64,000 nt of DNA from Planococcus sp. 107-1 (GTDB taxonomy: Bacteria > Bacillota > Bacilli > Bacillales_A > Planococcaceae), in the NCBI RefSeq assembly GCF_021513255.1, contig NZ_CP090977.1, forward strand, positions 2,356,001 through 2,420,000. Direction: 5' to 3'. Positions within the stretch are counted from its first letter, which is position 1. The number at the start of each line of letters is the position of its first letter. Shown piece after piece: positions 1 to 64,000 of this stretch. A program made the translations under genes and the position numbers. The notes below the pieces were generated by a model. It was given only the letters and a program-made list of their open reading frames with translations. It was not told the origin of the DNA and did not search any database.

Positions 1-92
1 ACACGGAAATATCCTAACAGAACTGCTGTCAACAGTGCTATGTAAAAAGCAGGGTTGATAAAAAATCTTCCTATGTCCAGTAACGCATCCAT
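1..92 (-). CDS. N-terminus of a membrane protein, possibly MinJ-like (partial)
   Basis: A minus-strand frame opens with ATG at 92 and leaves the window at base 1 after about 30 codons. It starts MDALLDIGRFFINPAF and continues into a hydrophobic stretch ending near LLGYFRV. GAAGAAGTG lies just upstream as a weak ribosome site, and an in-frame GTG at 98 is an alternative start. In Bacillus the polytopic PDZ division-site protein MinJ follows the ftsEX/ctpB genes, and a short first transmembrane segment near the N-terminus would fit. Too little is visible to be certain, so both the identity and the gene itself are tentative. Confidence 0.4.
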   Translation of the reverse strand, partial: MDALLDIGRFFINPAFYIALLTAVLLGYFR

Positions 93-179
93 TATCACTT
101 CTTCACACCATCCTATCACGTGCACTGTCGTTTCTTTCCATTGTACCAAAGAACACGAGGTTTCTGTAGATTTTTTCGG

Positions 180-1286
180 TTAACGGAAAGCTTGCTCTAA
201 TTGTTTTAAAAGATCTTCCTTCCCTTCAATTCCTACGGACAGGCGAACGACTTGCGGAGTAATACCGATTTTCTGTTTTTCTTCCTCCGTTAAAGCTCTG
301 TGTGAGGTGCCGTATGGATAAGAAACGGTCGTTTCCACTCCAGCCAGTGTAGGGACAATTTTAATCCATCCTAAAGAAGAAAAGAATTTAGAGATATCCA
401 CATCTTCCGGCAACTCGAACGTGACGATTGCGCCTTTTCCGGGATACCAAACTCTCGCTTTTCCTTGCAGGAATTCTGCAATGGCTTTCGCATTTTCAGT
501 TTGGGCTTTCATGCGCACCGCGAGCGTTTTGAGACCGCGAAGAGTCAGCCAAGCTTCAAAAGGGCTTAAGTTCAATCCTAAATTAACCACTCGTTTTTCC
601 GCTTCATCGATTAAATCTGCATCTCCTACAAGGACACCTGCCGTGACATCACTATGCCCGCCTATATACTTCGTCGCACTATGAGCTACAAGGTTTGCCC
701 CTTCGGCATAAGGGGTGATCGTATATGGCGTTGCAAAAGTATTGTCGATCATCACTTTCACTCCATAGCGCTGTTTTAATTGCTCCAACGCCTGAAGATT
801 TTCTACACGCAGGAATGGATTGGTAATCGACTCACTAAAAATCAATTTAACTTCGGGAAAATCATTTAGTACCTGTTCCATTTCATCGATTTTTGTAAAA
901 TCAGCAAAATGTACTTGGATTCCCATCCGCACCAATTCTTCTCTCAAAAGATGAAAAGTTCCTCCATACACATCTTCTGCAGCCAGTATATGGTCTCCCG
1001 TTTTCACCACCGCAAGCATTCCTGCGAGTATGGCAGACATCCCAGAAGAAGCTGCTATTCCCTTTGGAGCGCCTTCCATTTCTGCAACAGATTCTCCTAA
1101 AGCATCGGTGTTTGGATTTGCTGTGCGGGAATACAAATACGTCCCGTTTCCTTCGTAATGGCCTTCCAACTCTTCTAATGAAGAAAAAGAGAAAGCGGAA
1201 GTTTGATACAACGGCATCACTTTTGGTTGGATGGAACGTTCTTTCATTGTCGAAGTGTGAACGGCTTTGGTTTCAATTGAGCGCAT
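180..1286 (-). CDS. PLP-dependent trans-sulfuration enzyme (cystathionine gamma-synthase / methionine gamma-lyase family)
   Basis: The 368-residue protein is a Cys/Met-metabolism PLP enzyme. It carries the YSRTANPN segment (residues 52-59), the SSGMSA phosphate-binding region (about 80-85), the aspartate of MIDNTFATP (about 179-187) and the Schiff-base lysine of SATKYIGGHSD at about residue 206. The family acts in the cytosol on cystathionine, homocysteine or methionine; which substrate applies here cannot be told from sequence. The length is at the short end of the usual 370-400. The start has AAAGGGG eight bases upstream. It follows the thioredoxin-like gene by 13 bases on the same strand, so the two probably share a transcript. 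No SAM riboswitch or T-box was seen upstream. Confidence 0.88.
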   Translation of the reverse strand: MRSIETKAVHTSTMKERSIQPKVMPLYQTSAFSFSSLEELEGHYEGNGTYLYSRTANPNTDALGESVAEMEGAPKGIAASSGMSAILAGMLAVVKTGDHILAAEDVYGGTFHLLREELVRMGIQVHFADFTKIDEMEQVLNDFPEVKLIFSESITNPFLRVENLQALEQLKQRYGVKVMIDNTFATPYTITPYAEGANLVAHSATKYIGGHSDVTAGVLVGDADLIDEAEKRVVNLGLNLSPFEAWLTLRGLKTLAVRMKAQTENAKAIAEFLQGKARVWYPGKGAIVTFELPEDVDISKFFSSLGWIKIVPTLAGVETTVSYPYGTSHRALTEEEKQKIGITPQVVRLSVGIEGKEDLLKQLEQAFR

Positions 1287-1299
1287 TTTAGCATCCCCT

Positions 1300-1878
1300 T
1301 TAATCCATATTGGCGATCATTTCTTTCATCATTGTTTCATTCATCGGCCCTACGACTTTATTCTGGACTCTTCCTTCTGTATCAATCATGTATGAAGTAG
1401 GGATAGTCACCGCTTGATAAAGTGTTCCTATATCGCCTTTCTCATCCATCGGAATCGGAAATGTCAGTTCATATTCCTTCACAAAATTTTGAACTTTATC
1501 AATACCTCGATCTTCAGTCGTCAAATTCACTGCTAAAATTTCGACATTATTGCCAGCTGCATGCTCTTCAAAATAGTTTTGCATGTGAGGCATTTCCGCT
1601 CTGCACGGAGGACACCAAGTCGCCCAAAAATTCAAGATCACTTTTTTTCCTTGATAATCAGAAAGTTTTACTTTTTCGCCTTCTAAAGTGGTAAGTTCAA
1701 AATCCGGAGACAATTCTCCTTTTGCCAACCCTTCCTCCGTCGGAAGAAAATCGACATCGCTGCCTAGAGCCATATTATCAAATTCATCTTTATTTTCAAG
1801 ATTCGATTTCACGATCCCTGCAACTGCAATTCCGATCATACAAGCAATGAGCAGTAATCCAATCATTTTTTTAGACAT
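1300..1878 (-). CDS. Membrane-anchored thioredoxin-like thiol-disulfide oxidoreductase (ResA/TlpA type)
   Basis: The protein has 192 residues. Residues about 5-23 form one uncleaved hydrophobic anchor, followed by an outward-facing thioredoxin fold. The active site WCPPC is at residues 88-92, inside the typical NFWATWCPPCRAEMP block, and a cis-proline loop appears as TIPTS. Proteins of this type reduce disulfides outside the membrane, for example in apocytochrome c maturation. That would suit the c-type cytochrome encoded 3.4 kb away, but this partner is inference. GAGGTGA precedes the ATG. It is the first gene of a probable pair with the downstream trans-sulfuration enzyme. Confidence 0.85.
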   Translation of the reverse strand: MSKKMIGLLLIACMIGIAVAGIVKSNLENKDEFDNMALGSDVDFLPTEEGLAKGELSPDFELTTLEGEKVKLSDYQGKKVILNFWATWCPPCRAEMPHMQNYFEEHAAGNNVEILAVNLTTEDRGIDKVQNFVKEYELTFPIPMDEKGDIGTLYQAVTIPTSYMIDTEGRVQNKVVGPMNETMMKEMIANMD

Positions 1879-1972
1879 TTACAAGTCACCTCATTCATCT
1901 TTCATCATACGATAAATTGACCCCGCTTGTTCCACTTCTGTCTCCATAATTTAAATCATTTTGGCATAATAA

Positions 1973-2003
1973 AAAGCCGGCATCACTTGACGATGCCGGC
2001 TTT
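1973..2003 (-). terminator. Rho-independent terminator after the M23 peptidase gene
   Basis: A perfect 12-bp stem (AAAGCCGGCATC with GATGCCGGCTTT, loop 1985-1991) lies 4 bases beyond the stop codon. On the minus strand it is followed by TTTTTATT. Confidence 0.9.
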
Positions 2004-2007
2004 GGTA

Positions 2008-3387
2008 TTAAAGTGAGATGTAATTTGCAGGGTTGACTGCATTCGTGCGTCCACCATTCCATGGACCTACATGGATTTCGAAATGCAAATGCGAACCAAA
2101 TGAACGGCCTGTGTTACCCATTGCGCCGATGCTCTGCCCTTGGGAAACAGATTGTCCGACTGATACGCCAATTGAACTCAAGTGAGCATAAACTGTAGCA
2201 TGAGTTTGTCCATTGAGAGAATGGGTAATGATAATTACATTCCCGTAGCCGCCCATTGAACCGGCATATGAAACAAATCCATTAGCAGAAGCCATAATAT
2301 TCGTTCCGACACTATTTGCAATGTCTACGCCTTGGTGGAACTCAGGGCCTGAACCGATATCTCTCCAGCCAAACTTAGAGGTATAACGGCCCGAAGTTGG
2401 ATTGATGAACCCTGAACTTTTTGCTGGCTGTGCTGCCGGTGGTGTATATGCCGGCGCTGCTGGTGCAGCCGCAGCATTAGCCGACTTCGCACTCGCAGCC
2501 ACTTTGCGTGCCGCCGCTGCTCTAGCTTCAGCCGCCGCTTTTTCTTGTGCTGCTCGTTCAGCAGCTAATTTGCGTTGGCGTTCTTCTTCAGCTTTACGCG
2601 CTAATTCAGCAAGTCTTGCCTGTTCAGCCGCGATTTGCTTTTCCAGATCTGCACTGACATCAATGGTTTCTTCACGTTGCTTTTCTAATTTTGCTTTCTC
2701 GTCAGCTAAACGTTTTTGTTCAGCTTCAAGCTTTTTAACTAAACCTTTTTGCTTCGCTTTTTGTTCATCCAAAGATGATTTCAAAGAAACCAGTTCAGCT
2801 CGGCGCTCTTCTTGTTGAGCAAGTTTTGTTTCGACTTCCGCTTTCTGTTCAGCTAGAAGCTGTTTGTCTTCCGCTTGTTCACGCATGATTTTACGGTCAG
2901 CGTCGATCAATGTATTCACGGCAGAAAAACGGTCAATGAAATCGATAAAGCTGTTAGCACCTAGCAGTACATCTATGTAATCTACTGATCCTCCGCTTAA
3001 TTGAATCGCACGTGCACGTTCTTGCAACAACTCGGTTCTTTCTGCAATTTTGCGCTCAAGTTCTTCAATAGAAGCTTTTAATTCTTCGATTTCATCTTTA
3101 GTAACACTGATTTCGCCTTCGACACTTGCGATTTTCGCTTCAGTTTCTTGTATTTTGCCATTCAATTCTTGAATCTGCGCCATGATTTTTTCTAATTCGG
3201 ATTGATTTACAGAGATTGCTTCAGACTTTTTGTTGATCCCTGAATTCAATTCACTTTGTTTTTGTTGGGCTTCTTGCTGTTTTTGTTCTAATTCACTTAG
3301 TTTATCTGCACTGGCTGTAGGCATGATTAGCGATACAGCAAGTATAGAAGATAACCCAGTCAACATCCATTTCGACTTCGACTTCAA
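2008..3387 (-). CDS. Secreted coiled-coil M23 murein hydrolase (EnvC/PcsB/CwlO-like), probable FtsEX effector
   Basis: The protein has 459 residues. A signal peptide of about 27 residues ends at TASA. A long charged coiled coil rich in Glu, Lys and Gln runs to about residue 285, followed by an Ala/Pro linker. A C-terminal M23 (LytM) domain (about 335-459) carries the zinc ligands in FHQGVDIAN and HLHFEIH. Such coiled-coil hydrolases are held inactive until FtsEX opens them, and here the gene directly follows ftsE-ftsX, which supports that partnership. B. subtilis has the protease gene ctpB at this place instead. Translation probably starts at TTG (3387), eight bases after GAAAGGGG. Both expected M23 zinc motifs are present, so it should be active. 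Confidence 0.88.
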   Translation of the reverse strand: MKSKSKWMLTGLSSILAVSLIMPTASADKLSELEQKQQEAQQKQSELNSGINKKSEAISVNQSELEKIMAQIQELNGKIQETEAKIASVEGEISVTKDEIEELKASIEELERKIAERTELLQERARAIQLSGGSVDYIDVLLGANSFIDFIDRFSAVNTLIDADRKIMREQAEDKQLLAEQKAEVETKLAQQEERRAELVSLKSSLDEQKAKQKGLVKKLEAEQKRLADEKAKLEKQREETIDVSADLEKQIAAEQARLAELARKAEEERQRKLAAERAAQEKAAAEARAAAARKVAASAKSANAAAAPAAPAYTPPAAQPAKSSGFINPTSGRYTSKFGWRDIGSGPEFHQGVDIANSVGTNIMASANGFVSYAGSMGGYGNVIIITHSLNGQTHATVYAHLSSIGVSVGQSVSQGQSIGAMGNTGRSFGSHLHFEIHVGPWNGGRTNAVNPANYISL

Positions 3388-3429
3388 GTTCGTGTTCCCC
3401 TTTCGGATTTACGTTCTCTTCTCTCTGTC

Positions 3430-4314
3430 TTAAACACGCAAGAATTTACGTATTGACATAAAGCTTCCCCAGATTCCTATAAATATGCCCATCAATAAGA
3501 TTAATGCGCTCACTTGATAGATGAATGGAGAGAATTCCAATAGCTGGAATATTTCATTTTTCAATCTTGGTTCTGCATAAACAGTAACGTTATAGTACAA
3601 CGCAGCTACCAGGCCAATCGGAATAATAGATCCTAATAACCCTAGCCACATGCCTTCTAAAATGAATGGAATCCGTACAAACCAGTTGGTCGCACCCACT
3701 AATTTCATAATTTCGATTTCATGGCGTCTTGCGACGATGGTGATTCGGATTGTATTGGAGATCAAGAACATCGCTGTGAACAACAATGCAAGAATTAATA
3801 CAAGACCCACATTGCGGCCGGTATTCAAAACATTGAATAATTTCTCAATCTTTCCTGCTCCAAACTCCACTTTTTCGATTAATTCAATCTTAGAAATTTC
3901 ACCTGCGACTTTTTCAGTCTGCTGTGGATCTGTTGACTTCACATAAAAAACATCGAACAGCGGATTGTTTTGTTCGTAAAGGCTGAAATCATCTCCAAAG
4001 TTCAGGATTAGATCTGTCAATTCCTCTTCTTTAGTAGAGAATTCCACCGATTCAACCCCTGGCAAAACGCTGATTTCGTTTTCCAGCCGATCAATATCTT
4101 CCTGGCCTGTCTCTAATGCGATAAATACTTTCATTTCCACGTCGTTCTCAACATCATCCGCTACTTTGTTCAAGTTCATCATGATTAAAACAAAAACACC
4201 GACAAGCAGTAACGTTACTGTTACAGCACTTACTGATGCAAAGGTCATCCAGCCATTACGGCCAAGGCTTTTTAAGCTTTCTCGGAAATGGCGTGCTAAT
4301 GTTCTAGCCTTCAT
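3430..4314 (-). CDS. ftsX: Cell-division ABC transporter permease FtsX
   Basis: The protein has 294 residues with the FtsX plan: one N-terminal membrane helix (about 25-50), an extracellular domain of about 110 residues, then three more helices (about 175-200, 225-250 and 265-290). The cytoplasmic VARRHEIEIMKLVGAT segment is the conserved FtsX/MacB coupling region. FtsX passes FtsE ATP hydrolysis across the membrane to a wall hydrolase. The chosen ATG (4314) has GGAGGT ten bases upstream; an in-frame GTG at 4326 sits on that ribosome site and is unlikely. The gene overlaps ftsE by 11 bases and is followed by the M23 hydrolase 42 bases on. Confidence 0.95.
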   Translation of the reverse strand: MKARTLARHFRESLKSLGRNGWMTFASVSAVTVTLLLVGVFVLIMMNLNKVADDVENDVEMKVFIALETGQEDIDRLENEISVLPGVESVEFSTKEEELTDLILNFGDDFSLYEQNNPLFDVFYVKSTDPQQTEKVAGEISKIELIEKVEFGAGKIEKLFNVLNTGRNVGLVLILALLFTAMFLISNTIRITIVARRHEIEIMKLVGATNWFVRIPFILEGMWLGLLGSIIPIGLVAALYYNVTVYAEPRLKNEIFQLLEFSPFIYQVSALILLMGIFIGIWGSFMSIRKFLRV

Positions 4315-4990
4315 AGCCGTAATCACCTCCGGCTACGTCTCTGACGATCAATCCGCCTTCAACGGCGATTACGCGGTGTCTCATTGAGTTTACAATCTCC
4401 CGGTTATGGGTCGCCATCAGGATTGTTGTACCGCTTTTATTGATCTGTTCAAATAATCTCATGATGTCCCAAGAAGTTTCAGGATCTAAATTCCCAGTAG
4501 GCTCATCTGCAATAACCACTTTCGGTTTATTGACGATTGAACGCGCGATTGAAACCCGCTGCTGCTCCCCACCCGATAGTTCTGTAGGAAACATTCGTGC
4601 TTTATGTTTTAAACCTACTAAATCCAAGACCTTTAATACACGCTTGCGAATTTCTTCCGGTTTTTCTTCTATTACTTCTAGCGCAAACGCGACGTTTTCG
4701 TATACGTTCAATTTAGGAAGCAATTTAAAATCCTGGAAGACGACGCCGATCTGGCGGCGAAGCAACGGTACTTTCGAGTTCTTTAATGTAGCAATATCAA
4801 TGCCGTCTACGAACATTTGGCCAGAGGTTGGACGTTCTTCCCGATACATCATCTTGATAAATGTCGATTTCCCCGCTCCACTCGGACCTACTACATATAC
4901 GAATTCACCTTGGTCGATCTCAACGTTCATTCCGTTAAGTGCCACAATGCCGTTCGGATACTTTTTGTAGACATTTCTCATTTGAATCAT
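4304..4990 (-). CDS. ftsE: Cell-division ABC transporter ATP-binding protein FtsE
   Basis: The 228-residue ATPase has Walker A GPSGAGKS (about residues 36-43), the Q-loop FQDFKLLP, signature LSGGEQQR, Walker B VVIADEP and the H-loop histidine in MATHNRE. The set and the length match FtsE. The protein pairs with FtsX to gate peptidoglycan hydrolysis during elongation or division. The start is ATG at 4990 with GGTGG upstream. It is the first gene of ftsE-ftsX-M23, with an extended -10 promoter about 70 bases upstream. Confidence 0.96.
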   Translation of the reverse strand: MIQMRNVYKKYPNGIVALNGMNVEIDQGEFVYVVGPSGAGKSTFIKMMYREERPTSGQMFVDGIDIATLKNSKVPLLRRQIGVVFQDFKLLPKLNVYENVAFALEVIEEKPEEIRKRVLKVLDLVGLKHKARMFPTELSGGEQQRVSIARSIVNKPKVVIADEPTGNLDPETSWDIMRLFEQINKSGTTILMATHNREIVNSMRHRVIAVEGGLIVRDVAGGDYGYEG

Positions 4991-5060
4991 TTACTAACCA
5001 CCTATATATATTAAGAGTTTCCCTAAACCTTAAGTTTCCCTGAAAATTTCTAGCAGACTC

Positions 5061-5069
5061 ATTATAACA
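5061..5069 (-). promoter_or_regulatory. Candidate extended -10 promoter for ftsE
   Basis: On the minus strand TGTTATAAT is a perfect TATAAT with an upstream TG, about 70 bases before the ftsE start. No convincing -35 box was found. Confidence 0.45.
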
Positions 5070-5245
5070 CCTTAAACCTCTTTTTTTATTACATTTATGT
5101 ATCAATTAAAATTCAATATGAAATATTTTATGGTTTAATAGTAATGCCTTTTTCTAGAATTACACATCAAAATAGTATCATTTTACTTAATTTTATTGCA
5201 TTTTTGCATTGAGAGATAGTTGTGACATTTTTGTGAAATAGAAAA

Positions 5246-5265
5246 AACCGGCTTTTCAGCCGGTT
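5246..5265 (-). terminator. Terminator after the cytochrome c551 gene
   Basis: An 8-bp stem AACCGGCT/AGCCGGTT with a TTTC loop is followed on the minus strand by TTTTTTC. It touches the last base of the stop codon. Confidence 0.85.
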
Positions 5266-5606
5266 CATTTCTTCTCTGATAACCATTTTGCAACTGCATC
5301 TGCTTCTTCGCCTTCAATGATATCCGGTGGCATAGCACCTTGACCGTTATCGATAACTCCACGAATTTCTTCTTCTGATAACCGTGCACCGACGTCATTC
5401 AAAGCTGGGAAATTGCCTGCGCCTTCCAAGTTTTCACCATGGCAAGAGATGCAATTTTGTTGTACAACTTGCTCGGGATCCACTGAAGATTCTTCTGAGC
5501 TGCCGCTATCTGGCGTTTCTGCTGGCTCACTTGATTCTTCTCCTCCGCCGCAAGCACCAAGAACCAGTGCTGAACCAAATAATAAAGCCATTAATTGCTT
5601 TTTCAT
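5265..5606 (-). CDS. cccB: Cytochrome c551, membrane lipoprotein
   Basis: The 113-residue preprotein has a lipobox (LGAC, cysteine at about residue 19), a Ser/Glu-rich linker, and one class I haem c domain. CISCH is the covalent haem site and the methionine in GAMPPD is the likely sixth ligand. This is the CccB plan: a small electron carrier tethered outside the cytoplasmic membrane. In B. subtilis cccB also lies between the prfB/yitT-like genes and ftsEX. AGGAGGG precedes the ATG. It is 48 bases behind the YitT-family gene and probably cotranscribed with it. Confidence 0.9.
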   Translation of the reverse strand: MKKQLMALLFGSALVLGACGGGEESSEPAETPDSGSSEESSVDPEQVVQQNCISCHGENLEGAGNFPALNDVGARLSEEEIRGVIDNGQGAMPPDIIEGEEADAVAKWLSEKK

Positions 5607-5654
5607 ACCGGGTCCCTCCTCGCTATTTTACCTACCTACTAGAGTATACCAAAG

Positions 5655-6527
5655 TTATGCCCGTTTGAAACCTTCTCCAAGAACCTCTGCAGCATCTGAC
5701 ACGATAACAAAAGCTGTCGGATCAATAATTTTCACCAAGTTCTTTAGGCGCGTGAACTCCGTCTGATGGACAACGACCATGATCATCGGCTTTTCTGCTT
5801 CCGTATATCCTCCAGTAGCCGATAACTTTGTAACGCCGCGATCGATTTCTTCATAAATAGCGTCTCGGATTTCTGCCTGCTTATTCGTAATGATATAAAC
5901 TAATTTCGATCTGCCAAATCCGACTTGGACTAAATCGATTGTCTTGGTTGTTACGTATAAGCCGATCAATGCATATAATCCTTTTTCAATATCGAAGACC
6001 AAAGCAGCCGCAAGCACGATCAGTCCATCAATTAACGCAACGCTCGTCCCGAGCGTCAAACCTGTATACTTTGTAATAATTTGAGCGGCTAAATCAGTTC
6101 CGCCTGTAGAGGCTTGTCCGCGAAAGACAATCCCCAGTCCTAGCCCTACCATGATTCCGCCAAACAGAGACCCGAGCAACGGATTCATTGTCCAAGGCTC
6201 CCATGATTCCGTCATGAAGACAACGAATGGAAGGAAGATGGTTCCCACTGCTGTTTTCAAACCAAAATTCTTGCCGAGCAAAATGACTCCGGCGATAAAA
6301 AGTGGAATATTAAATGCCCATTGCACAAAGGCCGGCTTCCAATCGAAAACACCTTTTAAAATGGTACTGATCCCACTGACTCCTCCTGATGCCACTTCAT
6401 TCGGCAGCAAGAATACATTAAAAGAAATTGCTACAATGGCAGATCCCAAAATGACACTGGCATATTCTAAAATTACACTAAGAATTGGATGCGGCTCTTT
6501 TCTATTTCGTTGATTTTTTTTCCCCAT
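5655..6527 (-). CDS. YitT-family membrane protein (DUF161/DUF2179)
   Basis: The protein has 290 residues. Five or so hydrophobic segments (about 20-190) include the VASGGVSGIS and GQASTGGTDLAAQ glycine-rich repeats typical of the YitT family. A cytosolic C-terminal DUF2179 domain follows (about 205-285, with GVTKLSATGGYT). The function of the family is not firmly known. The ATG at 6527 is chosen because AGGAAAG lies eight bases upstream. A longer frame to 6638 runs back into a terminator hairpin and is rejected. This is the YvjA position of B. subtilis, next to cccB and prfB. Confidence 0.88.
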   Translation of the reverse strand: MGKKNQRNRKEPHPILSVILEYASVILGSAIVAISFNVFLLPNEVASGGVSGISTILKGVFDWKPAFVQWAFNIPLFIAGVILLGKNFGLKTAVGTIFLPFVVFMTESWEPWTMNPLLGSLFGGIMVGLGLGIVFRGQASTGGTDLAAQIITKYTGLTLGTSVALIDGLIVLAAALVFDIEKGLYALIGLYVTTKTIDLVQVGFGRSKLVYIITNKQAEIRDAIYEEIDRGVTKLSATGGYTEAEKPMIMVVVHQTEFTRLKNLVKIIDPTAFVIVSDAAEVLGEGFKRA

Positions 6528-6624
6528 TAAACTTTCCTCATTCCTACCTAATCTCGAGTTCAACCCTGTCAGAGTATAACAAAGCTCCAGCAAATTGTGA
6601 ACTTCATCAAGGTAAAGAGAAAAA

Positions 6625-6655
6625 CCTCCACTACGCATATGTTGCGTGGTGGAGG
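6625..6655 (-). terminator. Terminator between the repeat block and the YitT-family gene
   Basis: A 13-bp stem with one G-T pair (6625-6637 with 6643-6655, loop TATGT) is followed by TTTTTC on the minus strand. It probably ends transcripts arriving from prfB through the repeats. Confidence 0.8.
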
Positions 6656-6699
6656 CTTCGTTATAATTATGCTGGATTTTCTTTAAGTGGCAATGATAA

Positions 6700-7208
6700 A
6701 AGGCGGCTCCGCTTTTCTTTGTCCAGTCTCCGGCAGCCAGATTCTTGGGTCATAAGCCAATCTGGCTGTGTTGCTGAAAACACGCCGCTTCGCCAGCCCG
6801 TCTTATGCCCGGCAAATCTACATGGCTGCCTGCGCTTTTCTTACTGGCTAGACTCCAACGGCCAGCCCCTCAAGGTCATAAAACCCTTCACTACGGAAAT
6901 CAGGATTTCCTGCGTGAAGTCTCTTATACCTGTCGGGGCTAGACGGCCGGTTCCGCTTTTCTATTGTCCAGCTTTGCCGCCAAGCCGCTCGAGGTCGCTT
7001 CAGTCTTCTCGAAAACGGCTAAAATCCGCCATTTCCGCTAAGACTTCCAGCGCTTGTCGCGGCTGTCAAGGCGGCTCCGCTTTTCTTTGTCCAGTCTCCG
7101 GCAGCCAGATTCTTGGGTCATAAGCCAATCTGGCTGTGCTGCTGAAAACACGCTGCTTCGCCAGCTCGTCTTATGCCCGGCAAATCTACACGGCTGCCTG
7201 CGCTTTTC
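6700..7208. repeat. Repeat block 1: tandem ~120-bp modules between prfB and the YitT-family gene
   Basis: Four modules each end in CGCTTTTC: 6718-6840, 6841-6961, 6962-7085 and 7086-7208 (123, 121, 124 and 123 bp). They are preceded by a module tail (6700-6717). The first and fourth differ at only four positions. Two types alternate. Type B carries a large dyad with CATAAG and CTTATG arms; the second module is a diverged relative. Type A (third module) carries CTTGTC-GCGGCT-G(A/T)CAAG. The last base is one base from the prfB stop codon. There is no supported coding frame. The GC content is well above the surrounding intergenic DNA. Confidence 0.85.
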
Positions 7209-7209
7209 G

Positions 7210-8313
7210 TTATTGCATTTTAGAACGCAGCAGTGAGTTGATGAAGCCGTCGATATCTCCATCCATCACAGCTTGCAGGTTCCCGGTTTCGTAATTTGTT
7301 CGGTGGTCTTTGACCATCGAATAAGGATGGAAAACGTATGAGCGAATCTGGCTGCCCCAGCCGATTTCTTTTTGTTCTCCGCGTATTTCAAGAAGTTGTG
7401 CTTCCTGCTCCTGGATTTTTAATGCGTAGAGTTTCGCTTTCAACATCTGCATCGCTTTTTCACGGTTTTTGATTTGAGACCGTTCTTGTTGGCAAGTAAC
7501 CACTGCCCCTGTCGGCAAGTGCGTGATTCGGACAGCAGAATCTGTCGTGTTGATGTGCTGCCCGCCTGCACCGCTTGCCCGGTACGTATCAATTTTCAAA
7601 TCTTCTGTACGGATATCGATTTCGATTTCCCCTGTAAATTCCGGCATGACTTCACATGAAACAAACGAAGTATGGCGGCGGCCAGAAGAGTCAAATGGGG
7701 AAATGCGGACTAAACGATGAACGCCTTTTTCCGCTTTCAAATAGCCATACGCATTATGCCCTTTGATGCCCAAAGTCACCGATTTCACTCCAGCTTCATC
7801 TCCGGCAAGGTAATCAAGAGTTTCTACTTTAAATCCACGTTTTTCAGCCCAGCGCGTATACATGCGCAAAAGCATCGAACACCAATCTTGCGACTCAGTC
7901 CGCCTGCTCCTGGATGCAATTCTAAAATGGCGTTATTCTTATCGTACGGTTCGCTTAATAGCATCGTTAATTCGTAATCGCTTAATTCTTTCCTAAAGGT
8001 CTGCATTTCACCGCTGATTTCTTCATGCAATTCTTCGTCATTTTCTTCACGAAGCAGTTCCAGCGTCATTTCTAAGTTTTCCTGGGTTTCCATGAAACGG
8101 TGGTACGTATTGACGATTTCTTTTAATCCATTTAATTCCGAAATGACCGTTTGGGCCGAATCTTGGTTATTCCAAAAATTCGGATCCAACATCATTTCAT
8201 CCAATTCCTGGATTCTGGCTTCTTTGTTTTCTAAGTCAAAGAGACCCCCTAAAGTCCGCCAATTTACTGGCTGATTTATCAAGTTCGTTGCGGATGTCTG
8301 CTAATTCCATCAT
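7210..8313 (-). CDS. prfB: Peptide chain release factor 2 (programmed frameshift, plus a second unexpected frameshift)
   Basis: RF2 reads UGA/UAA stops. The gene starts with ATG at 8313 (AGGAGG eight bases upstream) and encodes 25 residues ending DFRGSL. It then meets an in-frame TGA at 8238-8236 inside the classic recoding site AGGGGG-TCT-CTT-TGA-C, and continues in +1 as [10 protein letters not shown]. The SPF codon-recognition motif ([11 protein letters not shown]) and GAGGQH catalytic motif are both present. In addition the frame breaks at about 7899/7900 inside HPGAGG(TESQDW). The DNA has GGACTGAG where GGAACTGAG is needed, so one A is missing. With that base restored the product is 367 residues, the normal RF2 length. 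Since RF2 is essential, a sequence error is likely. It lies downstream of secA. Confidence 0.93.
8236..8250 (-). promoter_or_regulatory. prfB: RF2 programmed +1 frameshift site
   Basis: On the minus strand AGGGGGTCTCTTTGA has the internal Shine-Dalgarno-like AGGGGG, one spacer codon, then the slippery CTT-TGA followed by C. This matches the known autoregulatory site that senses RF2 level. Confidence 0.95.
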
Positions 8314-8336
8314 TATATGTTCCTCCTCAAAATAAC

Positions 8337-8360
8337 ACCGAAGAGCAGATGCTCTTCGGT
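8337..8360 (-). terminator. Hairpin between secA and prfB
   Basis: ACCGAAGAGCA pairs perfectly with TGCTCTTCGGT, with a two-base formal loop. The minus-strand tail is GTTATTTTG, a weak U-tract. It may be a partial terminator that lets some secA transcripts into prfB. Confidence 0.55.
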
Positions 8361-8421
8361 CCTGTGGCTTGCTTATGTTTAATCATTTCAACTGCGCTCT
8401 GTTGAAAGAGCGGCGTCTTTT

Positions 8422-10938
8422 TTAAGCTGTTGCGCCATGGCAGTTTTTAAACTTTTTGCCGCTGCCGCATGGGCAAGGTTCGTTGCGCCCTACAGCCATG
8501 TCATTGCGTACTGGCGCTTTTTTCTTTTTCGGTGCCGGTCCGTCTTCTTTCGGGTTGACCGCTTGGCCTTTCGCTACTTCTTCGCGCTCAAGGTTATTGC
8601 GGATTTCCGCTTTCATTGCATATTTTGCAACATCTTCTTCAATCGATAAGACCATTTCCTCGAACATCGCAAATCCTTCATTTTGGTATTCACGAAGTGG
8701 ATCATTTTGGCCATAAGCACGCAAGTGAATTCCTTGGCGCAATTGGTCCATTGCATCGATATGATCAATCCATTTCGTATCAATTGAACGAAGCAAAACA
8801 ACTTTCTCAAATTCACGCATGCGTTCAGAAGTCATTTCTTCCTCTTTTTCATCATAGCGTTTTGCAACTTCCGCTTTGATAAAATCGATCAATTGTTCTT
8901 GAGTCTTCCCTTTTAAATCATCAACAGTAATGGTGTTTTCCGGCAATAAATTCGCTGAAGCCACATCCACTAGCGATTTGTAGTTCCAATTCTCAGGGTT
9001 CTCTTCGGAGGTATGCGCATGGACCATACGTTCGATAGAGCCATCAAGCATACGCTCTACTAATGCACGCATGTTCTCGGTCTCAAGGACTTCCATACGT
9101 TCCTTGTAGATAATCTCACGTTGTTGGCGCAAAACGTCATCATATTGAAGCAAGCGTTTCCGCGCATCGAAGTTATTCCCTTCCACGCGTTTTTGAGCAG
9201 ATTCGACTGAGCGGTTGACCATCTTAGACTGCAGCGGCTGCGAATCGTCCATTCCCAGTTTGCCCATCATATTGCGCATTGCATCCGAACCGAAACGGCG
9301 CATCAAATCATCTTCTAATGAAAGATAGAATTGCGTCACACCTGGATCTCCTTGTCGGCCTGAACGGCCTCGGAGCTGGTTATCGATGCGTCGGGATTCA
9401 TGTCGTTCCGTACCGAGAACTGCCAATCCGCCCGCTTCGATTACCCCTTCACCCAGTTTAATATCGGTTCCGCGTCCGGCCATGTTCGTCGCAATTGTAA
9501 CGGCGCCTTTTTGTCCGGCATTTAAAATGATTTCCGCTTCGTGCGCATGGTTTTTCGCATTCAACACGGAATGCTTGATGCCTTTTTTCGAGAGGTAATC
9601 AGAAATGATTTCGGAAGTCTCAATTGCAACCGTACCGACTAGTACCGGTTGGCCCTTTTTATGGCGCTCTGCAATATCATCTGCTACTGCCTTATACTTA
9701 CCGGCAATCGTTGCATAAATCAAATCGACTCTATCATCACGGATGATCGGTTTATTTGTTGGAATCGCAATAACGTTCATATTATAAATATTGCGGAATT
9801 CCTCTTCTTCCGTTTTAGCCGTACCGGTCATACCGGAAAGTTTATCGTACATACGGAAAAAGTTCTGGAACGTAATGGTCGCCATGGTCATAGATTCATT
9901 TTGAACTTCCAAACCTTCTTTGGCTTCGATTGCCTGGTGCAGTCCATCTGAATAGCGGCGTCCTTTCATTAAACGGCCTGTAAACTGATCGACGATTACA
10001 ACTTCACCGTCTTGAACGACATAATCTACGTCTTTATGCATCGTCACTTGCGCTTTCAACGATTGGTTGATCGCATGGTTCAAGCGCACATGGCGAATAT
10101 CGAATAAGTTATCGACATTGAAAGCTTTTTCCACTTTTTCAATGCCGTCTTCAGTCAACACGACGCCTTTTGTTGTTTCATCATACGTATAATCGGTATC
10201 TTTCACCAGTATCCGGGAGAAAGCATTTGCTTGCATATACAATTGCGCCGCTTTTGCCGCCTGTCCTGAAATAATCAACGGTGTACGCGCTTCATCGATT
10301 AAAATGGAGTCAACTTCATCGATAACCGCAAAGTTTAATGGGCGCTGAACCATGTCTTCTTTGTAAAGCACCATATTATCCCGCAGATAGTCAAAACCAA
10401 GTTCATTGTTGGTGCTATACGTAATATCCGCTTGATAAGCTTGGCGTTTTTCATCTTTCGTCAAGCTGTTTAAGTTTAATCCGACAGTCAGTCCCAACCA
10501 CTCGAATAATTGACCCATTTCACCTGCATCGCGGCTCGCCAAATATTCATTGACAGTTACTACATGAACGCCTTTTTTTGAAATGGCATTCAAGTAAACC
10601 GCCATGGTTGAAGTCAAAGTTTTACCTTCACCTGTTTTCATCTCGGAGATATTGCCTTCGTGAAGTGCTGCCGCCCCCATAATCTGAACGCGGAATGGGT
10701 ACATGCCCAACACTCGTTTAGAAGCTTCCCGAATTGTCGCAAATGCTTCCGGCAATAAATCGTCCAATGATTCACCTTTAGCAGAACGTTCAATAAATAA
10801 TTCCGTTCTTGCTTTTAAAGCTTCATCTGATAAAGCTGCATATTCCGAAGCCAGCGCTTCGACCTGATCAGCAGTTTTTTCTAATCTTTTTAGGTCCCGT
10901 TTGTTCGGGTCAAATACTTTATTTAATACTCCAAGCAT
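8422..10938 (-). CDS. secA: Preprotein translocase ATPase SecA (housekeeping)
   Basis: The protein has 838 residues. It shows Walker A MKTGEGKT (about residues 101-108), the DEAD-like [15 protein letters not shown], the MAGRGTDI and [13 protein letters not shown] helicase motifs, and the scaffold/wing region. A C-terminal zinc-binding tail, [14 protein letters not shown], serves SecB or lipid contacts. It drives secretion through SecYEG. This is the canonical SecA, in contrast to the second copy at 22.3 kb that lacks the zinc tail. It sits between hpf and prfB, the conserved Bacillus order. GGGAGCGG precedes the ATG. Confidence 0.97.
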
Positions 10939-11178
10939 CTATAACCGCTCCCTGCGTAGTGTCCGGCTTTGACAAGTCCAGCCAGATCGCCTTTGCTTAA
11001 TATTCTCATTGCAAATTGAATTAGTCCTTAATAACTAAAATATTCAATAGCTCTTAGTCCTTGGCAAAAATTCTCACTACTTATTTTAACACTGCAGGCA
11101 ATCGCGTGCAAACTTCCTGTATGGCTTGTTAAACTGCTAGAAACAGCAGAAAATTAGTTTTTTTCTCCAATACAAAAG

Positions 11179-11205
11179 AAAAGCCTCTCATAACGAGAGG
11201 CTTTT
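11179..11205 (-). terminator. Terminator after hpf
   Basis: An 11-bp perfect stem AAAAGCCTCTC/GAGAGGCTTTT, loop ATAAC, lies 10 bases beyond the hpf stop. A-rich flanks give a U-tract on the minus strand. Confidence 0.85.
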
Positions 11206-11214
11206 TAACTATTA

Positions 11215-11796
11215 TTATGAACTTGTTTCGATCAAACCATATGTGCCGTCTTTCCGTTTGTAAACGATATTGGTTTCATTGGATTCAGCATCTGTAAAGA
11301 CGAAGAAAGTATGCCCAAGCATATTCATCTGCAATACAGCTTCCTCTTCATCCATCGGTTTTAGTTCAAATTGCTTTGTACGAACGATTGTCAAATCTTC
11401 ATCGTCTTCGTCTGTATAAGAATTTTCCGCGCCATTTGAAGTTTGAGTCACTTGTTCAGCTGAAGCGAATGCCATGCCCATTCCTTCACGATCGCGGAAT
11501 TTACGATTGATTTTTGTTTTGTATTTTCGGATTTGACGTTCAAGCTTTCCAATGATTAAATCTACTGCCGCATATAATTCATCGTGCCGTTCTTCTGCAC
11601 GCAATACGAGATTTTTCATAGGGATTGTAATTTCCACTTTAGTTTGGCTGTGGTTAAGCGCTTTTAAATTAATCATCGCTGTCGCGTTTGTACCTTCCGG
11701 AAAGTATCTTTCGATTTTATCCACTTTCTTTTCGATGTACTCGCGGACTGCCGGAGTTACTTCGACATTGTCGCCCTTGATATTGTATTGAAGCAT
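11215..11796 (-). CDS. hpf: Long-form ribosome hibernation promoting factor (YvyD type)
   Basis: The protein has 193 residues. Residues about 1-100 form the ribosome-binding HPF/RaiA domain, with the VTPAVREYIEKKVDKIERYF helix and the basic RKYKTKINRKFRD segment. A linker leads to the C-terminal dimerisation domain (about 135-190, KQFELKPMDEEEAVLQMNMLGHTFFVF). The long form links two 70S ribosomes into 100S dimers in stationary phase or stress. AGGAGG precedes the ATG. A SigB-like promoter lies about 45 bases upstream, consistent with stress control of yvyD in B. subtilis. Confidence 0.95.
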   Translation of the reverse strand: MLQYNIKGDNVEVTPAVREYIEKKVDKIERYFPEGTNATAMINLKALNHSQTKVEITIPMKNLVLRAEERHDELYAAVDLIIGKLERQIRKYKTKINRKFRDREGMGMAFASAEQVTQTSNGAENSYTDEDDEDLTIVRTKQFELKPMDEEEAVLQMNMLGHTFFVFTDAESNETNIVYKRKDGTYGLIETSS

Positions 11797-11838
11797 ATGA
11801 ACTCCTCCTTCTTTTGTGCTTACCTTTACATTTCTATA

Positions 11839-11865
11839 TATCCCCTTAAGTTTCCTGCTTAAAAC
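11839..11865 (-). promoter_or_regulatory. SigB-like promoter for hpf
   Basis: On the minus strand GTTTTA, a 15-base spacer and GGGATA resemble the SigB consensus GTTTAA...GGGTAT. It is about 43 bases before the hpf start. Confidence 0.5.
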
Positions 11866-11871
11866 TAAAAA

Positions 11872-11897
11872 GTTTTAAGGAAGTTAAATTCAGGTAA
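11872..11897 (+). promoter_or_regulatory. Possible SigB-like promoter for the short-chain dehydrogenase
   Basis: GTTTTA, 14 bases, then AGGTAA, about 25 bases before the start codon, divergent from the hpf promoter. The match is weaker than at hpf. Confidence 0.3.
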
Positions 11898-11922
11898 AGT
11901 AAATCACAAGGAGATGAAGGCA

Positions 11923-12627
11923 ATGTTTACAAATAAAACAGTAATAGTGACCGGCGCTTCCCAAGGCATCGGTCGGAGTATTGCAGAACATTTTCTAGCG
12001 AAAGAGGCTCGCGTCATCGGACTGGATATCCAAGAAAGTGAGCTGCCGGGAATGGATTTCCGCAAATGCGATGTCGGGAATTTCAAAGAAGTAATCCGAG
12101 TATTTTCAGATATCCATAAAGATTACGGAGCTATTCATATCCTGATCAATAATGCAGGCGTTTCAAAATTCACTTCGATTTGGGAGATTGAAGAACAAGA
12201 TTGGGATGAGCTCCTCAACACGAATTTAAAAAGTGTATTCATTTGCAGCCGCGAAGCTGCGCGCTATATGACGGATGATATCCGATCAATTGTCAATATG
12301 GCCTCAACACGCGCATTTATGTCAGAACCGAATACCGAGCTTTACTCTGCTTCAAAAGGAGGGATTTTTGCACTGACCCATTCGTTGGCAGCTACTTTAA
12401 GCGAAAAAGGGATTCGCGTAAACTCAATTGCCCCCGGATGGATTCACACTGGGGAAGAAGAACTCCGGAAAGTTGACCATGAGCAGCATTGGAGCGGCCG
12501 CGTCGGCAAACCTGATGATATTGCCCGTGCCTGCCTTTTCCTATCAAATCCTGAAAACTCTTTTATCACCGGCGAATGCCTCAATATCGACGGCGGGATG
12601 ACCAGAAAAATGATTTATGAACATTAA
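11923..12627 (+). CDS. Short-chain dehydrogenase/reductase
   Basis: The protein has 234 residues and a classical SDR fold. The NAD(P) motif TGASQGIG is near the N-terminus, NNAG stands in the middle, and the catalytic Tyr-x3-Lys is YSASK. The C-terminal substrate loop ends GGMTRKM. The serine normally before the YxxxK motif lies in NMASTRAF. The substrate is unknown; glucose-1-dehydrogenase-like and 3-ketoacyl reductase-like enzymes look alike at this level. ATG 11923 has AAGGAG nine bases upstream, whereas the in-frame ATG at 11914 abuts that site. The gene is divergent from hpf and may share its stress control. Confidence 0.85.
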   Translation: MFTNKTVIVTGASQGIGRSIAEHFLAKEARVIGLDIQESELPGMDFRKCDVGNFKEVIRVFSDIHKDYGAIHILINNAGVSKFTSIWEIEEQDWDELLNTNLKSVFICSREAARYMTDDIRSIVNMASTRAFMSEPNTELYSASKGGIFALTHSLAATLSEKGIRVNSIAPGWIHTGEEELRKVDHEQHWSGRVGKPDDIARACLFLSNPENSFITGECLNIDGGMTRKMIYEH

Positions 12628-12629
12628 AA

Positions 12630-12663
12630 AAACTGCCGGGCTCGTTTAAACGCCCGGCAGTTT
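12630..12663. terminator. Bidirectional terminator between the SDR and PilZ-like genes
   Basis: A perfect 12-bp stem (12630-12641 with 12652-12663, AAACTGCCGGGC) lies between convergent genes, with A/T runs on both sides. Confidence 0.88.
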
Positions 12664-13005
12664 CTATTCCAGTTCCAAATAGGCTTTTAATTCGCTATTG
12701 ATCAGCATTTCTTTAATCGGATCTTTGTGGAATTCCATGCCATACATCCAGCCTTCTGTCGTGCTTTCTTTCCATAACAGAAGGGCTTTTAAATGAATTT
12801 TTTCGTGGTTTAAAGTGAACTCGACATCGATTTCTTCTTTTATTTTTTCTAATTCCTTCTCCAAAAAGAATTTTCCGCCTCGCGGAGAGACATCAAGCAA
12901 AAGTCCATAATGCTCAGGCCTTTCCCCCGGTTCATTTAAATGGATGATCAATTCTTGCGGATGGCCAAACGCATACCGATAATGTTCCTGCCTGTTATAA
13001 AACAT
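12664..13005 (-). CDS. PilZ-like domain protein
   Basis: The protein has 113 residues. RQEHYRYAF near the start and DVSPRGGKF in the middle resemble the R-x3-R and D-x-S-x2-G signature of PilZ domains, which bind cyclic di-GMP. The charge pattern of the first motif is imperfect, so binding is uncertain. ATG 13005 is chosen because GGAGGG lies six bases upstream, while longer frames reach into comFC. It is the last gene of degV-comFA-comFC-pilZ and ends at the shared terminator. No flagellar genes are visible nearby. Confidence 0.6.
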   Translation of the reverse strand: MFYNRQEHYRYAFGHPQELIIHLNEPGERPEHYGLLLDVSPRGGKFFLEKELEKIKEEIDVEFTLNHEKIHLKALLLWKESTTEGWMYGMEFHKDPIKEMLINSELKAYLELE

Positions 13006-13037
13006 TTGCATCCCTCCAAAATGTTTTTGAATCCCCA

Positions 13038-13697
13038 TTACCCGCGAATCAAGCAAAACAATTCGATTTCATCCGCACCTGCATCTTTTAACACTTTTGC
13101 CGCATGGCGCATCGTCGTCCCTGTCGTATAAAGATCATCGACTAAAATAATCTTTTTCGGCACCGTTTCTCCATTCCAATGAAATAACGGAGACGAAGCC
13201 ATTCTTTCCATTTTCGACTTTGTGCCTTGGACATCTTCGTTCTTTATTAAAAAATGATGGAACGGGAGCCTCGCTGACTCCAGCAGCGAATCAACTTGGG
13301 CAAAGGTCCGTTCTTTCAATTTTTTCGGATTCATCGGAATCGGTACAATCACCGCGTCCACTTTGGCTAAAGCATGATTCATTTCCTTTGCAAAAACTTC
13401 GGATAGAATAACATCTTGCAAAAATTTATATTGATGGAAATAAGATTGCATCCCTTCATTGTATCGATATAAACATCGCCCTTTTGCTATTAGTCCTGCA
13501 TATTCAGTCTGTTCCCAATACATACAATCTGCACAAACCCCTTCCCCAGAGGCATCGCAGTACAAACAAGTGTTACCCGTGATGCTTTCAAATTCTGCTT
13601 TGCATTTCGCGCAAACTGCTTCGTCCAAATCATTCATAAACAAACTTCTCCAGGATGCCTGCATGGGCAGCTTCCTGCTGCATAAGAGGCAATTCAT
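13038..13697 (-). CDS. comFC: Competence protein ComFC, phosphoribosyltransferase-like
   Basis: The 219-residue protein begins with two zinc-binding pairs (CLLC with CAKC, and CLYC with CADC, residues about 3-60). It ends in a PRTase domain with the PRPP motif ILVDDLYTTGTT. ComFC acts in the cytosol with ComFA during uptake of single-stranded DNA. It starts 25 bases after comFA, with a weak ribosome site. ComFB, present in B. subtilis between the two, is absent here. The length fits the family. Confidence 0.9.
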   Translation of the reverse strand: MNCLLCSRKLPMQASWRSLFMNDLDEAVCAKCKAEFESITGNTCLYCDASGEGVCADCMYWEQTEYAGLIAKGRCLYRYNEGMQSYFHQYKFLQDVILSEVFAKEMNHALAKVDAVIVPIPMNPKKLKERTFAQVDSLLESARLPFHHFLIKNEDVQGTKSKMERMASSPLFHWNGETVPKKIILVDDLYTTGTTMRHAAKVLKDAGADEIELFCLIRG

Positions 13698-13722
13698 GAA
13701 ATGGTCTTTCTATTATAAGCGA

Positions 13723-15021
13723 TTATCGTATTTTTGGCTCTATCCATTTGCCTAGTAATTCCATTATGGAAAAAGACAACATCCCCATTTGGAAAGTCCG
13801 ATGCCCTTCCCCGCTTCTTCCTGAAATTTGGATCAAAGCCGCTGCATCGAAAATCTCCTCATCTGCTCCGATAACTGCCACTTGAACATTCGGCACCGTA
13901 ATGCCCCGTTCCAATATCGTAGATGTTACCAGTCCAGGAACGATTCCTTGCCGCAAGCCCATCACCTTCTCTTTTCGATTGGGATCTTTGGAATGTACCG
14001 CTTCAATAGCAGCGTCTAACTGTTTAAATAAAGGGATGCTTTCTTCAATCAATTCAATCGTTGGAAGAAATAACAGAAATGGTTCTCGCCGGGAAAGCCT
14101 TAAACGAATCCATGTTTCCAGCTTTTTAGGAATGCTGTTCTTTCTCAACCGCTTTTTATAGTTCCAAAGGGAATCGAACCTGGGCACCGGCAAAGGCTGT
14201 CCATGATACCGCCTAAAGATTTCTGAACGGCCCGGTGTCCCTTTGATTAACTGGACAGACGGTGTGGCAGAAACGTAGATCACCGGCGCATCGTGTTTTT
14301 TCGCTTTCATAACCGCTCTTTTTAAAGCCGGATCCATCGAATAGGGAAAGGCGTCAGCTTCATCCACGATCATCAGATCAAATGCATTTTGAAAACGGTA
14401 AAGTTGATGGGTAGTGGCAATGACAATTTCAGCAAATCCTGCTTCAGCCGGCGAACCGCCGTAAAGTGTATGGATGACGGTATCCGTAAAGATTGCGCGA
14501 ATACGCGGAGACAGTTCCAAGACGACATCAGTCCTTGGAGCTGCAATACAAATCCGTTTGCCTGTCTTTAATGCTTCATACAAAGGAGCAAAAAGCACCT
14601 CTGTTTTTCCAGCGCCGCATACTGCATAGATAAGGTGAGATCGATTAATTTGAAGACTTTCAATCACTTGCTGGGAAGCTAAATTTTGTGAAGGAGTTAG
14701 ATGTCCACTCCATTGAAATGAGTGGGTTTTCAGGGGTCTAGGAGATGGGGCCGTCCAAGTAATCAGCTCCGTACAAGAACTGATGCGGCCCATTTTAAGG
14801 CAATGGCGGCAATATAAACAGTCGCCTTCGCATTTTTCACAATAAAAAGAAGTCAGATTCACCGATTTTTCTAAGCATCTGCTGCATTCTTGTTTATCGG
14901 TGATGCCTGGAATACGTGTTACAAAACCTTGTAAAATAGCTTGATCGATTTCACTTTGCGGAAATGGGGTGAATTCTTTTAACCAAACTCTGCCGGTTAA
15001 AAAGTCTTCTAATTCTTTCAT
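13723..15021 (-). CDS. comFA: DNA uptake helicase ComFA
   Basis: The protein has 432 residues. A four-cysteine zinc region (CSRC...CEKC...CLYCRHC, about 42-75) precedes a superfamily 2 helicase core. The core shows Walker A AVCGAGKTE (about 138-146), DEAD-box IVDEADAFP, the SATPS motif III and the C-terminal SGRSGEG motif VI. ComFA is the ATP-driven motor that helps pull transforming DNA into the cytoplasm. The size is slightly below the B. subtilis protein. GGGAGG precedes the ATG. It lies 39 bases behind degV and leads into comFC, so this strain has at least part of the late competence machinery. Confidence 0.92.
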   Translation of the reverse strand: MKELEDFLTGRVWLKEFTPFPQSEIDQAILQGFVTRIPGITDKQECSRCLEKSVNLTSFYCEKCEGDCLYCRHCLKMGRISSCTELITWTAPSPRPLKTHSFQWSGHLTPSQNLASQQVIESLQINRSHLIYAVCGAGKTEVLFAPLYEALKTGKRICIAAPRTDVVLELSPRIRAIFTDTVIHTLYGGSPAEAGFAEIVIATTHQLYRFQNAFDLMIVDEADAFPYSMDPALKRAVMKAKKHDAPVIYVSATPSVQLIKGTPGRSEIFRRYHGQPLPVPRFDSLWNYKKRLRKNSIPKKLETWIRLRLSRREPFLLFLPTIELIEESIPLFKQLDAAIEAVHSKDPNRKEKVMGLRQGIVPGLVTSTILERGITVPNVQVAVIGADEEIFDAAALIQISGRSGEGHRTFQMGMLSFSIMELLGKWIEPKIR

Positions 15022-15060
15022 AAATTGCCTCCCTTTTTTAAAAAAATGGAACTTAGCCGG

Positions 15061-15896
15061 TTATTTTTTTACCCAGCCAAGCCCCATTGAGCCTTCTCCT
15101 AAATGTGTTCCAATAACAGGACCGAAATAAGAAATCACGAATTCCACTTCTGGATACTTCTCGTGCAATTCTTCGTACCATTTCTGCGCATCTTCCGGAC
15201 GGTTGGCATGGATAATAGCCGCTTTAAGTGGGACTCCCGCTTTCACGTCTTCACCGAGCATATCTTCGATTCGCTTCATCGCTTTTTTCCGCGTTCGGAT
15301 TTTTTCAAACGGCACGATCAATTTGTCCTGAAAATGCAGTAACGGTTTAATTTGCAGCAGGCCGCCAACAATGGCTTGCGCATTTGATAGCCTTCCGCCT
15401 CTTCGCAAATGATTAAGGTCTTCTACCATGAAATAAGCACGCATCGTCTTTTTCATTTCTTCCAATGCCCGAATGATCGTTGCTCCGTCCGCGCCTGCTC
15501 GAGACAACTCAGCCGCTTTTAATGCATAAAAGCCTTGCATCGCACAGGAGATTTCTGTATCAAAAGCAAAAACTTCCACATCTTTGACCAGTTCATTGGC
15601 CTGTTGAGCTCCATGGAAAGTTCCGCTGATCCCACTCGATAAATGAATAGAAACAATTTCATCGTATTCTTTTGCGAGTTCTTGATACTTCGTGACAAAT
15701 TCACCAAGCGGCGGCTGTGAAGTTTTAGGTAATTCTTCAACCGCTTTTTTATAAAATTCGTCCACATGCAGTTCTTCCTCTTCAGCCAACGATTCGTTTC
15801 CAAAAGTCACTTGAAGGGGACCATATGAATATTTTCAGCTCTACGGATTTCTTCAGGTATGTATGCCGTACTGTCTGTTACTATCGCTGTTCTCAT
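15061..15896 (-). pseudogene. degV: DegV family fatty-acid-binding protein, frame broken by one missing base
   Basis: The true start is ATG 15896 (MRTAIVTDSTAYIPEE, the DegV opening motif). The frame runs to HMVP and then breaks at the G run 15816-15819. Five Gs (five Cs on the coding strand) would continue into LQVTFGNES, which is exactly where the downstream 249-codon frame begins. Repaired, the protein has 278 residues, the usual DegV length, with the SSGISGTF lipid-contact motif and the GRLSNAQ stretch intact. DegV/FakB proteins carry fatty acids to the FakA kinase. A homopolymer sequence error is the likeliest cause, and the gene is probably functional. It heads the comFA operon. Confidence 0.85.
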
Positions 15897-16015
15897 ACTA
15901 ATCAGCCTCCATTGCCAGTTTACCAAATAATGCATTAAAAATAACCATTAAGTTAAACTAAATATTTTTTGCGATTAACGTTAAGTTCAGAAAAATTCGG
16001 CCAAAAAAATAAAAA

Positions 16016-16036
16016 CTTCCCGAAATTTCCGGGAAG
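16016..16036 (-). terminator. Terminator after the lipoprotein gene
   Basis: A 7-bp stem CTTCCCG/CGGGAAG, loop of 7, lies just after the stop codon. AAAAA at 16011-16015 gives the U-tract on the minus strand. Confidence 0.75.
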
Positions 16037-16040
16037 CTAA

Positions 16041-16622
16041 TTATTGGTTTCCGATAAAATGCAGGCTAGTCACTTTCCAAGCGCCATCTTCATTTTTAAA
16101 GACTACCACTTGCCGTCCTGATTGCTTTGCAGATTTATCCGAATCCGGTTCCGCCATCGTCACGTCGATTTGAGCATAAACTTCTGCCCGGTTCTCTTCA
16201 TATTCCACAATGGTTTCATTGCTTGGCTTATAAGTTGTATCGAAATTCGTAAAAGCTTCGGTTAACGCGGCGCGGTCTTCTTCTCTATCAAAACCATCCG
16301 GTTCCTTGGCAATCACTTCCATATACCGTTCAACATCTTCCGCATTAAAAGCATCGATATATTCTTGATAAGCAGCTAAAATCTTTTCTGCTTCGGCTTC
16401 TGGAACTTCGGCTGCTTCCGCTTCCCCTTTATCGTTCAAGGTAAATCCGACTTCTTCCTTTTCTTTACCTTCTACATCTTCAACGCCATGGTCCACAGCA
16501 TTGTTTTCGTTCGATACATTTCCATCATCTGCTGTATTGCTGTTTACCGAAGGCTCATCAGAATCGGAACAAGCAGCAAGCAATAAAGCCACACTTGCGG
16601 CCAAAATCATCTTTTTCATCAT
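16041..16622 (-). CDS. Lipoprotein with an NTF2-like domain
   Basis: The 193-residue preprotein has a lipobox ending AAC (cysteine at about 18), an acidic Asp/Glu/Asn-rich linker to about 75, and a C-terminal alpha-beta domain. That domain reads like an NTF2/SnoaL-like cone: YQEYIDAFNAEDVERYMEVI, then FTNFDTTYK, then QVVVFKNEDGAWKVTSLH. It is anchored outside the membrane. Ligand and role are unknown. AGGAGGAATGT precedes two consecutive ATG codons. Repeat block 2 lies immediately upstream, leaving only about 70 bases for a promoter. Confidence 0.75.
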   Translation of the reverse strand: MMKKMILAASVALLLAACSDSDEPSVNSNTADDGNVSNENNAVDHGVEDVEGKEKEEVGFTLNDKGEAEAAEVPEAEAEKILAAYQEYIDAFNAEDVERYMEVIAKEPDGFDREEDRAALTEAFTNFDTTYKPSNETIVEYEENRAEVYAQIDVTMAEPDSDKSAKQSGRQVVVFKNEDGAWKVTSLHFIGNQ

Positions 16623-16690
16623 ACATTCCTCCTGCGCTTCATTTTGCCATACGCACGAATAGAATACAATGAAGAAACTGTGTCGAATTA

Positions 16691-17053
16691 GAAAAGCGAA
16701 GCCGCCTTGTCAGCCGCGACAAGCGCTGGAAGCCTTTTCGGAAATGGCGGTCTTTGCCATTGGAGATAAGGCTGAAGCGACCTCGAGCGGCTAGGCGGCG
16801 GAGCTAGACATAGAAAAGCGGAAAAGTTCGACGGACATAAGACGCATTGCCGAAGCGGCGGTCTTTGCCGCACAGGCGATGCGGCTTATGACCTGAGAAC
16901 TTGGCTGTTGGAGTCTAGACATAGAAAAGCGGAGCCGCCTTGTCAGCCGCGACAAGCGCTGGAAGCCTTTTCGGAAATGGCGGTCTTTGCCATTGCAGAT
17001 AAGGCTGAAGCGACCTTGAGCGGCTAGGCGGCAGAGCTGGACTTTGAAAAGCG
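16691..17053. repeat. Repeat block 2: three ~111-122 bp modules between degU and the lipoprotein gene
   Basis: Modules begin with GAAAAGCG at 16691, 16813 and 16924, and a fourth boundary lies at 17046 (lengths 122, 111 and 122). They are in the reverse orientation to block 1 and read A-B-A. The two A copies differ at about eight positions and carry CTTGTC-AGCCGC-GACAAG. The B copy has a long dyad with arms CATAAGACGCATTGCC and GGCGATGCGGCTTATG. No coding frame is supported. Confidence 0.85.
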
Positions 17054-17086
17054 GAAACGGCCATGTAAGACTAAAAATCAAAAGAA

Positions 17087-17112
17087 AAACCCCGCATCAA
17101 TGCTGCGGGTTT
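17087..17112 (-). terminator. Terminator after degU
   Basis: A hairpin around CCCGCA/TGCGGG with A-T extensions lies 14 bases beyond the degU stop. It has a small mismatch and a T-rich minus-strand tail. Repeat block 2 begins only 33 bases beyond it. Confidence 0.75.
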
Positions 17113-17125
17113 ATCACATTTTCAA

Positions 17126-17800
17126 TTAGCGCACTTCTACCCAACCATTTTTAATGGCTGTAACGACGGCTTGAGTACGGTCATTTACTTGCATTTTCTG
17201 AAGAATGCTGGAAACGTGGTTTTTCACAGTTTTCTCAGAAATAAATAGGGTTTCGCCAATTACACGGTTGCTTTGTCCATCTGTCAATAATTGCAGGACT
17301 TCACTTTCACGCTTCGTCAATAAATGATACGGACGGCGAATTTCTGTTTGATGGAACGAACCTTTGTTTTCACGCTCGCTTAAGCGACGGAATTCCATCA
17401 CTAAATTGCGCGTTACTTTCGGGTGCAAATAAGATCCACCTTTCGCCACAACTTTAATGGCTTGAATAATCGCCTCTGCATCCATTTCCTTCAGCATGTA
17501 GCCAAGAGCACCTGTCTTTAATGCATGCGTAACGTAAGACTCATCATCGTGAATTGACAGCATAATGACTTTTGCATCAGGGAAATTCTCGATCAACTCG
17601 CCTGTTGCCTCTACCCCATTTTTTTGTGGCATATTAATATCCATTAAGACCACATCGGGTTTATATTCTTCATACAATTTGACGACTTCTGTTCCATCTC
17701 CACCTTCTGCTACCACTTCAAACGAATCTTCAAAATCAAGAATCCGCTTAACGCCTTCACGGAAGAGTTGGTGATCGTCGATAATAATAATTTTTGTCAT
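17126..17800 (-). CDS. degU: Two-component response regulator DegU
   Basis: The 224-residue protein has a receiver domain with the acidic pocket [12 protein letters not shown], phospho-acceptor aspartate in VVLMDINMP (about residue 56) and the lysine in GYMLKEMD. A LuxR-type helix-turn-helix follows (about 155-220, [12 protein letters not shown] and [13 protein letters not shown]). With DegS it controls exoenzymes, motility and competence in Bacillus. AGGAGGAC precedes the ATG, and the gene follows degS by 27 bases in one operon. Confidence 0.96.
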
Positions 17801-17827
17801 TATGTTGTCCTCCTCGAATACCGTATC

Positions 17828-18973
17828 TTAACTGTCTAGTGTTAATGGAATAATAAACATCAGTACTGTACCGTTGCCTGGTGAAGAATTGATGATAAAA
17901 TCCCCATTTATCAATTCGATCCGCTCTTTCATGCCCATCAATCCAAATGACTGGCTTTTCACGATGCTTTTATCGAATCCGGAACCATTATCTTTTACGA
18001 TGATGGTCACTTGCTTTTCCAGCCATTCTACATTGACTTCAATTTCTGAAGCTTTCCCGTGACGGACTGCATTGGTAATCGCTTCTTGAACCAATCGGAA
18101 AATAGCCGTTTCGTAATTGCTTGGAAGCCGCACTTCCTTTCCTGTTGACTGGAAATTCATACGTGTTCCTTTGTTATACTCTTCAGTAGTGTCAATATAC
18201 TTTTTCAATGTAGGAACTAATCCCAAATCATCTAAAGCCATCGGGCGAAGATCATAGATGATTCGCCTTACCTCCGTCAGGGCATCCCTTACCATTTCTT
18301 TTAATGAGGTAATTTCCTGGAATGCCAGTTCCGGCCCTTTTTCACGAAACGTCCTGTCAATCAAATCTGAACGCAAAAGCACATTCGCCATCATCTGAGC
18401 TGGTCCGTCATGGATTTCCCGTGACAAGCGCTTTCGTTCTTCTTCTTGCGCTTCAATGATCCGAAGACTATAATCTTGCTTTAGCTTTACACTGTCTTGT
18501 GCTTCATCAACTTTTTCATGATCTGAAGTTAGATAATTCATCGTAACGTTCAAACGATTGACCAGATATTCAGCTCGCTCAATTGTCTGAAGCAGGGATT
18601 GCAGGCGCCGCTGCAAGCTATCGCGTTTTTGGCGATACTGTTTTTCTTCAGAACGATTGATTGACAATTTGACTTGAAGTTCATTAGCCTGTTCATAAGC
18701 TTGCCTGACTTGGCTTTCTGTGAATGAGTTGAAGAATTGAGAAACTTCGGCAAGCCTCCTGCGTGCGGCTCGGGTCTTTTCTTCCAAAAGGTCTCCGGTC
18801 TTTATCACACGTGCAATATTCGTTCGCACTTCTTCAAGTTCATTTTTCATATCTTCATAACTTTGGCGACTTTGTTCACTGATGACGAAAATATCCTGTT
18901 TGGAACGTTCCATTTTTTCCATGACTTCGTCAAAAATGGAGTCTAATGCTTTCACATCGAATTTTTTAGCCAT
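17828..18973 (-). CDS. degS: Cytoplasmic sensor histidine kinase DegS
   Basis: The protein has 381 residues and no membrane segment. An N-terminal coiled-coil sensor domain (about 10-175) leads to the HisKA_3 dimerisation helix with the phosphorylated histidine in LSREIHDGPAQMM (about residue 187). The ATPase domain has NAVRHG, DNGSGFD and GLMGMKER motifs. It phosphorylates DegU, its downstream neighbour. AAGGCGG lies seven bases before the ATG. The size and the soluble architecture match the B. subtilis protein. Confidence 0.95.
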   Translation of the reverse strand: MAKKFDVKALDSIFDEVMEKMERSKQDIFVISEQSRQSYEDMKNELEEVRTNIARVIKTGDLLEEKTRAARRRLAEVSQFFNSFTESQVRQAYEQANELQVKLSINRSEEKQYRQKRDSLQRRLQSLLQTIERAEYLVNRLNVTMNYLTSDHEKVDEAQDSVKLKQDYSLRIIEAQEEERKRLSREIHDGPAQMMANVLLRSDLIDRTFREKGPELAFQEITSLKEMVRDALTEVRRIIYDLRPMALDDLGLVPTLKKYIDTTEEYNKGTRMNFQSTGKEVRLPSNYETAIFRLVQEAITNAVRHGKASEIEVNVEWLEKQVTIIVKDNGSGFDKSIVKSQSFGLMGMKERIELINGDFIINSSPGNGTVLMFIIPLTLDS

Positions 18974-19132
18974 TCTAAAACCGCCTTAGCTATACTAAAC
19001 TATACATAGAAGAAAAATACTTGCACCTTTATGCCTGCCACAGCTGTAATAAGTATATCACTTTATAAGCAAGCCCATGTTAAAAACACATTACAAATTA
19101 TCTGATTACATTTTACACCAGGAGGCATTAAA

Positions 19133-19768
19133 ATGCGAGAAAATTACAAAACTATCGGCAATGGAAAAGAAACGGAAATTATCATACAAAAGTCACGTTT
19201 TATAGCTCACGCAAAAAGAGCAGAAACCGAAAAAGAAGCTTTGGAATTTATCGATTCTATCAAAGCAAAACATAAAAGCGCCAATCATAATTGTTCAGCA
19301 TACATGATCGGTGAACATGATTCAATCCAGAAGGCAAATGATGACGGAGAACCAAGCGGGACTGCAGGCGTTCCGATGCTTGAAGTCTTAAAAAAGCAAG
19401 GGTTGAAAGATACGGTTGTTGTTGTCACCCGTTATTTTGGCGGCATAAAACTTGGCGGAGGCGGATTGATCCGGGCTTATGGAAAAGCGACAACAAAAGC
19501 GATTGCTGCATCCGGAGTCGTTGAACGCCGGCTGCATTGCTTAATGAACGTCCATGTAGACTATACATGGTTAGGGAAAATGGAAAATGAAATTCGTCAA
19601 TCCGAATTTCCTTTAAAGGAAATTCTCTACACTGAAGGAGTCGAATTATTGGTTTACGTACCTGTTGAACAAGAAAGCAAATTTATCGATTGGGTCAACG
19701 AAATGACGAATGGACAGGCAATTATCAGCTGCGTGAAAAAAGAATTTCTTGAATTCAAAATATCCTAA
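19133..19768 (+). CDS. yvyE: YigZ/IMPACT-family protein (YvyE)
   Basis: The 211-residue protein has the UPF0029 (IMPACT N-terminal) domain in residues about 15-125, with DDGEPSGTAGVPML and VTRYFGGIKLGGGGLIRAYG. A C-terminal DUF1949 domain follows (about 138-200). The family is linked to translation or RNA binding, but no precise biochemical role is established. AGGAGG precedes the ATG. The position divergent from degS is the same as in B. subtilis. Confidence 0.92.
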   Translation: MRENYKTIGNGKETEIIIQKSRFIAHAKRAETEKEALEFIDSIKAKHKSANHNCSAYMIGEHDSIQKANDDGEPSGTAGVPMLEVLKKQGLKDTVVVVTRYFGGIKLGGGGLIRAYGKATTKAIAASGVVERRLHCLMNVHVDYTWLGKMENEIRQSEFPLKEILYTEGVELLVYVPVEQESKFIDWVNEMTNGQAIISCVKKEFLEFKIS

Positions 19769-19928
19769 TCTTTTTTCGTTTACGTATCTTTCAACTCGCT
19801 GTATAATAGGTTGAATCAGAGAACGCATGCAACTTAGACTATTGTCATGCGTCTACTATCATAGTAAGATTGGATCGACCCGAATTGAATACTCGGTTAG
19901 CCCATTCCTAATTAGAGGAGTTATAACC

Positions 19929-20975
19929 ATGAACCGTAAAAGTTATCGCAAGTCGAAATCGAGCAAAAAACGGACAGCGATTAAAATAATCGTGACATTG
20001 GCCTTATCTTTGCTCATATGTGGATCCGCATTCGGTATTTACCTCGTCAAGAAAGCAGAAAATGCGGCGGACAGAGCTTTTGAAACCGCCGGAGACCGTG
20101 AAATGTCTGATTTAAGGGAAGAACAAGTCGAACCGTTGCATGATAATATATCGATTCTTTTTATCGGTGTAGATGACAGCGAAGCGCGAGATCAAGACGA
20201 CCACAACATCCGTTCGGATGCTTTAGTTCTGGCTACTTTAAACAATGAAGACAAATCGATTAAGCTCGTCAGCATTCCGCGCGACACATACACTTATATT
20301 CCGGATGCTGGATATGAAGACAAAATCACCCATGCCTATGCACTTGAAGGGCCTAGCTCTACAATTGAGAGTGTAGAAGAATTACTAGAAGTTCCAGTCG
20401 ATTATTACGTTCGCATGGATTTCCAAGCATTTATCGAAGTTGTTGATTCATTAGGCGGAATCGAAGCAGAAGTGCCTTATGATTTAGAAGAAAAAGATGA
20501 AAATGATATACACGGTGCAATTGTTCTTAAAGAAGGTTTACAAGAATTGAACGGGAGCGAAGCTCTTGCTCTTGCGAGAACCCGCCATTACGACAATGAC
20601 ATCGAGCGCGGCAAACGCCAGCAGATGTTGATTGAAAGCATCATGGACAAAGCTTTATCAGCAACCTCCATTACAAAATACGGATCTGTTATTGATGCAA
20701 TTGGTGATAATATGCGCACGAACTTAACTTTCAGAGATATGCAGTCATTCTTTGAATACGCGAAAAATGGGAAGCCGGATATCGATACTTTATCTTTAGA
20801 AGGATATGATGATATGTCAACCGGTATCTATTACTGGCAATTGGATGACGAATCACTTCTTGAAGTCCAAGATATTCTACAAAGCCATTTAGGATTAAAA
20901 CCTGATACATCGAGTTTATCCGACAACAGTGACACCAATCTAGCTGAACGTACAAATGTTGAAGAAGGTTATTAA
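19929..20975 (+). CDS. LytR-CpsA-Psr (LCP) wall polymer ligase
   Basis: The protein has 348 residues. A basic cytosolic N-terminus is followed by one membrane helix (about 16-40) and an extracytoplasmic LCP domain (about 75-245). The domain shows RSDALVLATL, SIPRDTYTYI, KITHAYALEG and the arginines of LARTRHYDNDIERGKRQQ. These enzymes attach teichoic acids or other polymers to peptidoglycan; the nearby tagO fits a teichoic-acid role (TagU-like). ATG 19929 has AGAGGAG ten bases upstream. A longer frame from 19827 contains no ribosome site and is rejected. Confidence 0.92.
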   Translation: MNRKSYRKSKSSKKRTAIKIIVTLALSLLICGSAFGIYLVKKAENAADRAFETAGDREMSDLREEQVEPLHDNISILFIGVDDSEARDQDDHNIRSDALVLATLNNEDKSIKLVSIPRDTYTYIPDAGYEDKITHAYALEGPSSTIESVEELLEVPVDYYVRMDFQAFIEVVDSLGGIEAEVPYDLEEKDENDIHGAIVLKEGLQELNGSEALALARTRHYDNDIERGKRQQMLIESIMDKALSATSITKYGSVIDAIGDNMRTNLTFRDMQSFFEYAKNGKPDIDTLSLEGYDDMSTGIYYWQLDDESLLEVQDILQSHLGLKPDTSSLSDNSDTNLAERTNVEEGY

Positions 20976-20994
20976 CCGCAGCCGAGCTGCGGTT
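20974..20994 (+). terminator. Terminator after the LCP ligase gene
   Basis: AACCGCAGC-CGA-GCTGCGGTT followed by TTTCTTTT. The stem begins in the stop codon. Confidence 0.88.
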
Positions 20995-21018
20995 TTTCTT
21001 TTGGAAGAAAACAAAAAA

Positions 21019-21047
21019 AGGCGCGATAGCAAGTTGCTATCGCGCCT
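21019..21047 (-). terminator. Terminator after tagO
   Basis: A 14-bp near-palindrome (AGGCGCGATAGCAA with TTGCTATCGCGCCT) has A7 on its left, giving a U-tract on the minus strand. It lies 5 bases from the tagO stop. Confidence 0.88.
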
Positions 21048-21051
21048 CTAT

Positions 21052-22128
21052 TTATTTTCCGATGAATTTCACTAAATTGATCAGCGGGCGGTAATTCTTC
21101 CCAGCTAATCCAACTACTTCGACAAACAATTCAATGGCAATCAACATCACGCTGAGCAGCAGAATGCCTCCCCATAATGTAGCTTGAGAGAACAATAAAG
21201 CTGCTAAACCGAATAATGCTGCTATGCCGTAGATAATCAATACTGTCTGTCGGTGCGAGAATCCGATATTCAGTAAGCAATGATGCAAATGTGATTTATC
21301 TGCTGCTGAAATCGATTGCTTCTCGCGTACACGGCGCACAATTGCAAAGAATGTATCTGATATTGGCACGCCAAGCATGATAATCGGGATGATCAAAGCG
21401 ACTACTGTTACGTTTTTGAAGCCCATTAATGCTAATACGGAAATCATGAAACCAAGGAATAAGGCTCCGGTATCTCCCATGAATATCTTCGCAGGATGGA
21501 AGTTATAGAAAAGGAAGCCGATTGAACTGGCAGCTAAAATCGCAGCCAAAGACATAACAAATGGGTCACCCATGATGAAGGCCATAATTGCCAGCGTGAT
21601 CAACGCAATGGTTGAAACCCCTGCTGCTAATCCATCAAGGCCATCAATCAAATTGATCGCATTTGTTATACCCACGATCCAAAGAATCGTCAACGGAATA
21701 CTGAAATAACCAAAATCCAACTCTCCACCGAATGGCAAGTTGATGAAAGATATTTCAAGTCCCCCACCTACTACAACGATGGCAGCTGCAGCCAATTGGC
21801 CCAAGAGCTTCGCTTTTGCAGTGATTTCAAACATGTCATCCAATACGCCAGTAACAGTGATTAAAACTGCACCGATTAAAATGGCTGTTGAAATCGAGAT
21901 AAATGATGCATCTACTGCATTTGAGACCGTTTCTTCCGGCCGCAAAATAAAGTAACCGATGACAAACGAACCGAATATTGCTAATCCGCCGAGTCGCGGC
22001 ATAATTCTCGCATGAACTTTTCTATAGTTAGGTCGATCGACTGCTCCTACGCGAAAGGCAATTCGCTTTACAATAGGAGTTAGTACGATTGAAGCGATAA
22101 ATGCCAAAACCAAAGTAAGGTATAGCAT
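21052..22128 (-). CDS. tagO: Undecaprenyl-phosphate GlcNAc-1-phosphate transferase TagO
   Basis: The 358-residue polytopic protein (about 10-11 helices) belongs to the WecA/TagO/MraY family. Key motifs are the DDMFEITAKAKLLGQ aspartates, NAINLIDGLDGLAAG, FMGDTGALFLGF and the HH motif in DKSHLHHCLL. It starts linkage-unit synthesis for wall teichoic acid by moving GlcNAc-1-P to undecaprenyl phosphate. ATG 22128 follows AAGGAGGAAGGAC; the frame extends to 22176 but lacks a ribosome site there. It is divergent from secA2. Confidence 0.93.
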   Translation of the reverse strand: MLYLTLVLAFIASIVLTPIVKRIAFRVGAVDRPNYRKVHARIMPRLGGLAIFGSFVIGYFILRPEETVSNAVDASFISISTAILIGAVLITVTGVLDDMFEITAKAKLLGQLAAAAIVVVGGGLEISFINLPFGGELDFGYFSIPLTILWIVGITNAINLIDGLDGLAAGVSTIALITLAIMAFIMGDPFVMSLAAILAASSIGFLFYNFHPAKIFMGDTGALFLGFMISVLALMGFKNVTVVALIIPIIMLGVPISDTFFAIVRRVREKQSISAADKSHLHHCLLNIGFSHRQTVLIIYGIAALFGLAALLFSQATLWGGILLLSVMLIAIELFVEVVGLAGKNYRPLINLVKFIGK

Positions 22129-22346
22129 GTCCTTCCTCCTTAAAACTTCTAATTCAACATACAAATCCAATTTCATTATAGCATGTCTCTACAGGAAATA
22201 AAGTATTTATGTATGTGCAATTGCTTCTTCGGTTTATAAGACGCCTGAAAACACAAAAGGTTTCACTTTTGTTAAGTGGAGTTTGTTGGTAAAGTTTGAT
22301 AAAATAATCAAGTAGCAATGGATGTACATAAAGGAGACTATTATGC

Positions 22347-24713
22347 ATGGCAACGTTATTCAAGCGTTCTAATAAACCGAACTTAAGACAACTTAAAAAA
22401 TACAAAAAGATTGTTGAAGAAATAAATCGCTTGGAAGAAAACTATCAAGCTATGAGCGATGAAGAGTTAAAAAATATGACCATTTCCTTCCGCGAACAAT
22501 TAGCTGATGGAAAGAAAATTGAAAAGATCATCCCCGAAGCATTTGCTGTAGTCCGGGAAGCGTCGAAGCGTGTTTTGAATATGCGCCATTTTGATGTGCA
22601 ATTGCTTGGCGGACTCGTACTCGCTGAAGGAAATATCGCTGAGATGCCTACTGGCGAAGGGAAAACTTTAGTCGCTTCCCTGCCCTCCTATACACGGGCG
22701 CTTGAAGGAAAAGGCGTCCATGTAATCACCGTCAACGATTACCTGGCGCAGCGTGATTTTGATCAAATCGGCCAAATTCACCGCTTTCTTGGATTGACTG
22801 TCGGCTTGAACCTTCCGTTAATGGATACAGACGAAAAGCAAACTGCCTATAAAGCCGATATCACTTATGGAGTCGGCACAGAATTCGGATTTGACTATTT
22901 GCGTGATAATATGGCCGGCACAAACGAAGACAAAGTACAGCGCCCCTACCATTACGCAATCATCGATGAAGTTGACAGCGTATTGATTGATGAGGCAAAA
23001 ACTCCGTTGATTGTAGCCGGAAAAGCAAAAGCGAGCGCTGAACTCCATCAAATAAGCGCGCTCTTGGCTGCCCGCTTTAAAGAAGGCGTTGATTACGATT
23101 TCGACGCTGAAACGAAAGCAACTTCGTTGACTGATACAGGCATTGAAAAAGTGGAAAAAGCATTTGGCGTCGATAACCTGTACGAGTTGGAACACCAAAC
23201 CCTATACCATTATGTAATCATGGCGGTCCGTGCGCATGTGATGTTCCAACGAGATGTCGATTACATCGTCAAAGATGATAAAATTATGCTTGTTGATATG
23301 TTCACCGGACGGACGATGGAAGGACGCACTTTATCAGATGGCCTTCACCAAGCGATCGAAGCAAAAGAAAAAGTCGAAATTACAGATGAAAACAAAGCAC
23401 AAGCGCAAATCACCATTCAAAACTACTTCCGTATGTATCCGATTCTTTCCGGCATGACGGGCACTGCGAAAACGCAGGAAAAAGAATTCATGGAAGTTTA
23501 CGGCATGGAAGTCATTCAAGTGCCTACGAACAATCCACGGGCGCGAGTTGATTTGCCTGATCGCGTTTTCCAGACCGCGGATCAGAAATACAAAGAAGTC
23601 GCTCGCCAAGTAAGCGAACGCCATAAAACAGGTCAGCCTGTTTTGGTTGGGACCACTTCCATCTTGCAATCCGAAATGGTCGCTGACTATTTAAAAGCCG
23701 AAAACCTTGAATTCCAGTTGCTAAATGCTAAAAGCGTAGAGCAAGAAGTGCATTTGATTTCCCAAGCCGGACAATTGAATCATATTACCGTTGCCACGAA
23801 CATGGCTGGCCGTGGAACAGATATCGTGCTTGGTGAAGGCGTAGCTTCAATTGGCGGTCTTCATGTCATCGGTACGGAAAAACACGAAAGCCGCCGAATC
23901 GACAATCAATTGCGCGGGCGCTCTGGCCGCCAAGGTGATCCAGGCTCCACCGAATTTATCATTTCACTGGAAGACGATATGTTCAAACGTTTTGCAAGTG
24001 AAGAAACAGAAAAATTCACGAAGAAAATGACAACTAGTAAAATTGGAGAAATTACCAATAAAGATGTACAAGAACTAACAGATCGCACCCAGCGCATTGT
24101 AGAAGGCTCTCATTTCTCTATGCGTGAATACAATTTAAAATTGGACGACGTAATCAATGAGCAGCGCAAAATTATATATGGTTTGCGCAACCGCGTTTTA
24201 GATGGCAATGAAAATACCCATCTTTTAAAAGATATGGTTGCTGATGCTACGGACTTCATCATTTCAGAATCACTGCCGGAAGACCAAGATTATACAGCTG
24301 CCCATTTGCACGATTTGGAATTTTCGCTGCAGCAATTGCTCGGTCCGGAAGTATCCCTCTCAGAAAAATTGGATAAACGCAAGAAAGTGGATGCAGCTGT
24401 GAAACCGGCTTTAGATTCCGTCAATGAATTGATCGAAGCTTATGCGGACAACGAACGTGTAATGGCCACCATCCCATTTGTCATGAAATCTTATATTGAC
24501 CAAATGTGGGTTAAACACTTAGAAAGCATGTCTCATTTAAAAGAAGGCATTGGTTTGCGTTCTTACCAACAAGAAGACCCGATGCGGATTTATCAGCGTG
24601 AAGGATTAGAACTCTTTGCAGGAAATTTCCAAAATCTCCGTTATTCAATCGCATCAGAATTACTGGGCTTTTTGCATATGCTTGAAAACGAAGATAAGGA
24701 GGCAGCAGAATGA
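22347..24713 (+). CDS. secA2: Accessory secretion ATPase SecA2
   Basis: A second complete SecA motor of 788 residues. It has Walker A MPTGEGKT (about 99-106), [23 protein letters not shown] and [13 protein letters not shown] motifs. It lacks the C-terminal cysteine-rich zinc tail of SecA1 and diverges from it clearly. In Bacillus anthracis SecA2 with SlaP exports S-layer proteins. Here it overlaps slaP by four bases (ATGA) and lies next to an SLH-domain gene, which supports the same role. The start is the ATG ten bases after AAAGGAG; an ATG at 22343 is out of frame. Confidence 0.95.
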   Translation: MATLFKRSNKPNLRQLKKYKKIVEEINRLEENYQAMSDEELKNMTISFREQLADGKKIEKIIPEAFAVVREASKRVLNMRHFDVQLLGGLVLAEGNIAEMPTGEGKTLVASLPSYTRALEGKGVHVITVNDYLAQRDFDQIGQIHRFLGLTVGLNLPLMDTDEKQTAYKADITYGVGTEFGFDYLRDNMAGTNEDKVQRPYHYAIIDEVDSVLIDEAKTPLIVAGKAKASAELHQISALLAARFKEGVDYDFDAETKATSLTDTGIEKVEKAFGVDNLYELEHQTLYHYVIMAVRAHVMFQRDVDYIVKDDKIMLVDMFTGRTMEGRTLSDGLHQAIEAKEKVEITDENKAQAQITIQNYFRMYPILSGMTGTAKTQEKEFMEVYGMEVIQVPTNNPRARVDLPDRVFQTADQKYKEVARQVSERHKTGQPVLVGTTSILQSEMVADYLKAENLEFQLLNAKSVEQEVHLISQAGQLNHITVATNMAGRGTDIVLGEGVASIGGLHVIGTEKHESRRIDNQLRGRSGRQGDPGSTEFIISLEDDMFKRFASEETEKFTKKMTTSKIGEITNKDVQELTDRTQRIVEGSHFSMREYNLKLDDVINEQRKIIYGLRNRVLDGNENTHLLKDMVADATDFIISESLPEDQDYTAAHLHDLEFSLQQLLGPEVSLSEKLDKRKKVDAAVKPALDSVNELIEAYADNERVMATIPFVMKSYIDQMWVKHLESMSHLKEGIGLRSYQQEDPMRIYQREGLELFAGNFQNLRYSIASELLGFLHMLENEDKEAAE

Positions 24714-25606
24714 GTATTTTTTCATTTTTTAATAAGACGACAAAAACTGGACTTGATTCTACGATTTCTTCAACTGAGGTCGTAGAAGGCAGTACTTCTC
24801 AGACAGACAACGAAGGCGATGTTCATACCTCGCTTTCCATTTCTCCTGACTGGAAGATCAGCAAAGAACAGGAATATGTATTGAAATTCTTGTCGAATGA
24901 TTTACAGCCGCTTAAAAAGGATCAATTGTCGCTGTCTGGCATCGATATTGAACTGGATAAAAGAACTGGAAACTGGAATGTCCAAGCATTCCTTCGTTCT
25001 TCTTTAGACCGTCCGATGACTTTAGGAAAAGCTGAACTTCTTCTATTAGATGGAGACAGCCAAGTACTTGCAGCACAGGAATTCGATTTATCGACACTTG
25101 GTGCCATTCCGGCATTATCAAATCGCCCGTGGGTATTCCACTTCGATAAAGAGAACATCAAAACCCTTGAAGTGCCGGCTGAGAACTGGACTTTAGCTTT
25201 TAATGTCCAGTCACTAGTTCCCCACTCATTGGATCTCGATCCTGCTTGGGAAGAGGCATTGCCTGAAGAACAAAAAAATACGCTTAGCGCCATTGTGAAA
25301 GACTTACCTGCCTTAAATCCGAGAGAAGTCAATATTACCGGATTCCAGTCAAAATTGACTCCCGAAGGCAATTTAGCCGCTTCTGTATTTATACGGAATG
25401 GGCATACCCAACATATCCAACTAGAAAAATTGCCGCTGGAAGTATTGGACGCAAATGGACAGCAGATTGTGTCCGGATCATTCGAGCTTGATAAACTTGA
25501 AGTGAAAGCTAATACCTCAAAACCATGGACGTTCATTTTCCCGAAAGACATGCTTCAAATCCAAGAGCCTGACTTGTCCAGATGGACTGCTCGGGTCCCA
25601 AAATAG
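24710..25606 (+). CDS. slaP: Accessory Sec system S-layer assembly protein SlaP
   Basis: The 298-residue cytosolic protein contains two copies of a beta-rich module. Copy one covers about 45-160, with LSGIDIELDKRTGNWNVQAF and RPWVFHFDKENI. Copy two covers about 170-298, with ITGFQSKLTPEGNLAASVF and KPWTFIFPKDML. This is the duplicated SLAP domain found beside secA2 in S-layer-bearing Bacillales. The ATG lies inside the end of secA2, so translation is probably coupled. It presumably supports SecA2 in exporting surface-layer proteins; the mechanism is not fully known. A bidirectional terminator follows. Confidence 0.85.
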   Translation: MSIFSFFNKTTKTGLDSTISSTEVVEGSTSQTDNEGDVHTSLSISPDWKISKEQEYVLKFLSNDLQPLKKDQLSLSGIDIELDKRTGNWNVQAFLRSSLDRPMTLGKAELLLLDGDSQVLAAQEFDLSTLGAIPALSNRPWVFHFDKENIKTLEVPAENWTLAFNVQSLVPHSLDLDPAWEEALPEEQKNTLSAIVKDLPALNPREVNITGFQSKLTPEGNLAASVFIRNGHTQHIQLEKLPLEVLDANGQQIVSGSFELDKLEVKANTSKPWTFIFPKDMLQIQEPDLSRWTARVPK

Positions 25607-25611
25607 AACAT

Positions 25612-25646
25612 AAGAAAAAGCTCAGCGCTATGCTGAGCTTTTTCTT
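25612..25646. terminator. Bidirectional terminator between slaP and the glycosidase gene
   Basis: A perfect 15-bp stem (AAGAAAAAGCTCAGC with its complement, loop GCTAT) lies between convergent genes and reaches into the stop codon of the minus-strand gene. Confidence 0.92.
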
Positions 25647-27912
25647 ATTGAATTTTAAATTCGGTAATATGGTCTTTCACCATTTTGATATTAGAAGAGT
25701 TTGGCACAAAATGCGTGACGACCAATTGATAATTTTGTCCACTCTTGTAGCCGCCAGCAGGTGCTTCTACTATTAATTGAGTCGGGGTAGTCCCTTTTTT
25801 TACAGTCACTGCTTGGCGTACGCCATATTGATCTTCAACATACACATACTTCCCGTGAATAAATTCTGCATTCATCGGCTGTGAAAATGTTACCGTGAAT
25901 TTTTTATCCGCTTTTTCAATGCGTACAGATGGATCCGGAACAAAACTTTCCTGAACAGTTTTAGCTGTCGTATAAAGTGCTTGAATACCGTCGATCCATA
26001 AAGAACCTTTTGTCTTTTTCGTTGATTTCGTTTCCGCAACGTAGATTCTGTTTAAGCTGAATGGCGCTGCAGCAGTTGTCGGGATGTTTGCTTCAACATA
26101 TTTCCAGCCTACCCAATCCAATTTGTCTTCTGCAGTAAAATCAATTACAACTTCTTTGCCATTTGCATCGGTCAAAGAACCGCGGAGCCAATGATTCATG
26201 CCATCTCCGTATACCCATGCACCGATCCGTTTCGGCTGATTTGGTATTTGGTAAGGGCTATTCCATTTCAGATAAGCTGCTGAAACTCCGTCTTTATAGG
26301 AAGTAAAATCATATGCTAATTTAACCGACCCGCTTCCCTCTTTTGAAGCAATCGTTTTCTCTGTAGAAATCGATGCCGTACCACGGGCTGCTTCTGCAGA
26401 TAAGCCGCTAGTTGAATCCAATGCACTTAACGCTATGGGTTTGTCAGAAACTTTAGGTATTACTGTGACCGGAATAGTAATTGAAGCATTTTCATATTTA
26501 GCAGTGACAGTTCCTGCCCCTTCTTTAACCGCGATAAACTGGTTATTTTCAATTTTGCCAATACCGCCAGAAACTGAAATCAATTTCAATTTCTCTTGGT
26601 CAATCGGCAAGGTATTGTAATATTGATCCAAGACTTTATCCACTTTGAATCCAAGTGTCGAATCTACCGGAATGCTTCCAGCTTGTTTCGGTGAAGCTGT
26701 TGCATAAGTACCAACACCGTATGGAGCTGTGCTAACTGCTTCTAATATAGAAGAAACTTTGCGTTCGTATCCTGTAGACGGCCGGTTAACCAAAGTCGGC
26801 AAGATATCGCCGTACTTCCGGGCAACCATTGTAGTAGAGCCCCCGCCATCCAGATTAATAGCGTTATAAGCTCCTATTGACTTTAAATAACTCGCAAATT
26901 CAGTCAAGGTCATGCCTGAACTTCCTGTCACCCCACTGTCCACTGTGACGAAATAAGCATTGGAACCATCGGCATTTGTTGCGACTGCAGTGCGTGCTGT
27001 CCGCTGCGTTACTCGAGGGCTATTCAAATCGATCGATAAATCGACAGCACCATTTTGAACAAGCAGCGGCCCTGTTGCTAACATGAATTTAGAGCCTTTC
27101 CATTGTTTTTCTACATCTACTGTCAATTCAACATTATCGCCGATTTTCAAATCACGGATTTTATCGACTTCGGCTTTATCCACTGCTGAAATGACGTAGC
27201 CATTTTTTGGAATCGTAGCACTCGTATATTGTCCATACGGTCGGATGGCTGTCACTTTCCCTGGAACCTTTTCGCCAAATTCATGACCTGTATTAACAGA
27301 AGTTGAAGTGGAAACAACCACTTCAAGTCCCGTATTATTTGTCCGCGTATTTTCAAATGGCCAACTAGAAGTATAAAGAATGCTCTCTCCACGTTCTCTT
27401 TCTCTGTTTAAAGATGTTAATTGCGAGGATTGACCGTTATGTGTAATTGTATATGAAAGATCATACTTACCAACTTTCGCTTTATTATCGGCAGTGACGC
27501 CAAAAGCTGCTGGGGTATGCATGAAATCATTGTAATTTGTTGAAACAGCACCTAAATTAACGATGTTATTGCCTTCTGCTAACAAATATGTAGGCAGTCC
27601 CGATTCGAATGTAAAAAGCGAAGCGTTAATTGCGCCAATCACGTGATTTTGTTCTTTCGTATGTAAGCGGCTTAAACTTGAAGTCGTTGACAGCGCTGTA
27701 AACGGATTCGAAATCCCCATATTGATTGTTGTATAAGGCGCATTCATGTTAATCGTCATTCGATTGATGCGTTGAGCTTTTCCAGATATACTTTTGCTTT
27801 CATTTACATAATTTACTCCAGGCGACAGCATATCTGCATTTGCAGGCTTTACTTGCATCGATAATAAGAGTCCGGCAGCCAAAGAAACAGTCAGTAATTT
27901 TTTAAATTTCAT
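25645..27912 (-). CDS. Secreted phosphodiester glycosidase-family protein with Ig-like C-terminal domains
   Basis: The protein has 755 residues. The signal peptide ends near KPANA (about residue 26). The phosphodiester glycosidase (NAGPA/DUF2233) domain spans about 60-395, with the signature YNAINLDGGGSTTMV. A bacterial Ig-like segment follows (about 405-490), then a carbohydrate-binding-like beta region (about 505-655) and an SbsA-type Ig-like domain at the end. The family removes terminal sugars from phosphodiester-linked glycans such as wall teichoic acid. There is no SLH or LPXTG anchor. GGGAG lies before the ATG. The neighbouring secA2/slaP and SLH gene suggest a cell-surface function. 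Confidence 0.82.
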   Translation of the reverse strand: MKFKKLLTVSLAAGLLLSMQVKPANADMLSPGVNYVNESKSISGKAQRINRMTINMNAPYTTINMGISNPFTALSTTSSLSRLHTKEQNHVIGAINASLFTFESGLPTYLLAEGNNIVNLGAVSTNYNDFMHTPAAFGVTADNKAKVGKYDLSYTITHNGQSSQLTSLNRERERGESILYTSSWPFENTRTNNTGLEVVVSTSTSVNTGHEFGEKVPGKVTAIRPYGQYTSATIPKNGYVISAVDKAEVDKIRDLKIGDNVELTVDVEKQWKGSKFMLATGPLLVQNGAVDLSIDLNSPRVTQRTARTAVATNADGSNAYFVTVDSGVTGSSGMTLTEFASYLKSIGAYNAINLDGGGSTTMVARKYGDILPTLVNRPSTGYERKVSSILEAVSTAPYGVGTYATASPKQAGSIPVDSTLGFKVDKVLDQYYNTLPIDQEKLKLISVSGGIGKIENNQFIAVKEGAGTVTAKYENASITIPVTVIPKVSDKPIALSALDSTSGLSAEAARGTASISTEKTIASKEGSGSVKLAYDFTSYKDGVSAAYLKWNSPYQIPNQPKRIGAWVYGDGMNHWLRGSLTDANGKEVVIDFTAEDKLDWVGWKYVEANIPTTAAAPFSLNRIYVAETKSTKKTKGSLWIDGIQALYTTAKTVQESFVPDPSVRIEKADKKFTVTFSQPMNAEFIHGKYVYVEDQYGVRQAVTVKKGTTPTQLIVEAPAGGYKSGQNYQLVVTHFVPNSSNIKMVKDHITEFKIQ

Positions 27913-27966
27913 CCAATAACTCCCTAAAGTATATTTTCATAAGCATTAATTTATATTTTCGACAAA

Positions 27967-28002
27967 AAAAGGAATCCACAAATAAAATTGTGGATTCCTT
28001 TT
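27967..28002. terminator. Terminator after the SLH protein gene
   Basis: A perfect 15-bp stem (27967-27981 with 27988-28002) has A-rich DNA on the left and T-rich on the right. It is 120 bases beyond the SLH stop codon, farther than usual. The DNA between may be the lost 3' part of that gene. Confidence 0.88.
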
Positions 28003-28121
28003 CTCGCTTCAACCAAGCCATTGCATTGCACTTTTATAGTAAAAACAGGTTAATTACAATTTCTATTTTACCATACCTATCCTTAATCACAACCACTAAA
28101 AGTGCAAATTTCAGAAAAATA

Positions 28122-28757
28122 TCAATCCACTGATATTACTTCTGGAGGGGTCAGATCTTTCGAAAGATTATCTCCCTTAAATATGAAGATGGCAAATTCT
28201 CCACGCGTTATATTATCGTTTGTTCCGAACTTAGTCGTGCCTTTTCCGTTCGTTATTTTCGCTTCCACTAGCGCTGCAACGGCACTCACATAACGCGGAT
28301 TTACATCGGTAAATGGAATTGAATCCGAGCTTGCAGATAATTTATAAGCGGAAGACAAGACGATCGCCATTTCTCCACGCGTCATATTTTGATAGCTGCC
28401 GAAAGAAGTTGCTGTCTTTCCGTTGATGACGCCTGCCTTGAATAATGCATCGACGGCCCAAGCCCGGTTATCCGGTACATCGGTAAAGCCGGCAGACGGA
28501 GTCGTTGAAGATTCATTAAAGCCAAGGACTTTTGCAATCATGACGGCTGCATCTAAACGAGTGATTTGATTGTCCGTGCCGTACTGAGTTGCACCGATTC
28601 CTTTTGTATACCCTTGCTCGACCATATGATCGACGGCTTCTTTATAGCGGTCGTTTACATCCGTAAAGCTAGCAGCTGCTTTTGTGTTGAAAATCGGTGA
28701 AGAAATAACCAATGCCAAAACAACAATAAGAGACAAAATAAAAGATAATTTTTTCAA
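28122..28757 (-). CDS. Small S-layer homology (SLH) protein, possibly truncated
   Basis: The protein has 211 residues. A signal peptide of about 27 residues is followed by three SLH repeats starting at SFTDVNDRY, GFTDVPDNR and PFTDVNPRY, each with its ITRxD/MTRGE/ITRGE block. SLH triplets bind pyruvylated wall polymer. The chain then stops eleven residues into DLTPPEVISVD, which reads like the start of a further Ig-like domain. The usual large C-terminal effector or S-layer part is missing. Translation probably starts at TTG 28757, nine bases after AAAGGA; the longer frame to 28877 has no ribosome site. It is a plausible SecA2/SlaP client. Confidence 0.85.
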   Translation of the reverse strand: MKKLSFILSLIVVLALVISSPIFNTKAAASFTDVNDRYKEAVDHMVEQGYTKGIGATQYGTDNQITRLDAAVMIAKVLGFNESSTTPSAGFTDVPDNRAWAVDALFKAGVINGKTATSFGSYQNMTRGEMAIVLSSAYKLSASSDSIPFTDVNPRYVSAVAALVEAKITNGKGTTKFGTNDNITRGEFAIFIFKGDNLSKDLTPPEVISVD

Positions 28758-28786
28758 AGAAACATTCCTTTCAATTTCCTGAACCC

Positions 28787-28815
28787 AATATACTATATGT
28801 AAATATTTGTTACAA
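28787..28815 (-). promoter_or_regulatory. Candidate SigA promoter for the SLH gene
   Basis: On the minus strand TTGTAA, exactly 17 bases, then TATATT, about 30 bases before the TTG start. The rest of the 28758-29114 gap is AT-rich and holds no gene. Confidence 0.5.
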
Positions 28816-29058
28816 GGTTCTTTTGAAGTATTCTTCTTAGAATATTGCCTATTAAATACAGTTCTGTAAACTGCCATAGATCAATAAAAAATAGTAGTTC
28901 AATAAAATAATCCGAAATAACCTATTTTGAACGTAATATAAAATAGACAAGAGAAAAAATAAGGAGTCTTATAAGAAATATGACACTGCTATTGAATCGG
29001 CATTAATAGTTAATATAGCACCTAACCTTATTAAATTCCTTTCATTTTAAATAATACG

Positions 29059-29067
29059 TGATATAAT
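29059..29067 (+). promoter_or_regulatory. Candidate extended -10 promoter for the LRV-like gene
   Basis: TGATATAAT lies 48 bases before the start of the small downstream gene; there is no clear -35 box. Confidence 0.4.
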
Positions 29068-29114
29068 ATTCTTATAAATCAAAAATAATTCACTATAGGA
29101 GTGAAACCTAAACA

Positions 29115-29402
29115 ATGGATAGCAATATCGATTTTTATGCAAGCTTACGTGACTGGTCGCCTTGGGATGAAGCAGATGTTCTGAAAATGGAATTTGAAAA
29201 TCGCGCCCAACTAGCCAAATCGATTTCTTGTGTAGGATTACTTGTTGACTTATCCCTCGATCAACATGCTGAAGTGCGAAAAGCGGTAGCAGAAAATCCG
29301 ATCACTCCCCTTTCCACTTTAAAGCGCTTGGCAGAACAAGATTTGTGCATCAGCGTTCAGCAGACTGCACAAAACACTTTAACCACATTAGTAAAAGCAT
29401 AA
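29115..29402 (+). CDS. Small leucine-rich-repeat-variant (LRV)-like protein
   Basis: The 95-residue acidic protein has no signal peptide or membrane helix. The C-terminal half (AEVRKAVAENPITPLSTLKRLAEQ) follows the LRV/HEAT-like helical repeat pattern, in which a helix pair is set off by an NPxTP turn. Such repeats usually mediate protein contacts. No function can be assigned. AGGAG lies rather far (13 bases) before the ATG. It has its own terminator and stands alone between the SLH gene and brnQ. Confidence 0.7.
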   Translation: MDSNIDFYASLRDWSPWDEADVLKMEFENRAQLAKSISCVGLLVDLSLDQHAEVRKAVAENPITPLSTLKRLAEQDLCISVQQTAQNTLTTLVKA

Positions 29403-29408
29403 AAGCGC

Positions 29409-29440
29409 AAAGCCATTTCATTTTTAATTGAAATGGCTTT
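29409..29440 (+). terminator. Terminator after the LRV-like gene
   Basis: A perfect 12-bp stem AAAGCCATTTCA/TGAAATGGCTTT followed by TTATTG. Confidence 0.85.
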
Positions 29441-29574
29441 TTATTGTGAGGCTTCCGAAGTTTCAGTCAGTCCAATTTATTTGTCTATGTATTTCTGCTA
29501 GATTAAGTTTTCAAAACTTATTGAATTCAGCTATAATAGATTTCTATGCAAACAGATAAATTAAGGAGTCTATT

Positions 29575-30906
29575 ATGCAAAAGAAAACGCTTACTCTAAA
29601 AGAGTCCATTACAGTCGGCCTCATGCTATTCGCCTTGTTTTTAGGAGCCGGCAATATTATTTTCCCACCTTACTTGGGCCAATTAGCAGGAGACAATATT
29701 GGAATTGCGATTTTCGGCTTTCTTTTAACCGGAGTCGGACTTCCTTTACTGGGCATATTAGCTATCGCTAAAGCCGGCGGTGATTTACAAACAATTGCGG
29801 GACGAGTGCATCCCTATTTCGGCTTAATATTCACTTTTGTCGTTTACTTAGCCATTGGGCCCTTTTTCGGGATTCCCCGTACCGCTACTGTCGCTTTTGA
29901 AATTGGGGTATTCCCCTTTCTCCCTGCAAGTTTAGAGAAATCATTTTGGCCATTACTCGTATTCAGCATCATTTTTTTCACAATTACCGTTTTATTTGCT
30001 TTAAATCCCACAAAACTGGTTGACCGAATTGGAAAAATACTTACGCCAATCTTAATCCTGATCATCGGTTCTCTCGCTGTTAAAAGCCTCATAACCCCTT
30101 TAGGACAAATCGGCGAACCGGTTGGCAACTATCAGACAGAAGCATTTTTTGAAAGTTTTCTTCAAGGCTATTTAACGATGGACGCAATTGCTGCTCTCGT
30201 TTTTGGAATCGTGATTATCCAGTCCGTTCAAGCAAAAGGTGTGACGGACAAGAAAAGCATTCTCAAAACTACTGTATTTGCAGGGATTATTGCGGCGACT
30301 GGTCTTGCTGCAGTTTACCTTTCTTTAAGTTATATTGGGGTTACGAGTGTTGAGGCAATTGGATTCCATGATAACGGCGGTACCATTATCGCTTTGGCCT
30401 CGAGAGTACTTTACGGGGAATTCGGCGGAATTATTGTAGCGGCAGCGATCATCTTTGCCTGCCTGACAACTTCCATCGGCTTGGTTTCTGCTACTGCACA
30501 ATTTCTCAATAAAATCTTCCCTAAATTTTCGTATGTCATGTATGTATTTATTTTCGCCGGATTCAGCACGATTATTGCGAACATCGGCTTAACTCAGTTA
30601 ATTTCCGTTTCACTGCCAGTCCTATTAATGATTTATCCAGTTGCCATTGTATTGGTCCTGTTATCCTTCATTGATAGAATTTTTGGAAGGCAGCCATTTG
30701 TGTATATAATGGCGCTTAGTGTGACAGGGATCATTAGTATTTTGGATGGGTTAAAAGCAGCAGGCATCCACTTTGCAGTCATTGATGAGGGACTCGGGTT
30801 CCTTCCTTTCTATGCACAAGGCATCGGATGGATAACCCCTGCTGCCATCGCGGCTATTCTCGGGATTACCATTTATCAAATGAAACCAAAAAAGCAACCT
30901 CATTAA
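29575..30906 (+). CDS. brnQ: Branched-chain amino acid transporter BrnQ (LIVCS family)
   Basis: The 443-residue protein has about 12 membrane helices. It opens with the family signature MLFALFLGAGNIIFPPYLGQLAG (residues about 17-39), followed by IPRTATVAFE. It should import leucine, isoleucine and valine with sodium or protons. GGAGTCTATT precedes the ATG. It stands alone, with a hairpin that overlaps its last codons. No T-box leader or obvious CodY site was recognised in the 130 bases upstream. Confidence 0.93.
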   Translation: MQKKTLTLKESITVGLMLFALFLGAGNIIFPPYLGQLAGDNIGIAIFGFLLTGVGLPLLGILAIAKAGGDLQTIAGRVHPYFGLIFTFVVYLAIGPFFGIPRTATVAFEIGVFPFLPASLEKSFWPLLVFSIIFFTITVLFALNPTKLVDRIGKILTPILILIIGSLAVKSLITPLGQIGEPVGNYQTEAFFESFLQGYLTMDAIAALVFGIVIIQSVQAKGVTDKKSILKTTVFAGIIAATGLAAVYLSLSYIGVTSVEAIGFHDNGGTIIALASRVLYGEFGGIIVAAAIIFACLTTSIGLVSATAQFLNKIFPKFSYVMYVFIFAGFSTIIANIGLTQLISVSLPVLLMIYPVAIVLVLLSFIDRIFGRQPFVYIMALSVTGIISILDGLKAAGIHFAVIDEGLGFLPFYAQGIGWITPAAIAAILGITIYQMKPKKQPH

Positions 30907-30923
30907 GAAAATGAGGTTGCTTT
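30891..30923 (+). terminator. Terminator overlapping the end of brnQ
   Basis: AAAGCAACCTCATT pairs with AATGAGGTTGCTTT around the stop codon (loop AAGAA) and is followed by TTTT. It may also serve the convergent stress gene. Confidence 0.88.
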
Positions 30924-30925
30924 TT

Positions 30926-31384
30926 TTAAAATAATCTAGGGGTTGGAGGAGTGCCGGTTTTTTTATCCACGTCTTCATGGAGTTTACGGCCATCTCTCGG
31001 ATTCTTTTCATTTTCGTAATCATCGCGGCGTGGAGTATCGTTTAAAAGGTGTTCTTCCTCCGAATCGCGGCCAAAAGGCGCTGGACCTAAATTTGGATCA
31101 ACTCCAGGCGATTGTTCATCTTCCCTACGATTAACGCCGTCATGCTGGTCTAAAAGGTCGCTTCCTTCACCTGATGCAATTCCAGGCTCGTGTTCCATCA
31201 ATTTTTCTTTTGGTTCGCTTTCATCCGCTGTTTCTGAACCGGTCGTAGGATGAATGTTTTCTCCTTTGACACGCGAATCTTTTGCTTCATCCTGATATCC
31301 CGGCACTCCATATTGTTCTTCGCGTGAAACTTCAGAAGTATAGATCTCATCTTTTCCATGGTTTTCTTTTTCATTTAAGGCCAT
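30926..31384 (-). CDS. Hydrophilic, probably disordered protein of the stress cluster
   Basis: The 152-residue protein is almost entirely charged and polar (Glu, Asp, Lys, Pro, Gly), with no hydrophobic core, membrane helix or known motif, so it is probably intrinsically disordered. ATG 31384 follows AAAGGAGA at a long spacing and overlaps the end of the upstream YflT-domain gene by 14 bases, suggesting coupled translation. Through that gene it would fall under the SigB-like promoter. Its function is unknown; a desiccation or general-stress role is only a guess from composition and context. Confidence 0.65.
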   Translation of the reverse strand: MALNEKENHGKDEIYTSEVSREEQYGVPGYQDEAKDSRVKGENIHPTTGSETADESEPKEKLMEHEPGIASGEGSDLLDQHDGVNRREDEQSPGVDPNLGPAPFGRDSEEEHLLNDTPRRDDYENEKNPRDGRKLHEDVDKKTGTPPTPRLF

Positions 31385-31727
31385 AGTGTTCCGATCTCCT
31401 TTCGATAGCGATTTGTCCATATACAGTAAAATCGCTCCGTTTTTCTAACTCTTCTTCATAACGGTCAACTTGCCGCTCTTCCAGATCCAAGCTTTTTAAC
31501 TTTTCTCTGACCGCGTCTCTTCCAGTAAACATCGTTTTAAATGTATTTCCGAGCGTGCCGGTTTCGTGTACATCGATACGGCTTGTATCTTCAGCGCTTA
31601 AAACAGCTTCGTCGTCGACCAATACGTGAAAATCTTCCTCACGGTAGCCGAGGGATTTGAGCTCCTCTATTTTGCTGCGCATTTCCTCTTGGCTATATAG
31701 CACGATAAACTCGCGATCTGTCTCCAT
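31371..31727 (-). CDS. YflT-domain general stress protein
   Basis: The 118-residue cytosolic protein is one YflT/general stress protein 17M domain (PF11181 type). It has FIVLYSQEEMRSKIEELKSLGYREEDFHVLVDD, a variable middle and LDLEERQVDRYEEELEKRSDFTVYG. The family is induced by heat, salt and ethanol through SigB in Bacillus; its molecular activity is unknown. A good SigB-like promoter stands about 40-60 bases upstream, and AGGAGG lies near the ATG. It is the first gene of a pair with the disordered protein. Confidence 0.82.
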   Translation of the reverse strand: METDREFIVLYSQEEMRSKIEELKSLGYREEDFHVLVDDEAVLSAEDTSRIDVHETGTLGNTFKTMFTGRDAVREKLKSLDLEERQVDRYEEELEKRSDFTVYGQIAIERRSEHYGLK

Positions 31728-31764
31728 ATAATTCAGCCTCCTGTCAAACGTCTTATTGTTTCAT

Positions 31765-31791
31765 GTACCCGATATAAAGGAGTACTGAAAC
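31765..31791 (-). promoter_or_regulatory. SigB-like promoter for the YflT-domain gene
   Basis: On the minus strand GTTTCA, 15 bases, GGGTAC: near consensus at both boxes (GTTTAA, GGGTAT). Confidence 0.6.
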
Positions 31792-31827
31792 ATTCAGACG
31801 ATAAGTGGATTATATTTGAATCTTATT

Positions 31828-32431
31828 CTACTTGTATTTTTTATCGCTTGAGGAATGTTTTTCAGCGTCTGTCATTGATCCACGCTCTTTTTCAATTTCC
31901 GGCTTCTGTTGCGTACTGAAGGAAACATGGTGCGGTTCTTTCATTAAGGTTGGATCTTGCTGGAATGTTTCTCCTCTAGCAAACCGGTCTTCTTGCTCAT
32001 CAAAATTATTATCTACCGAATTTACGAATTCATTTGTCGAAGATTCTACCGGATTTCCTTCTCTGTCCTTAAAAGCGCTTCCTTCTATGACTTCTTCAAT
32101 TCCTTTACGCTCATCTGCATAAATCAGTATTCCACCATTAGCTAAGTCTGCTGTATACCGTTTCGTTTCTTCCTCGGAAAGATCCAAAGATTTCACACCA
32201 CCGCGTACACTGCCCTCACCTGTGATAAAGCCTTTGAACTTATCTTTAAAAGAACCAGCTTTTTGCACATCTATATCACTTCCATTCTCGATGTCGTCCA
32301 GGCGATCTGAATCCTGAGCAAGCAGATGAAGATCTTTTTCCCCATAACCATCCTTTTTAAGATCTTCGAGTTTTATGGATTAAATCTGTTTCAGAAAATA
32401 CAACCGCTAACACTTTTTTATCAGTAGCCAT
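31828..32431 (-). pseudogene. Second YflT-domain stress protein, frame broken by one extra base
   Basis: Translation starts at ATG 32431 after GGAGGTTTTGAGG and reads MATDKKVLAVVFSETDLIHK, then runs to a stop. The break is in the T run 32371-32374. With three Ts instead of four the frame continues as LEDLKKDGYGEKDLHLLAQDSD into the long downstream frame, giving a 200-residue protein. That protein has a YflT domain at residues about 5-100 and a hydrophilic C-terminal half. A homopolymer error is likely, although a real mutation cannot be excluded. A SigB-like promoter precedes it. Confidence 0.75.
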
Positions 32432-32473
32432 CCTCAAAACCTCCATCAATTATTTAATGTATTTGTTACTGCT

Positions 32474-32499
32474 TTCCCCTTACCATCAGCACCTTAAAC
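32474..32499 (-). promoter_or_regulatory. SigB-like promoter for the second YflT-domain gene
   Basis: On the minus strand GTTTAA, 14 bases, GGGGAA, ending 43 bases before the start codon. The -35 box is exact. The remaining 32500-32920 DNA is AT-rich and holds only the regulator's upstream region. Confidence 0.55.
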
Positions 32500-32739
32500 T
32501 AAGAGGAAGATTTTACAGGTATATCTTCACTGCAAAAGAAGTAAAAATTTTTAATTTTAATTTATGTAATGCGAAATTAATCATTTTAATATTTATTTAA
32601 TATGTTATTATAAAAGCCGAGAAAAAGTTTTTAGATATATTAACCATTTAATCCAATTAATAAATTTCTGCCTAGGTCATTCTTCCTTTTTATTTAATTT
32701 ACAAAAAATAGGCATTAAAAAGGCAGTATATTTTGAAAA

Positions 32740-32768
32740 TTGATGATATCATGGATTAAAGATATTAC
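32740..32768 (+). promoter_or_regulatory. Candidate promoter and operator of the RRNPP-type regulator
   Basis: TTGATG, 17 bases, TATTAC. A perfect 10-bp palindrome, ATGATATCAT (32743-32752), overlaps the -35 box and spacer, where the Xre-type regulator itself could bind. The assignment is tentative because the DNA is AT-rich. Confidence 0.35.
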
Positions 32769-32920
32769 ATTTTCGTACAATATAAGTTGTGGAGGCGGAA
32801 ACTATAGTACTTAACAATCTTTCTATGCATTACTTCCCGGAGCCAACGTCAAAGCTAGAAAGAAACTCTCCTACATGGATGCTTGAAGTTCTGCCCATTC
32901 AAACGGAAAGGAGAGAATCA

Positions 32921-34210
32921 ATGGACACTGGGTTGCGCCTGAAGTATCACCGATTAAAGAAAAAAATCAGCTTAGAGGAAGTTGCTTCCGGTATCCTCTC
33001 TCCTAGAGAACTTAAAAAAATAGAATCCGGTTTAAAAGAACCTTCTTTAGCTGACTTAGAAGCCTTGTGTAAAAAACTAGAAATCCCTCTGGCACCTAAA
33101 GACAATCCAGTGGGAAAAGTTTTAGTTAAAAACTTTAAGTCTTCATTAGTACATCCTCAGAACAAAGGAAAGATCATGGAGCAGTATTCCGATATTAAAG
33201 ATCATCCGCTGCTGCATGTGAATGAAGATATTGAGTTAGAATATAGCATTCAGCAAATTCGGTATTTCATTGTCATAGGTGATCTAGATACCGCAGAATT
33301 AAAATTAAAAGAGATGGAACGCTTTAAAGAATTCATGAATCAAGAGCAATTTTACCTCTTCCATAAATACAATGGAAATTATCATTATATTTTAAACGAT
33401 CATGAAACAGCTTTAAAAACTTACTTGATGGCTGAGAAAATTGCACCTTCTACTACCTCTCCTTCTGAGCTGGGAGATCTATACTATTCCATCGGTATTT
33501 CTTCTTCTCAATGTTGGGAAACTGAATTAGCCTTTAAATATACAGACTTAGCTTTAAAAATATATCAACAAGAATTTGTTCCAAAACGTATTGTAGAGTG
33601 TCATTTAAATATAGCAATGACACAACAACGTATAGGCAATTTTAAAATAGCTACAGAACATTTTAAAAACGCATTAACTATTGGCAGAAAACTTGAAATT
33701 GATATTTTGAGATTTACTACAGAATTTAATGTGGGTTATTCACATTTTTTATTTCAAAATTTCGAATCCAGTATTCATCATGTAACTGCGGCATTAGAAT
33801 TTGTTCCTGCTGAATATACTGCTGATATCTTATTAAGTTATTGCTTGATTATAAAATGTAATATTGAATTAAAAAACATTGAAGAAGCTGTTCGATGGCA
33901 AATTAAAGGAAAGAAGATTGTAGTTGAGAAGCATCTCAATCTCGACTTACCAACCAACCATGCTTTCAAAGAAGCTATTATGGAATTCTTCTGTCTATCA
34001 CATTATTTAAATAATGAGTACGATCAATTCGAATCCTTAGTAGTTAATACATTTTTGCCAAGTTTAAGCGTTAATGATAATTTTTACGAAATTGGTTATT
34101 ACTATGGATTATTGGGTAATCTATACTATAATCAAGAAAGGTACAAAGACTCGTCTTTTGCCTTTAATAATTCTCGTTTGGCTTACAAGAATCTTATTAC
34201 AATTAAATAG
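32921..34210 (+). CDS. HTH-TPR transcription regulator of the RRNPP (NprR/PlcR-like) type
   Basis: The 429-residue protein has an N-terminal Xre-type helix-turn-helix (residues about 4-55, LRLKYHRLKKKISLEEVASG then SPRELKKIESGLKEPS). An all-helical region of TPR repeats runs from about 75 to the end, with alternating small and aromatic positions such as YYSIGISSSQCWETELAFKY. The plan and length match NprR (about 420). RRNPP proteins bind imported peptide pheromones in the TPR groove. ATG 32921 has GAAAGGAG seven bases upstream; a GTG-initiated frame from 32789 lacks a proper ribosome site. The gene is clearly more AT-rich than its neighbours, suggesting transfer. A repeat-containing secreted precursor follows after 11 bases. 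Confidence 0.85.
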   Translation: MDTGLRLKYHRLKKKISLEEVASGILSPRELKKIESGLKEPSLADLEALCKKLEIPLAPKDNPVGKVLVKNFKSSLVHPQNKGKIMEQYSDIKDHPLLHVNEDIELEYSIQQIRYFIVIGDLDTAELKLKEMERFKEFMNQEQFYLFHKYNGNYHYILNDHETALKTYLMAEKIAPSTTSPSELGDLYYSIGISSSQCWETELAFKYTDLALKIYQQEFVPKRIVECHLNIAMTQQRIGNFKIATEHFKNALTIGRKLEIDILRFTTEFNVGYSHFLFQNFESSIHHVTAALEFVPAEYTADILLSYCLIIKCNIELKNIEEAVRWQIKGKKIVVEKHLNLDLPTNHAFKEAIMEFFCLSHYLNNEYDQFESLVVNTFLPSLSVNDNFYEIGYYYGLLGNLYYNQERYKDSSFAFNNSRLAYKNLITIK

Positions 34211-34221
34211 GAGTGAATTCA

Positions 34222-34611
34222 ATGAGGAAATTGTCTAAATTAATTTTGGCTACAACACTAGTTTTCACAAGTTTTTCAGCTACTTCCTTGATTAACCCAA
34301 ACGAAAACGATGTTGCTATGCAACATCGCGTTCCTGAGCCTTGGTCTGTTCACCAGAATTTTGCTATGCAGCATCGTGTCCCTGAACCTTGGTCTATTCG
34401 CAAGGATGTTGCTATGCAACATCGCGTTCCTGAACCTTGGTCTATTCGCAAAGATGTTGCTATGCAACACCGCGTTCCTGAACCTTGGTCTATTCGCAAA
34501 GATGTTGCTATGCAACACCGCGTTCCTGAACCTTGGTCTATTCGCAAGGATGTTGCTATGCAACACCGCGTTCCTGAACCTTGGTCCGTTAAAAACAAAT
34601 TCCAAGCTTAA
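34222..34611 (+). CDS. Secreted precursor with six tandem peptide repeats, candidate pheromone propeptide
   Basis: The 129-residue protein has a signal peptide (MRKLSKLILATTLVFTSFSA, about residues 1-20), a ten-residue spacer, and six 16-residue units. Each unit contains the invariant core AMQHRVPEPWS (starting at residues 32, 48, 64, 80, 96 and 112). Linkers are VHQNF, then IRKDV four times, and the tail VKNKFQA. The ribosome site TAGGAG overlaps the stop codon of the upstream HTH-TPR regulator and is eight bases before ATG 34222, so the two are cotranscribed. This is the position of NprX, PapR and Phr pheromone genes. Repetition and a shared export signal suggest that proteolysis releases several copies of one peptide. 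The mature ends are unknown. A small surface protein or RiPP precursor is an alternative, but no modifying enzyme is adjacent. Confidence 0.8.
   Translation: MRKLSKLILATTLVFTSFSATSLINPNENDVAMQHRVPEPWSVHQNFAMQHRVPEPWSIRKDVAMQHRVPEPWSIRKDVAMQHRVPEPWSIRKDVAMQHRVPEPWSIRKDVAMQHRVPEPWSVKNKFQA
34312..34599 (+). repeat. Six 48-bp tandem repeats inside the precursor gene
   Basis: Units start at 34312, 34360, 34408, 34456, 34504 and 34552. Units 3-5 are nearly identical; units 1, 2 and 6 differ mostly in the linker. Within the 33-base core there are six variable sites, all synonymous (CAA/CAG, CAT/CAC, CGC/CGT, GTT/GTC, GAA/GAG, TCT/TCC). Most units also contain GTTGC-TAT-GCAAC, an 8-9 bp dyad at units 1 and 3 that is lost in unit 2. 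Confidence 0.95.
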
Positions 34612-34626
34612 TCCTATGAATACGAA

Positions 34627-34659
34627 AAAGCAGCTGCCTAGTTTAAAGGCAGCTGCTTT
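34627..34659. terminator. Terminator after the repeat precursor
   Basis: A perfect 12-bp stem AAAGCAGCTGCC/GGCAGCTGCTTT followed by TTTTGC. It can also serve convergent pgi. Confidence 0.9.
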
Positions 34660-34667
34660 TTTGCTTT

Positions 34668-35975
34668 TTATTTCTCGTATCCTGGTTTCCCAAGAAGCTG
34701 GAACATGTTTTGTTTGTACTGCTCGACTCCAGGTTGGTCGAATGGGTTGACCCCTGAGAGGTAAGCGCTCATGGCACAAGCTTTCATGAAGAAATACAGT
34801 AAGTAGCCAGTATGATAGGTATCCAGTTTTGGAATTTCCAACTGCAGAATAGGCACGCCTCCGTCATGATGGGCCATAGCTGTAGCATTTAGCGCTTGCT
34901 GATTCACTTCATGCAACGTTTTATCCACAAGATAATTCAAGCCATCTCCATTTTCTTCATCGAACGGAATTTGGCTTTGCTGCTGGTCTTCCGTAAAACT
35001 GACCATGGTTTCAAATAACATGCGGCGACCGTTTTGCAAGTATTGGCCAAGCGAGTGCAAATCTGTTGAATAAATGACCGATGCCGGGAAAATCCCTTTG
35101 CCTTGTTTGCCTTCACTTTCACCAAATAATTGTTTCCACCATTCATTCATGCCTGCCATTGCAGGTTCGAAACTCGCCATTACTTCAGTCGAATAGCCGC
35201 GGGCATTCAATACTTGGCGATAAGCTGCATAAGAATAAGCTGCGTTCTCCTCTAAATTGGTGGAGATCAAATCCGCTTCCGCTTGTTTGGCACCGTTTAA
35301 CAACTCGCGGATATCTACGCCGGCCGCCGCCAATGGCAGCAAGCCTACTGGAGTTAACACAGAATAGCGTCCGCCGATGTTACCCGGAATCACGAATGAA
35401 ACGTATCCTGCTTCATCAGCTGTTTTGCGAAGCGCCCCAGCCGATTCATCCGTTGTAACAATAATGCGGCGGGCTGCTTCCTCTTTCCCATACGCTCCAT
35501 ACATCCACGCCTTAAGTTTCCGGAAAGCAATGGCTGGTTCTGTCGTTGTCCCTGACTTCGAGATAACATTTACAGCTACTTTTTTGCCTTCAACATAAGC
35601 AAGCAATTCTTCCAGGTATCTGCCGCTAATGTGCTGGCCTGCATACACAACTTCCAGTCCTTTACGGCCAAATGCTGGACTTAACAATTCCTGTACCGCT
35701 TTAGCGCCTAAATACGATCCGCCAATTCCGATAACAACTAGAACTTCAACATCTTCGCGCAATTTTGATGCCGTTTCTTCAATACGGGATATTTCTGCTT
35801 CATCCATAGTTGATGGCCAGTTCAGCCATCCAAGGTACTCAGCCCCAGCACCTGTACCTTCATGAATTTTTTTATGTGCGTTTTCAACGAAATCTTGTAA
35901 AGCCGTCAGTTCATCTTTTTCTACAAACGATTTAATGTATTTGTTATTTAAAGATATAGTTCCTATGGAAACCAC
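34668..35975 (-). CDS. pgi: Glucose-6-phosphate isomerase
   Basis: The protein has 435 residues. It carries the bacterial Pgi signatures IGIGGSYLGAKAV (about 80-92), SKSGTTTEPA for phosphate binding (about 140), the active-site region NIGGRYSVLTPVGLLP, and the C-terminal HTGYLLYFF. It interconverts glucose-6-P and fructose-6-P in the cytosol. The N-terminal start is unclear: the frame opens with GTG at 35975 directly against AAAAGGCGG, and no better in-frame ATG exists. The gene stands alone, convergent with the pheromone-like precursor. Confidence 0.94.
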   Translation of the reverse strand: MVSIGTISLNNKYIKSFVEKDELTALQDFVENAHKKIHEGTGAGAEYLGWLNWPSTMDEAEISRIEETASKLREDVEVLVVIGIGGSYLGAKAVQELLSPAFGRKGLEVVYAGQHISGRYLEELLAYVEGKKVAVNVISKSGTTTEPAIAFRKLKAWMYGAYGKEEAARRIIVTTDESAGALRKTADEAGYVSFVIPGNIGGRYSVLTPVGLLPLAAAGVDIRELLNGAKQAEADLISTNLEENAAYSYAAYRQVLNARGYSTEVMASFEPAMAGMNEWWKQLFGESEGKQGKGIFPASVIYSTDLHSLGQYLQNGRRMLFETMVSFTEDQQQSQIPFDEENGDGLNYLVDKTLHEVNQQALNATAMAHHDGGVPILQLEIPKLDTYHTGYLLYFFMKACAMSAYLSGVNPFDQPGVEQYKQNMFQLLGKPGYEK

Positions 35976-36050
35976 CGCCTTTTTTTAATATATTTATTTT
36001 ACCATGATTCCTTGAGAACGAGGAAGAATATGTCGAAAGTCACAGATAAT

Positions 36051-37106
36051 TTACAGCAAATAAAAGCCGATGCCCATGATTAGATAGGCAGCCAATAAGG
36101 TCAACCCTTCAAACCAATTCGATTCCCCGTCATTCGTTACATTAATGGTAAGAAACACAGCCGTAATCATCGCTATGAGTTCGGGAATTGTAAAAACCAG
36201 TGGCATTTGGACTGGCATAAACAAAGAAATCAATACGAGCACCGGAGCTACGAACATGGCTACTTGCAAGGTCGAGCCAATGGCAATTTCAACCGCGACA
36301 TCCATTTTGTTTTTCATTGCCATCATTAGGGCAGAAGCATGTTCTGCTGCATTACCGACAATCGCTACAATAATGACCCCGATAAATAGTTGAGACCAGC
36401 CAAATTGTTCTCCTACTTCTTCAAATGTATGGACCAAATTCTCCGAAATAAAAGCAACCACTAAAGTGGCCGCAAATAAAATGATAATGGCTTTTGGCTT
36501 CGTCCATTCCGGCTCTTCTCGTTCTTCTTCATTCTCGGCTTCTGTATGGGTATAAACCCCTCGGTGAGTAACCAATTTGAAAATCAACCCGGCCAAATAC
36601 AATAGAATCATAATGATGGAAATACCGACGCTTAACTGGATAGTTTCACGATCTGTCATGGTCATCGAAAAAATTTCTGGTATTACAAATGCGACGACAA
36701 CAGCAAATATCAACAAACCGGAATTGTGCGAAGCATCTTGAATGCTGAATTTCTGTCTTTTGAATTTAAGGCCACCCAAGAAGAAAGATAAACCGCCCAC
36801 AAGTAACAGGTTGCCAAGCACAGAACCCGTTAAAGAAGCTAAAACTACGCCGACCAATCCCGCTTGGAGCGCAAAAACTGAAATAATCAGTTCTACCGCA
36901 TTACCGAATGTAGCATTTAGCAGTCCCCCGATACGCGGTCCACTCACTATTGCTAAACTTTCAGTCGCGCGTCCCATAAAACTGGATAAAGCGATAATAC
37001 TGATTGAACAAAGGATAAACATAACGATACTCGGCCATTCTAAAAAAGATCCAATAACGGCTAATGGCACGCCAATGATGACTAATATACCAAAAATCCG
37101 ATTCAT
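36051..37106 (-). CDS. Calcium/proton antiporter (CaCA family, ChaA/YfkE-like)
   Basis: The 351-residue protein has about 11 helices in two inverted halves. Each half holds the conserved acidic repeat, GNAVELIISVFAL (about 68-80) and GNAAEHASALMMAMKNK (about 250-266). The acidic ETEAENEEEREE-like loop between the halves (about 190-205) is typical of CAX exchangers. It should expel Ca2+ in exchange for H+. GGGAGG precedes the ATG. It appears monocistronic, with a terminator of the upstream C26 gene between them. Confidence 0.9.
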   Translation of the reverse strand: MNRIFGILVIIGVPLAVIGSFLEWPSIVMFILCSISIIALSSFMGRATESLAIVSGPRIGGLLNATFGNAVELIISVFALQAGLVGVVLASLTGSVLGNLLLVGGLSFFLGGLKFKRQKFSIQDASHNSGLLIFAVVVAFVIPEIFSMTMTDRETIQLSVGISIIMILLYLAGLIFKLVTHRGVYTHTEAENEEEREEPEWTKPKAIIILFAATLVVAFISENLVHTFEEVGEQFGWSQLFIGVIIVAIVGNAAEHASALMMAMKNKMDVAVEIAIGSTLQVAMFVAPVLVLISLFMPVQMPLVFTIPELIAMITAVFLTINVTNDGESNWFEGLTLLAAYLIMGIGFYLL

Positions 37107-37197
37107 GCTCTTCCACCTCCCTTTTTAGCTTTTCCATACCCGAAGAAATCACTATCGACACGTTAAAAAGATTGAATGAAAGGGTCTGACTAATGTA

Positions 37198-37238
37198 AAA
37201 AGGCATATGCCTCGGAAATTACCGGGCGCATGCCTTTT
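37198..37238 (-). terminator. Terminator after the C26 amidotransferase gene
   Basis: AAAGGCATATGCC with GGCGCATGCCTTT (one wobble, one mismatch), 21 bases beyond the stop codon. On the minus strand it ends in TTTT. Confidence 0.7.
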
Positions 37239-37258
37239 ACATTATATATTTGATTCTT

Positions 37259-37993
37259 TTATTGATTTTGCGCTTTATCTTTTGCACATTCTTTTACAAA
37301 TCGTTTAAAGAGTTTTTTTGAAGCTTCGTCACCTTGCAAAGCAAATTCTTCAGGGTGCCATTGGATACCCATGACAAATTGATGGTTTTCACTTTCTAAC
37401 GCTTCCACAAGTCCATCCGCCGCGCGTCCCGCAATTTTCAGCTTGTCAGAAACATCTTTGATCCCTTGATGATGGAAAGAGTTTACGTTAAACGTTTTTT
37501 CTTCCATAATTTTGATCAAGCGGCTTTCATCCTCTAGCGTCACTGAATGGGTCCGGTGCGTCCGCATAGCCATTTGCTTATGCTGATACAATGTCCCTTC
37601 ATATTGCGCTTCTAGATCTTGATAGATGGTTCCGCCTAATGAGACATTCAGCATCTGCATGCCTCGGCACATGCCGATAAACGGTTTATCCAATTCAAGG
37701 AAATTTAAGATCAGTTCTTTTTCATATTGATCACTGCCAGGATAAACTGCTCCTAAGCGGATATGCGGTTCTTCCCCGTAAAGAGTTGGGTTAATATCTC
37801 CTCCGCCTGTAACGATCAATCCATCTAATCGTTCACAAAGCAAAGGAATATCTTCCTCGTCTACAATCGGAACGATTAATGGCAAGCCGCCTGCTTGCAG
37901 GATGGCACGTCCATAAACGGGATCCAACGAATACATTTGATCTTTTTCTACACGTGCAGTTATCCCAATAACGGGTTTATGTTCATTTTTCAT
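37259..37993 (-). CDS. Class I glutamine amidotransferase-like hydrolase (peptidase C26, PuuD-like)
   Basis: The 244-residue enzyme shows the nucleophile elbow FIGMCRGMQMLN (cysteine near residue 110) and the catalytic His-Glu pair in GIQWHPEEF. The GGGDINPTLYGEEP segment (about 60-73) is typical of gamma-glutamyl-GABA hydrolases and related C26 peptidases. It probably cleaves a gamma-glutamyl amide in the cytosol; the substrate is unproven. GAGAGGATTTT lies upstream of the ATG. It stands alone, without other putrescine genes nearby. Confidence 0.85.
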   Translation of the reverse strand: MKNEHKPVIGITARVEKDQMYSLDPVYGRAILQAGGLPLIVPIVDEEDIPLLCERLDGLIVTGGGDINPTLYGEEPHIRLGAVYPGSDQYEKELILNFLELDKPFIGMCRGMQMLNVSLGGTIYQDLEAQYEGTLYQHKQMAMRTHRTHSVTLEDESRLIKIMEEKTFNVNSFHHQGIKDVSDKLKIAGRAADGLVEALESENHQFVMGIQWHPEEFALQGDEASKKLFKRFVKECAKDKAQNQ

Positions 37994-38093
37994 TTTTAAA
38001 ATCCTCTCTTTTAAAAAGCCACAGTATTCTATTTACCCTTATTTGTTAAAATAAAACACCGTTAAACTATTTACGGAAAGGATTGCTTAAAAT

Positions 38094-38405
38094 TCAATGC
38101 GAAGGGTCGTATCGATACTGGTTCAAATCAACAATCCCATTTTGCGCCACTTCGACACCTTCTTCTTGAAGGGAATGAAGCTGAGCAAAACGGGATTCTT
38201 CATCTTGTACAACTATTTTCCCTTGGGCATTAACAACACGATGCCACGGCAATCCGTGTTTTCTGCTCATGCTGTGGAGCAGTCTCGCAACTTGCCGGGC
38301 ACCTCTTGGACTTCCAGCATGAGCTGCAATTTGTCCATAGGTCATTACTTTCCCTTCTGGGATACGCGCAATAATTTCGATTGCTTTTACAGTAAACGGT
38401 TGCAT
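38094..38405 (-). CDS. Alkyltransferase-like (ATL) DNA repair protein
   Basis: The 103-residue protein is homologous to the DNA-binding domain of O6-methylguanine methyltransferases (MTYGQIAAHAGSPRGARQVARLL). However, the alkyl-acceptor PCHR motif reads PWHRV, so the reactive cysteine is replaced by tryptophan. This defines ATL proteins, which flag O6-alkylguanine for nucleotide excision repair rather than repairing it themselves. ATG 38405 lies nine bases after AGGA; a TTG at 38414 is an alternative. It follows the 159-residue unknown gene by 25 bases on the same strand. Confidence 0.88.
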   Translation of the reverse strand: MQPFTVKAIEIIARIPEGKVMTYGQIAAHAGSPRGARQVARLLHSMSRKHGLPWHRVVNAQGKIVVQDEESRFAQLHSLQEEGVEVAQNGIVDLNQYRYDPSH

Positions 38406-38430
38406 CTGGTTCAATCCTATCTAGTTAACT

Positions 38431-38910
38431 TTACTTTTCTGTTGCTGCCTTTTCTTTTACTTCTTTTAGTAGCTCTCCGTTCCGATAGCGCTCAACGACT
38501 ACATAGCTAAATTCATATAGAGGCAAATTAGCTGTTTCTGTCGCCATTCCTTCTGTTTTATAATGCAGGAATTTATAATAGCTGATCATTCTTTCGATCA
38601 ATTCTTCCAGCCCTTTGATGGATTCTTCCTTTTCGTATTGAAGCGGCTTTGAAAATTCTGCAGCTTTCGCTTCAACGGCGTAAAGTTCCTCCATCCCTTC
38701 TAACCCATCAATCGTTTGATCAAATAGCATCTGTCTAGGTTCAAACCGATAATATCTTTGCCAGTACGAGAAAACTTCCTTTGCTATTCCTAGTTTTTTT
38801 GCCCCTTCAGATGCCGTAAGCCCTTCTTCCACACATAAATCATGCATGACTTTTCTCAATGATTTTTTATATTCTCTTTCAACTAAGCCTTTATACTGCA
38901 AGTATCTCAT
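38431..38910 (-). CDS. Unknown protein with a possible helix-turn-helix
   Basis: The 159-residue soluble protein is not recognised. Residues about 25-60 (LCVEEGLTASEGAKKLGIAK then VFSYWQRYYRFE) look like a DNA-binding helix-turn-helix of the MerR/Xre sort. The rest is helical and charged (EKEESIKGLEELIERMISYYKFLHYK) and may be a dimerisation helix. GGGGGAGG before the ATG is a strong ribosome site. It is placed directly upstream of the ATL gene, so a link to DNA damage is possible but unproven. Confidence 0.6.
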   Translation of the reverse strand: MRYLQYKGLVEREYKKSLRKVMHDLCVEEGLTASEGAKKLGIAKEVFSYWQRYYRFEPRQMLFDQTIDGLEGMEELYAVEAKAAEFSKPLQYEKEESIKGLEELIERMISYYKFLHYKTEGMATETANLPLYEFSYVVVERYRNGELLKEVKEKAATEK

Positions 38911-39091
38911 AAATAATCCTCCCCCGTATTATATAGATGTTCGAATGCCTGGCATTCTTTTTCTCATATATTGCGATAGCGCTTTATCACATCGGATTCT
39001 TCTTCGGAGATCAATTGTTTATAGATGGATCTATTGTGTATTTTTTTACATATATAAAATACAGAAGCCGGCATATTGCTGATTTCTGCTT

Positions 39092-39961
39092 TTACCCGCT
39101 GCTTTCTTTTTCAATTTCAGAATAGTCGCCGCCAAGATGGAAGAATTCATAATAATTGTCTCTTCCCCACTCCGCTATTTTCAATAAAAGCATCTTCGTC
39201 GCATCTTCCGTTTCAGGCTCTTCCAGATTCCCTTCGAGATGATGGTAAATGGTATTGCCTAAAGTCAGAACATAGGAAGCGGAGATTAATTTGTTTTTGT
39301 GATAAGCACCAAATAAATGCAGGTTTGGACCTAATGAGCTAATTAGCGCTTCAAAATAATCATTGGTAAAGAAATAATAGCTGTCCGCATCTTCTTTTCT
39401 CCTGACACCTGAATAATAGAGCACTAGAAACTCAAACATATGCCGGACTGTCCCTAGCTTTTTTATAACAAAGCCGTTCTCCCATTGCTCATTAGACTGA
39501 ATAGAGGAAGTTTTTGAAACAGGATCCAACTGTAGGGTAAAAGTCTCATAAACAGGCAGCAGGTTCAAATGTTCTTTAAACAATTCCGCGTTCCCTTTTA
39601 ACGGATGAAAACGGATATATTCGACAACAATATTTTCTTGCCGGCAGTATTCTGAAAACACGTGAAGAAAGTTTTGGATCAATAACGGCATGTTTTTCAC
39701 TGCCCTAACTAAAGGGCCGCCGTAGCCGAAAGGCGTAGTTATGTCGTAATAGGATGAAGATTGTCCTTCAATCGCCCGCTTGATAAAAGGATAAGCGATT
39801 TCACCTTCTTCATCGATATAGTAAAACATTAACGCTTCTCCCGGATCCAATTTCATGGCACTTAAATAATATTGGCTTGTGTAATAGATATCGGATGCTT
39901 GAAAAAGATGGAGTATCTTTTCCCAGCGCATATGGTCATGTATGGATACAACCTCAAACAT
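39092..39961 (-). CDS. FemAB-like GNAT acyltransferase, C-terminus possibly lost
   Basis: The 289-residue soluble protein has the two-lobe FemAB/GNAT pattern (PF13480 type). The first lobe contains FQASDIYYTSQYYLSAMK; the second contains LFGAYHKNKLISASYVLTLGNTIYHHLEG and ends EFFHLGGDY. Relatives go on for 40 or so residues after HLGG with an FK-containing motif, whereas here the chain ends SEIEKESSG. Truncation or a frameshift is suspected, but no single-base repair was evident. The family transfers aminoacyl or acyl groups to wall or lipid acceptors. ATG 39961 has AGGGGTGAG upstream. Confidence 0.7.
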   Translation of the reverse strand: MFEVVSIHDHMRWEKILHLFQASDIYYTSQYYLSAMKLDPGEALMFYYIDEEGEIAYPFIKRAIEGQSSSYYDITTPFGYGGPLVRAVKNMPLLIQNFLHVFSEYCRQENIVVEYIRFHPLKGNAELFKEHLNLLPVYETFTLQLDPVSKTSSIQSNEQWENGFVIKKLGTVRHMFEFLVLYYSGVRRKEDADSYYFFTNDYFEALISSLGPNLHLFGAYHKNKLISASYVLTLGNTIYHHLEGNLEEPETEDATKMLLLKIAEWGRDNYYEFFHLGGDYSEIEKESSG

Positions 39962-40459
39962 TCTACTCACCCCTGTTTTCAACTAAAAAAATTCGTCATT
40001 TCTACTATTCACTTTATCTCTATACGGAGTGTTTCTCGTCAAACTTCTATCCAATCAAACCAACATAAGTTTCACCGTGAAAAAGGTTTCAATAAGGAGG
40101 TGAGGGTAGAATTCTATTATTCCCATGAACTTCCGATACAATAGCTCAAACTGTATCTCTAAAGTTTAGAAATAGACTCAGTCGGCTGCCCTCTCGGAGC
40201 AGAGGATTGGACAAGGGGAGAGATATCAATTCAACAATAAACAATTATTTCTAAAAATTCAGATAATTATAGTTCATTTATATCATAAAATATTAGTTCT
40301 ATCCACACTTTTTCAAAAAAAAATGAAATTTTCTTTATTTACTTTGAGTATTTAGACTTTAAAAACACCCCAAAAAACATTTATAGGGTCTTAAATAGTC
40401 TTAATGAACTATTAATAATATATATTGAGAAAGACAGACCTATGAAAATGCTTTTTCAC
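39962..40459. other. AT-rich intergenic region without a supported gene
   Basis: About 500 bases contain no convincing coding frame. A strong-looking AAGGAGGTGAGG at 40095-40106 precedes only a 14-codon GTG frame. Around 40180-40220 a more GC-rich patch (CCTCT...AGAGG) could fold. 40230-40440 is very AT-rich. It might hold a small RNA or the remains of an element; nothing can be assigned. Confidence 0.3.
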
Positions 40460-40501
40460 AAAATAAACTCCCTCTTCAGTTTAGAAGAGAGAGTTTATTT
40501 T
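40460..40501 (-). terminator. Terminator after the winged-helix gene
   Basis: An 18-bp stem with one mismatch (40460-40477 with 40484-40501), rich in A-T at the base, overlaps the stop codon. Confidence 0.75.
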
Positions 40502-40796
40502 AATCTTTCCATAATCCGATAATTCCATTTCGGCGATAAATGATTTGTTTGTGTTCCAACGTTTTTAAAACTCGAGTTAAGGTTTGGTGAGGCGTATTCA
40601 TTTCCGTCGTAATTTCTTTGATCGTCTTAAACAATACACCTTCTTTTGTAGCGTTCTTCATGAAGTATTTCATAAACCTTTCGCCTGTTTCAGCTATCCG
40701 ATCAGATTCGCTAGTAAAACAATCTCTCGATTTCTTTAAAAGTTTATGTTCCGTAAAAGCTCGTGAATCAGACACATTATTAAATGCAGATACCAT
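40500..40796 (-). CDS. Winged-helix protein resembling RepL or a Crp C-terminal domain
   Basis: The 98-residue basic protein is helical. The C-terminal half (FKTIKEITTEMNTPHQTLTR then VLKTLEHKQIIYRRNGIIGL) is a winged helix of the type in plasmid RepL proteins and in the DNA-binding end of Crp/Fnr regulators. There is no ligand domain. GGGAGG lies seven bases before the ATG. It stands alone in unusually AT-rich DNA, with a 500-base empty region downstream, which suggests acquired DNA or a relic. Whether it acts in replication or transcription cannot be told. Confidence 0.55.
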   Translation of the reverse strand: MVSAFNNVSDSRAFTEHKLLKKSRDCFTSESDRIAETGERFMKYFMKNATKEGVLFKTIKEITTEMNTPHQTLTRVLKTLEHKQIIYRRNGIIGLWKD

Positions 40797-40900
40797 TTTA
40801 TCGCCTCCCAGAAGTTTACTGTTTTTATTGTTCTTTTACATATATACCCTGTTTTCTATCAAATAGACATCAAAGTTTAAATTTTTATATTATTTAAAAT

Positions 40901-40935
40901 AAAAATCCTGCTTTTTCATAGAAAGCAGGATTTTT
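40901..40935 (-). terminator. Terminator of the transporter/M20 operon
   Basis: A perfect 14-bp stem AAAAATCCTGCTTT with AAAGCAGGATTTTT, 23 bases beyond the last stop codon. Confidence 0.88.
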
Positions 40936-40958
40936 AAAGTGAGAAAATGAAACGATAT

Positions 40959-42275
40959 TCAGTTTGAACTAGTTTTAATTTCGTCCATTTTGCTTTCGAT
41001 AAAGTCTTTTAACACATGGACTCCGTAAATACAGTCATTTAGAGACGACCATTCTTTCGGATTATGGCTGATTCCATCCTTGCTTCTGACAAATAGCATC
41101 GCAACAGGGATATAGCGGCCTAAAATCATCGCATCATGGCCTGCACCACTTGGAATATAAGTCGGTTCAATACCGAACTTCCGTAGCGAATCTGCCAATT
41201 GGGCTTGCAATTCTTGCTCAATCGGAACCGGTTTGATCTTCGTGTTTTGTTTAATTGTGAGATGAATATTCCGATTTTTGGCAATCGACTCTGCCTCTTC
41301 GATGATCCGTTTTAAAAGTGCATCTCTTGTTTCTTCGTAAATGTCACGGATGTCGGCGTGCAGCACCACTTTTTCAGGAATCACATTGATGCCGTTTGGA
41401 AGAACTTCTAATTTACCGACGGTCGCCACTGCAGATTCGCTGATTGCACCTGGGAATTCAGGTATACGTTGGATAAATTCGGCTGCTGCGACCAACGGAT
41501 CTCTTCGGCCAATCATCGGCGTATTACCTGCATGACCTGCTTCCCCCGTAAATTCAACTTCCAACCATGCTGGTCCCGCAATTCCGCTCACAATGCCAAC
41601 CGGCTGATCCGCTTTTTCTAATTTTTTCCCTTGCTCTATATGCACTTCCACAAACAATTCCAGTTCCCCTATATCTCGCTTTGCTTCTTTGAACTGTTGA
41701 ATGCTGCTGCCATAATGGGCTAAAACCTGCTCCAGGCTATCTCCATTATAATCACGCATTCCAGCTATTTCCTCATCTTCGATGGCTCCGATCATTGCAC
41801 GGCTTCCACTTAATCCACTGTTAAAACGCGAGCCTTCTTCGTCTGAAAAAACGATGACTTCATAAGGGACTTCAGGAATGTAATTCAATGTTTTCCATGC
41901 TTCCACTATTTCTAAAGCAGATAAAACGCCAAGAGGACCGTCAAAATTCCCTCCATTCGGTACGCTGTCTACATGGGAACCGGAAGCAACGGCTCTCGCT
42001 TTTGAATCTTTCCCTGCGAGCCTGCCTCTTATATTTCCAGCTCCGTCTTCCATAACATCCAGCCCAGCTTCGAACATCCATTTCTTCACTAATGATTTTG
42101 CCATTTTTTCTTCATCTGAAAATCCCGGCCGCTTCACTCCTCCAATTTGGGTATAGCCGATATGCGACAGTTCATAAAGCCTTCTTGCCACTCTTTCCCC
42201 GTCTATGCCGGAATGCGTCAAACGGCTGTCAAAGCCTTTCATTAAATCTTCGAATACCGGATTCTCCAGAGCCAT
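40959..42275 (-). CDS. M20-family amidase (N-carbamoyl-L-amino acid hydrolase / allantoate amidohydrolase type)
   Basis: The 438-residue metalloenzyme has the di-zinc motifs GSHVDSVPNGGNFDGPLGV (about 98-116), FSDEEGSRFNSGLSGSRA and VEVHIEQGKKLEK, and ends with the GAGHDAMILG histidine motif. The lid dimerisation domain lies in the middle (about 215-330). These enzymes hydrolyse N-carbamoyl amino acids, allantoate or related ureido compounds in the cytosol. No ureide genes are nearby. It is the last gene after a transporter and an M20D amidohydrolase, which suggests use of imported N-substituted amino acids. GGAGG precedes the ATG. Confidence 0.88.
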   Translation of the reverse strand: MALENPVFEDLMKGFDSRLTHSGIDGERVARRLYELSHIGYTQIGGVKRPGFSDEEKMAKSLVKKWMFEAGLDVMEDGAGNIRGRLAGKDSKARAVASGSHVDSVPNGGNFDGPLGVLSALEIVEAWKTLNYIPEVPYEVIVFSDEEGSRFNSGLSGSRAMIGAIEDEEIAGMRDYNGDSLEQVLAHYGSSIQQFKEAKRDIGELELFVEVHIEQGKKLEKADQPVGIVSGIAGPAWLEVEFTGEAGHAGNTPMIGRRDPLVAAAEFIQRIPEFPGAISESAVATVGKLEVLPNGINVIPEKVVLHADIRDIYEETRDALLKRIIEEAESIAKNRNIHLTIKQNTKIKPVPIEQELQAQLADSLRKFGIEPTYIPSGAGHDAMILGRYIPVAMLFVRSKDGISHNPKEWSSLNDCIYGVHVLKDFIESKMDEIKTSSN

Positions 42276-42297
42276 AAAATTGTGTCCTCCTTTTCCA

Positions 42298-43473
42298 TTA
42301 CTTAGTCAAGTAAGTCCACGCGAATTGCGCATACAGTTCAGCACCTGTGGCCATAGCATCTTCATCAATATTGAATTTGCCATGGTGATGTGCCCACTCC
42401 GTATCTTTTTCTGTATTTCCGCTCCCGACTAAAGCAAAACTCCCCGGCACTTCGTCTAAGTAAAAGGAGAAGTCTTCTCCGCCCATCGTCGGCTTTTCAT
42501 TATATATAGATCCTTCTCCAAAGGCCTCAGATGCTACTTGCTGGACAAGCGCTGCGCTTTCTTCCCCGTTAATGACTGCTTGCGTTCCGCGAATGTATTC
42601 GACAGTCGCTGTTCCGCCGTAAATGGCCGCTGTATTAGCTGCGTATACTTCTAATTGTTTTTCAATATGGTCGCGCGTCGCGGCATCAAAACACCGTACC
42701 GTCCCTTCAATCTCAGCATTTTCCGCAATGATATTAAAACGTGTTCCGACAATCATTTTCCCGATGGTTACGACTGCCGGCTGCTGCGGATCAATGGTGC
42801 GGGAAACGACCGATTGAACATTCATGACAAACGACGAAGCAATGACAGCTGCATCGATGCAATCTTCAGGAATAGCTCCGTGGCCGCCCTGCCCTTTAAA
42901 ATGTACTTTGAAGATATCGGCTGAAGCAAAAGACGGACCCGGGTTGCAGGCAACTGTGCCGCTAGGACTCTGAGACCAAATATGAATGCCAAAAACCTCA
43001 TCGACAGCTTCGACAGCGCCTTGTTCAACCATCGCTTTAGCGCCGGTAGCTACTTCTTCTGCTGGCTGAAAAATAAAGCGGACAGTTCCAGGAATTTCAT
43101 CTTTAACCGCGACTAAGGCTTTAGCTGCTGCTAAAAGCATCGCTGTGTGGGCGTCATGTCCGCACGCATGCATTTTCCCTGCCTCTTTTGATTTATAATG
43201 AAGATCCACATTCAACTCTTCAACTGACAATGCATCCATGTCCGCTCGAAGCGCCACTGTTTTTCCATCTTTCCCTCCTTTTAAATTCCCGATAACGCCC
43301 GTGGGCTCTGTTTTTCGGCATTCGATACCGAGATCCGTCAAATATTCGAAGACAAACTGAGAAGTTTTTACTTCTTCCCACGACAGTTCCGGTTCGCTAT
43401 GCAATTTTCTTCTGATCTCAATCATTTCTTCATTGTTTTCTTGAATCGCGTTTTTGATGATTTCATTTAACAT
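42298..43473 (-). CDS. M20D N-acyl-amino acid amidohydrolase
   Basis: The 391-residue enzyme has the M20D signatures LRADMDALSVEE (about 76-87), MHACGHDAHTAMLL (about 101-114) with the metal-bridging cysteine, and FIFQPAEEVATGAKAM, plus the dimerisation domain and a final MGGEDFSFY. The family cleaves N-acyl amino acids or amino-acid conjugates. AGGAGAG lies before the ATG. The gene sits 50 bases behind the transporter and 22 before the carbamoyl-hydrolase-like gene, forming one operon for scavenging amino acid conjugates (inference). Confidence 0.9.
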   Translation of the reverse strand: MLNEIIKNAIQENNEEMIEIRRKLHSEPELSWEEVKTSQFVFEYLTDLGIECRKTEPTGVIGNLKGGKDGKTVALRADMDALSVEELNVDLHYKSKEAGKMHACGHDAHTAMLLAAAKALVAVKDEIPGTVRFIFQPAEEVATGAKAMVEQGAVEAVDEVFGIHIWSQSPSGTVACNPGPSFASADIFKVHFKGQGGHGAIPEDCIDAAVIASSFVMNVQSVVSRTIDPQQPAVVTIGKMIVGTRFNIIAENAEIEGTVRCFDAATRDHIEKQLEVYAANTAAIYGGTATVEYIRGTQAVINGEESAALVQQVASEAFGEGSIYNEKPTMGGEDFSFYLDEVPGSFALVGSGNTEKDTEWAHHHGKFNIDEDAMATGAELYAQFAWTYLTK

Positions 43474-43523
43474 TAATGCTCTCCTCCACTAGTTGACAAT
43501 TTTTTTCTTCTATTGAATAGGGA

Positions 43524-44723
43524 TTATAGGAATCCGACAAATATTCCTGCTAGTATAACGGAAACAATCGTTACTGTGATAAAACCGGCTACAAGCATTG
43601 GCGGCAGCATATGGCTTGTCAATACTTCACGTTCTTTTTCATCTTTCGTCAATGAATTGATGACTTCGTTAGTGATAATATAGTCAGCCGGAAAACCGTA
43701 AAGGGCAGTCAATGAAACCGCAAATGCCATTTCCTTGCTGACTTTCAGCACTTTCCCCATAAAGAATGAAAAGACATACATACCGGCAACTCCGATGACG
43801 ATACAGCCGATCAACGGGTACAGAATTTCAAGCATCATGCTTGGTGTCGCTGTTTTCAACCCATCGAAGATGTAAAGCAAAAGTGCCATGATGGCAAAAC
43901 CGAAGCCATTCGCTTTCATCAAAGGGTGTTTTTCTAAGAAGCCGATTGAACGTCCAATAACTCCGAAAAGAAGGCAAAGGACGAACGGACTGATTTCGAC
44001 GATCGGAGCAGCCAGTGTGGATACTAAATACGCTAAGTAAGCTACTACCGATAGTCTGAAGAATTTGAAGAAATCCGTGTTGTATTTTTCAGGCATTTTC
44101 GCGAACATTCTCGGTTCCTTAACAGGCTTAACAGGCTCTGCTGTTTTCTTTGATGCAACCAGTTTTTGTTCAGGCAATTCATTATTGCGGTATTTGTTTA
44201 AGAGCATTCTACCTTCACGCTTCAACATGATTGATGTCAGCGGGTACCCCGCAAAACCTTGGACAACATAGATGACAATCGCAAAAACAGCCAATGTAGG
44301 CAATCCAGCAGCCGAGGCACCTTCAGACATGATCAAGGCAGATACTAACCCACCGACCAAAGGCGGTATCGCTACAACTACCGTTTCAAAATCGAAAAGG
44401 AATGTGCCAATCGCAAACAAGAATGCCACTATCCCAAGAATTCCAGAAAGTGCAATTAAAATCGTGCGCCATTGATTTTTCAATTCTTCAAGAGACAATA
44501 ACGTCCCCATATTCGTGATCAGCAAGTAAATGAGCATCGTCGCAACAACTGGCGGAACGCCTGCTATTGAAACAATGTCTTCCGGAAAGAAAGTCCAGTA
44601 ACCAATGAGGAAAAGCACACCGCTGACAAAGATGGATGGGATCCATGCTTTTGTCCGTATTGAAATCATTTCACCGATAAAAAGTATAAAAATCATTATT
44701 GCTAAAGCCAGCATTTGTGCCAT
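43524..44723 (-). CDS. Polytopic membrane transporter of unknown substrate
   Basis: The 399-residue protein has about 10-11 hydrophobic helices. A cytosolic charged loop (about 185-220, KKTAEPVKPVKEPRMFAKMP) divides it into two halves. GGLVSALIMSEGASAAGLPTL in the first half and FGVIGRSIGFLEKHPLM in the second suggest a two-fold transporter such as the glutamate:sodium symporter fold, but the family is not certain. ATG 44723 lies after GAGGAGGAAGC; the longer frame to 44753 is rejected. It leads the operon with two M20 hydrolases, whose substrates it may import. Confidence 0.72.
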   Translation of the reverse strand: MAQMLALAIMIFILFIGEMISIRTKAWIPSIFVSGVLFLIGYWTFFPEDIVSIAGVPPVVATMLIYLLITNMGTLLSLEELKNQWRTILIALSGILGIVAFLFAIGTFLFDFETVVVAIPPLVGGLVSALIMSEGASAAGLPTLAVFAIVIYVVQGFAGYPLTSIMLKREGRMLLNKYRNNELPEQKLVASKKTAEPVKPVKEPRMFAKMPEKYNTDFFKFFRLSVVAYLAYLVSTLAAPIVEISPFVLCLLFGVIGRSIGFLEKHPLMKANGFGFAIMALLLYIFDGLKTATPSMMLEILYPLIGCIVIGVAGMYVFSFFMGKVLKVSKEMAFAVSLTALYGFPADYIITNEVINSLTKDEKEREVLTSHMLPPMLVAGFITVTIVSVILAGIFVGFL

Positions 44724-44778
44724 AGTGCTTCCTCCTCTTTCTCTTACCCACATAATTTTCTCTCGCCCTAATGGATAT

Positions 44779-44820
44779 GTACGCGCTGGCCAGTACGGCG
44801 TACTTTACTCCATTAAAGTA
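44779..44820. promoter_or_regulatory. Two overlapping inverted repeats, candidate operator
   Basis: GTACGC (44779) with GCGTAC (44798), and TACTTTA (44801) with TAAAGTA (44814), share three bases. They lie in the 382-base divergent region between the transporter operon and the aldehyde dehydrogenase gene, 56 bases upstream of the transporter start. The rest of the gap is AT-rich and holds no gene. Confidence 0.4.
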
Positions 44821-45035
44821 ATGTTGCAATATTAGCATAGTTTTTAAATTAGATAAATAGAATAAAATGACTATTATGAAATTACGGATAAATGAAGAAA
44901 TGCTTGAAGATGAATGTAACCGATTCCAACAGCTATATATTGCATATTAGTCACTTTTGAAAATTTAAATAAAAAAATTTAAAATTTTTTTCGTCCTTTC
45001 CGTTTTTCCTGCTTTTATTCCGAAAAAATGGTTTT

Positions 45036-45062
45036 GTTTAAGGCACTTGGGTTAGAGGTAAA
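45036..45062 (+). promoter_or_regulatory. Possible SigB-like promoter for the aldehyde dehydrogenase
   Basis: GTTTAA, 15 bases, GGTAAA, 43 bases before the start codon. The -35 box is exact, the -10 box weak. A TATAAT at 45066 offers a SigA alternative without a good -35 box. Confidence 0.3.
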
Positions 45063-45105
45063 AGATATAATTAGAGTAGGTGTGAATAAAAGGAGGAATT
45101 GAACA

Positions 45106-46530
45106 ATGGAAGGCAAACATTATATCAATGGCGAATGGACTGTAAACGGAGATGGCGTAATCCAAGTCATGAACCCCGCTACCGGTGAACAAGTCGGCAC
45201 AGTTCCGAATGGCGGCGAAGCGGAAGCAACGGCAGCCATCGAAGCGGCAGCGGCTGCATTTCCCGGCTGGTCGAAGACGACGGTTTATGAACGCGCAGAA
45301 TTGTTAATGAAATGGCATGACCTGCTTCTTGAACACAAAGAAGAAGTCGGAGCAATCTTGACAAAAGAGATGGGAAAACCTTTAGCTGAAGCCATCGGTG
45401 AAATTGAATATTCCGCGTCTTTCATTTCTTGGTTTGCAGAAGAAGGCAAACGTTTATACGGCCGAACGATTCCAGCAAGCAAAGAAGGTAAACGCATTCA
45501 AATCAATAAACAGCCAGTCGGCGTCGTTGTTTCCATTACTCCATGGAACTTCCCGGCAGCCATGATGGCCCGCAAAATGGCCCCTGCTTTGGCAGCCGGA
45601 TGTACCTTTGTGGCTAAACCTGCAAAACTCACGCCGCTCACTGCGGTTCGAATTTACGAACTGGCGGAAGAGGCTGGATTTCCAAAAGGCGTTATCAATC
45701 TTGTAACTGGAAGTGCGAGCAAAATTGGCAAGGTCTTTACGAGCCATCCGGATGTGCGGAAACTGACTTTTACCGGATCAACTGAAATCGGCAAAGAATT
45801 GATGAAGCAAAGTTCAGAAACGATGCTTAACCTTTCCTTGGAACTCGGTGGCCATGCACCGATTATCGTGCTCGATGATGCAAATCTAGAACTCGCTGTC
45901 GAAGGCGTCATGGCTTCAAAATTCCGCAATGCTGGCCAAACTTGTGTATGCGGAAACCGGATCTATGTGCAATCCAGCATCGTTGATCAGTTTTCATCAA
46001 TGCTTCAGGAAGCGACAGCTAAGTTAAAAGTCGGGAATGGCCTTGACGAAGGAGTGACGATCGGGCCGCTCGTAGATAAAGATGGCTATGAAAAAGTGGA
46101 AAAACATGTACAAGACGCCGTTTCTAAAGGTGCGAAAGTATTGATTGGCGGCGACGGAAAATCTGAAAATCACGCTTACTTCTACAATCCGACCGTTTTG
46201 GTGAATGCCAATTCCGATATGCTTGTGATGAATGAGGAAACGTTTGGGCCAGTGGCTCCGATCATGTCATTCGAGAAAGACGAGGAAGCTGTTAAACTCG
46301 CAAATGACACACGGTTCGGTTTAGCTGCCTATTTCTTTACCGACAGCATGTCCCGCGGAACTTATCTTGCTGAAAACCTGGATTACGGGATTGTCGGCTG
46401 GAATGACGGCTCCCCTTCTACTGCACAAGCACCATTCGGCGGTATGAAAGAAAGCGGACTCGGGCGCGAAGGCGGACAAGAAGGACTCGAAGCATTCGTT
46501 GAAACCAAATACATTTCAATCAAATTATAA
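45106..46530 (+). CDS. gabD: NAD(P)-dependent succinate-semialdehyde dehydrogenase-like aldehyde dehydrogenase
   Basis: The 474-residue enzyme has the ALDH fold: TPWNFP (about 146-151), cofactor motif FTGSTEIGK (about 223-231), catalytic glutamate in LELGGHAP (about 250) and nucleophile cysteine in NAGQTCVCGNRI (about 284-289). The closely spaced second cysteine and the overall match favour succinate-semialdehyde as substrate, as in GABA breakdown, but other semialdehydes are possible. AGGAGG precedes the ATG. No GABA aminotransferase is in the window. Confidence 0.87.
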   Translation: MEGKHYINGEWTVNGDGVIQVMNPATGEQVGTVPNGGEAEATAAIEAAAAAFPGWSKTTVYERAELLMKWHDLLLEHKEEVGAILTKEMGKPLAEAIGEIEYSASFISWFAEEGKRLYGRTIPASKEGKRIQINKQPVGVVVSITPWNFPAAMMARKMAPALAAGCTFVAKPAKLTPLTAVRIYELAEEAGFPKGVINLVTGSASKIGKVFTSHPDVRKLTFTGSTEIGKELMKQSSETMLNLSLELGGHAPIIVLDDANLELAVEGVMASKFRNAGQTCVCGNRIYVQSSIVDQFSSMLQEATAKLKVGNGLDEGVTIGPLVDKDGYEKVEKHVQDAVSKGAKVLIGGDGKSENHAYFYNPTVLVNANSDMLVMNEETFGPVAPIMSFEKDEEAVKLANDTRFGLAAYFFTDSMSRGTYLAENLDYGIVGWNDGSPSTAQAPFGGMKESGLGREGGQEGLEAFVETKYISIKL

Positions 46531-46532
46531 TA

Positions 46533-46566
46533 AAAAGGTCCAGGGAATTTTCTCCCTGGGCCTTTT
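46533..46566. terminator. Bidirectional terminator between the ALDH gene and thrB
   Basis: AAAAGGTCCAGGGA pairs with TCCCTGGGCCTTTT (one wobble, loop ATTTTC) between convergent genes. Confidence 0.85.
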
Positions 46567-46571
46567 GGTTT

Positions 46572-47477
46572 TTATAAAACTGTTTGAACGGATTTGATCC
46601 CCGTCTCAGCAGGTTTGGTTGCGAGACATTCGTAATGTGGGAATTGCTTACTTAAAATCCGGCTAAGCTCCCGTTCTTTTCCTTTTTCCATCACGATGAA
46701 GAGAGACGGGCCCGCTCCGCTAATCGCGGTCCCATATGCCCCCGCTTTCCTGCAAACTGCACGGATTTCATCGAATCCAGGAAATTTCCCTTTTCGATAA
46801 GGTTCATGGAATTCATCTTTCTCCATCATGCGCCCAGCCGTTTGCCAATCTCCTATGGCAATTGCAGCTGACACAACATTGGCAGCCGCACTGCTGCAGA
46901 CCGCTTTTTTATAGTCCAATTTTTCCGGCAGCAAACCTCTGGACTCACTCGTCAAAAAAACTTCCTGCGGCACTAAGATGATGATTCCGATATCGGCTTT
47001 CGGTACGTGCACGACTGCGAGATCTTCCCCATTTGCATATGAAATCGTAGCACCGCCAAGCAAAGATGCTGAAATATTGTCGGGATGCCCTTCCATTTCA
47101 GTGCCTATCTTGACCTTTTCCTGCTTGGTAAGCTTTAATCCCAACAGGCAATCGGCAATCTCGATTCCACCGGCAATTGCTGATGCACTGCTGCCAAGTC
47201 CGCGGCCCAGGGGAATATCGGTTTCAATCAGCAATTTTGCCGGAGCTAGCAGTTTTCCATATTGGCTCGCCACTTTATCAGCCGTCTGCACAATCAAATT
47301 GTCTGCTGAGTTTGGAAGATGGCGATACTCTTCATTCGCGTATTCCACAGCCCAAACAGGATTTTCTGAAACGTGAATCGTCATATGGAGATCGAGTGCC
47401 AGCCCGATTGAATCAAAGCCTGGCCCAAGGTTTGCTGTTGAAGCTGGAACAGTTACAGTGAAATCATTCCATTTCAT
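46572..47477 (-). CDS. thrB: Homoserine kinase
   Basis: The 301-residue GHMP kinase has the N-terminal [16 protein letters not shown], the ATP loop [16 protein letters not shown] (about 83-98) and the C-terminal [14 protein letters not shown]. It phosphorylates homoserine for threonine synthesis. ATG 47477 follows AAAGGAGTG, and its frame overlaps the end of thrC by four bases. It is the last gene of hom-thrC-thrB, the common Bacillus order. Confidence 0.95.
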
Positions 47478-48535
47478 AATTTCACTCCTTTTTTTAAATC
47501 CTCCCAAAATCGTTCCATATCTTCAGGCACGAGCTGTGCCTTGTGTTCATTTACTGAAATGGCCGTTTCGGGATCTTTTAAGCCATTGCCAGTCAAAACC
47601 GCTACGACAGTCGAGCCTTTTTCAATCATGCCGCTTTCGACTTGTTTCTTCAATCCAGCAATGGACGCACACGAAGCAGGTTCTGCGAAGACGCCTTCTG
47701 TTGAAGCTAGAAGTTGGTAGGCTTTTAAAATCTCTTCATCTGTGGCGGCGAGTATAGTGCCATTCGATTCGTCGAGCGCATTAAGTGCAAGCTGCCAGCT
47801 GGCAGGATTGCCGATGCGGATAGCTGTTGCCACGGTTTCCGGGTTTTCAACAACGTGATTATTGACGATCGGTGCTGCCCCTGCGGCTTGAACACCTAAT
47901 AATACCGGGCGCTTTTCGCCTGTTTTCTCGGCATATTCGCTAAAGCCTTTCCACGCGGCAGAGATATTCCCTGCATTTCCAACAGGAAGTGCGAAAAGAT
48001 CCGGAACTTGCCCTAATTGGTCGATGACTTCAAAGGCGATCGTTTTCTGCCCTTCCAAGCGATACGGATTTACTGAATTGACAAGTGCAATACCGGCTTC
48101 CTGGCCGACTTCCCGGACCATCTGCAATGCTTCATCAAAATTGCCTTTAATTTCAAGGATTTCTGCCCCGTACATTTTAGCTTGAGCCAATTTACCAAGT
48201 GCAATACGCCCTTCTGGAATAACGACAATCGTGCGCATGCCCGCTCTTGCACCGTAAGCCGCTGCCGAAGCGGAAGTGTTTCCAGTAGAAGCACAGACAA
48301 GCACCGTTTTCCCTTCTTCTTTCGCCTTTGCTACTGCCATGACCATTCCCCGGTCTTTAAAGGACCCTGTAGGATTGGCCCCTTCCAATTTCACGTATAG
48401 GTTGATGCCCCATTCTTCTGATAATTTCTCCAAATGCACCAACGGCGTATTTCCTTCTTGCAATGTCAATGCCGGCGTCGCATCGCTTACTGGCAGCCAC
48501 TCTTTATATTGTTCGATCAATCCTGGCCATCTCAT
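47474..48535 (-). CDS. thrC: Threonine synthase
   Basis: The 353-residue PLP enzyme has the lysine in [16 protein letters not shown] (about residue 61), [17 protein letters not shown] for phosphate binding, and [10 protein letters not shown] near the C-terminus. It converts O-phosphohomoserine to threonine. GGGGAGG precedes the ATG. It overlaps hom and thrB by four bases at each end, indicating tight translational coupling. Confidence 0.95.
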
Positions 48536-49824
48536 GCTGTTTCCTCCCCTTCAATACGGTAATGGCTGATGACGCTTGCCGTCCCTTCTAAATCTTTGAG
48601 TACGTCCAAATGCTGCTGGCGTGAAATTTGATGGGTCAATAAAATCAGTTCTGCTTGGCCTTCGTTTGCTGCCGGATTTTGTATGACCGACTGGAGGCTT
48701 GCATTGTTTTTACTATAGATAGAAGTCAATTTCGACAGAACGCCCACTTCGTCCTTCACTAGCAGACGGTGGAAATACTTTGAATACCGGCTCGTTTCCG
48801 GTTTGATGACGCGTTCGTGCTGTGCTGAATGGACGCGTTTGCCGTTCACTTCCAGTAACAGATTGCGGCAAGCAGCAATGATATCCGAAACCACTGAAGT
48901 GGCTGTTGGCAGCGAACCTGCCCCCGGGCCATACAGCATCGTTTCTCCCACTGCATCGCCATATATGTATACTGCATTGAACTCATTATTGACAGAAGCC
49001 AATGGATGGGAATTCGCTAAGAAAATAGGTTCCACAGAAACTTCGATGCCTTCTTCATCTTTTTTGGATGATCCGACCATTTTCATGGTATAGCCGAATT
49101 TCCCAGCCATTTCGAGGTCTCCATCTTTGATTTCTTTCATGCCTCTTACGAGTACATCATCCAAATGGACTTCCGTCGAGTAAGCCAAAGAAGAAAGAAT
49201 GACCATTTTCCGGGCTGCATCCAAACCGTCTACGTCTGAGGATGGATCTGCTTCTGCATATCCAAGCCGGGTAGCTTCGGCTAGCGCATCTTCATAACTC
49301 ATATTTTCCTTTTTCATTTTCGTTAAGATGAAATTCGTCGTCCCATTGACAATCCCCATTAAACTCGATATCCGGTCAGAAGCTAATCCGTCTTCCAATG
49401 TCCGGATTATCGGGATGCCGCCTGCGACACTTGCTTCATAAAACAGATCGCATTTCTCAGCATCTGCAAGTTTTAATAATTCATGTCCATATTCAGCCAT
49501 CACGTCTTTATTGGCTGTCACGACTTGCTTGCCTGACTTTAGCGCTTCTTCGATTGCTTTCTTTGCACCATCAATGCCGCCCATCACTTCTACAATGATA
49601 TCAAGGGAAGGATCATTCAAAATTTCCTGAATATTGGTCGTGAAGACTTCTGGATTTAAACTTGTTAATCTTTCCTTATTATGGTTTCGGACTAGCACCT
49701 TTTTTATCGTGACAGGTACGCCAAGTTTGTGGTGAAGGTCCTGCTGATGCTGCTGCAGAATTTTAGCTACACCGGTCCCGACAGTTCCCAGTCCGAGCAA
49801 GCCGATTGAAATTTCATTTTTCAT
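48532..49824 (-). CDS. hom: Homoserine dehydrogenase
   Basis: The 430-residue protein has an NAD(P) Rossmann motif [11 protein letters not shown] (about 8-18), a catalytic domain with [32 protein letters not shown] and KVGSS-like loops, and a C-terminal ACT domain (about 350-425) for feedback control by threonine. It reduces aspartate semialdehyde. ATG 49824 follows GGGAGGAATC. It heads hom-thrC-thrB and is divergent from aspartokinase, so the pathway genes share a 124-base control region. No T-box was seen. Confidence 0.95.
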
Positions 49825-49948
49825 TGACGATTCCTCCCAAGGTGTGTACACTGTGAAAATACAGTTGTTTTCTACATAAAGACATTATAGTATTATATAA
49901 AATTTAACACAACCCTAAATTCACTATTAACAGATTGGACTTGATAAG

Positions 49949-51312
49949 ATGAAGGTATGTAAATTCGGTGGAACATCCGTCGCAAATGCTCAGCAATTAA
50001 AAAAAGTAGCCTCAATCATCCGTGAAGATCCATCCCGAAAAGTCATCGTTGTATCAGCTCCCGGCAAACGATTCGAAGGCGATACAAAAGTAACCGACCT
50101 TTTAATTGATTTAGCCGAGGCTGCATTAGCTGGACAAGATACAGCGCCGGCTCTTCAAAAAGTGGTGGACCGCTATACTCAAATTGCTGTCGATTTAGAG
50201 CTGGATAGTGAAATTACAGCTATCATAGCTGCTGACCTTGCCGGCCGTTTGTCATTCAGCCAAGAAAACCCTTCTCTATTCTTCGATCAATTCAAAGCGA
50301 GCGGCGAAGACAACTCCGCTAAGCTCGTTGCAGCTTATTTAACTTCCATCGGGTTGCAAGCTGAATACATCAATCCAAAAGAAGCGGGACTCATCGTCAC
50401 GGCAGCGCCCGCCGCGTGCAGGCGTTGCCGATTTCAAATGACAACTTATCGACTTTGCGCGAGAAAAACTCCATATCCGTTTTCCCCGGATTTTTCGGCT
50501 TCACTCAAAACGGAGAGCTGCGGACATTTGACCGCGGCGGTTCCGATATTACCGGTTCCATCTTATCCGCAGCTATCCAAGCGGAACTTTACGAAAACTT
50601 TACGGATGTGGATTGTGTTTTCGCCGCGAATCCACGGATCGTAGAAAACCCGGCGGAAATTGAAGTGATGACTTACCGTGAAATGCGTGAATTGTCTTAT
50701 GCAGGCTTTGCTGTCCTCCACGATGAAGCATTAATGCCGGCATTTAAAGCTTCTGTACCCGTCTGCATCAAAAATACGAATAATCCGAATGCACAAGGCA
50801 CGATGATTGTTGCAGAAAGGGATTATTCCAAGCGTCCCGTTACCGGCATCTCAGCAGACAGCGGCTTCTCCACTTTATATGTCAGTAAGTATTTGATGAA
50901 CCGGGAAGTCGGCTTTGGCCGGAAGCTGCTGCAAATTCTTGAAGACGAAAACGTTTCTTATGAACATATTCCATCGGGCATAGACAATTTATCTGTTATC
51001 ATTCGGAGCCACCAATTGACTCCTGAAAAAGAATTCCGCATTGTCAGCCGGGTAAAAAATGAATTGAACGCCGATGACGTCCATTTGAACAGCAATTTCT
51101 CCATGGTGGTGCTAGTGGGTGAAGGCATGAAATATACAACCGGGCTCGCTGCCCGCGCTACAGAAGCCATCTCTAGGACCGGCGCTAATATCGAAATGAT
51201 CAACCAAGGCTCTTCTGAAGTCAGTTTGGTGTTCGGCGTCCTTCAGAAAGACGAACAGAAAATCTTGAAGGAATTGTATAACGAGTTCTTTGTTCCGTCT
51301 TATGCGTTATAA
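49949..51312 (+). pseudogene. thrD: Aspartate kinase (YclM/ThrD type), frame broken by one missing base
   Basis: The N-terminal part opens with MKVCKFGGTSVANAQQL and matches class III-type aspartokinases such as B. subtilis YclM. At 50400/50401 the frame fails. The coding strand reads GTCACGGCAGC, and one more C or G (GTCACCGGCAGC) joins EAGLIVT to GSARRVQALPISNDN, which is what the family has there. Repaired, the protein has 454 residues with the kinase core, GFFGFTQNGELRTFDRGGSD, and two C-terminal ACT domains. A sequencing error is likely. It would supply aspartyl phosphate for the divergent hom-thrCB operon. The ribosome site is weak. Confidence 0.88.
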
Positions 51313-51319
51313 AATATTT

Positions 51320-51353
51320 AAAGCCCCCTGACTTTCTAATGTCAGGGGGCTTT
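51320..51353 (+). terminator. Terminator after aspartokinase
   Basis: A perfect 13-bp stem AAAGCCCCCTGAC/GTCAGGGGGCTTT followed by CATTTTT. Confidence 0.92.
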
Positions 51354-51360
51354 CATTTTT

Positions 51361-51568
51361 CGACTAATTGGCCAGCTTGTCGAAGCTACACGGCTATTTC
51401 CGCTAAGGCTTCCAGCGCTTGTCGCGGCTGACAAGCTGCCTCCGCTTTTCTTATTGTCCAGCTGCAAGAGCCAGCTTCTCGGGGCATAAGTCAGCCCACT
51501 GCGGCGGCAACAGCCTCCTTGCGGTCCGCCTTATGCCTTTCGAAGCTCCATGGCTCTTTCCGCTTTTC
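51361..51568. repeat. Repeat block 3: partial A module plus B module
   Basis: A shortened A-type module (51361-51450, with CTTGTCGCGGCTGACAAG) and a B-type module (51451-51568, with CATAAG and CTTATG arms) both end in CCGCTTTTC. The orientation is as in block 1. The block ends exactly at the cupin stop codon: the complement of TAA occupies 51569-51571. Confidence 0.82.
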
Positions 51569-52063
51569 TTATGACCAATTCGTTAGCAATGGGCCGTCTT
51601 CTCCGTGCACCGGATCGTATTTGGGCAAAGGGGCGTCTAAAATATCTTCGAGTACTTCCGGCCGTTCATCTTGTTCACCCAATTTTTTATTGGGCTTGAG
51701 TCCGTCTGGATAAGCTCCGACCACTTGGAAATCTTCTGTGCTTTCAAGCAATTTATGGCCCGTTCCTGCTGGCAAAACGACCACATCGCCTGTTTGGACG
51801 TCAAAAGGCTTTCCTTGTTCTCCGCCAAGCTGGATTTTTGCCGATCCTGAACGCACACCCAGTACTTCGTGTGTATTGCTGTGGTAATGGTGATAATCGA
51901 ACACACCGTCTGTCCAGCTATTCGTCCAATCATTGCGGTTGAATACCGCTTCGATTTCTTCCGGATTTTCTTTAAATGCGCTTGGATAAATGACTACCGG
52001 GAGCCTCGGGTTATTCGGGATGGATCCGTCATCTTCAAAATGTACAAATTGTTCCTCTGGCAT
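51569..52063 (-). CDS. Cupin-domain protein (YjlB-like)
   Basis: The 164-residue cytosolic protein has one cupin barrel. HHYHSNTHEVLGVRSGSAKI gives the first metal-binding motif (three histidines and a glutamate), and GDVVVLPAGTGHKL gives the second. A conserved acidic C-terminal tail ends DPVHGEDGPL. It resembles B. subtilis YjlB, whose function is unknown. ATG 52063 lies eight bases after AAAGGAG; an in-frame GTG at 52072 overlaps that site. It is followed directly by repeat block 3. Confidence 0.82.
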   Translation of the reverse strand: MPEEQFVHFEDDGSIPNNPRLPVVIYPSAFKENPEEIEAVFNRNDWTNSWTDGVFDYHHYHSNTHEVLGVRSGSAKIQLGGEQGKPFDVQTGDVVVLPAGTGHKLLESTEDFQVVGAYPDGLKPNKKLGEQDERPEVLEDILDAPLPKYDPVHGEDGPLLTNWS

Positions 52064-52131
52064 CTGTTTCACTCCTTTGTCTTCTTACCCCCTCTCTTCC
52101 CCAGTAACGCTTGCTTAAAACGGAGAACGTT

Positions 52132-52782
52132 TTAAAAACCGAGTCGCTCCCTTACCGTGCTTACATAGTTTTGGCTGATCGGCAAAATCGAACCGTCTTT
52201 CATTGTCATTAAATAATTGGAGCTAAAATCCCGTGAAATTTCTTTAATGAATGAAATATTGACGATATAGGAACGGTGGATAGGCAGGAATAGATCCGGA
52301 AGGCGATCTTTCAAATACTTTAAAGTATGGATTGAACAATAGGTTTCCTCTTCTGCATAAAACCACGTTTTCTTTTGGCTGCTTTCGATATGTGAAATTC
52401 GATTGATCGGAACTGGACGCCATGTTTCTTCCACTTTTCCAGTTAAAAAATGCACGGGCTGTGTTGGCTGGAGCATGTGGTCAGGCGGCAAGATGATCAC
52501 TAGAACACCTGCTTTTCCAGCCGCTTCAATCGGGTAGCCGACACCGAAATAAGCGGCTCCAAGTATTGATTCTTCAACAAGCATTTCGATTCGCTTTCCT
52601 TCCATATATGTACGGGCAGCTACACTCCCCGGTAAAACTTTGTCGCCTAAACCGATATGGAGATCCCGTTTCCCTGCTTTGTAATAGACATACTGCCCCT
52701 CTACCGCAATCGCAATCGAAGCCTCTTTCGGAATCCAATCCCCCATAATGAAGCCCACTTGTTCCAATGCCAACTTATCCAT
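52132..52782 (-). CDS. LytTR-family transcription regulator
   Basis: The 216-residue protein has an N-terminal alpha-beta sensor-like region (about 1-105, PAS-like, with ILGAAYFGVGYPIEAAGKAG) instead of a receiver domain. A C-terminal LytTR DNA-binding domain follows (about 112-214), with CSIHTLKYLKDRLPDLFLPIHRSYIVNI split over its usual beta elements. It therefore senses something other than phosphorylation. GAAAGGGG precedes the ATG. It is divergent from aceA with a 175-base gap, so control of the glyoxylate genes is likely but inferred. Confidence 0.85.
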   Translation of the reverse strand: MDKLALEQVGFIMGDWIPKEASIAIAVEGQYVYYKAGKRDLHIGLGDKVLPGSVAARTYMEGKRIEMLVEESILGAAYFGVGYPIEAAGKAGVLVIILPPDHMLQPTQPVHFLTGKVEETWRPVPINRISHIESSQKKTWFYAEEETYCSIHTLKYLKDRLPDLFLPIHRSYIVNISFIKEISRDFSSNYLMTMKDGSILPISQNYVSTVRERLGF

Positions 52783-52906
52783 GCAGCGATTCCCCTTTCA
52801 AATGTCTTTGTCGTGAAATCCTTTCTTCCATCCGCGAATAACTCGTTTTATCCAATATTCAAGACAGTCAAACTATTCTGTTATATAGTAATATACATCA
52901 AAACAA

Positions 52907-52922
52907 ACTGTATTAATACAGT
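52907..52922. promoter_or_regulatory. 16-bp palindrome upstream of aceA
   Basis: ACTGTATTAATACAGT is a perfect inverted repeat ending 35 bases before the aceA start. A related ACAGTCAAA lies at 52864-52872 and ACAGTGAAA at 52918-52926. It is a candidate operator, perhaps for the divergent LytTR regulator. Confidence 0.5.
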
Positions 52923-52957
52923 GAAATTAAAATTTTTTATTCGAAAGGGATGGTTAA

Positions 52958-54247
52958 ATGGTCAGCAAACAACAACAAGCAGAAGAATTGAAAAAGAGCT
53001 GGGAGCAGGACAGCAGATGGAATGGAATTGAACGCCCTTACTCCGCAGAAGATGTCGTTAAACTTCGTGGATCCATTCAAATTGAATATACTTTAGCTAA
53101 AAAAGGAGCTGAGCGTTTGTTCCGCTCGATCCATGAAAAAGATTTCGTCAACGCGTTAGGCGCATTGACCGGCAACCAAGCCGTCCAGCAAGTCAAAGCC
53201 GGACTGGAAGCAATCTATTTGAGCGGTTGGCAAGTGGCCGCGGATGCCAACTCAGCTGGACAAATGTATCCAGACCAAAGTTTATATCCGGTCGACTCGG
53301 TACCGACGGTTGTCAAAAAGATCAACCAGGCATTGCAGCGCGCCGACCAAATCGATCATGTCGAAGGCAATGAAGGATTCGACTGGTTCGCACCGATTGT
53401 TGCAGATGCAGAAGCAGGCTTCGGCGGCCCGTTGAATGTATTCGAATTAATGAAAGCGATGATTGAAGCCGGTGCAGCTGGCGTCCACTTTGAAGACCAA
53501 TTGGCTTCAGAAAAGAAATGCGGCCATTTAGGCGGGAAAGTTTTGCAGCCGACGCAAAATGCTGTGCGCAATTTGGTTTCTGCCCGCTTAGCATCTGACG
53601 TGCTCGGTGTACCAACTGTATTAATCGCACGGACTGACGCAGATGCCGCTGATTTGATTACCAGCGATATCGATCCATTAGACCATCCGTTCATCACAGG
53701 TGAACGCACACCGGAAGGATTCTACCGGACGAAAGCTGGAATCGATCAAGCCATTGCACGCGGCCTTGCTTATGCTCCATACGCTGATTTAGTTTGGTGC
53801 GAAACTTCGCATCCGAACTTGGAAGAGGCAAAACAGTTCGCCGATGCAATCCATGCGAAATTCCCTGGCAAATTGCTCGCTTACAACTGCTCGCCTTCCT
53901 TCAACTGGAAAGCGAAGCTCGATGAAGAAACCATAGCGAAATACCAAGTGGAACTTGGGAAGATGGGCTATAAATTCCAGTTCGTCACGTTGGCCGGCTT
54001 CCATGCTTTGAACCATAGCATGTTCGAGCTTGCACATGATTATAAAGACAACGGCATGGCCGCTTACTCGAAATTGCAGCAAGCTGAATTTGCGAGTGAA
54101 GCAAAAGGCTATACAGCCACTCGACATCAGCGTGAAGTTGGAACCGGCTACTTCGATGAAGTTTCACAAATCATTTCTGGCGGCACAAGCTCGACCACTG
54201 CCATGAAAGGTTCGACTGAAACGGCTCAATTCCAATCGGTGAAATGA
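52958..54247 (+). CDS. aceA: Isocitrate lyase
   Basis: The 429-residue enzyme has the active-site signature KKCGHLGGK (about residues 187-195, catalytic cysteine), [20 protein letters not shown] near the start, and [10 protein letters not shown]. It splits isocitrate to glyoxylate and succinate, the entry of the glyoxylate bypass needed for growth on acetate or fatty acids. AAAGGGATGG precedes the ATG. It is followed 13 bases on by malate synthase, in one operon. Confidence 0.95.
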
Positions 54248-54260
54248 AAGGATGATTTGA

Positions 54261-55854
54261 TTGATCACGAAATCGAATGTCTCCATTAAAAATACTGTGA
54301 CACCCGAAATGGAAACGATTTTAACGCCTGAAGCATTGGTATTTATTGAAAAACTGCATGTGCATTTTGATGGGAGGCGCCGCAGTTTGCTTGAACAGCG
54401 CCAAGACCGCCAACAAGAAATTAATCGTGGAAAACCGCTGGATTTTCTTCCGGAAACGAAGCATATCCGCGAAGGCGACTGGACAATTGCTCCGTTGCCG
54501 GACGATATGAAAGACCGGCGCGTGGAAATCACCGGTCCGACCAACAGGAAAATGCTGATCAATGCATTGAATTCAGGCGCGAAGATGTTCATGGCTGATT
54601 TAGAAGATGCGACCGCACCGAATTGGTTCAATGTCATCGACGGGCAGATCAATTTGCGTGATGCGGTGAGGCGGACAATCTCTTTTGAAGCGCCCGGCAC
54701 TGGAAAGAAATATTCTCTGCAAGAAGACACGGCCGTCTTGATGGTCCGGCCACGCGGCTGGCACTTGTCCGAGAAGAACATCGAGATAGATGGCCGTGCT
54801 GCTTCAGGCAGCTTAGTCGATTTCGGCCTTTACTTCTTCCACAACGCAAAAGAGTTGATTGACCGGGACACGGGTCCTTATTTCTATCTTCCGAAAATGG
54901 AGAGCCATTTGGAGGCAAGGCTTTGGAATGATGTTTTCGTTTTTGCACAAGACGAACTCGGAATCCCGCAAGGAACCATTCGTGCGACGGTGCTGATCGA
55001 GACCATTCTAGCAGCTTTTGAAATGGACGAAATTCTTTATGAACTGCGCGACCATTCAGCTGGACTCAATTGCGGCCGTTGGGATTATATTTTCAGTGTT
55101 ATCAAGCGCATGCGGAACCGTCCGGAATACCTTTTCCCTGACCGGGCACAAGTCACGATGACGGTGCCGTTTATGCGAGCCTATACCCAATTATGCATCC
55201 AGACTTGCCACAGGCGGAATGCACCGGCACTTGGCGGCATGGCAGCACAGATTCCAATCAAAGGAAATCCGGAAGCGAACGAAGCGGCATTTCGAAAAGT
55301 GGCGGAAGACAAGCGGCGGGGAAGCGGCAGATGGCCATGACGGCACATGGGTCGCCCATCCAGGAATGGTCGCTGTCGCAATGGAGCAATTTGACGACTT
55401 AATGCCTTCGCCCAACCAGATTCACCGGAAGCGGGAAGATGTTCAGGTGAGCGCAGAAGATTTGGTGGAAGTGCCTACCGGCAACATTACGGAAGACGGA
55501 TTGCGTGCCAATATCTCCGTCGGCATCCAATACATTGCTTCATGGCTATCCGGCAACGGAGCTGCCCCCATCAATCATTTGATGGAAGATGCAGCCACAG
55601 CCGAAATTTCCCGTTCCCAAGTGTGGCAGTGGATCCGCCACCCAAATGGAATGTTGGAAGATGGACGGGACATCACGATTGAGTTGTTCCATGAAATCAT
55701 CGAAGAAGAAGCCAATACAATTAAAGAAACTGTCGGAGATGCCATTTATCTTTCAGGGCATTTCGCAGAAGCCCGCGAATTATTTACAGAGCTGACGTTA
55801 CAAAATGATTTTGCCGAATTTTTGACATTGCCAGGGTATGAAAAACTAAACTAA
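54261..55854 (+). pseudogene. aceB: Malate synthase A, frame broken by one extra base
   Basis: The protein condenses glyoxylate with acetyl-CoA to malate, the second bypass enzyme. Translation probably starts with TTG 54261, about six bases after AAAGGATGA. The frame reads correctly through [11 protein letters not shown]-like and [15 protein letters not shown] motifs to KVAEDKRR and then slips. The run GGGG at 55319-55322 should be GGG, after which the sequence continues [16 protein letters not shown] in the next frame. Repaired, it has 530 residues, the normal class A length. As aceA is intact, a homopolymer error is more likely than loss of the pathway. Confidence 0.9.
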
Positions 55855-55873
55855 CATACTGGAGGAGATCCCT

Positions 55874-56002
55874 ATGAAAACGACAAAAACATACGAAACA
55901 CGCTCTAAGAAAGAATGCCGGGAATGCGGCTGCGAAATCAAAGAACAACGTGAATCCATCATCTATGAATGCGAACGCTGCATCGCAAGCAAAGACGAAT
56001 AA
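55874..56002 (+). CDS. YhfH-like zinc-ribbon microprotein
   Basis: The 42-residue protein has two cysteine pairs, CRECGC (from residue 15) and CERC (from residue 33), separated by a short polar stretch: a minimal zinc ribbon of the kind seen in the YhfH family. AGGAGAT before ATG 55874 is a good ribosome site. It lies 19 bases after aceB and may be cotranscribed. The function is unknown. Confidence 0.78.
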   Translation: MKTTKTYETRSKKECRECGCEIKEQRESIIYECERCIASKDE

Positions 56003-56009
56003 CCGGTTG

Positions 56010-56036
56010 AAGGCCTCTTCCACATATGGAGGAGCC
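56010..56036 (+). terminator. Imperfect terminator after the YhfH-like gene
   Basis: AAGGCCTCTTCC and GGAGGAGCCTT form a bulged stem followed by CTTTTTTATT. Confidence 0.65.
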
Positions 56037-56064
56037 TTCTTTTTTATTGCTTACAGACAAAAAA

Positions 56065-56096
56065 GAACCGCTCCAGCGCAGTTGCTGGAGCGGTTC
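56065..56096 (-). terminator. Terminator after the small acidic protein gene
   Basis: A perfect 13-bp stem GAACCGCTCCAGC/GCTGGAGCGGTTC with TTTTTTG on the minus strand. Confidence 0.88.
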
Positions 56097-56102
56097 CATC
56101 CA

Positions 56103-56396
56103 TCAATCTTGATTGGACGATTGAATGCGGTAACGCGAATCTTCTTCTAGTTTATTAAAAATTTCAATGAAACGGATGCCTTGAGGTTTTTCTTCAGCTG
56201 GCGCCTCTTCAGCATCCAGTACATCTGCCAATGGCTTAGACTCCGGTTCAATGATGCGTGAATCGAAATCCTCCATCAAGCTTTGCAGACCCTCATAGCC
56301 ATCTATTTTTTTATCTTTGCTCACTTGCTCATAAAGCTCTTGTGATTCATCTTCTGTCAACTCAACATATCCTACCGTGATCCGTTTTTCCGTCAT
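56103..56396 (-). CDS. Small acidic protein of unknown function
   Basis: The 97-residue, strongly acidic cytosolic protein has no signal peptide or helix for the membrane. The start MTEKRITVGYVELTEDESQE could form a short beta-alpha unit; the middle (EPESKPLADVLDAEEAPAEE) looks disordered. Nothing identifies it. ATG 56396 lies seven bases after AGGAGG. It is 24 bases behind the acyltransferase gene and has its own terminator, so the two may form an operon. Confidence 0.6.
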   Translation of the reverse strand: MTEKRITVGYVELTEDESQELYEQVSKDKKIDGYEGLQSLMEDFDSRIIEPESKPLADVLDAEEAPAEEKPQGIRFIEIFNKLEEDSRYRIQSSNQD

Positions 56397-56419
56397 GCGA
56401 TGACCTCCTGTCAAACTCG

Positions 56420-57571
56420 TTACGTTTCCTTTCTATACCCTTCACTGGAAACGGGGTAAACATCCGCTGAAGCAGGCTTTTTCACTTGCCAGAACAAAGG
56501 TGCATTTTTTGGAAGCTTCCCGAAAACAAAACTTGCAAAAGGAATAAAGCGGTGGAACCACCAAATGACGAAATAACAAATCACGGCTACCAAGAAGTAT
56601 TGGAAGAATATCATGAAATGCCAAGAATACCAGCCATCCTTGATCGGAAAATAGATATTCACTTGCGTGATAACGTAAGGATGCATCAAATAGAAACCGA
56701 AAGAATAATAGGCGATATTTTTGATTTTCAACGTGGTGCTTTCCGCGAATGACATGACAAAGCGCTCTGATAGATAGAAGAAGAAAATTCCACCCACGAC
56801 CAGGAAACCGATGCCGATCAATTTATATAATTCCTCTGGAATCGGCACCCGTGTATTAAACGCATTTTGATAGCGGATCAGCACATAGGGGATCGCCATT
56901 GAAAGGAATGCCAAAAAGAGCCAAGCAGTTTTGGTTTTGGTGACTTTCGCGGTCAATTCCTCATAATGAAGCCCGATCCAAGCGCCAAGCAAAAATGCCG
57001 CCATTGTGGACATAAAGAACGGACCCGTGATTAACTGATATTTGAGATTTGCAAAATAATAGACGAATTCAATGACAATGCCGACGAGCCATAAATATTT
57101 TCTCAGGAAAGCTGACTTTTGCACAATGAACATTAGAATCGGGAAAATCAAATAGAATTGAACCACCAGCGAAATAAAATGAAGCTGGTATTTACTGCCG
57201 CCGTCAATAATATTGTCTATAATGCCAGCGAGATCGAACACTTTATGGTTGTAGTGGATTGCATCTGCTTCATAGATGATGCACCAGACAACATATGGAA
57301 TTAATATGTATACAACCCGTTTACGGAAATAATCGAGAAGGACTTTCGGGGTCCATTCGCGGTTCCGGTAATTATAGAAAAACACAATTCCCACGAGCAT
57401 GATGAACAGACCGGCTTCTACACGCACGATATTGTTTAGAAAATGATAGGACATATGTTGAATCGTATTCGGTGAAAACAGATGGCTATATGGCGCCGTC
57501 ACATGGACCAGAACAACCATCATCATTGCAAACACCCGTATGTAATATATCGATTTAATTTCTTTTTTCAA
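56420..57571 (-). CDS. Acyltransferase 3 family membrane protein
   Basis: The 383-residue protein has about ten membrane helices. It opens with the family motif SIYYIRVFAMMMVVLVHVTAPY (catalytic histidine near residue 24), followed by RVEAGLFIMLVGIVFFYNYR. Acyltransferase-3 proteins O-acetylate surface polysaccharides, wall polymers or lipids. The target is unknown. The start is taken as TTG 57571, eight bases after GGAGG, because upstream in-frame codons up to 57628 have no usable ribosome site. Confidence 0.85.
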   Translation of the reverse strand: MKKEIKSIYYIRVFAMMMVVLVHVTAPYSHLFSPNTIQHMSYHFLNNIVRVEAGLFIMLVGIVFFYNYRNREWTPKVLLDYFRKRVVYILIPYVVWCIIYEADAIHYNHKVFDLAGIIDNIIDGGSKYQLHFISLVVQFYLIFPILMFIVQKSAFLRKYLWLVGIVIEFVYYFANLKYQLITGPFFMSTMAAFLLGAWIGLHYEELTAKVTKTKTAWLFLAFLSMAIPYVLIRYQNAFNTRVPIPEELYKLIGIGFLVVGGIFFFYLSERFVMSFAESTTLKIKNIAYYSFGFYLMHPYVITQVNIYFPIKDGWYSWHFMIFFQYFLVAVICYFVIWWFHRFIPFASFVFGKLPKNAPLFWQVKKPASADVYPVSSEGYRKET

Positions 57572-57747
57572 ATCCACTACCTCCGGAAGAAATTGCAAAG
57601 TGAAAGTGCCACTCTTGCCTCCCTCCATCTTATCATAAAATTAGCATGTTTAGGTTCCTTTAATACATTGGATAAACAAGTAGAAGACTCCACTCGTTTC
57701 CGTTATGATGTTATTACAAGAAATTTACAACGACCGGAGTGATTTCC

Positions 57748-58407
57748 ATGCGTGTAGCAATATTCGATTTTGACGGAACCCTGTATTCAAAAGAAACTTT
57801 TCAATTGATGATGGACCATTTAAAAAACCATCCGACCCACAGCAGCAGGTATCGCCAGTTCTACCGTGCGATTATGCCGCCCTATATCGGTTCAAAATTA
57901 AAACTTGTCTCTGTCCAAAAAATGCGTGAACGGTCTGTACAAGCTTACCTAACTGCGCTTAAGAGTTTTACTAAACCGGAAATGGAATCCTATTTCACAG
58001 AGATTGCAGACAAAATGCAGCATGATTTTAACCCAAAAGTTGTTGAGCGGCTAAAAAATCATGTCGAAAAGGGAGATTATGTGATGCTCGTTTCTGGCGC
58101 CTTCACTCCTTTGCTTCATTCAGTTACCGATAACTTGCCGATCCAGGCCATTATCGGTACGGAAATCCCTTATACCAATAGCATCTTGGATCATCAAGCT
58201 AAGATCAACCACATACAAGGGGCGATGAAAACCAAGAAGATCCATGAAGTATTGGCCGGAAAAGAAATCGACTGGGCAAATAGCTTCGCCTATGGGGACA
58301 GCCATTCCGACCTGCCCGTTCTGGAACTTGTCGGCCATCCTGTAGCCGTTCAACCAGAAGCACGCCTCCGTACTGTGGCAGAACAGCGAAACTGGGAAAT
58401 TATCTAA
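57748..58407 (+). CDS. HAD-superfamily (SerB-like, subclass IB) phosphatase
   Basis: The 219-residue enzyme has the HAD nucleophile motif IFDFDGTLYSKE at the N-terminus, motif II VSGAFTPLL, a lysine region, and motif III/IV GDSHSDLPVLE. The helical cap lies between residues about 15 and 85. It resembles phosphoserine phosphatase-type enzymes of unknown substrate. ATG 57748 follows CGGAG by eight bases. It stands alone and is followed by a shared terminator. Confidence 0.88.
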   Translation: MRVAIFDFDGTLYSKETFQLMMDHLKNHPTHSSRYRQFYRAIMPPYIGSKLKLVSVQKMRERSVQAYLTALKSFTKPEMESYFTEIADKMQHDFNPKVVERLKNHVEKGDYVMLVSGAFTPLLHSVTDNLPIQAIIGTEIPYTNSILDHQAKINHIQGAMKTKKIHEVLAGKEIDWANSFAYGDSHSDLPVLELVGHPVAVQPEARLRTVAEQRNWEII

Positions 58408-58448
58408 AAAAAAGCGATCCGCCGAATTACCGGCGGACCGCTTTTTTT
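58407..58448. terminator. Bidirectional terminator between the HAD gene and pcp
   Basis: An 18-bp stem with one mismatch (58407-58424 with 58431-58448, core TCCGCCG/CGGCGGA) between convergent genes, with A and T runs at its ends. Confidence 0.9.
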
Positions 58449-59055
58449 ACTTTTCTCCCATCACTTCAATGCAAAGGCGAATGCCTTTTACTAGGTCGCT
58501 GTGCGGCCAACTTGGAATATTGCCGTGCTCTATCCCCAGTTCATGGGAAGCGGGAATGTGGATAAATCCAGTCGGCATGTTCAGCTGTTGGATTGCAGCT
58601 AGATGAAGACCTTCATACATAATATTGTTGCATAGATATGCACCTGCTGTATTTGAAACATCTGCAGGCAAGCCATTTTGAATCAAGCGATCAACCATTT
58701 TTCGGATAGGCAGCGTTGATAAATAAGCAGGCTCTCCATCAAGCTCAATCGCTTCATCCACCGGCTTATGCCCTTCGTTGTCTGCTGCCCCGTCTTTAAA
58801 ATTGATCGCGATACGCTCGGGTGTGATCTTAAAGCGCCCCGCTGCTAATCCCAACGACACCACTGCGTCTGGCTTGGCTTCTTCTATGTAAGATAAGAAT
58901 TGGTTGCCTGACTTATTAAAATCTACCGGCATCACCTTTCCGATAATCTCATAGCCAGCAATTTTTTCTCCGTCTAACTCTTCCACTATTTTCATCGTCG
59001 GATTGACAGTATAGTCCGAGAACGGTTCAAAACCGGTCAACAATAGTTTTTTCAT
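58447..59055 (-). CDS. pcp: Pyrrolidone-carboxylate peptidase
   Basis: The 202-residue cysteine peptidase (C15) begins MKKLLLTGFEPF and has the glutamate region GLAAGRFKITPERIAIN, the nucleophile in NTAGAYLCNNIMYEGL and the histidine in TGFIHIPASHE. It removes N-terminal pyroglutamate from peptides in the cytosol. ATG 59055 has GAGGTGAAGAGG upstream; the frame to 59112 starts without a site. It is slightly shorter than the usual 215, but the catalytic triad is complete. Confidence 0.93.
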   Translation of the reverse strand: MKKLLLTGFEPFSDYTVNPTMKIVEELDGEKIAGYEIIGKVMPVDFNKSGNQFLSYIEEAKPDAVVSLGLAAGRFKITPERIAINFKDGAADNEGHKPVDEAIELDGEPAYLSTLPIRKMVDRLIQNGLPADVSNTAGAYLCNNIMYEGLHLAAIQQLNMPTGFIHIPASHELGIEHGNIPSWPHSDLVKGIRLCIEVMGEK

Positions 59056-59213
59056 CCTCTTCACACCTCTCCCTTTTATTATAGCTGAAAATACAGAAAA
59101 GTTAAAATACATTTTTATTCATTAAATCGAATAAAAAACCCTTTATTATTTGCATTTAGTTTGTTAAAATTCATTTAGTTGAATAAATATTCGAAAACTT
59201 GGAGGAATTACAT

Positions 59214-59995
59214 ATGAAAAAGAAAAATGTTTTATTGGCTTTAGCTGCATCTGCTGCATTAATGCTTGGGGCTTGCGGAAATGATGACTCAACTTCAGGA
59301 AGCTCGGAAGCTTCGGATGAAACAAAAGTGTTGAAAATGGGTACTTCAGCAGAATTCCCCCTTTTGAATCCCGCAACGTTGATGGGGAAATTGTGGGATT
59401 TGATATTGATTTGGCCAACCATATTGCAGATGAACTCGGCTATAAACTCGAAATTACGGATATGAAATTTGACGGCTTGATCGGTGCTCTTCAAAACGAC
59501 CGTGTGGATATGGTTATCGCCGGTATGTCCGCGACCGAACAGCGTAAAGAGAACGTCGACTTTTCTACAGAATACAATCATTCCGGCGAGATGTTCTTGA
59601 CCCCTAAAGGGTCGGATGTGAAAAGCCTTGAAGATCTCGAAGGAAAAGTCGTGGGTGTACAGCTCGGTACAATTCAAGAAGAAGGTGCGAATAGCATCAT
59701 CGAAGACGAAGGCATCAATTTCGAGCTGAAAGCATTGGATGATTCCGGAGCTTTGATCCAAGAGATTTTGTCCGGCCGCATCGATGCAGCTTATATGGAT
59801 AAAGCCGTGGCGAAAGGCTATATCGAAGCCCAAGACCTGGATGCATTTGATGATCCGACAACCGCTTCCCCTGGAATGGCCGTTGCTTTCCCGAAAGGCG
59901 GCGATCTTGTGGAAGATGTGAATGCTGTCCTTGCTGAAATGGAAGAAAGCGGCAAGATTGATGAACTAAAAGAGAAATGGGAGATCCAAGAGTAA
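59214..59995 (+). pseudogene. Polar amino-acid ABC transporter binding lipoprotein, frame broken by one missing base
   Basis: The start is ATG 59214, nine bases after GGAGG. A lipobox ends LGAC. The frame is correct to MGTSAEFP and then slips at the C run 59357-59361. A sixth C gives PFESRNVDGEIVGFDIDL, which leads exactly into the downstream frame (HIADELGYKLEITDMKFDGL). Repaired, the protein has 260 residues, typical of family 3 solute-binding proteins that bind polar amino acids. The permease and ATPase genes that follow are intact, so a sequence error is likely. Confidence 0.88.
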
Positions 59996-60023
59996 TCTTC
60001 CTGAGAGAAAAGAGTTGGATACA

Positions 60024-60683
60024 ATGAACTTAGACTTTTCGCAAATCGTCCCGTATATCCCTTTCATGTTGGAAGGGATTTGGGTGACGTTGAAATTCGT
60101 ATTCTTTGCCATCATTTTAGGAGCAATTCTCGGGACGATTTTAGCTTTATTCAAAATCGGCAGCATCAAACCCCTGCGTTGGTTCGCTGATGCCTATACA
60201 TCGATTTTCCGCGGCACTCCCCTGATTTTGCAATTGATGATTATTTATTATTCTATCCCGCAACTAACCGGCTATGACATCTCGCCTTTCCTTTCTGCGA
60301 TCCTGGCATTCGGATTAAACTCTTCCGCCTACATTTCAGAAATCATCCGGGCTGGCATACAAGCTGTGGATAAAGGGCAGATGGAAGCGGCACAAGCTCT
60401 AGGCATCCCTTATCGCGCAATGATGAAAGACATTATTTTGCCGCAGGCATTGAAAAACATCCTTCCTGCTTTGATGAATGAATTTATCACTCTAACGAAA
60501 GAATCAGCCATCGTTTCAACCATCGGTTATCTTGATTTGATGCGCCGCGCACAAGTCGTCGGCTCCGACCTATTCCGCAACTTCGAACCGCTATTGTTCG
60601 TCGGTTTGATCTACTGGTGTCTGGTCATGGGATTGACGGTTCTTGGAAGATTGTTCGAACGGAGGTTGAAACTAAGTGATTAA
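60024..60683 (+). CDS. Amino-acid ABC transporter permease
   Basis: The 219-residue permease (HisM/GlnP type) has about five helices, with the [17 protein letters not shown] motif (about 63-79) and the [25 protein letters not shown] loop that contacts the ATPase. It imports polar amino acids. ATG 60024 is preceded by GAGAAAAGAG; TTG 60015 is an alternative. It lies 28 bases after the binding-protein gene and overlaps the ATPase gene by eight bases. Confidence 0.92.
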
Positions 60684-61398
60684 AGTAGAAAAGCTGTATA
60701 AAAAGTTTGGAAACAACGAAGTCCTGAAGGATATTTCCACCGAAATCAAAAAAGGCGAAGTGGTCTCGATCATCGGCCCTTCCGGCTCAGGAAAATCAAC
60801 TTTCCTGAGATGCTTGAATTTGTTGGAGACACCCACTTCGGGCTCAGTTATCGTAAATGGACAGGACTTGTCCGGTCCCAAAAAAGACATCCAGAAAATT
60901 CGCCAGCAAATTGGCATGGTGTTCCAGCATTTCCACCTCTTCCCTCATCTGACGGTTTTGGAGAATTTGACGTATGCCCCGATGAAAGTCAAAGGCGAGA
61001 AAAAAGCGTTGGCTGAAGAAAAGGCGCGGACATTGCTAAAACGCGTCGGCTTGTCGGATAAAGAAAAAGCCTATCCAAGCAGCTTGTCTGGTGGGCAAAA
61101 ACAACGTGTTGCCATTGCACGGGCTTTAGCAATGGAACCGGAACTCATGCTTTTCGATGAACCGACTTCAGCTCTCGATCCCGAAATGGTGAAAGAAGTG
61201 CTCGAAGTCATGAAGGACTTAGCAAAATCCGGCATGACAATGGCCGTCGTCACGCACGAAATGGGCTTTGCCCGCGAAGTAGCAGACCGTGTCATCTTCC
61301 TCGACCACGGCGTATTGGTGGAAGACGGCCAGCCAATTGAATTTTTCAACAGCCCGAAAACAGAACGTGCGAGAGATTTTTTGGAGAAAGTTTTATAA
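60676..61398 (+). CDS. Amino-acid ABC transporter ATP-binding protein (GlnQ-like)
   Basis: The 240-residue ATPase has Walker [10 protein letters not shown] (about 35-43), Q-loop [15 protein letters not shown], signature [15 protein letters not shown], Walker [15 protein letters not shown] and the H-loop [13 protein letters not shown]. It matches the polar amino-acid uptake class. GTG 60676 overlaps the permease end by eight bases, so translation is coupled. It is the last gene of the three-gene transporter. Confidence 0.94.
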
Positions 61399-61425
61399 AA
61401 AAAGCGCCTAAAGCGGCGCTTTTTT
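61398..61425 (+). terminator. Terminator after the ABC transporter operon
   Basis: AAAAAAGCGCC/GGCGCTTTTTT with loop TAAAGC directly after the stop, then CTATTT. Confidence 0.88.
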
Positions 61426-61543
61426 CTATTTACGCACAACTTCCTTATGAACCAGCACTTGTTCATCCGATGCTCATATCTCCTCCGTTTATTTACCTGC
61501 CCTCATGATATAATCAAAGCAGTTTGAAATAATAGAGGTGGAA

Positions 61544-62432
61544 ATGTTGATTCGAAAGATTATACTCTCAATAGCTGTTTTCTTTTTCATGGCGCTGATC
61601 CTATTTACCGGCATGATGTTCCTGAAAAACGAAACAGAAGTCTACTCGCTAGGAGAAATGAAATTAATGGTGGAAAAGCCGACGTTTTTCACCCTAGCAG
61701 ATGCAAAACCTATACAAGAAGATGAAGATCTTATTTCTGAACATGAAATCACGTTGCTTGGGCTTCCGATTGGTACTTATACCCTTGTCGAGCGGACTTT
61801 GGAAAATGGCGTGAAAATCATTTTTGAAGAAATCGATAATACCAGTTGGATGCCTTATGCGCTTTCATTGAATACAGACGGTTTAAAGGAAGCTAAAGTG
61901 AAATCATGGAATGACGAACCGGTGCCACGCGATGAGGATCCGGTATACGGCAATGACCCGACGCAACCCTTTTGGCACAATCTCTTTTTCTGAGAATGAG
62001 ATATTGCAAGGGAACTTATACGTATCGCGCCAAATCCCTCTAGGAAACGGCAATAAAGTCCAGGAACTGCGCCACGAAATTCCTGATCTCACTATAGAGG
62101 AAGGCAGTTTGCTAAAAAGCTTCTGGCTCCCGCCAAAACACCAAGTGCAAACGTGGTTTATGTTGGCCCAAACTCCATTTTTCGAATCCGAAGAAACGGA
62201 AGACGAATGGGTTCAATTTGCCGCTGAAAACCGGCAACAGCAACTGAATTGGCTGACGCCTGCTGGACCATTGGTTAAAGTCGAACAAACAGACGATCTT
62301 CGCACAGAGCTTGCCTATGATTTAAACGAAAATCGGACAGCAGATACGGTTTCAGCAGAATGGAATGAAAAATCCCCTTCCCTCTTTTTTGAATCGATGA
62401 TGCTGAACGCTGACATCAATTCAGGTAAATGA
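61544..62432 (+). pseudogene. Unknown membrane-anchored protein, frame broken by one extra base
   Basis: ATG 61544 follows AGAGG. Residues about 5-25 form one hydrophobic anchor, and the remainder looks extracytoplasmic with a beta-rich, acidic character. At the T run 61970-61973 the frame ends in WHNLFF. With three Ts it continues GTISFSENEILQGNLYVSRQ and on to 62432, giving 295 residues. The two halves join smoothly, so a single-base error is likely. No known domain was recognised. It is followed by another secreted unknown in the same direction after a terminator. Confidence 0.62.
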
Positions 62433-62437
62433 TTAGG

Positions 62438-62467
62438 ATCCGTAAAAGCAGTTTCGCTTTTGCGGAT
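62438..62467 (+). terminator. Terminator after the membrane-anchored unknown
   Basis: ATCCGTAAAAGC pairs with GCTTTTGCGGAT (one mismatch), followed by TTTTTTTTG. Confidence 0.8.
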
Positions 62468-62525
62468 TTTTTTTGTAACAATCGTCCTCTTCAAGCGTCT
62501 AACTCTAAAAATACGGGAGGATCTC

Positions 62526-63095
62526 ATGGCCAAAATATGGACAATCGTTTTCTTCATGCTCGCCGCTTTTCCTGCAATTGCACTCGCAGCACCCGATCCA
62601 AATGAAGTGAAAGCGATTAAACAAGCAGCGCCAGTCCATCTGATTGGCACCGTTATTGAAGACGAGATGCTCGAACAAATCGATGACTCGAATTTCCCAT
62701 ATCAGGAACGGAAGATGGTTTTACAGATCACCTCGATCGTTAAGGGCCTTGAAGAGGCAGATGCCAGTTCCTCTGTGGAAGTGCATTATACGTTTATTCC
62801 GTCTTGGCTCGAGATGGAAGGCGGAGCCCGGATGGACATTGCTAAATCGGACGAAATCGAAATTTGGCTAAAAAAAGAGGCAGGTGTCTTAAAACCCGCT
62901 CTTTCAGGAAATACGGTTGTGCATCTATATAAAAATGAGAAGCGTCCGCAACACATGCTTCTCCCTGCAACAACCGTGCCAAATTTTATTAAAAGCAAAT
63001 TGAGTGCCATGCCTCTCGGAATAATCGTAGCGGTCCTGCTCTTTTTCTCCTTATTTCTAATTGCCGGTATTTCAAAACGATTTTCTGCTCGTTAA
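62526..63095 (+). CDS. Secreted unknown protein with a C-terminal membrane anchor
   Basis: The 189-residue protein has a signal peptide (MAKIWTIVFFMLAAFPAIAL, cleaved near ALAA, about residue 21), a soluble extracytoplasmic part (about 22-160), and a C-terminal hydrophobic helix (about 162-182) ending in a basic SKRFSAR tail. The topology is type I. The soluble part has alternating strands such as VHLIGTVIEDEML and MVLQITSIVKGLEEA, but no recognised domain. GGGAGG lies before the ATG. No function is assigned. Confidence 0.68.
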   Translation: MAKIWTIVFFMLAAFPAIALAAPDPNEVKAIKQAAPVHLIGTVIEDEMLEQIDDSNFPYQERKMVLQITSIVKGLEEADASSSVEVHYTFIPSWLEMEGGARMDIAKSDEIEIWLKKEAGVLKPALSGNTVVHLYKNEKRPQHMLLPATTVPNFIKSKLSAMPLGIIVAVLLFFSLFLIAGISKRFSAR

Positions 63096-63210
63096 CACGC
63101 AAATCCGAGTTCATTCGCTTCCAATAAAACAGAATAATCAGTATAATTAACAGAGAGAGAATAATTCATCCTTCAGCTAACGATTTTATTCATAAGGAGG
63201 CTATTTCATC

Positions 63211-63378
63211 ATGGAACGCGCTCGAGTGGACCAAAAAGAAATTACCCGTCTCTTGGATGAAGATTATTATGCGGCTTTGAATATGATTGGCGAAGGCGGA
63301 CCGGATTTTGCGGCTATTGAGGATGATGCACCTGAAGAAGTGAAGCGAGACGCCAAGAAGGCGGAAGAGCTTCACTAA
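63211..63378 (+). CDS. Small unknown cytosolic protein
   Basis: The 55-residue, charged protein begins MERARVDQKEITRLLDED and ends KKAEELH, and is largely helical by composition, with no cysteine or membrane helix. AAGGAGG ten bases before ATG 63211 and a terminator soon after the stop support a real gene. It is not recognised. Confidence 0.6.
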   Translation: MERARVDQKEITRLLDEDYYAALNMIGEGGPDFAAIEDDAPEEVKRDAKKAEELH

Positions 63379-63401
63379 AATTTTATCTTAGAACAAAATA
63401 A

Positions 63402-63432
63402 GGCCCCGAGAAAGCCATGCTTTCTCAGGGTC
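63402..63432. terminator. Bidirectional terminator between the small gene and the monooxygenase
   Basis: A stem around GAGAAAGC/GCTTTCTC with further G-C pairs (loop CAT), TCATTTTTTG on the right and A-rich DNA on the left. Confidence 0.8.
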
Positions 63433-63441
63433 ATTTTTTGC

Positions 63442-64000
63442 TCATTCCATTAATTCGGCAATGATTTCATAAGAACGCAGACGATCTTTCTGGTGGAAAA
63501 TCTGCGAATTGATGATTACTTCGTTCGCTCTTGTTTTATTGATGAAACTGCGCAGTTTTTCACGAACCACATCCGGTGTCCCGACAATCATCGATTCCGA
63601 ATCCAATTTCTCACGGAAAATCGCAATTTCACGGTCCGTCCATTCCTCTTCCAAATTATCGATTGGCGGCATGAAAGTTGTTGGCATTCCGCGCATCAAA
63701 GCAAACATTTGCGCTTGGCTTGAAGTCGCTAACCACTCAGCCCGTTCTTGAGTATCGGCTGCGATCACATTGACCCCAACCATTGCATAAGGCTCTTGCA
63801 AGTCTTTCGATGGTTTGAAATTCTGATGGTACAATTGCATGGCTTGCATCGTAAAGTCCGGTGCAAAATGGCTGGCAAACGAAAAAGGCAATCCTTTCAC
63901 TGCTGCAAGCTGGGCGCTATAGCCGCTTGAGCCCAATAGCCATAAAGGAATATTCAAGCCGATTCCTGGATAAGCCTTGACGCGGCCAACCGGGTTATCG
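63442..64000 (-). CDS. LLM-class flavin-dependent oxidoreductase (C-terminal part)
   Basis: The frame enters from beyond the window end at 64000 and reads DNPVGRVKAYPGIGLN before the stretch IPLWLLGSSGYSAQLAAVKG, followed by LPFSFASHFAP. The WLLGSSGYSAQLAA segment is typical of bacterial luciferase-like monooxygenases (MsnO8/YwcH group), here with about 185 C-terminal residues visible. The substrate is unknown. An internal TTG at 63957 could be mistaken for the start but lies inside the conserved domain. The N-terminal half is outside the window. Confidence 0.88.
   Translation of the reverse strand, partial: DNPVGRVKAYPGIGLNIPLWLLGSSGYSAQLAAVKGLPFSFASHFAPDFTMQAMQLYHQNFKPSKDLQEPYAMVGVNVIAADTQERAEWLATSSQAQMFALMRGMPTTFMPPIDNLEEEWTDREIAIFREKLDSESMIVGTPDVVREKLRSFINKTRANEVIINSQIFHQKDRLRSYEIIAELME

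Follow-up and report, generated by a model that had tools for sequence, protein, structure and literature searches.

We read two adjacent genes of Planococcus sp. 107-1, an HTH-TPR receptor and a secreted-type repeat protein, as a self-contained RRNPP peptide quorum-sensing pair found throughout the genus. We give this reading, whose mechanism is inferred from sequence, a probability of roughly 0.86. Coordinates refer to the window, the whole stretch of 64,000 nucleotides that was analyzed (Table 1). The own genome is a single contig of 3.51 Mb; it was compared with a genus sample of 46 genomes, itself included, and a family sample of 261 genomes.

Organization of the gene pair

The preliminary description of this DNA reported an HTH-TPR regulator of 429 aa, followed after 11 bases by a 129-aa protein with six AMQHRVPEPWS copies. 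Both genes were confirmed. The regulator runs from ATG 32921 to a TAG at 34208-34210, and the translated second ORF carries the six copies every 16 residues. The precursor length is counted from ATG 34222, whereas the ORF list entry has 132 aa from an upstream GTG. The Shine-Dalgarno-like AGGAGTG of the second gene overlaps the regulator stop codon, as had been described. Pfam assigned HTH_3 (E 4.3e-8) and TPR_2 (E 1.4e-9) to the receptor, and TRF found a single tandem array at 34309-34586 (period 48, 5.8 copies, 92% matches, score 458). The precursor has a basic start and then a hydrophobic core (13 residues averaging 1.83 on the Kyte-Doolittle scale), and from this hydropathy we infer export by Sec. 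A terminator-like hairpin, identified by consensus match, comes after both genes, which therefore look like a two-gene unit. The next large ORF (34668-35975, minus strand) is presumably glucose-6-phosphate isomerase; nothing except the hairpin lies between it and the array.

Table 1. Features of the receptor-precursor locus (window coordinates).
Feature	Position	Strand	Evidence
Possible operator in the promoter region; genus consensus TAGGTANNNTTTACCTTTT, degenerate here	32673..32691	+	Alignment of 21/46 upstream regions
Conserved GAAAATTGATGATATCATGG with ATGATATCAT palindrome; possible operator or promoter element	32735..32754	+	Alignments
Leader, 44 codons, open and in frame with receptor, GTG start in this genome	32789..32920	+	Conservation, pN/pS
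CTCTCCT, complementary to receptor Shine-Dalgarno	32866..32872	+	Nucleotide conservation
Shine-Dalgarno AGGAGAG of receptor ATG	32909..32915	+	Sequence, conserved
Receptor, RRNPP-type, HTH and TPR, 429 aa (473 aa including leader)	32921..34210	+	Pfam, NprR/Rap profile and fold matches, N270
Shine-Dalgarno AGGAGTG of precursor gene	34209..34215	+	Sequence
Putative pheromone precursor, 129 aa, secreted type, six copies	34222..34611	+	ORF, TRF, hydropathy
Core copy 1, RVPEPWS	34327..34347	+	Translation; limits from selection
Core copy 2	34375..34395	+	Translation; limits from selection
Core copy 3	34423..34443	+	Translation; limits from selection
Core copy 4	34471..34491	+	Translation; limits from selection
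Core copy 5	34519..34539	+	Translation; limits from selection
Core copy 6	34567..34587	+	Translation; limits from selection
Intrinsic terminator-like hairpin closing the gene pair	34623..34663	+	17 pairs, 8 G-C, T-rich tail; consensus match

Assignment of the receptor

The earlier assignment of the regulator to the RRNPP type is supported by profile matches, the predicted fold, and the anchor asparagine. Its length and TPRs fit the range of 250-500 aa with peptide-binding TPRs that defines the class, and the propeptide gene is adjacent, 11 bases away. In RapF, N227 is the conserved asparagine that anchors the peptide backbone (PMC3601957). The corresponding residue here, N270, is invariant in 23/23 and 35/35 sequences of two alignments. 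RapF D194, which anchors the Phr arginine, aligns with R237, not with an acid.

The candidates of RRNPP_detector are limited to propeptides of 10-100 aa (PMC10075063), and propeptide length is elsewhere given as 50-120 aa (PMC11343458). With 129 aa, the precursor falls outside the 10-100 aa limit, as do the 33 of 40 complete precursors that exceed 100 aa; this limit is a search filter and no mechanistic requirement. Eight SBP_bac_5 matches in the own genome represent possible importer genes, and a Spo0A-type protein scored above the family cut-off in 46/46 genus genomes.

Regarding the subfamily, the receptor combines an HTH with an NprR-type TPR fold, as NprR members do. For a cluster to count as known, identity to a reference receptor must reach 30% over 80% (PMC10075063); the structural alignment with NprR (5dbk) gave 18% over 349 aligned residues. 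A single-sequence search with a cut-off of E 1 did not list NprR among its matches. The Rap subfamily is defined by the lack of an HTH, and the HTH_3 match places the receptor outside it. AloR and QssR were not among the fold matches listed, which excludes neither, and the viral fold library provided only generic TPR matches.

Upstream leader and promoter elements

The leader is free of in-frame stops in all 44 genomes compared, against a mean of 7.8 sequences with a stop (minimum 2) in column-shuffled leaders, a control that ignores relatedness. Its pN/pS was 0.62 in the receptor frame versus 0.94 and 0.95 in the other frames. Synonymous change was reduced (pS 0.38 versus 0.76 in the HTH), and a constraint on DNA or RNA is therefore likely as well. 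A Shine-Dalgarno-like GGAGG lies at the leader 5' end. At 8 bases past GGAGG, codon 6 encodes Ile (ATC, ATA, or ATT) in 44/44 genomes, and two genomes of genus g5 (L052 and L053) also have the leader in frame.

Possibly, though in our view with less than even odds, the receptor is made mainly as a 473-aa protein from the leader start, with the 429-aa form secondary or absent; such a start is compatible with the quorum-sensing pair. The 44 stop-free codons with coding-like substitution in 44/44 genomes argue for it, as does an NTG at codon 1 in 41/44. However, codon 1 is ACG in the other 3/44, a strong, conserved Shine-Dalgarno precedes the internal ATG, and residues 1-43 of the leader are predicted to be disordered (pLDDT < 50). 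A leaderless start was considered and rejected: in 40/44 genomes, the hexamer most like a -10 box is found 11-13 bases 5' of leader codon 1, but some other offsets match at least as well on average.

The conserved blocks of the leader region are GTGGAGGCG, CTCTCCT, and AGGAGAG, the last two being complementary. The receptor Shine-Dalgarno is predicted to be paired (mean 0.80 over 46 genomes), and the predicted pairing of CTCTCCT differs by genome. Folding of the whole leader showed no extra stability relative to shuffles (mean z -0.14), and an Rfam search over 32400-34750 gave no match near any family threshold. An RNA switch in the leader is only a possibility.

At no more than one mismatch, the TAGGTANNNTTTACCTTTT element had 31 sites in 29/46 genomes, 28 of them at the receptor promoter. 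In the own genome, this element (TAGGTA pattern) matched once, at C1:2511137, and the own receptor promoter had no match. The reversed control pattern gave 25 sites versus 31; because the control sites are similar in number and the three off-promoter sites lie within chance, no regulon target was found across the 46 genomes. The own genome has a single exact copy of GAAAATTGATGATATCATGG, and three more sites at three mismatches.

Distribution and relatives of the pair

A receptor orthologue was found in 46/46 genus genomes, the others being 58-98% identical to the receptor of the window. The family search at E 1e-20 matched 54/261 genomes, including all 46 of the genus. All 36 named loci (31 orthologues and 5 paralogues) belong to Planococcus or Planomicrobium, and the nearest named relative is P. 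ruber, with a receptor 98% identical. A core was readable in the ORF directly behind the receptor in 43/46 genus genomes, and cores were readable there at all in 44/46. L041 has six cores and a frame disturbed near its start; the array of L028 is masked by Ns, and the contig of L045 ends inside the array. By the hydropathy test, 51/51 precursors start with basic residues ahead of a hydrophobic segment, the ORFs having been partly preselected for a hydrophobic start.

Submitted as a query, the window precursor matched 47/261 family genomes. No match was obtained in 4/46 genus genomes, whose arrays are too different, cut, or masked, and divergent orphan precursors could therefore escape the search. 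A repeat protein occurring without the regulator had been named as evidence against a pair. Every genus match lies just behind the receptor or its paralogue of about 30% identity, save one contig piece of a split array. Apparent orphan arrays in genus g17 (G208 and G168) were rejected, as the weak hits look like translated short DNA repeats, repetitive in several frames and, in G208, with internal stops. Short DNA repeats of this genus that mimic weak precursor matches lie in L148 around 1987-2500 and in L149 around 1820-2274.

A mobile origin was also rejected. Phage records held no receptor relative at E 1e-6, none was confirmed in viral contigs, and plasmids hold only distant relatives (<27% identity, 8 records). 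The receptor-precursor system looks chromosomal.

A second receptor, about 30% identical, occurs in 5/46 genus genomes (L048-L051 and G030:C33:168277-169959); the four paralogue arrays that were read have HPNPWS or WPQPWS cores. In another genus, G062 has a receptor relative 48% identical and five IIPEPWS copies. G116 (L054), also outside the genus, has a 33% relative, an open frame without the HTH part, and then six MYPPPWS copies; this arrangement, seen in one genome only, recalls Rap proteins, which likewise have no HTH. G061 (L053) has an interrupted receptor frame and retains only two units of the array, both altered (VPPPFV and VPPPFS), as if receptor and precursor had decayed together.

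Among 11 more distant class relatives, 8 had a short secreted-type ORF (6 without visible repeats and 2 with three identical units), and the ORF filter found no such ORF in the remaining three. L157 and L158, which are distant class relatives, have a 51-aa propeptide with three identical SEPDHPKIV units. The own genome also contains, at L002 (G000:C1:873445-874152), an HTH-TPR protein 24% identical to the receptor, followed by a 52-aa secreted-type ORF ending in PLSAPHILPPL, a possible single-copy RRNPP pair. Weak matches of L002 size occur in most genus genomes.

These gene orders bear on whether the repeat protein could be a secreted effector, such as an antimicrobial or surface peptide made in many copies, which the TPR regulator controls on another cue. 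A multi-copy array would raise the effector yield too, and the Pro-Trp-rich cores are unlike the Phr peptides compared. Nevertheless, the repeat protein is strictly adjacent to a receptor of a peptide-sensing family and shares its distribution, this gene order recurs in the paralogue and in relatives farther away, and the terminator-like hairpin alone separates the array from the next large ORF. We consider an effector improbable.

Copy number and selection on the core

Copy number in the 40 complete arrays runs from 2 to 14, with a median of 7, and their precursors are 71-255 aa long. This spread does not come from short-read collapse, since even among genomes assembled into no more than three contigs, copy number varies between 4 (L004) and 14 (L018). 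Among pairs of arrays whose receptors are at least 90% identical, copy number differs in 29/32. The core nucleotide distance was 0.056 within arrays, 0.192 between arrays, and 0.109 between arrays with receptors at least 90% identical; judged by these distances, the arrays are homogenized. The modal period is 16 residues in 26/42 genus arrays, modal periods span 13-18, and the spacers vary in sequence.

The conservation of the core, on which the pheromone reading had been made to depend, held: from 310 units found by core or spacers, 303 were intact, 6 were altered, and 1 was masked by Ns. The core pattern demanded PxPW or TEPW, and the invariance of these letters is therefore partly built in. 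In a spacer-based check, the first six core residues varied within one array only (L050). Pooled over 48 arrays, the within-array comparison, in which unit pairs are not independent, gave a pS of 0.219 and a pN of 0.0058 for the core (ratio 0.026) and a ratio of 0.153 for the spacer. By this measure, the core is under strong purifying selection. The heptapeptide had no replacement difference in 40/48 arrays; of the remaining eight, seven vary at its last residue alone. Across the genus, the core begins with R (90%) or K, V or I predominates at position 2, and E predominates at position 4. The substitution pattern looks like that of selection on a short released peptide. That the repeats act together in an uncut wall, matrix, or ligand-binding protein, with conservation that is structural and not due to peptide release, is very improbable: the fairly regular unit length, with its prevailing 16-residue period, would suit such a protein, but selection falls on seven residues, the spacers vary in length and sequence, and close relatives differ in copy number.

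From the co-occurrence and co-variation that were to be looked for between receptor and peptide, the co-occurrence was found, whereas residue-level co-change was weak. Single columns reached z values up to 6.6, yet on at most five peptide changes and uncorrected for multiple tests, and this signal of receptor-peptide co-evolution was set aside.

Comparison with known systems

The receptor is 18% identical to NprR of the NprR-NprX system in the Bacillus cereus group, and the precursors described here have 2-14 copies. We take the RVPEPWS peptide to be unrelated to NprX. In yeast, one secreted alpha-factor precursor carries several copies of one peptide; the likeness is an analogy only, as that system is unrelated and eukaryotic, with other processing and another receptor.

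The preliminary description allowed that multi-copy precursors might already have been reported, rightly so (PMC9765709, PMC11343458, PMC5199041). Repeated mature peptides were described in 17/17 large NprR-associated propeptides, with up to six copies (PMC9765709), and nprX duplications are mentioned (PMC5199041). Duplicated Phr propeptides were shown experimentally to yield several active pheromones via extracellular proteases, and the repetitions vary between 1 and 4 (PMC11343458). The Rap3T/Phr3T and Rap105/Phr105 systems resemble the present pair in their TPR fold and in a multi-pheromone propeptide, which is predicted here. However, Rap has no HTH, whereas this receptor does, and the second copy of Phr105 is C-terminal (PMC11343458), whereas none of the copies of the window precursor ends at the C-terminus. 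AloR-AloP of Paenibacillus likewise comprises widespread pairs of an RRNPP-like receptor and a secreted peptide, in another genus, and the excerpt of that paper does not mention a multi-copy precursor (PMC7425212).

The main texts of PMC11343458, PMC10075063, PMC9765709, and PMC12700828 do not contain the string 'planococc'; published supplementary tables may include such systems unnamed. A literature search for RRNPP systems in Planococcus or Planococcaceae found no paper among those listed, and a search for the core letters gave two unrelated papers. Multi-copy RRNPP propeptides are thus already known, and the novelty is modest. As far as we searched, the peptide family, the higher and fast-changing copy number, and the conserved in-frame leader are new.

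Proposed mechanism and implications

In the quorum-sensing pair that we propose, the precursor would leave the cell via Sec, and extracellular proteases would cut on either side of each core, setting the same peptide, RVPEPWS, free several times over. Each copy would need two cuts, because none ends at the C-terminus of the window precursor; no cleavage motif common to all species was seen. An Opp permease would re-import the peptide, which would bind the concave TPR groove, with N270 holding its backbone, and so switch DNA binding by the receptor. The receptor could plausibly act first on its own promoter, as is weakly suggested by the conserved elements that lie there and hardly elsewhere. 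Gain or loss of 39-54-bp units would change the peptide dose per transcript and leave its letters unchanged.

More speculatively, and in our view unlikely, both arms may carry sequence-level dials, with array copy number as a mutable gain control and the leader, through its 5' GGAGG and the CTCTCCT that could pair with the receptor Shine-Dalgarno, setting the amount or N-terminal form of the receptor. If so, sensitivity thresholds could shift between species with the chemical word unchanged.

Censuses with a 100-residue precursor limit may undercount this design, because 33/40 complete precursors would be missed. If the pair works as proposed, Planococcus would have a genus-wide cell-cell signaling system. 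It would also serve as a natural experiment, and a clean one, on the reason for peptide repetition in pheromone precursors, given a near-constant peptide and copy numbers from 2 to 14 that differ between near-identical receptors.
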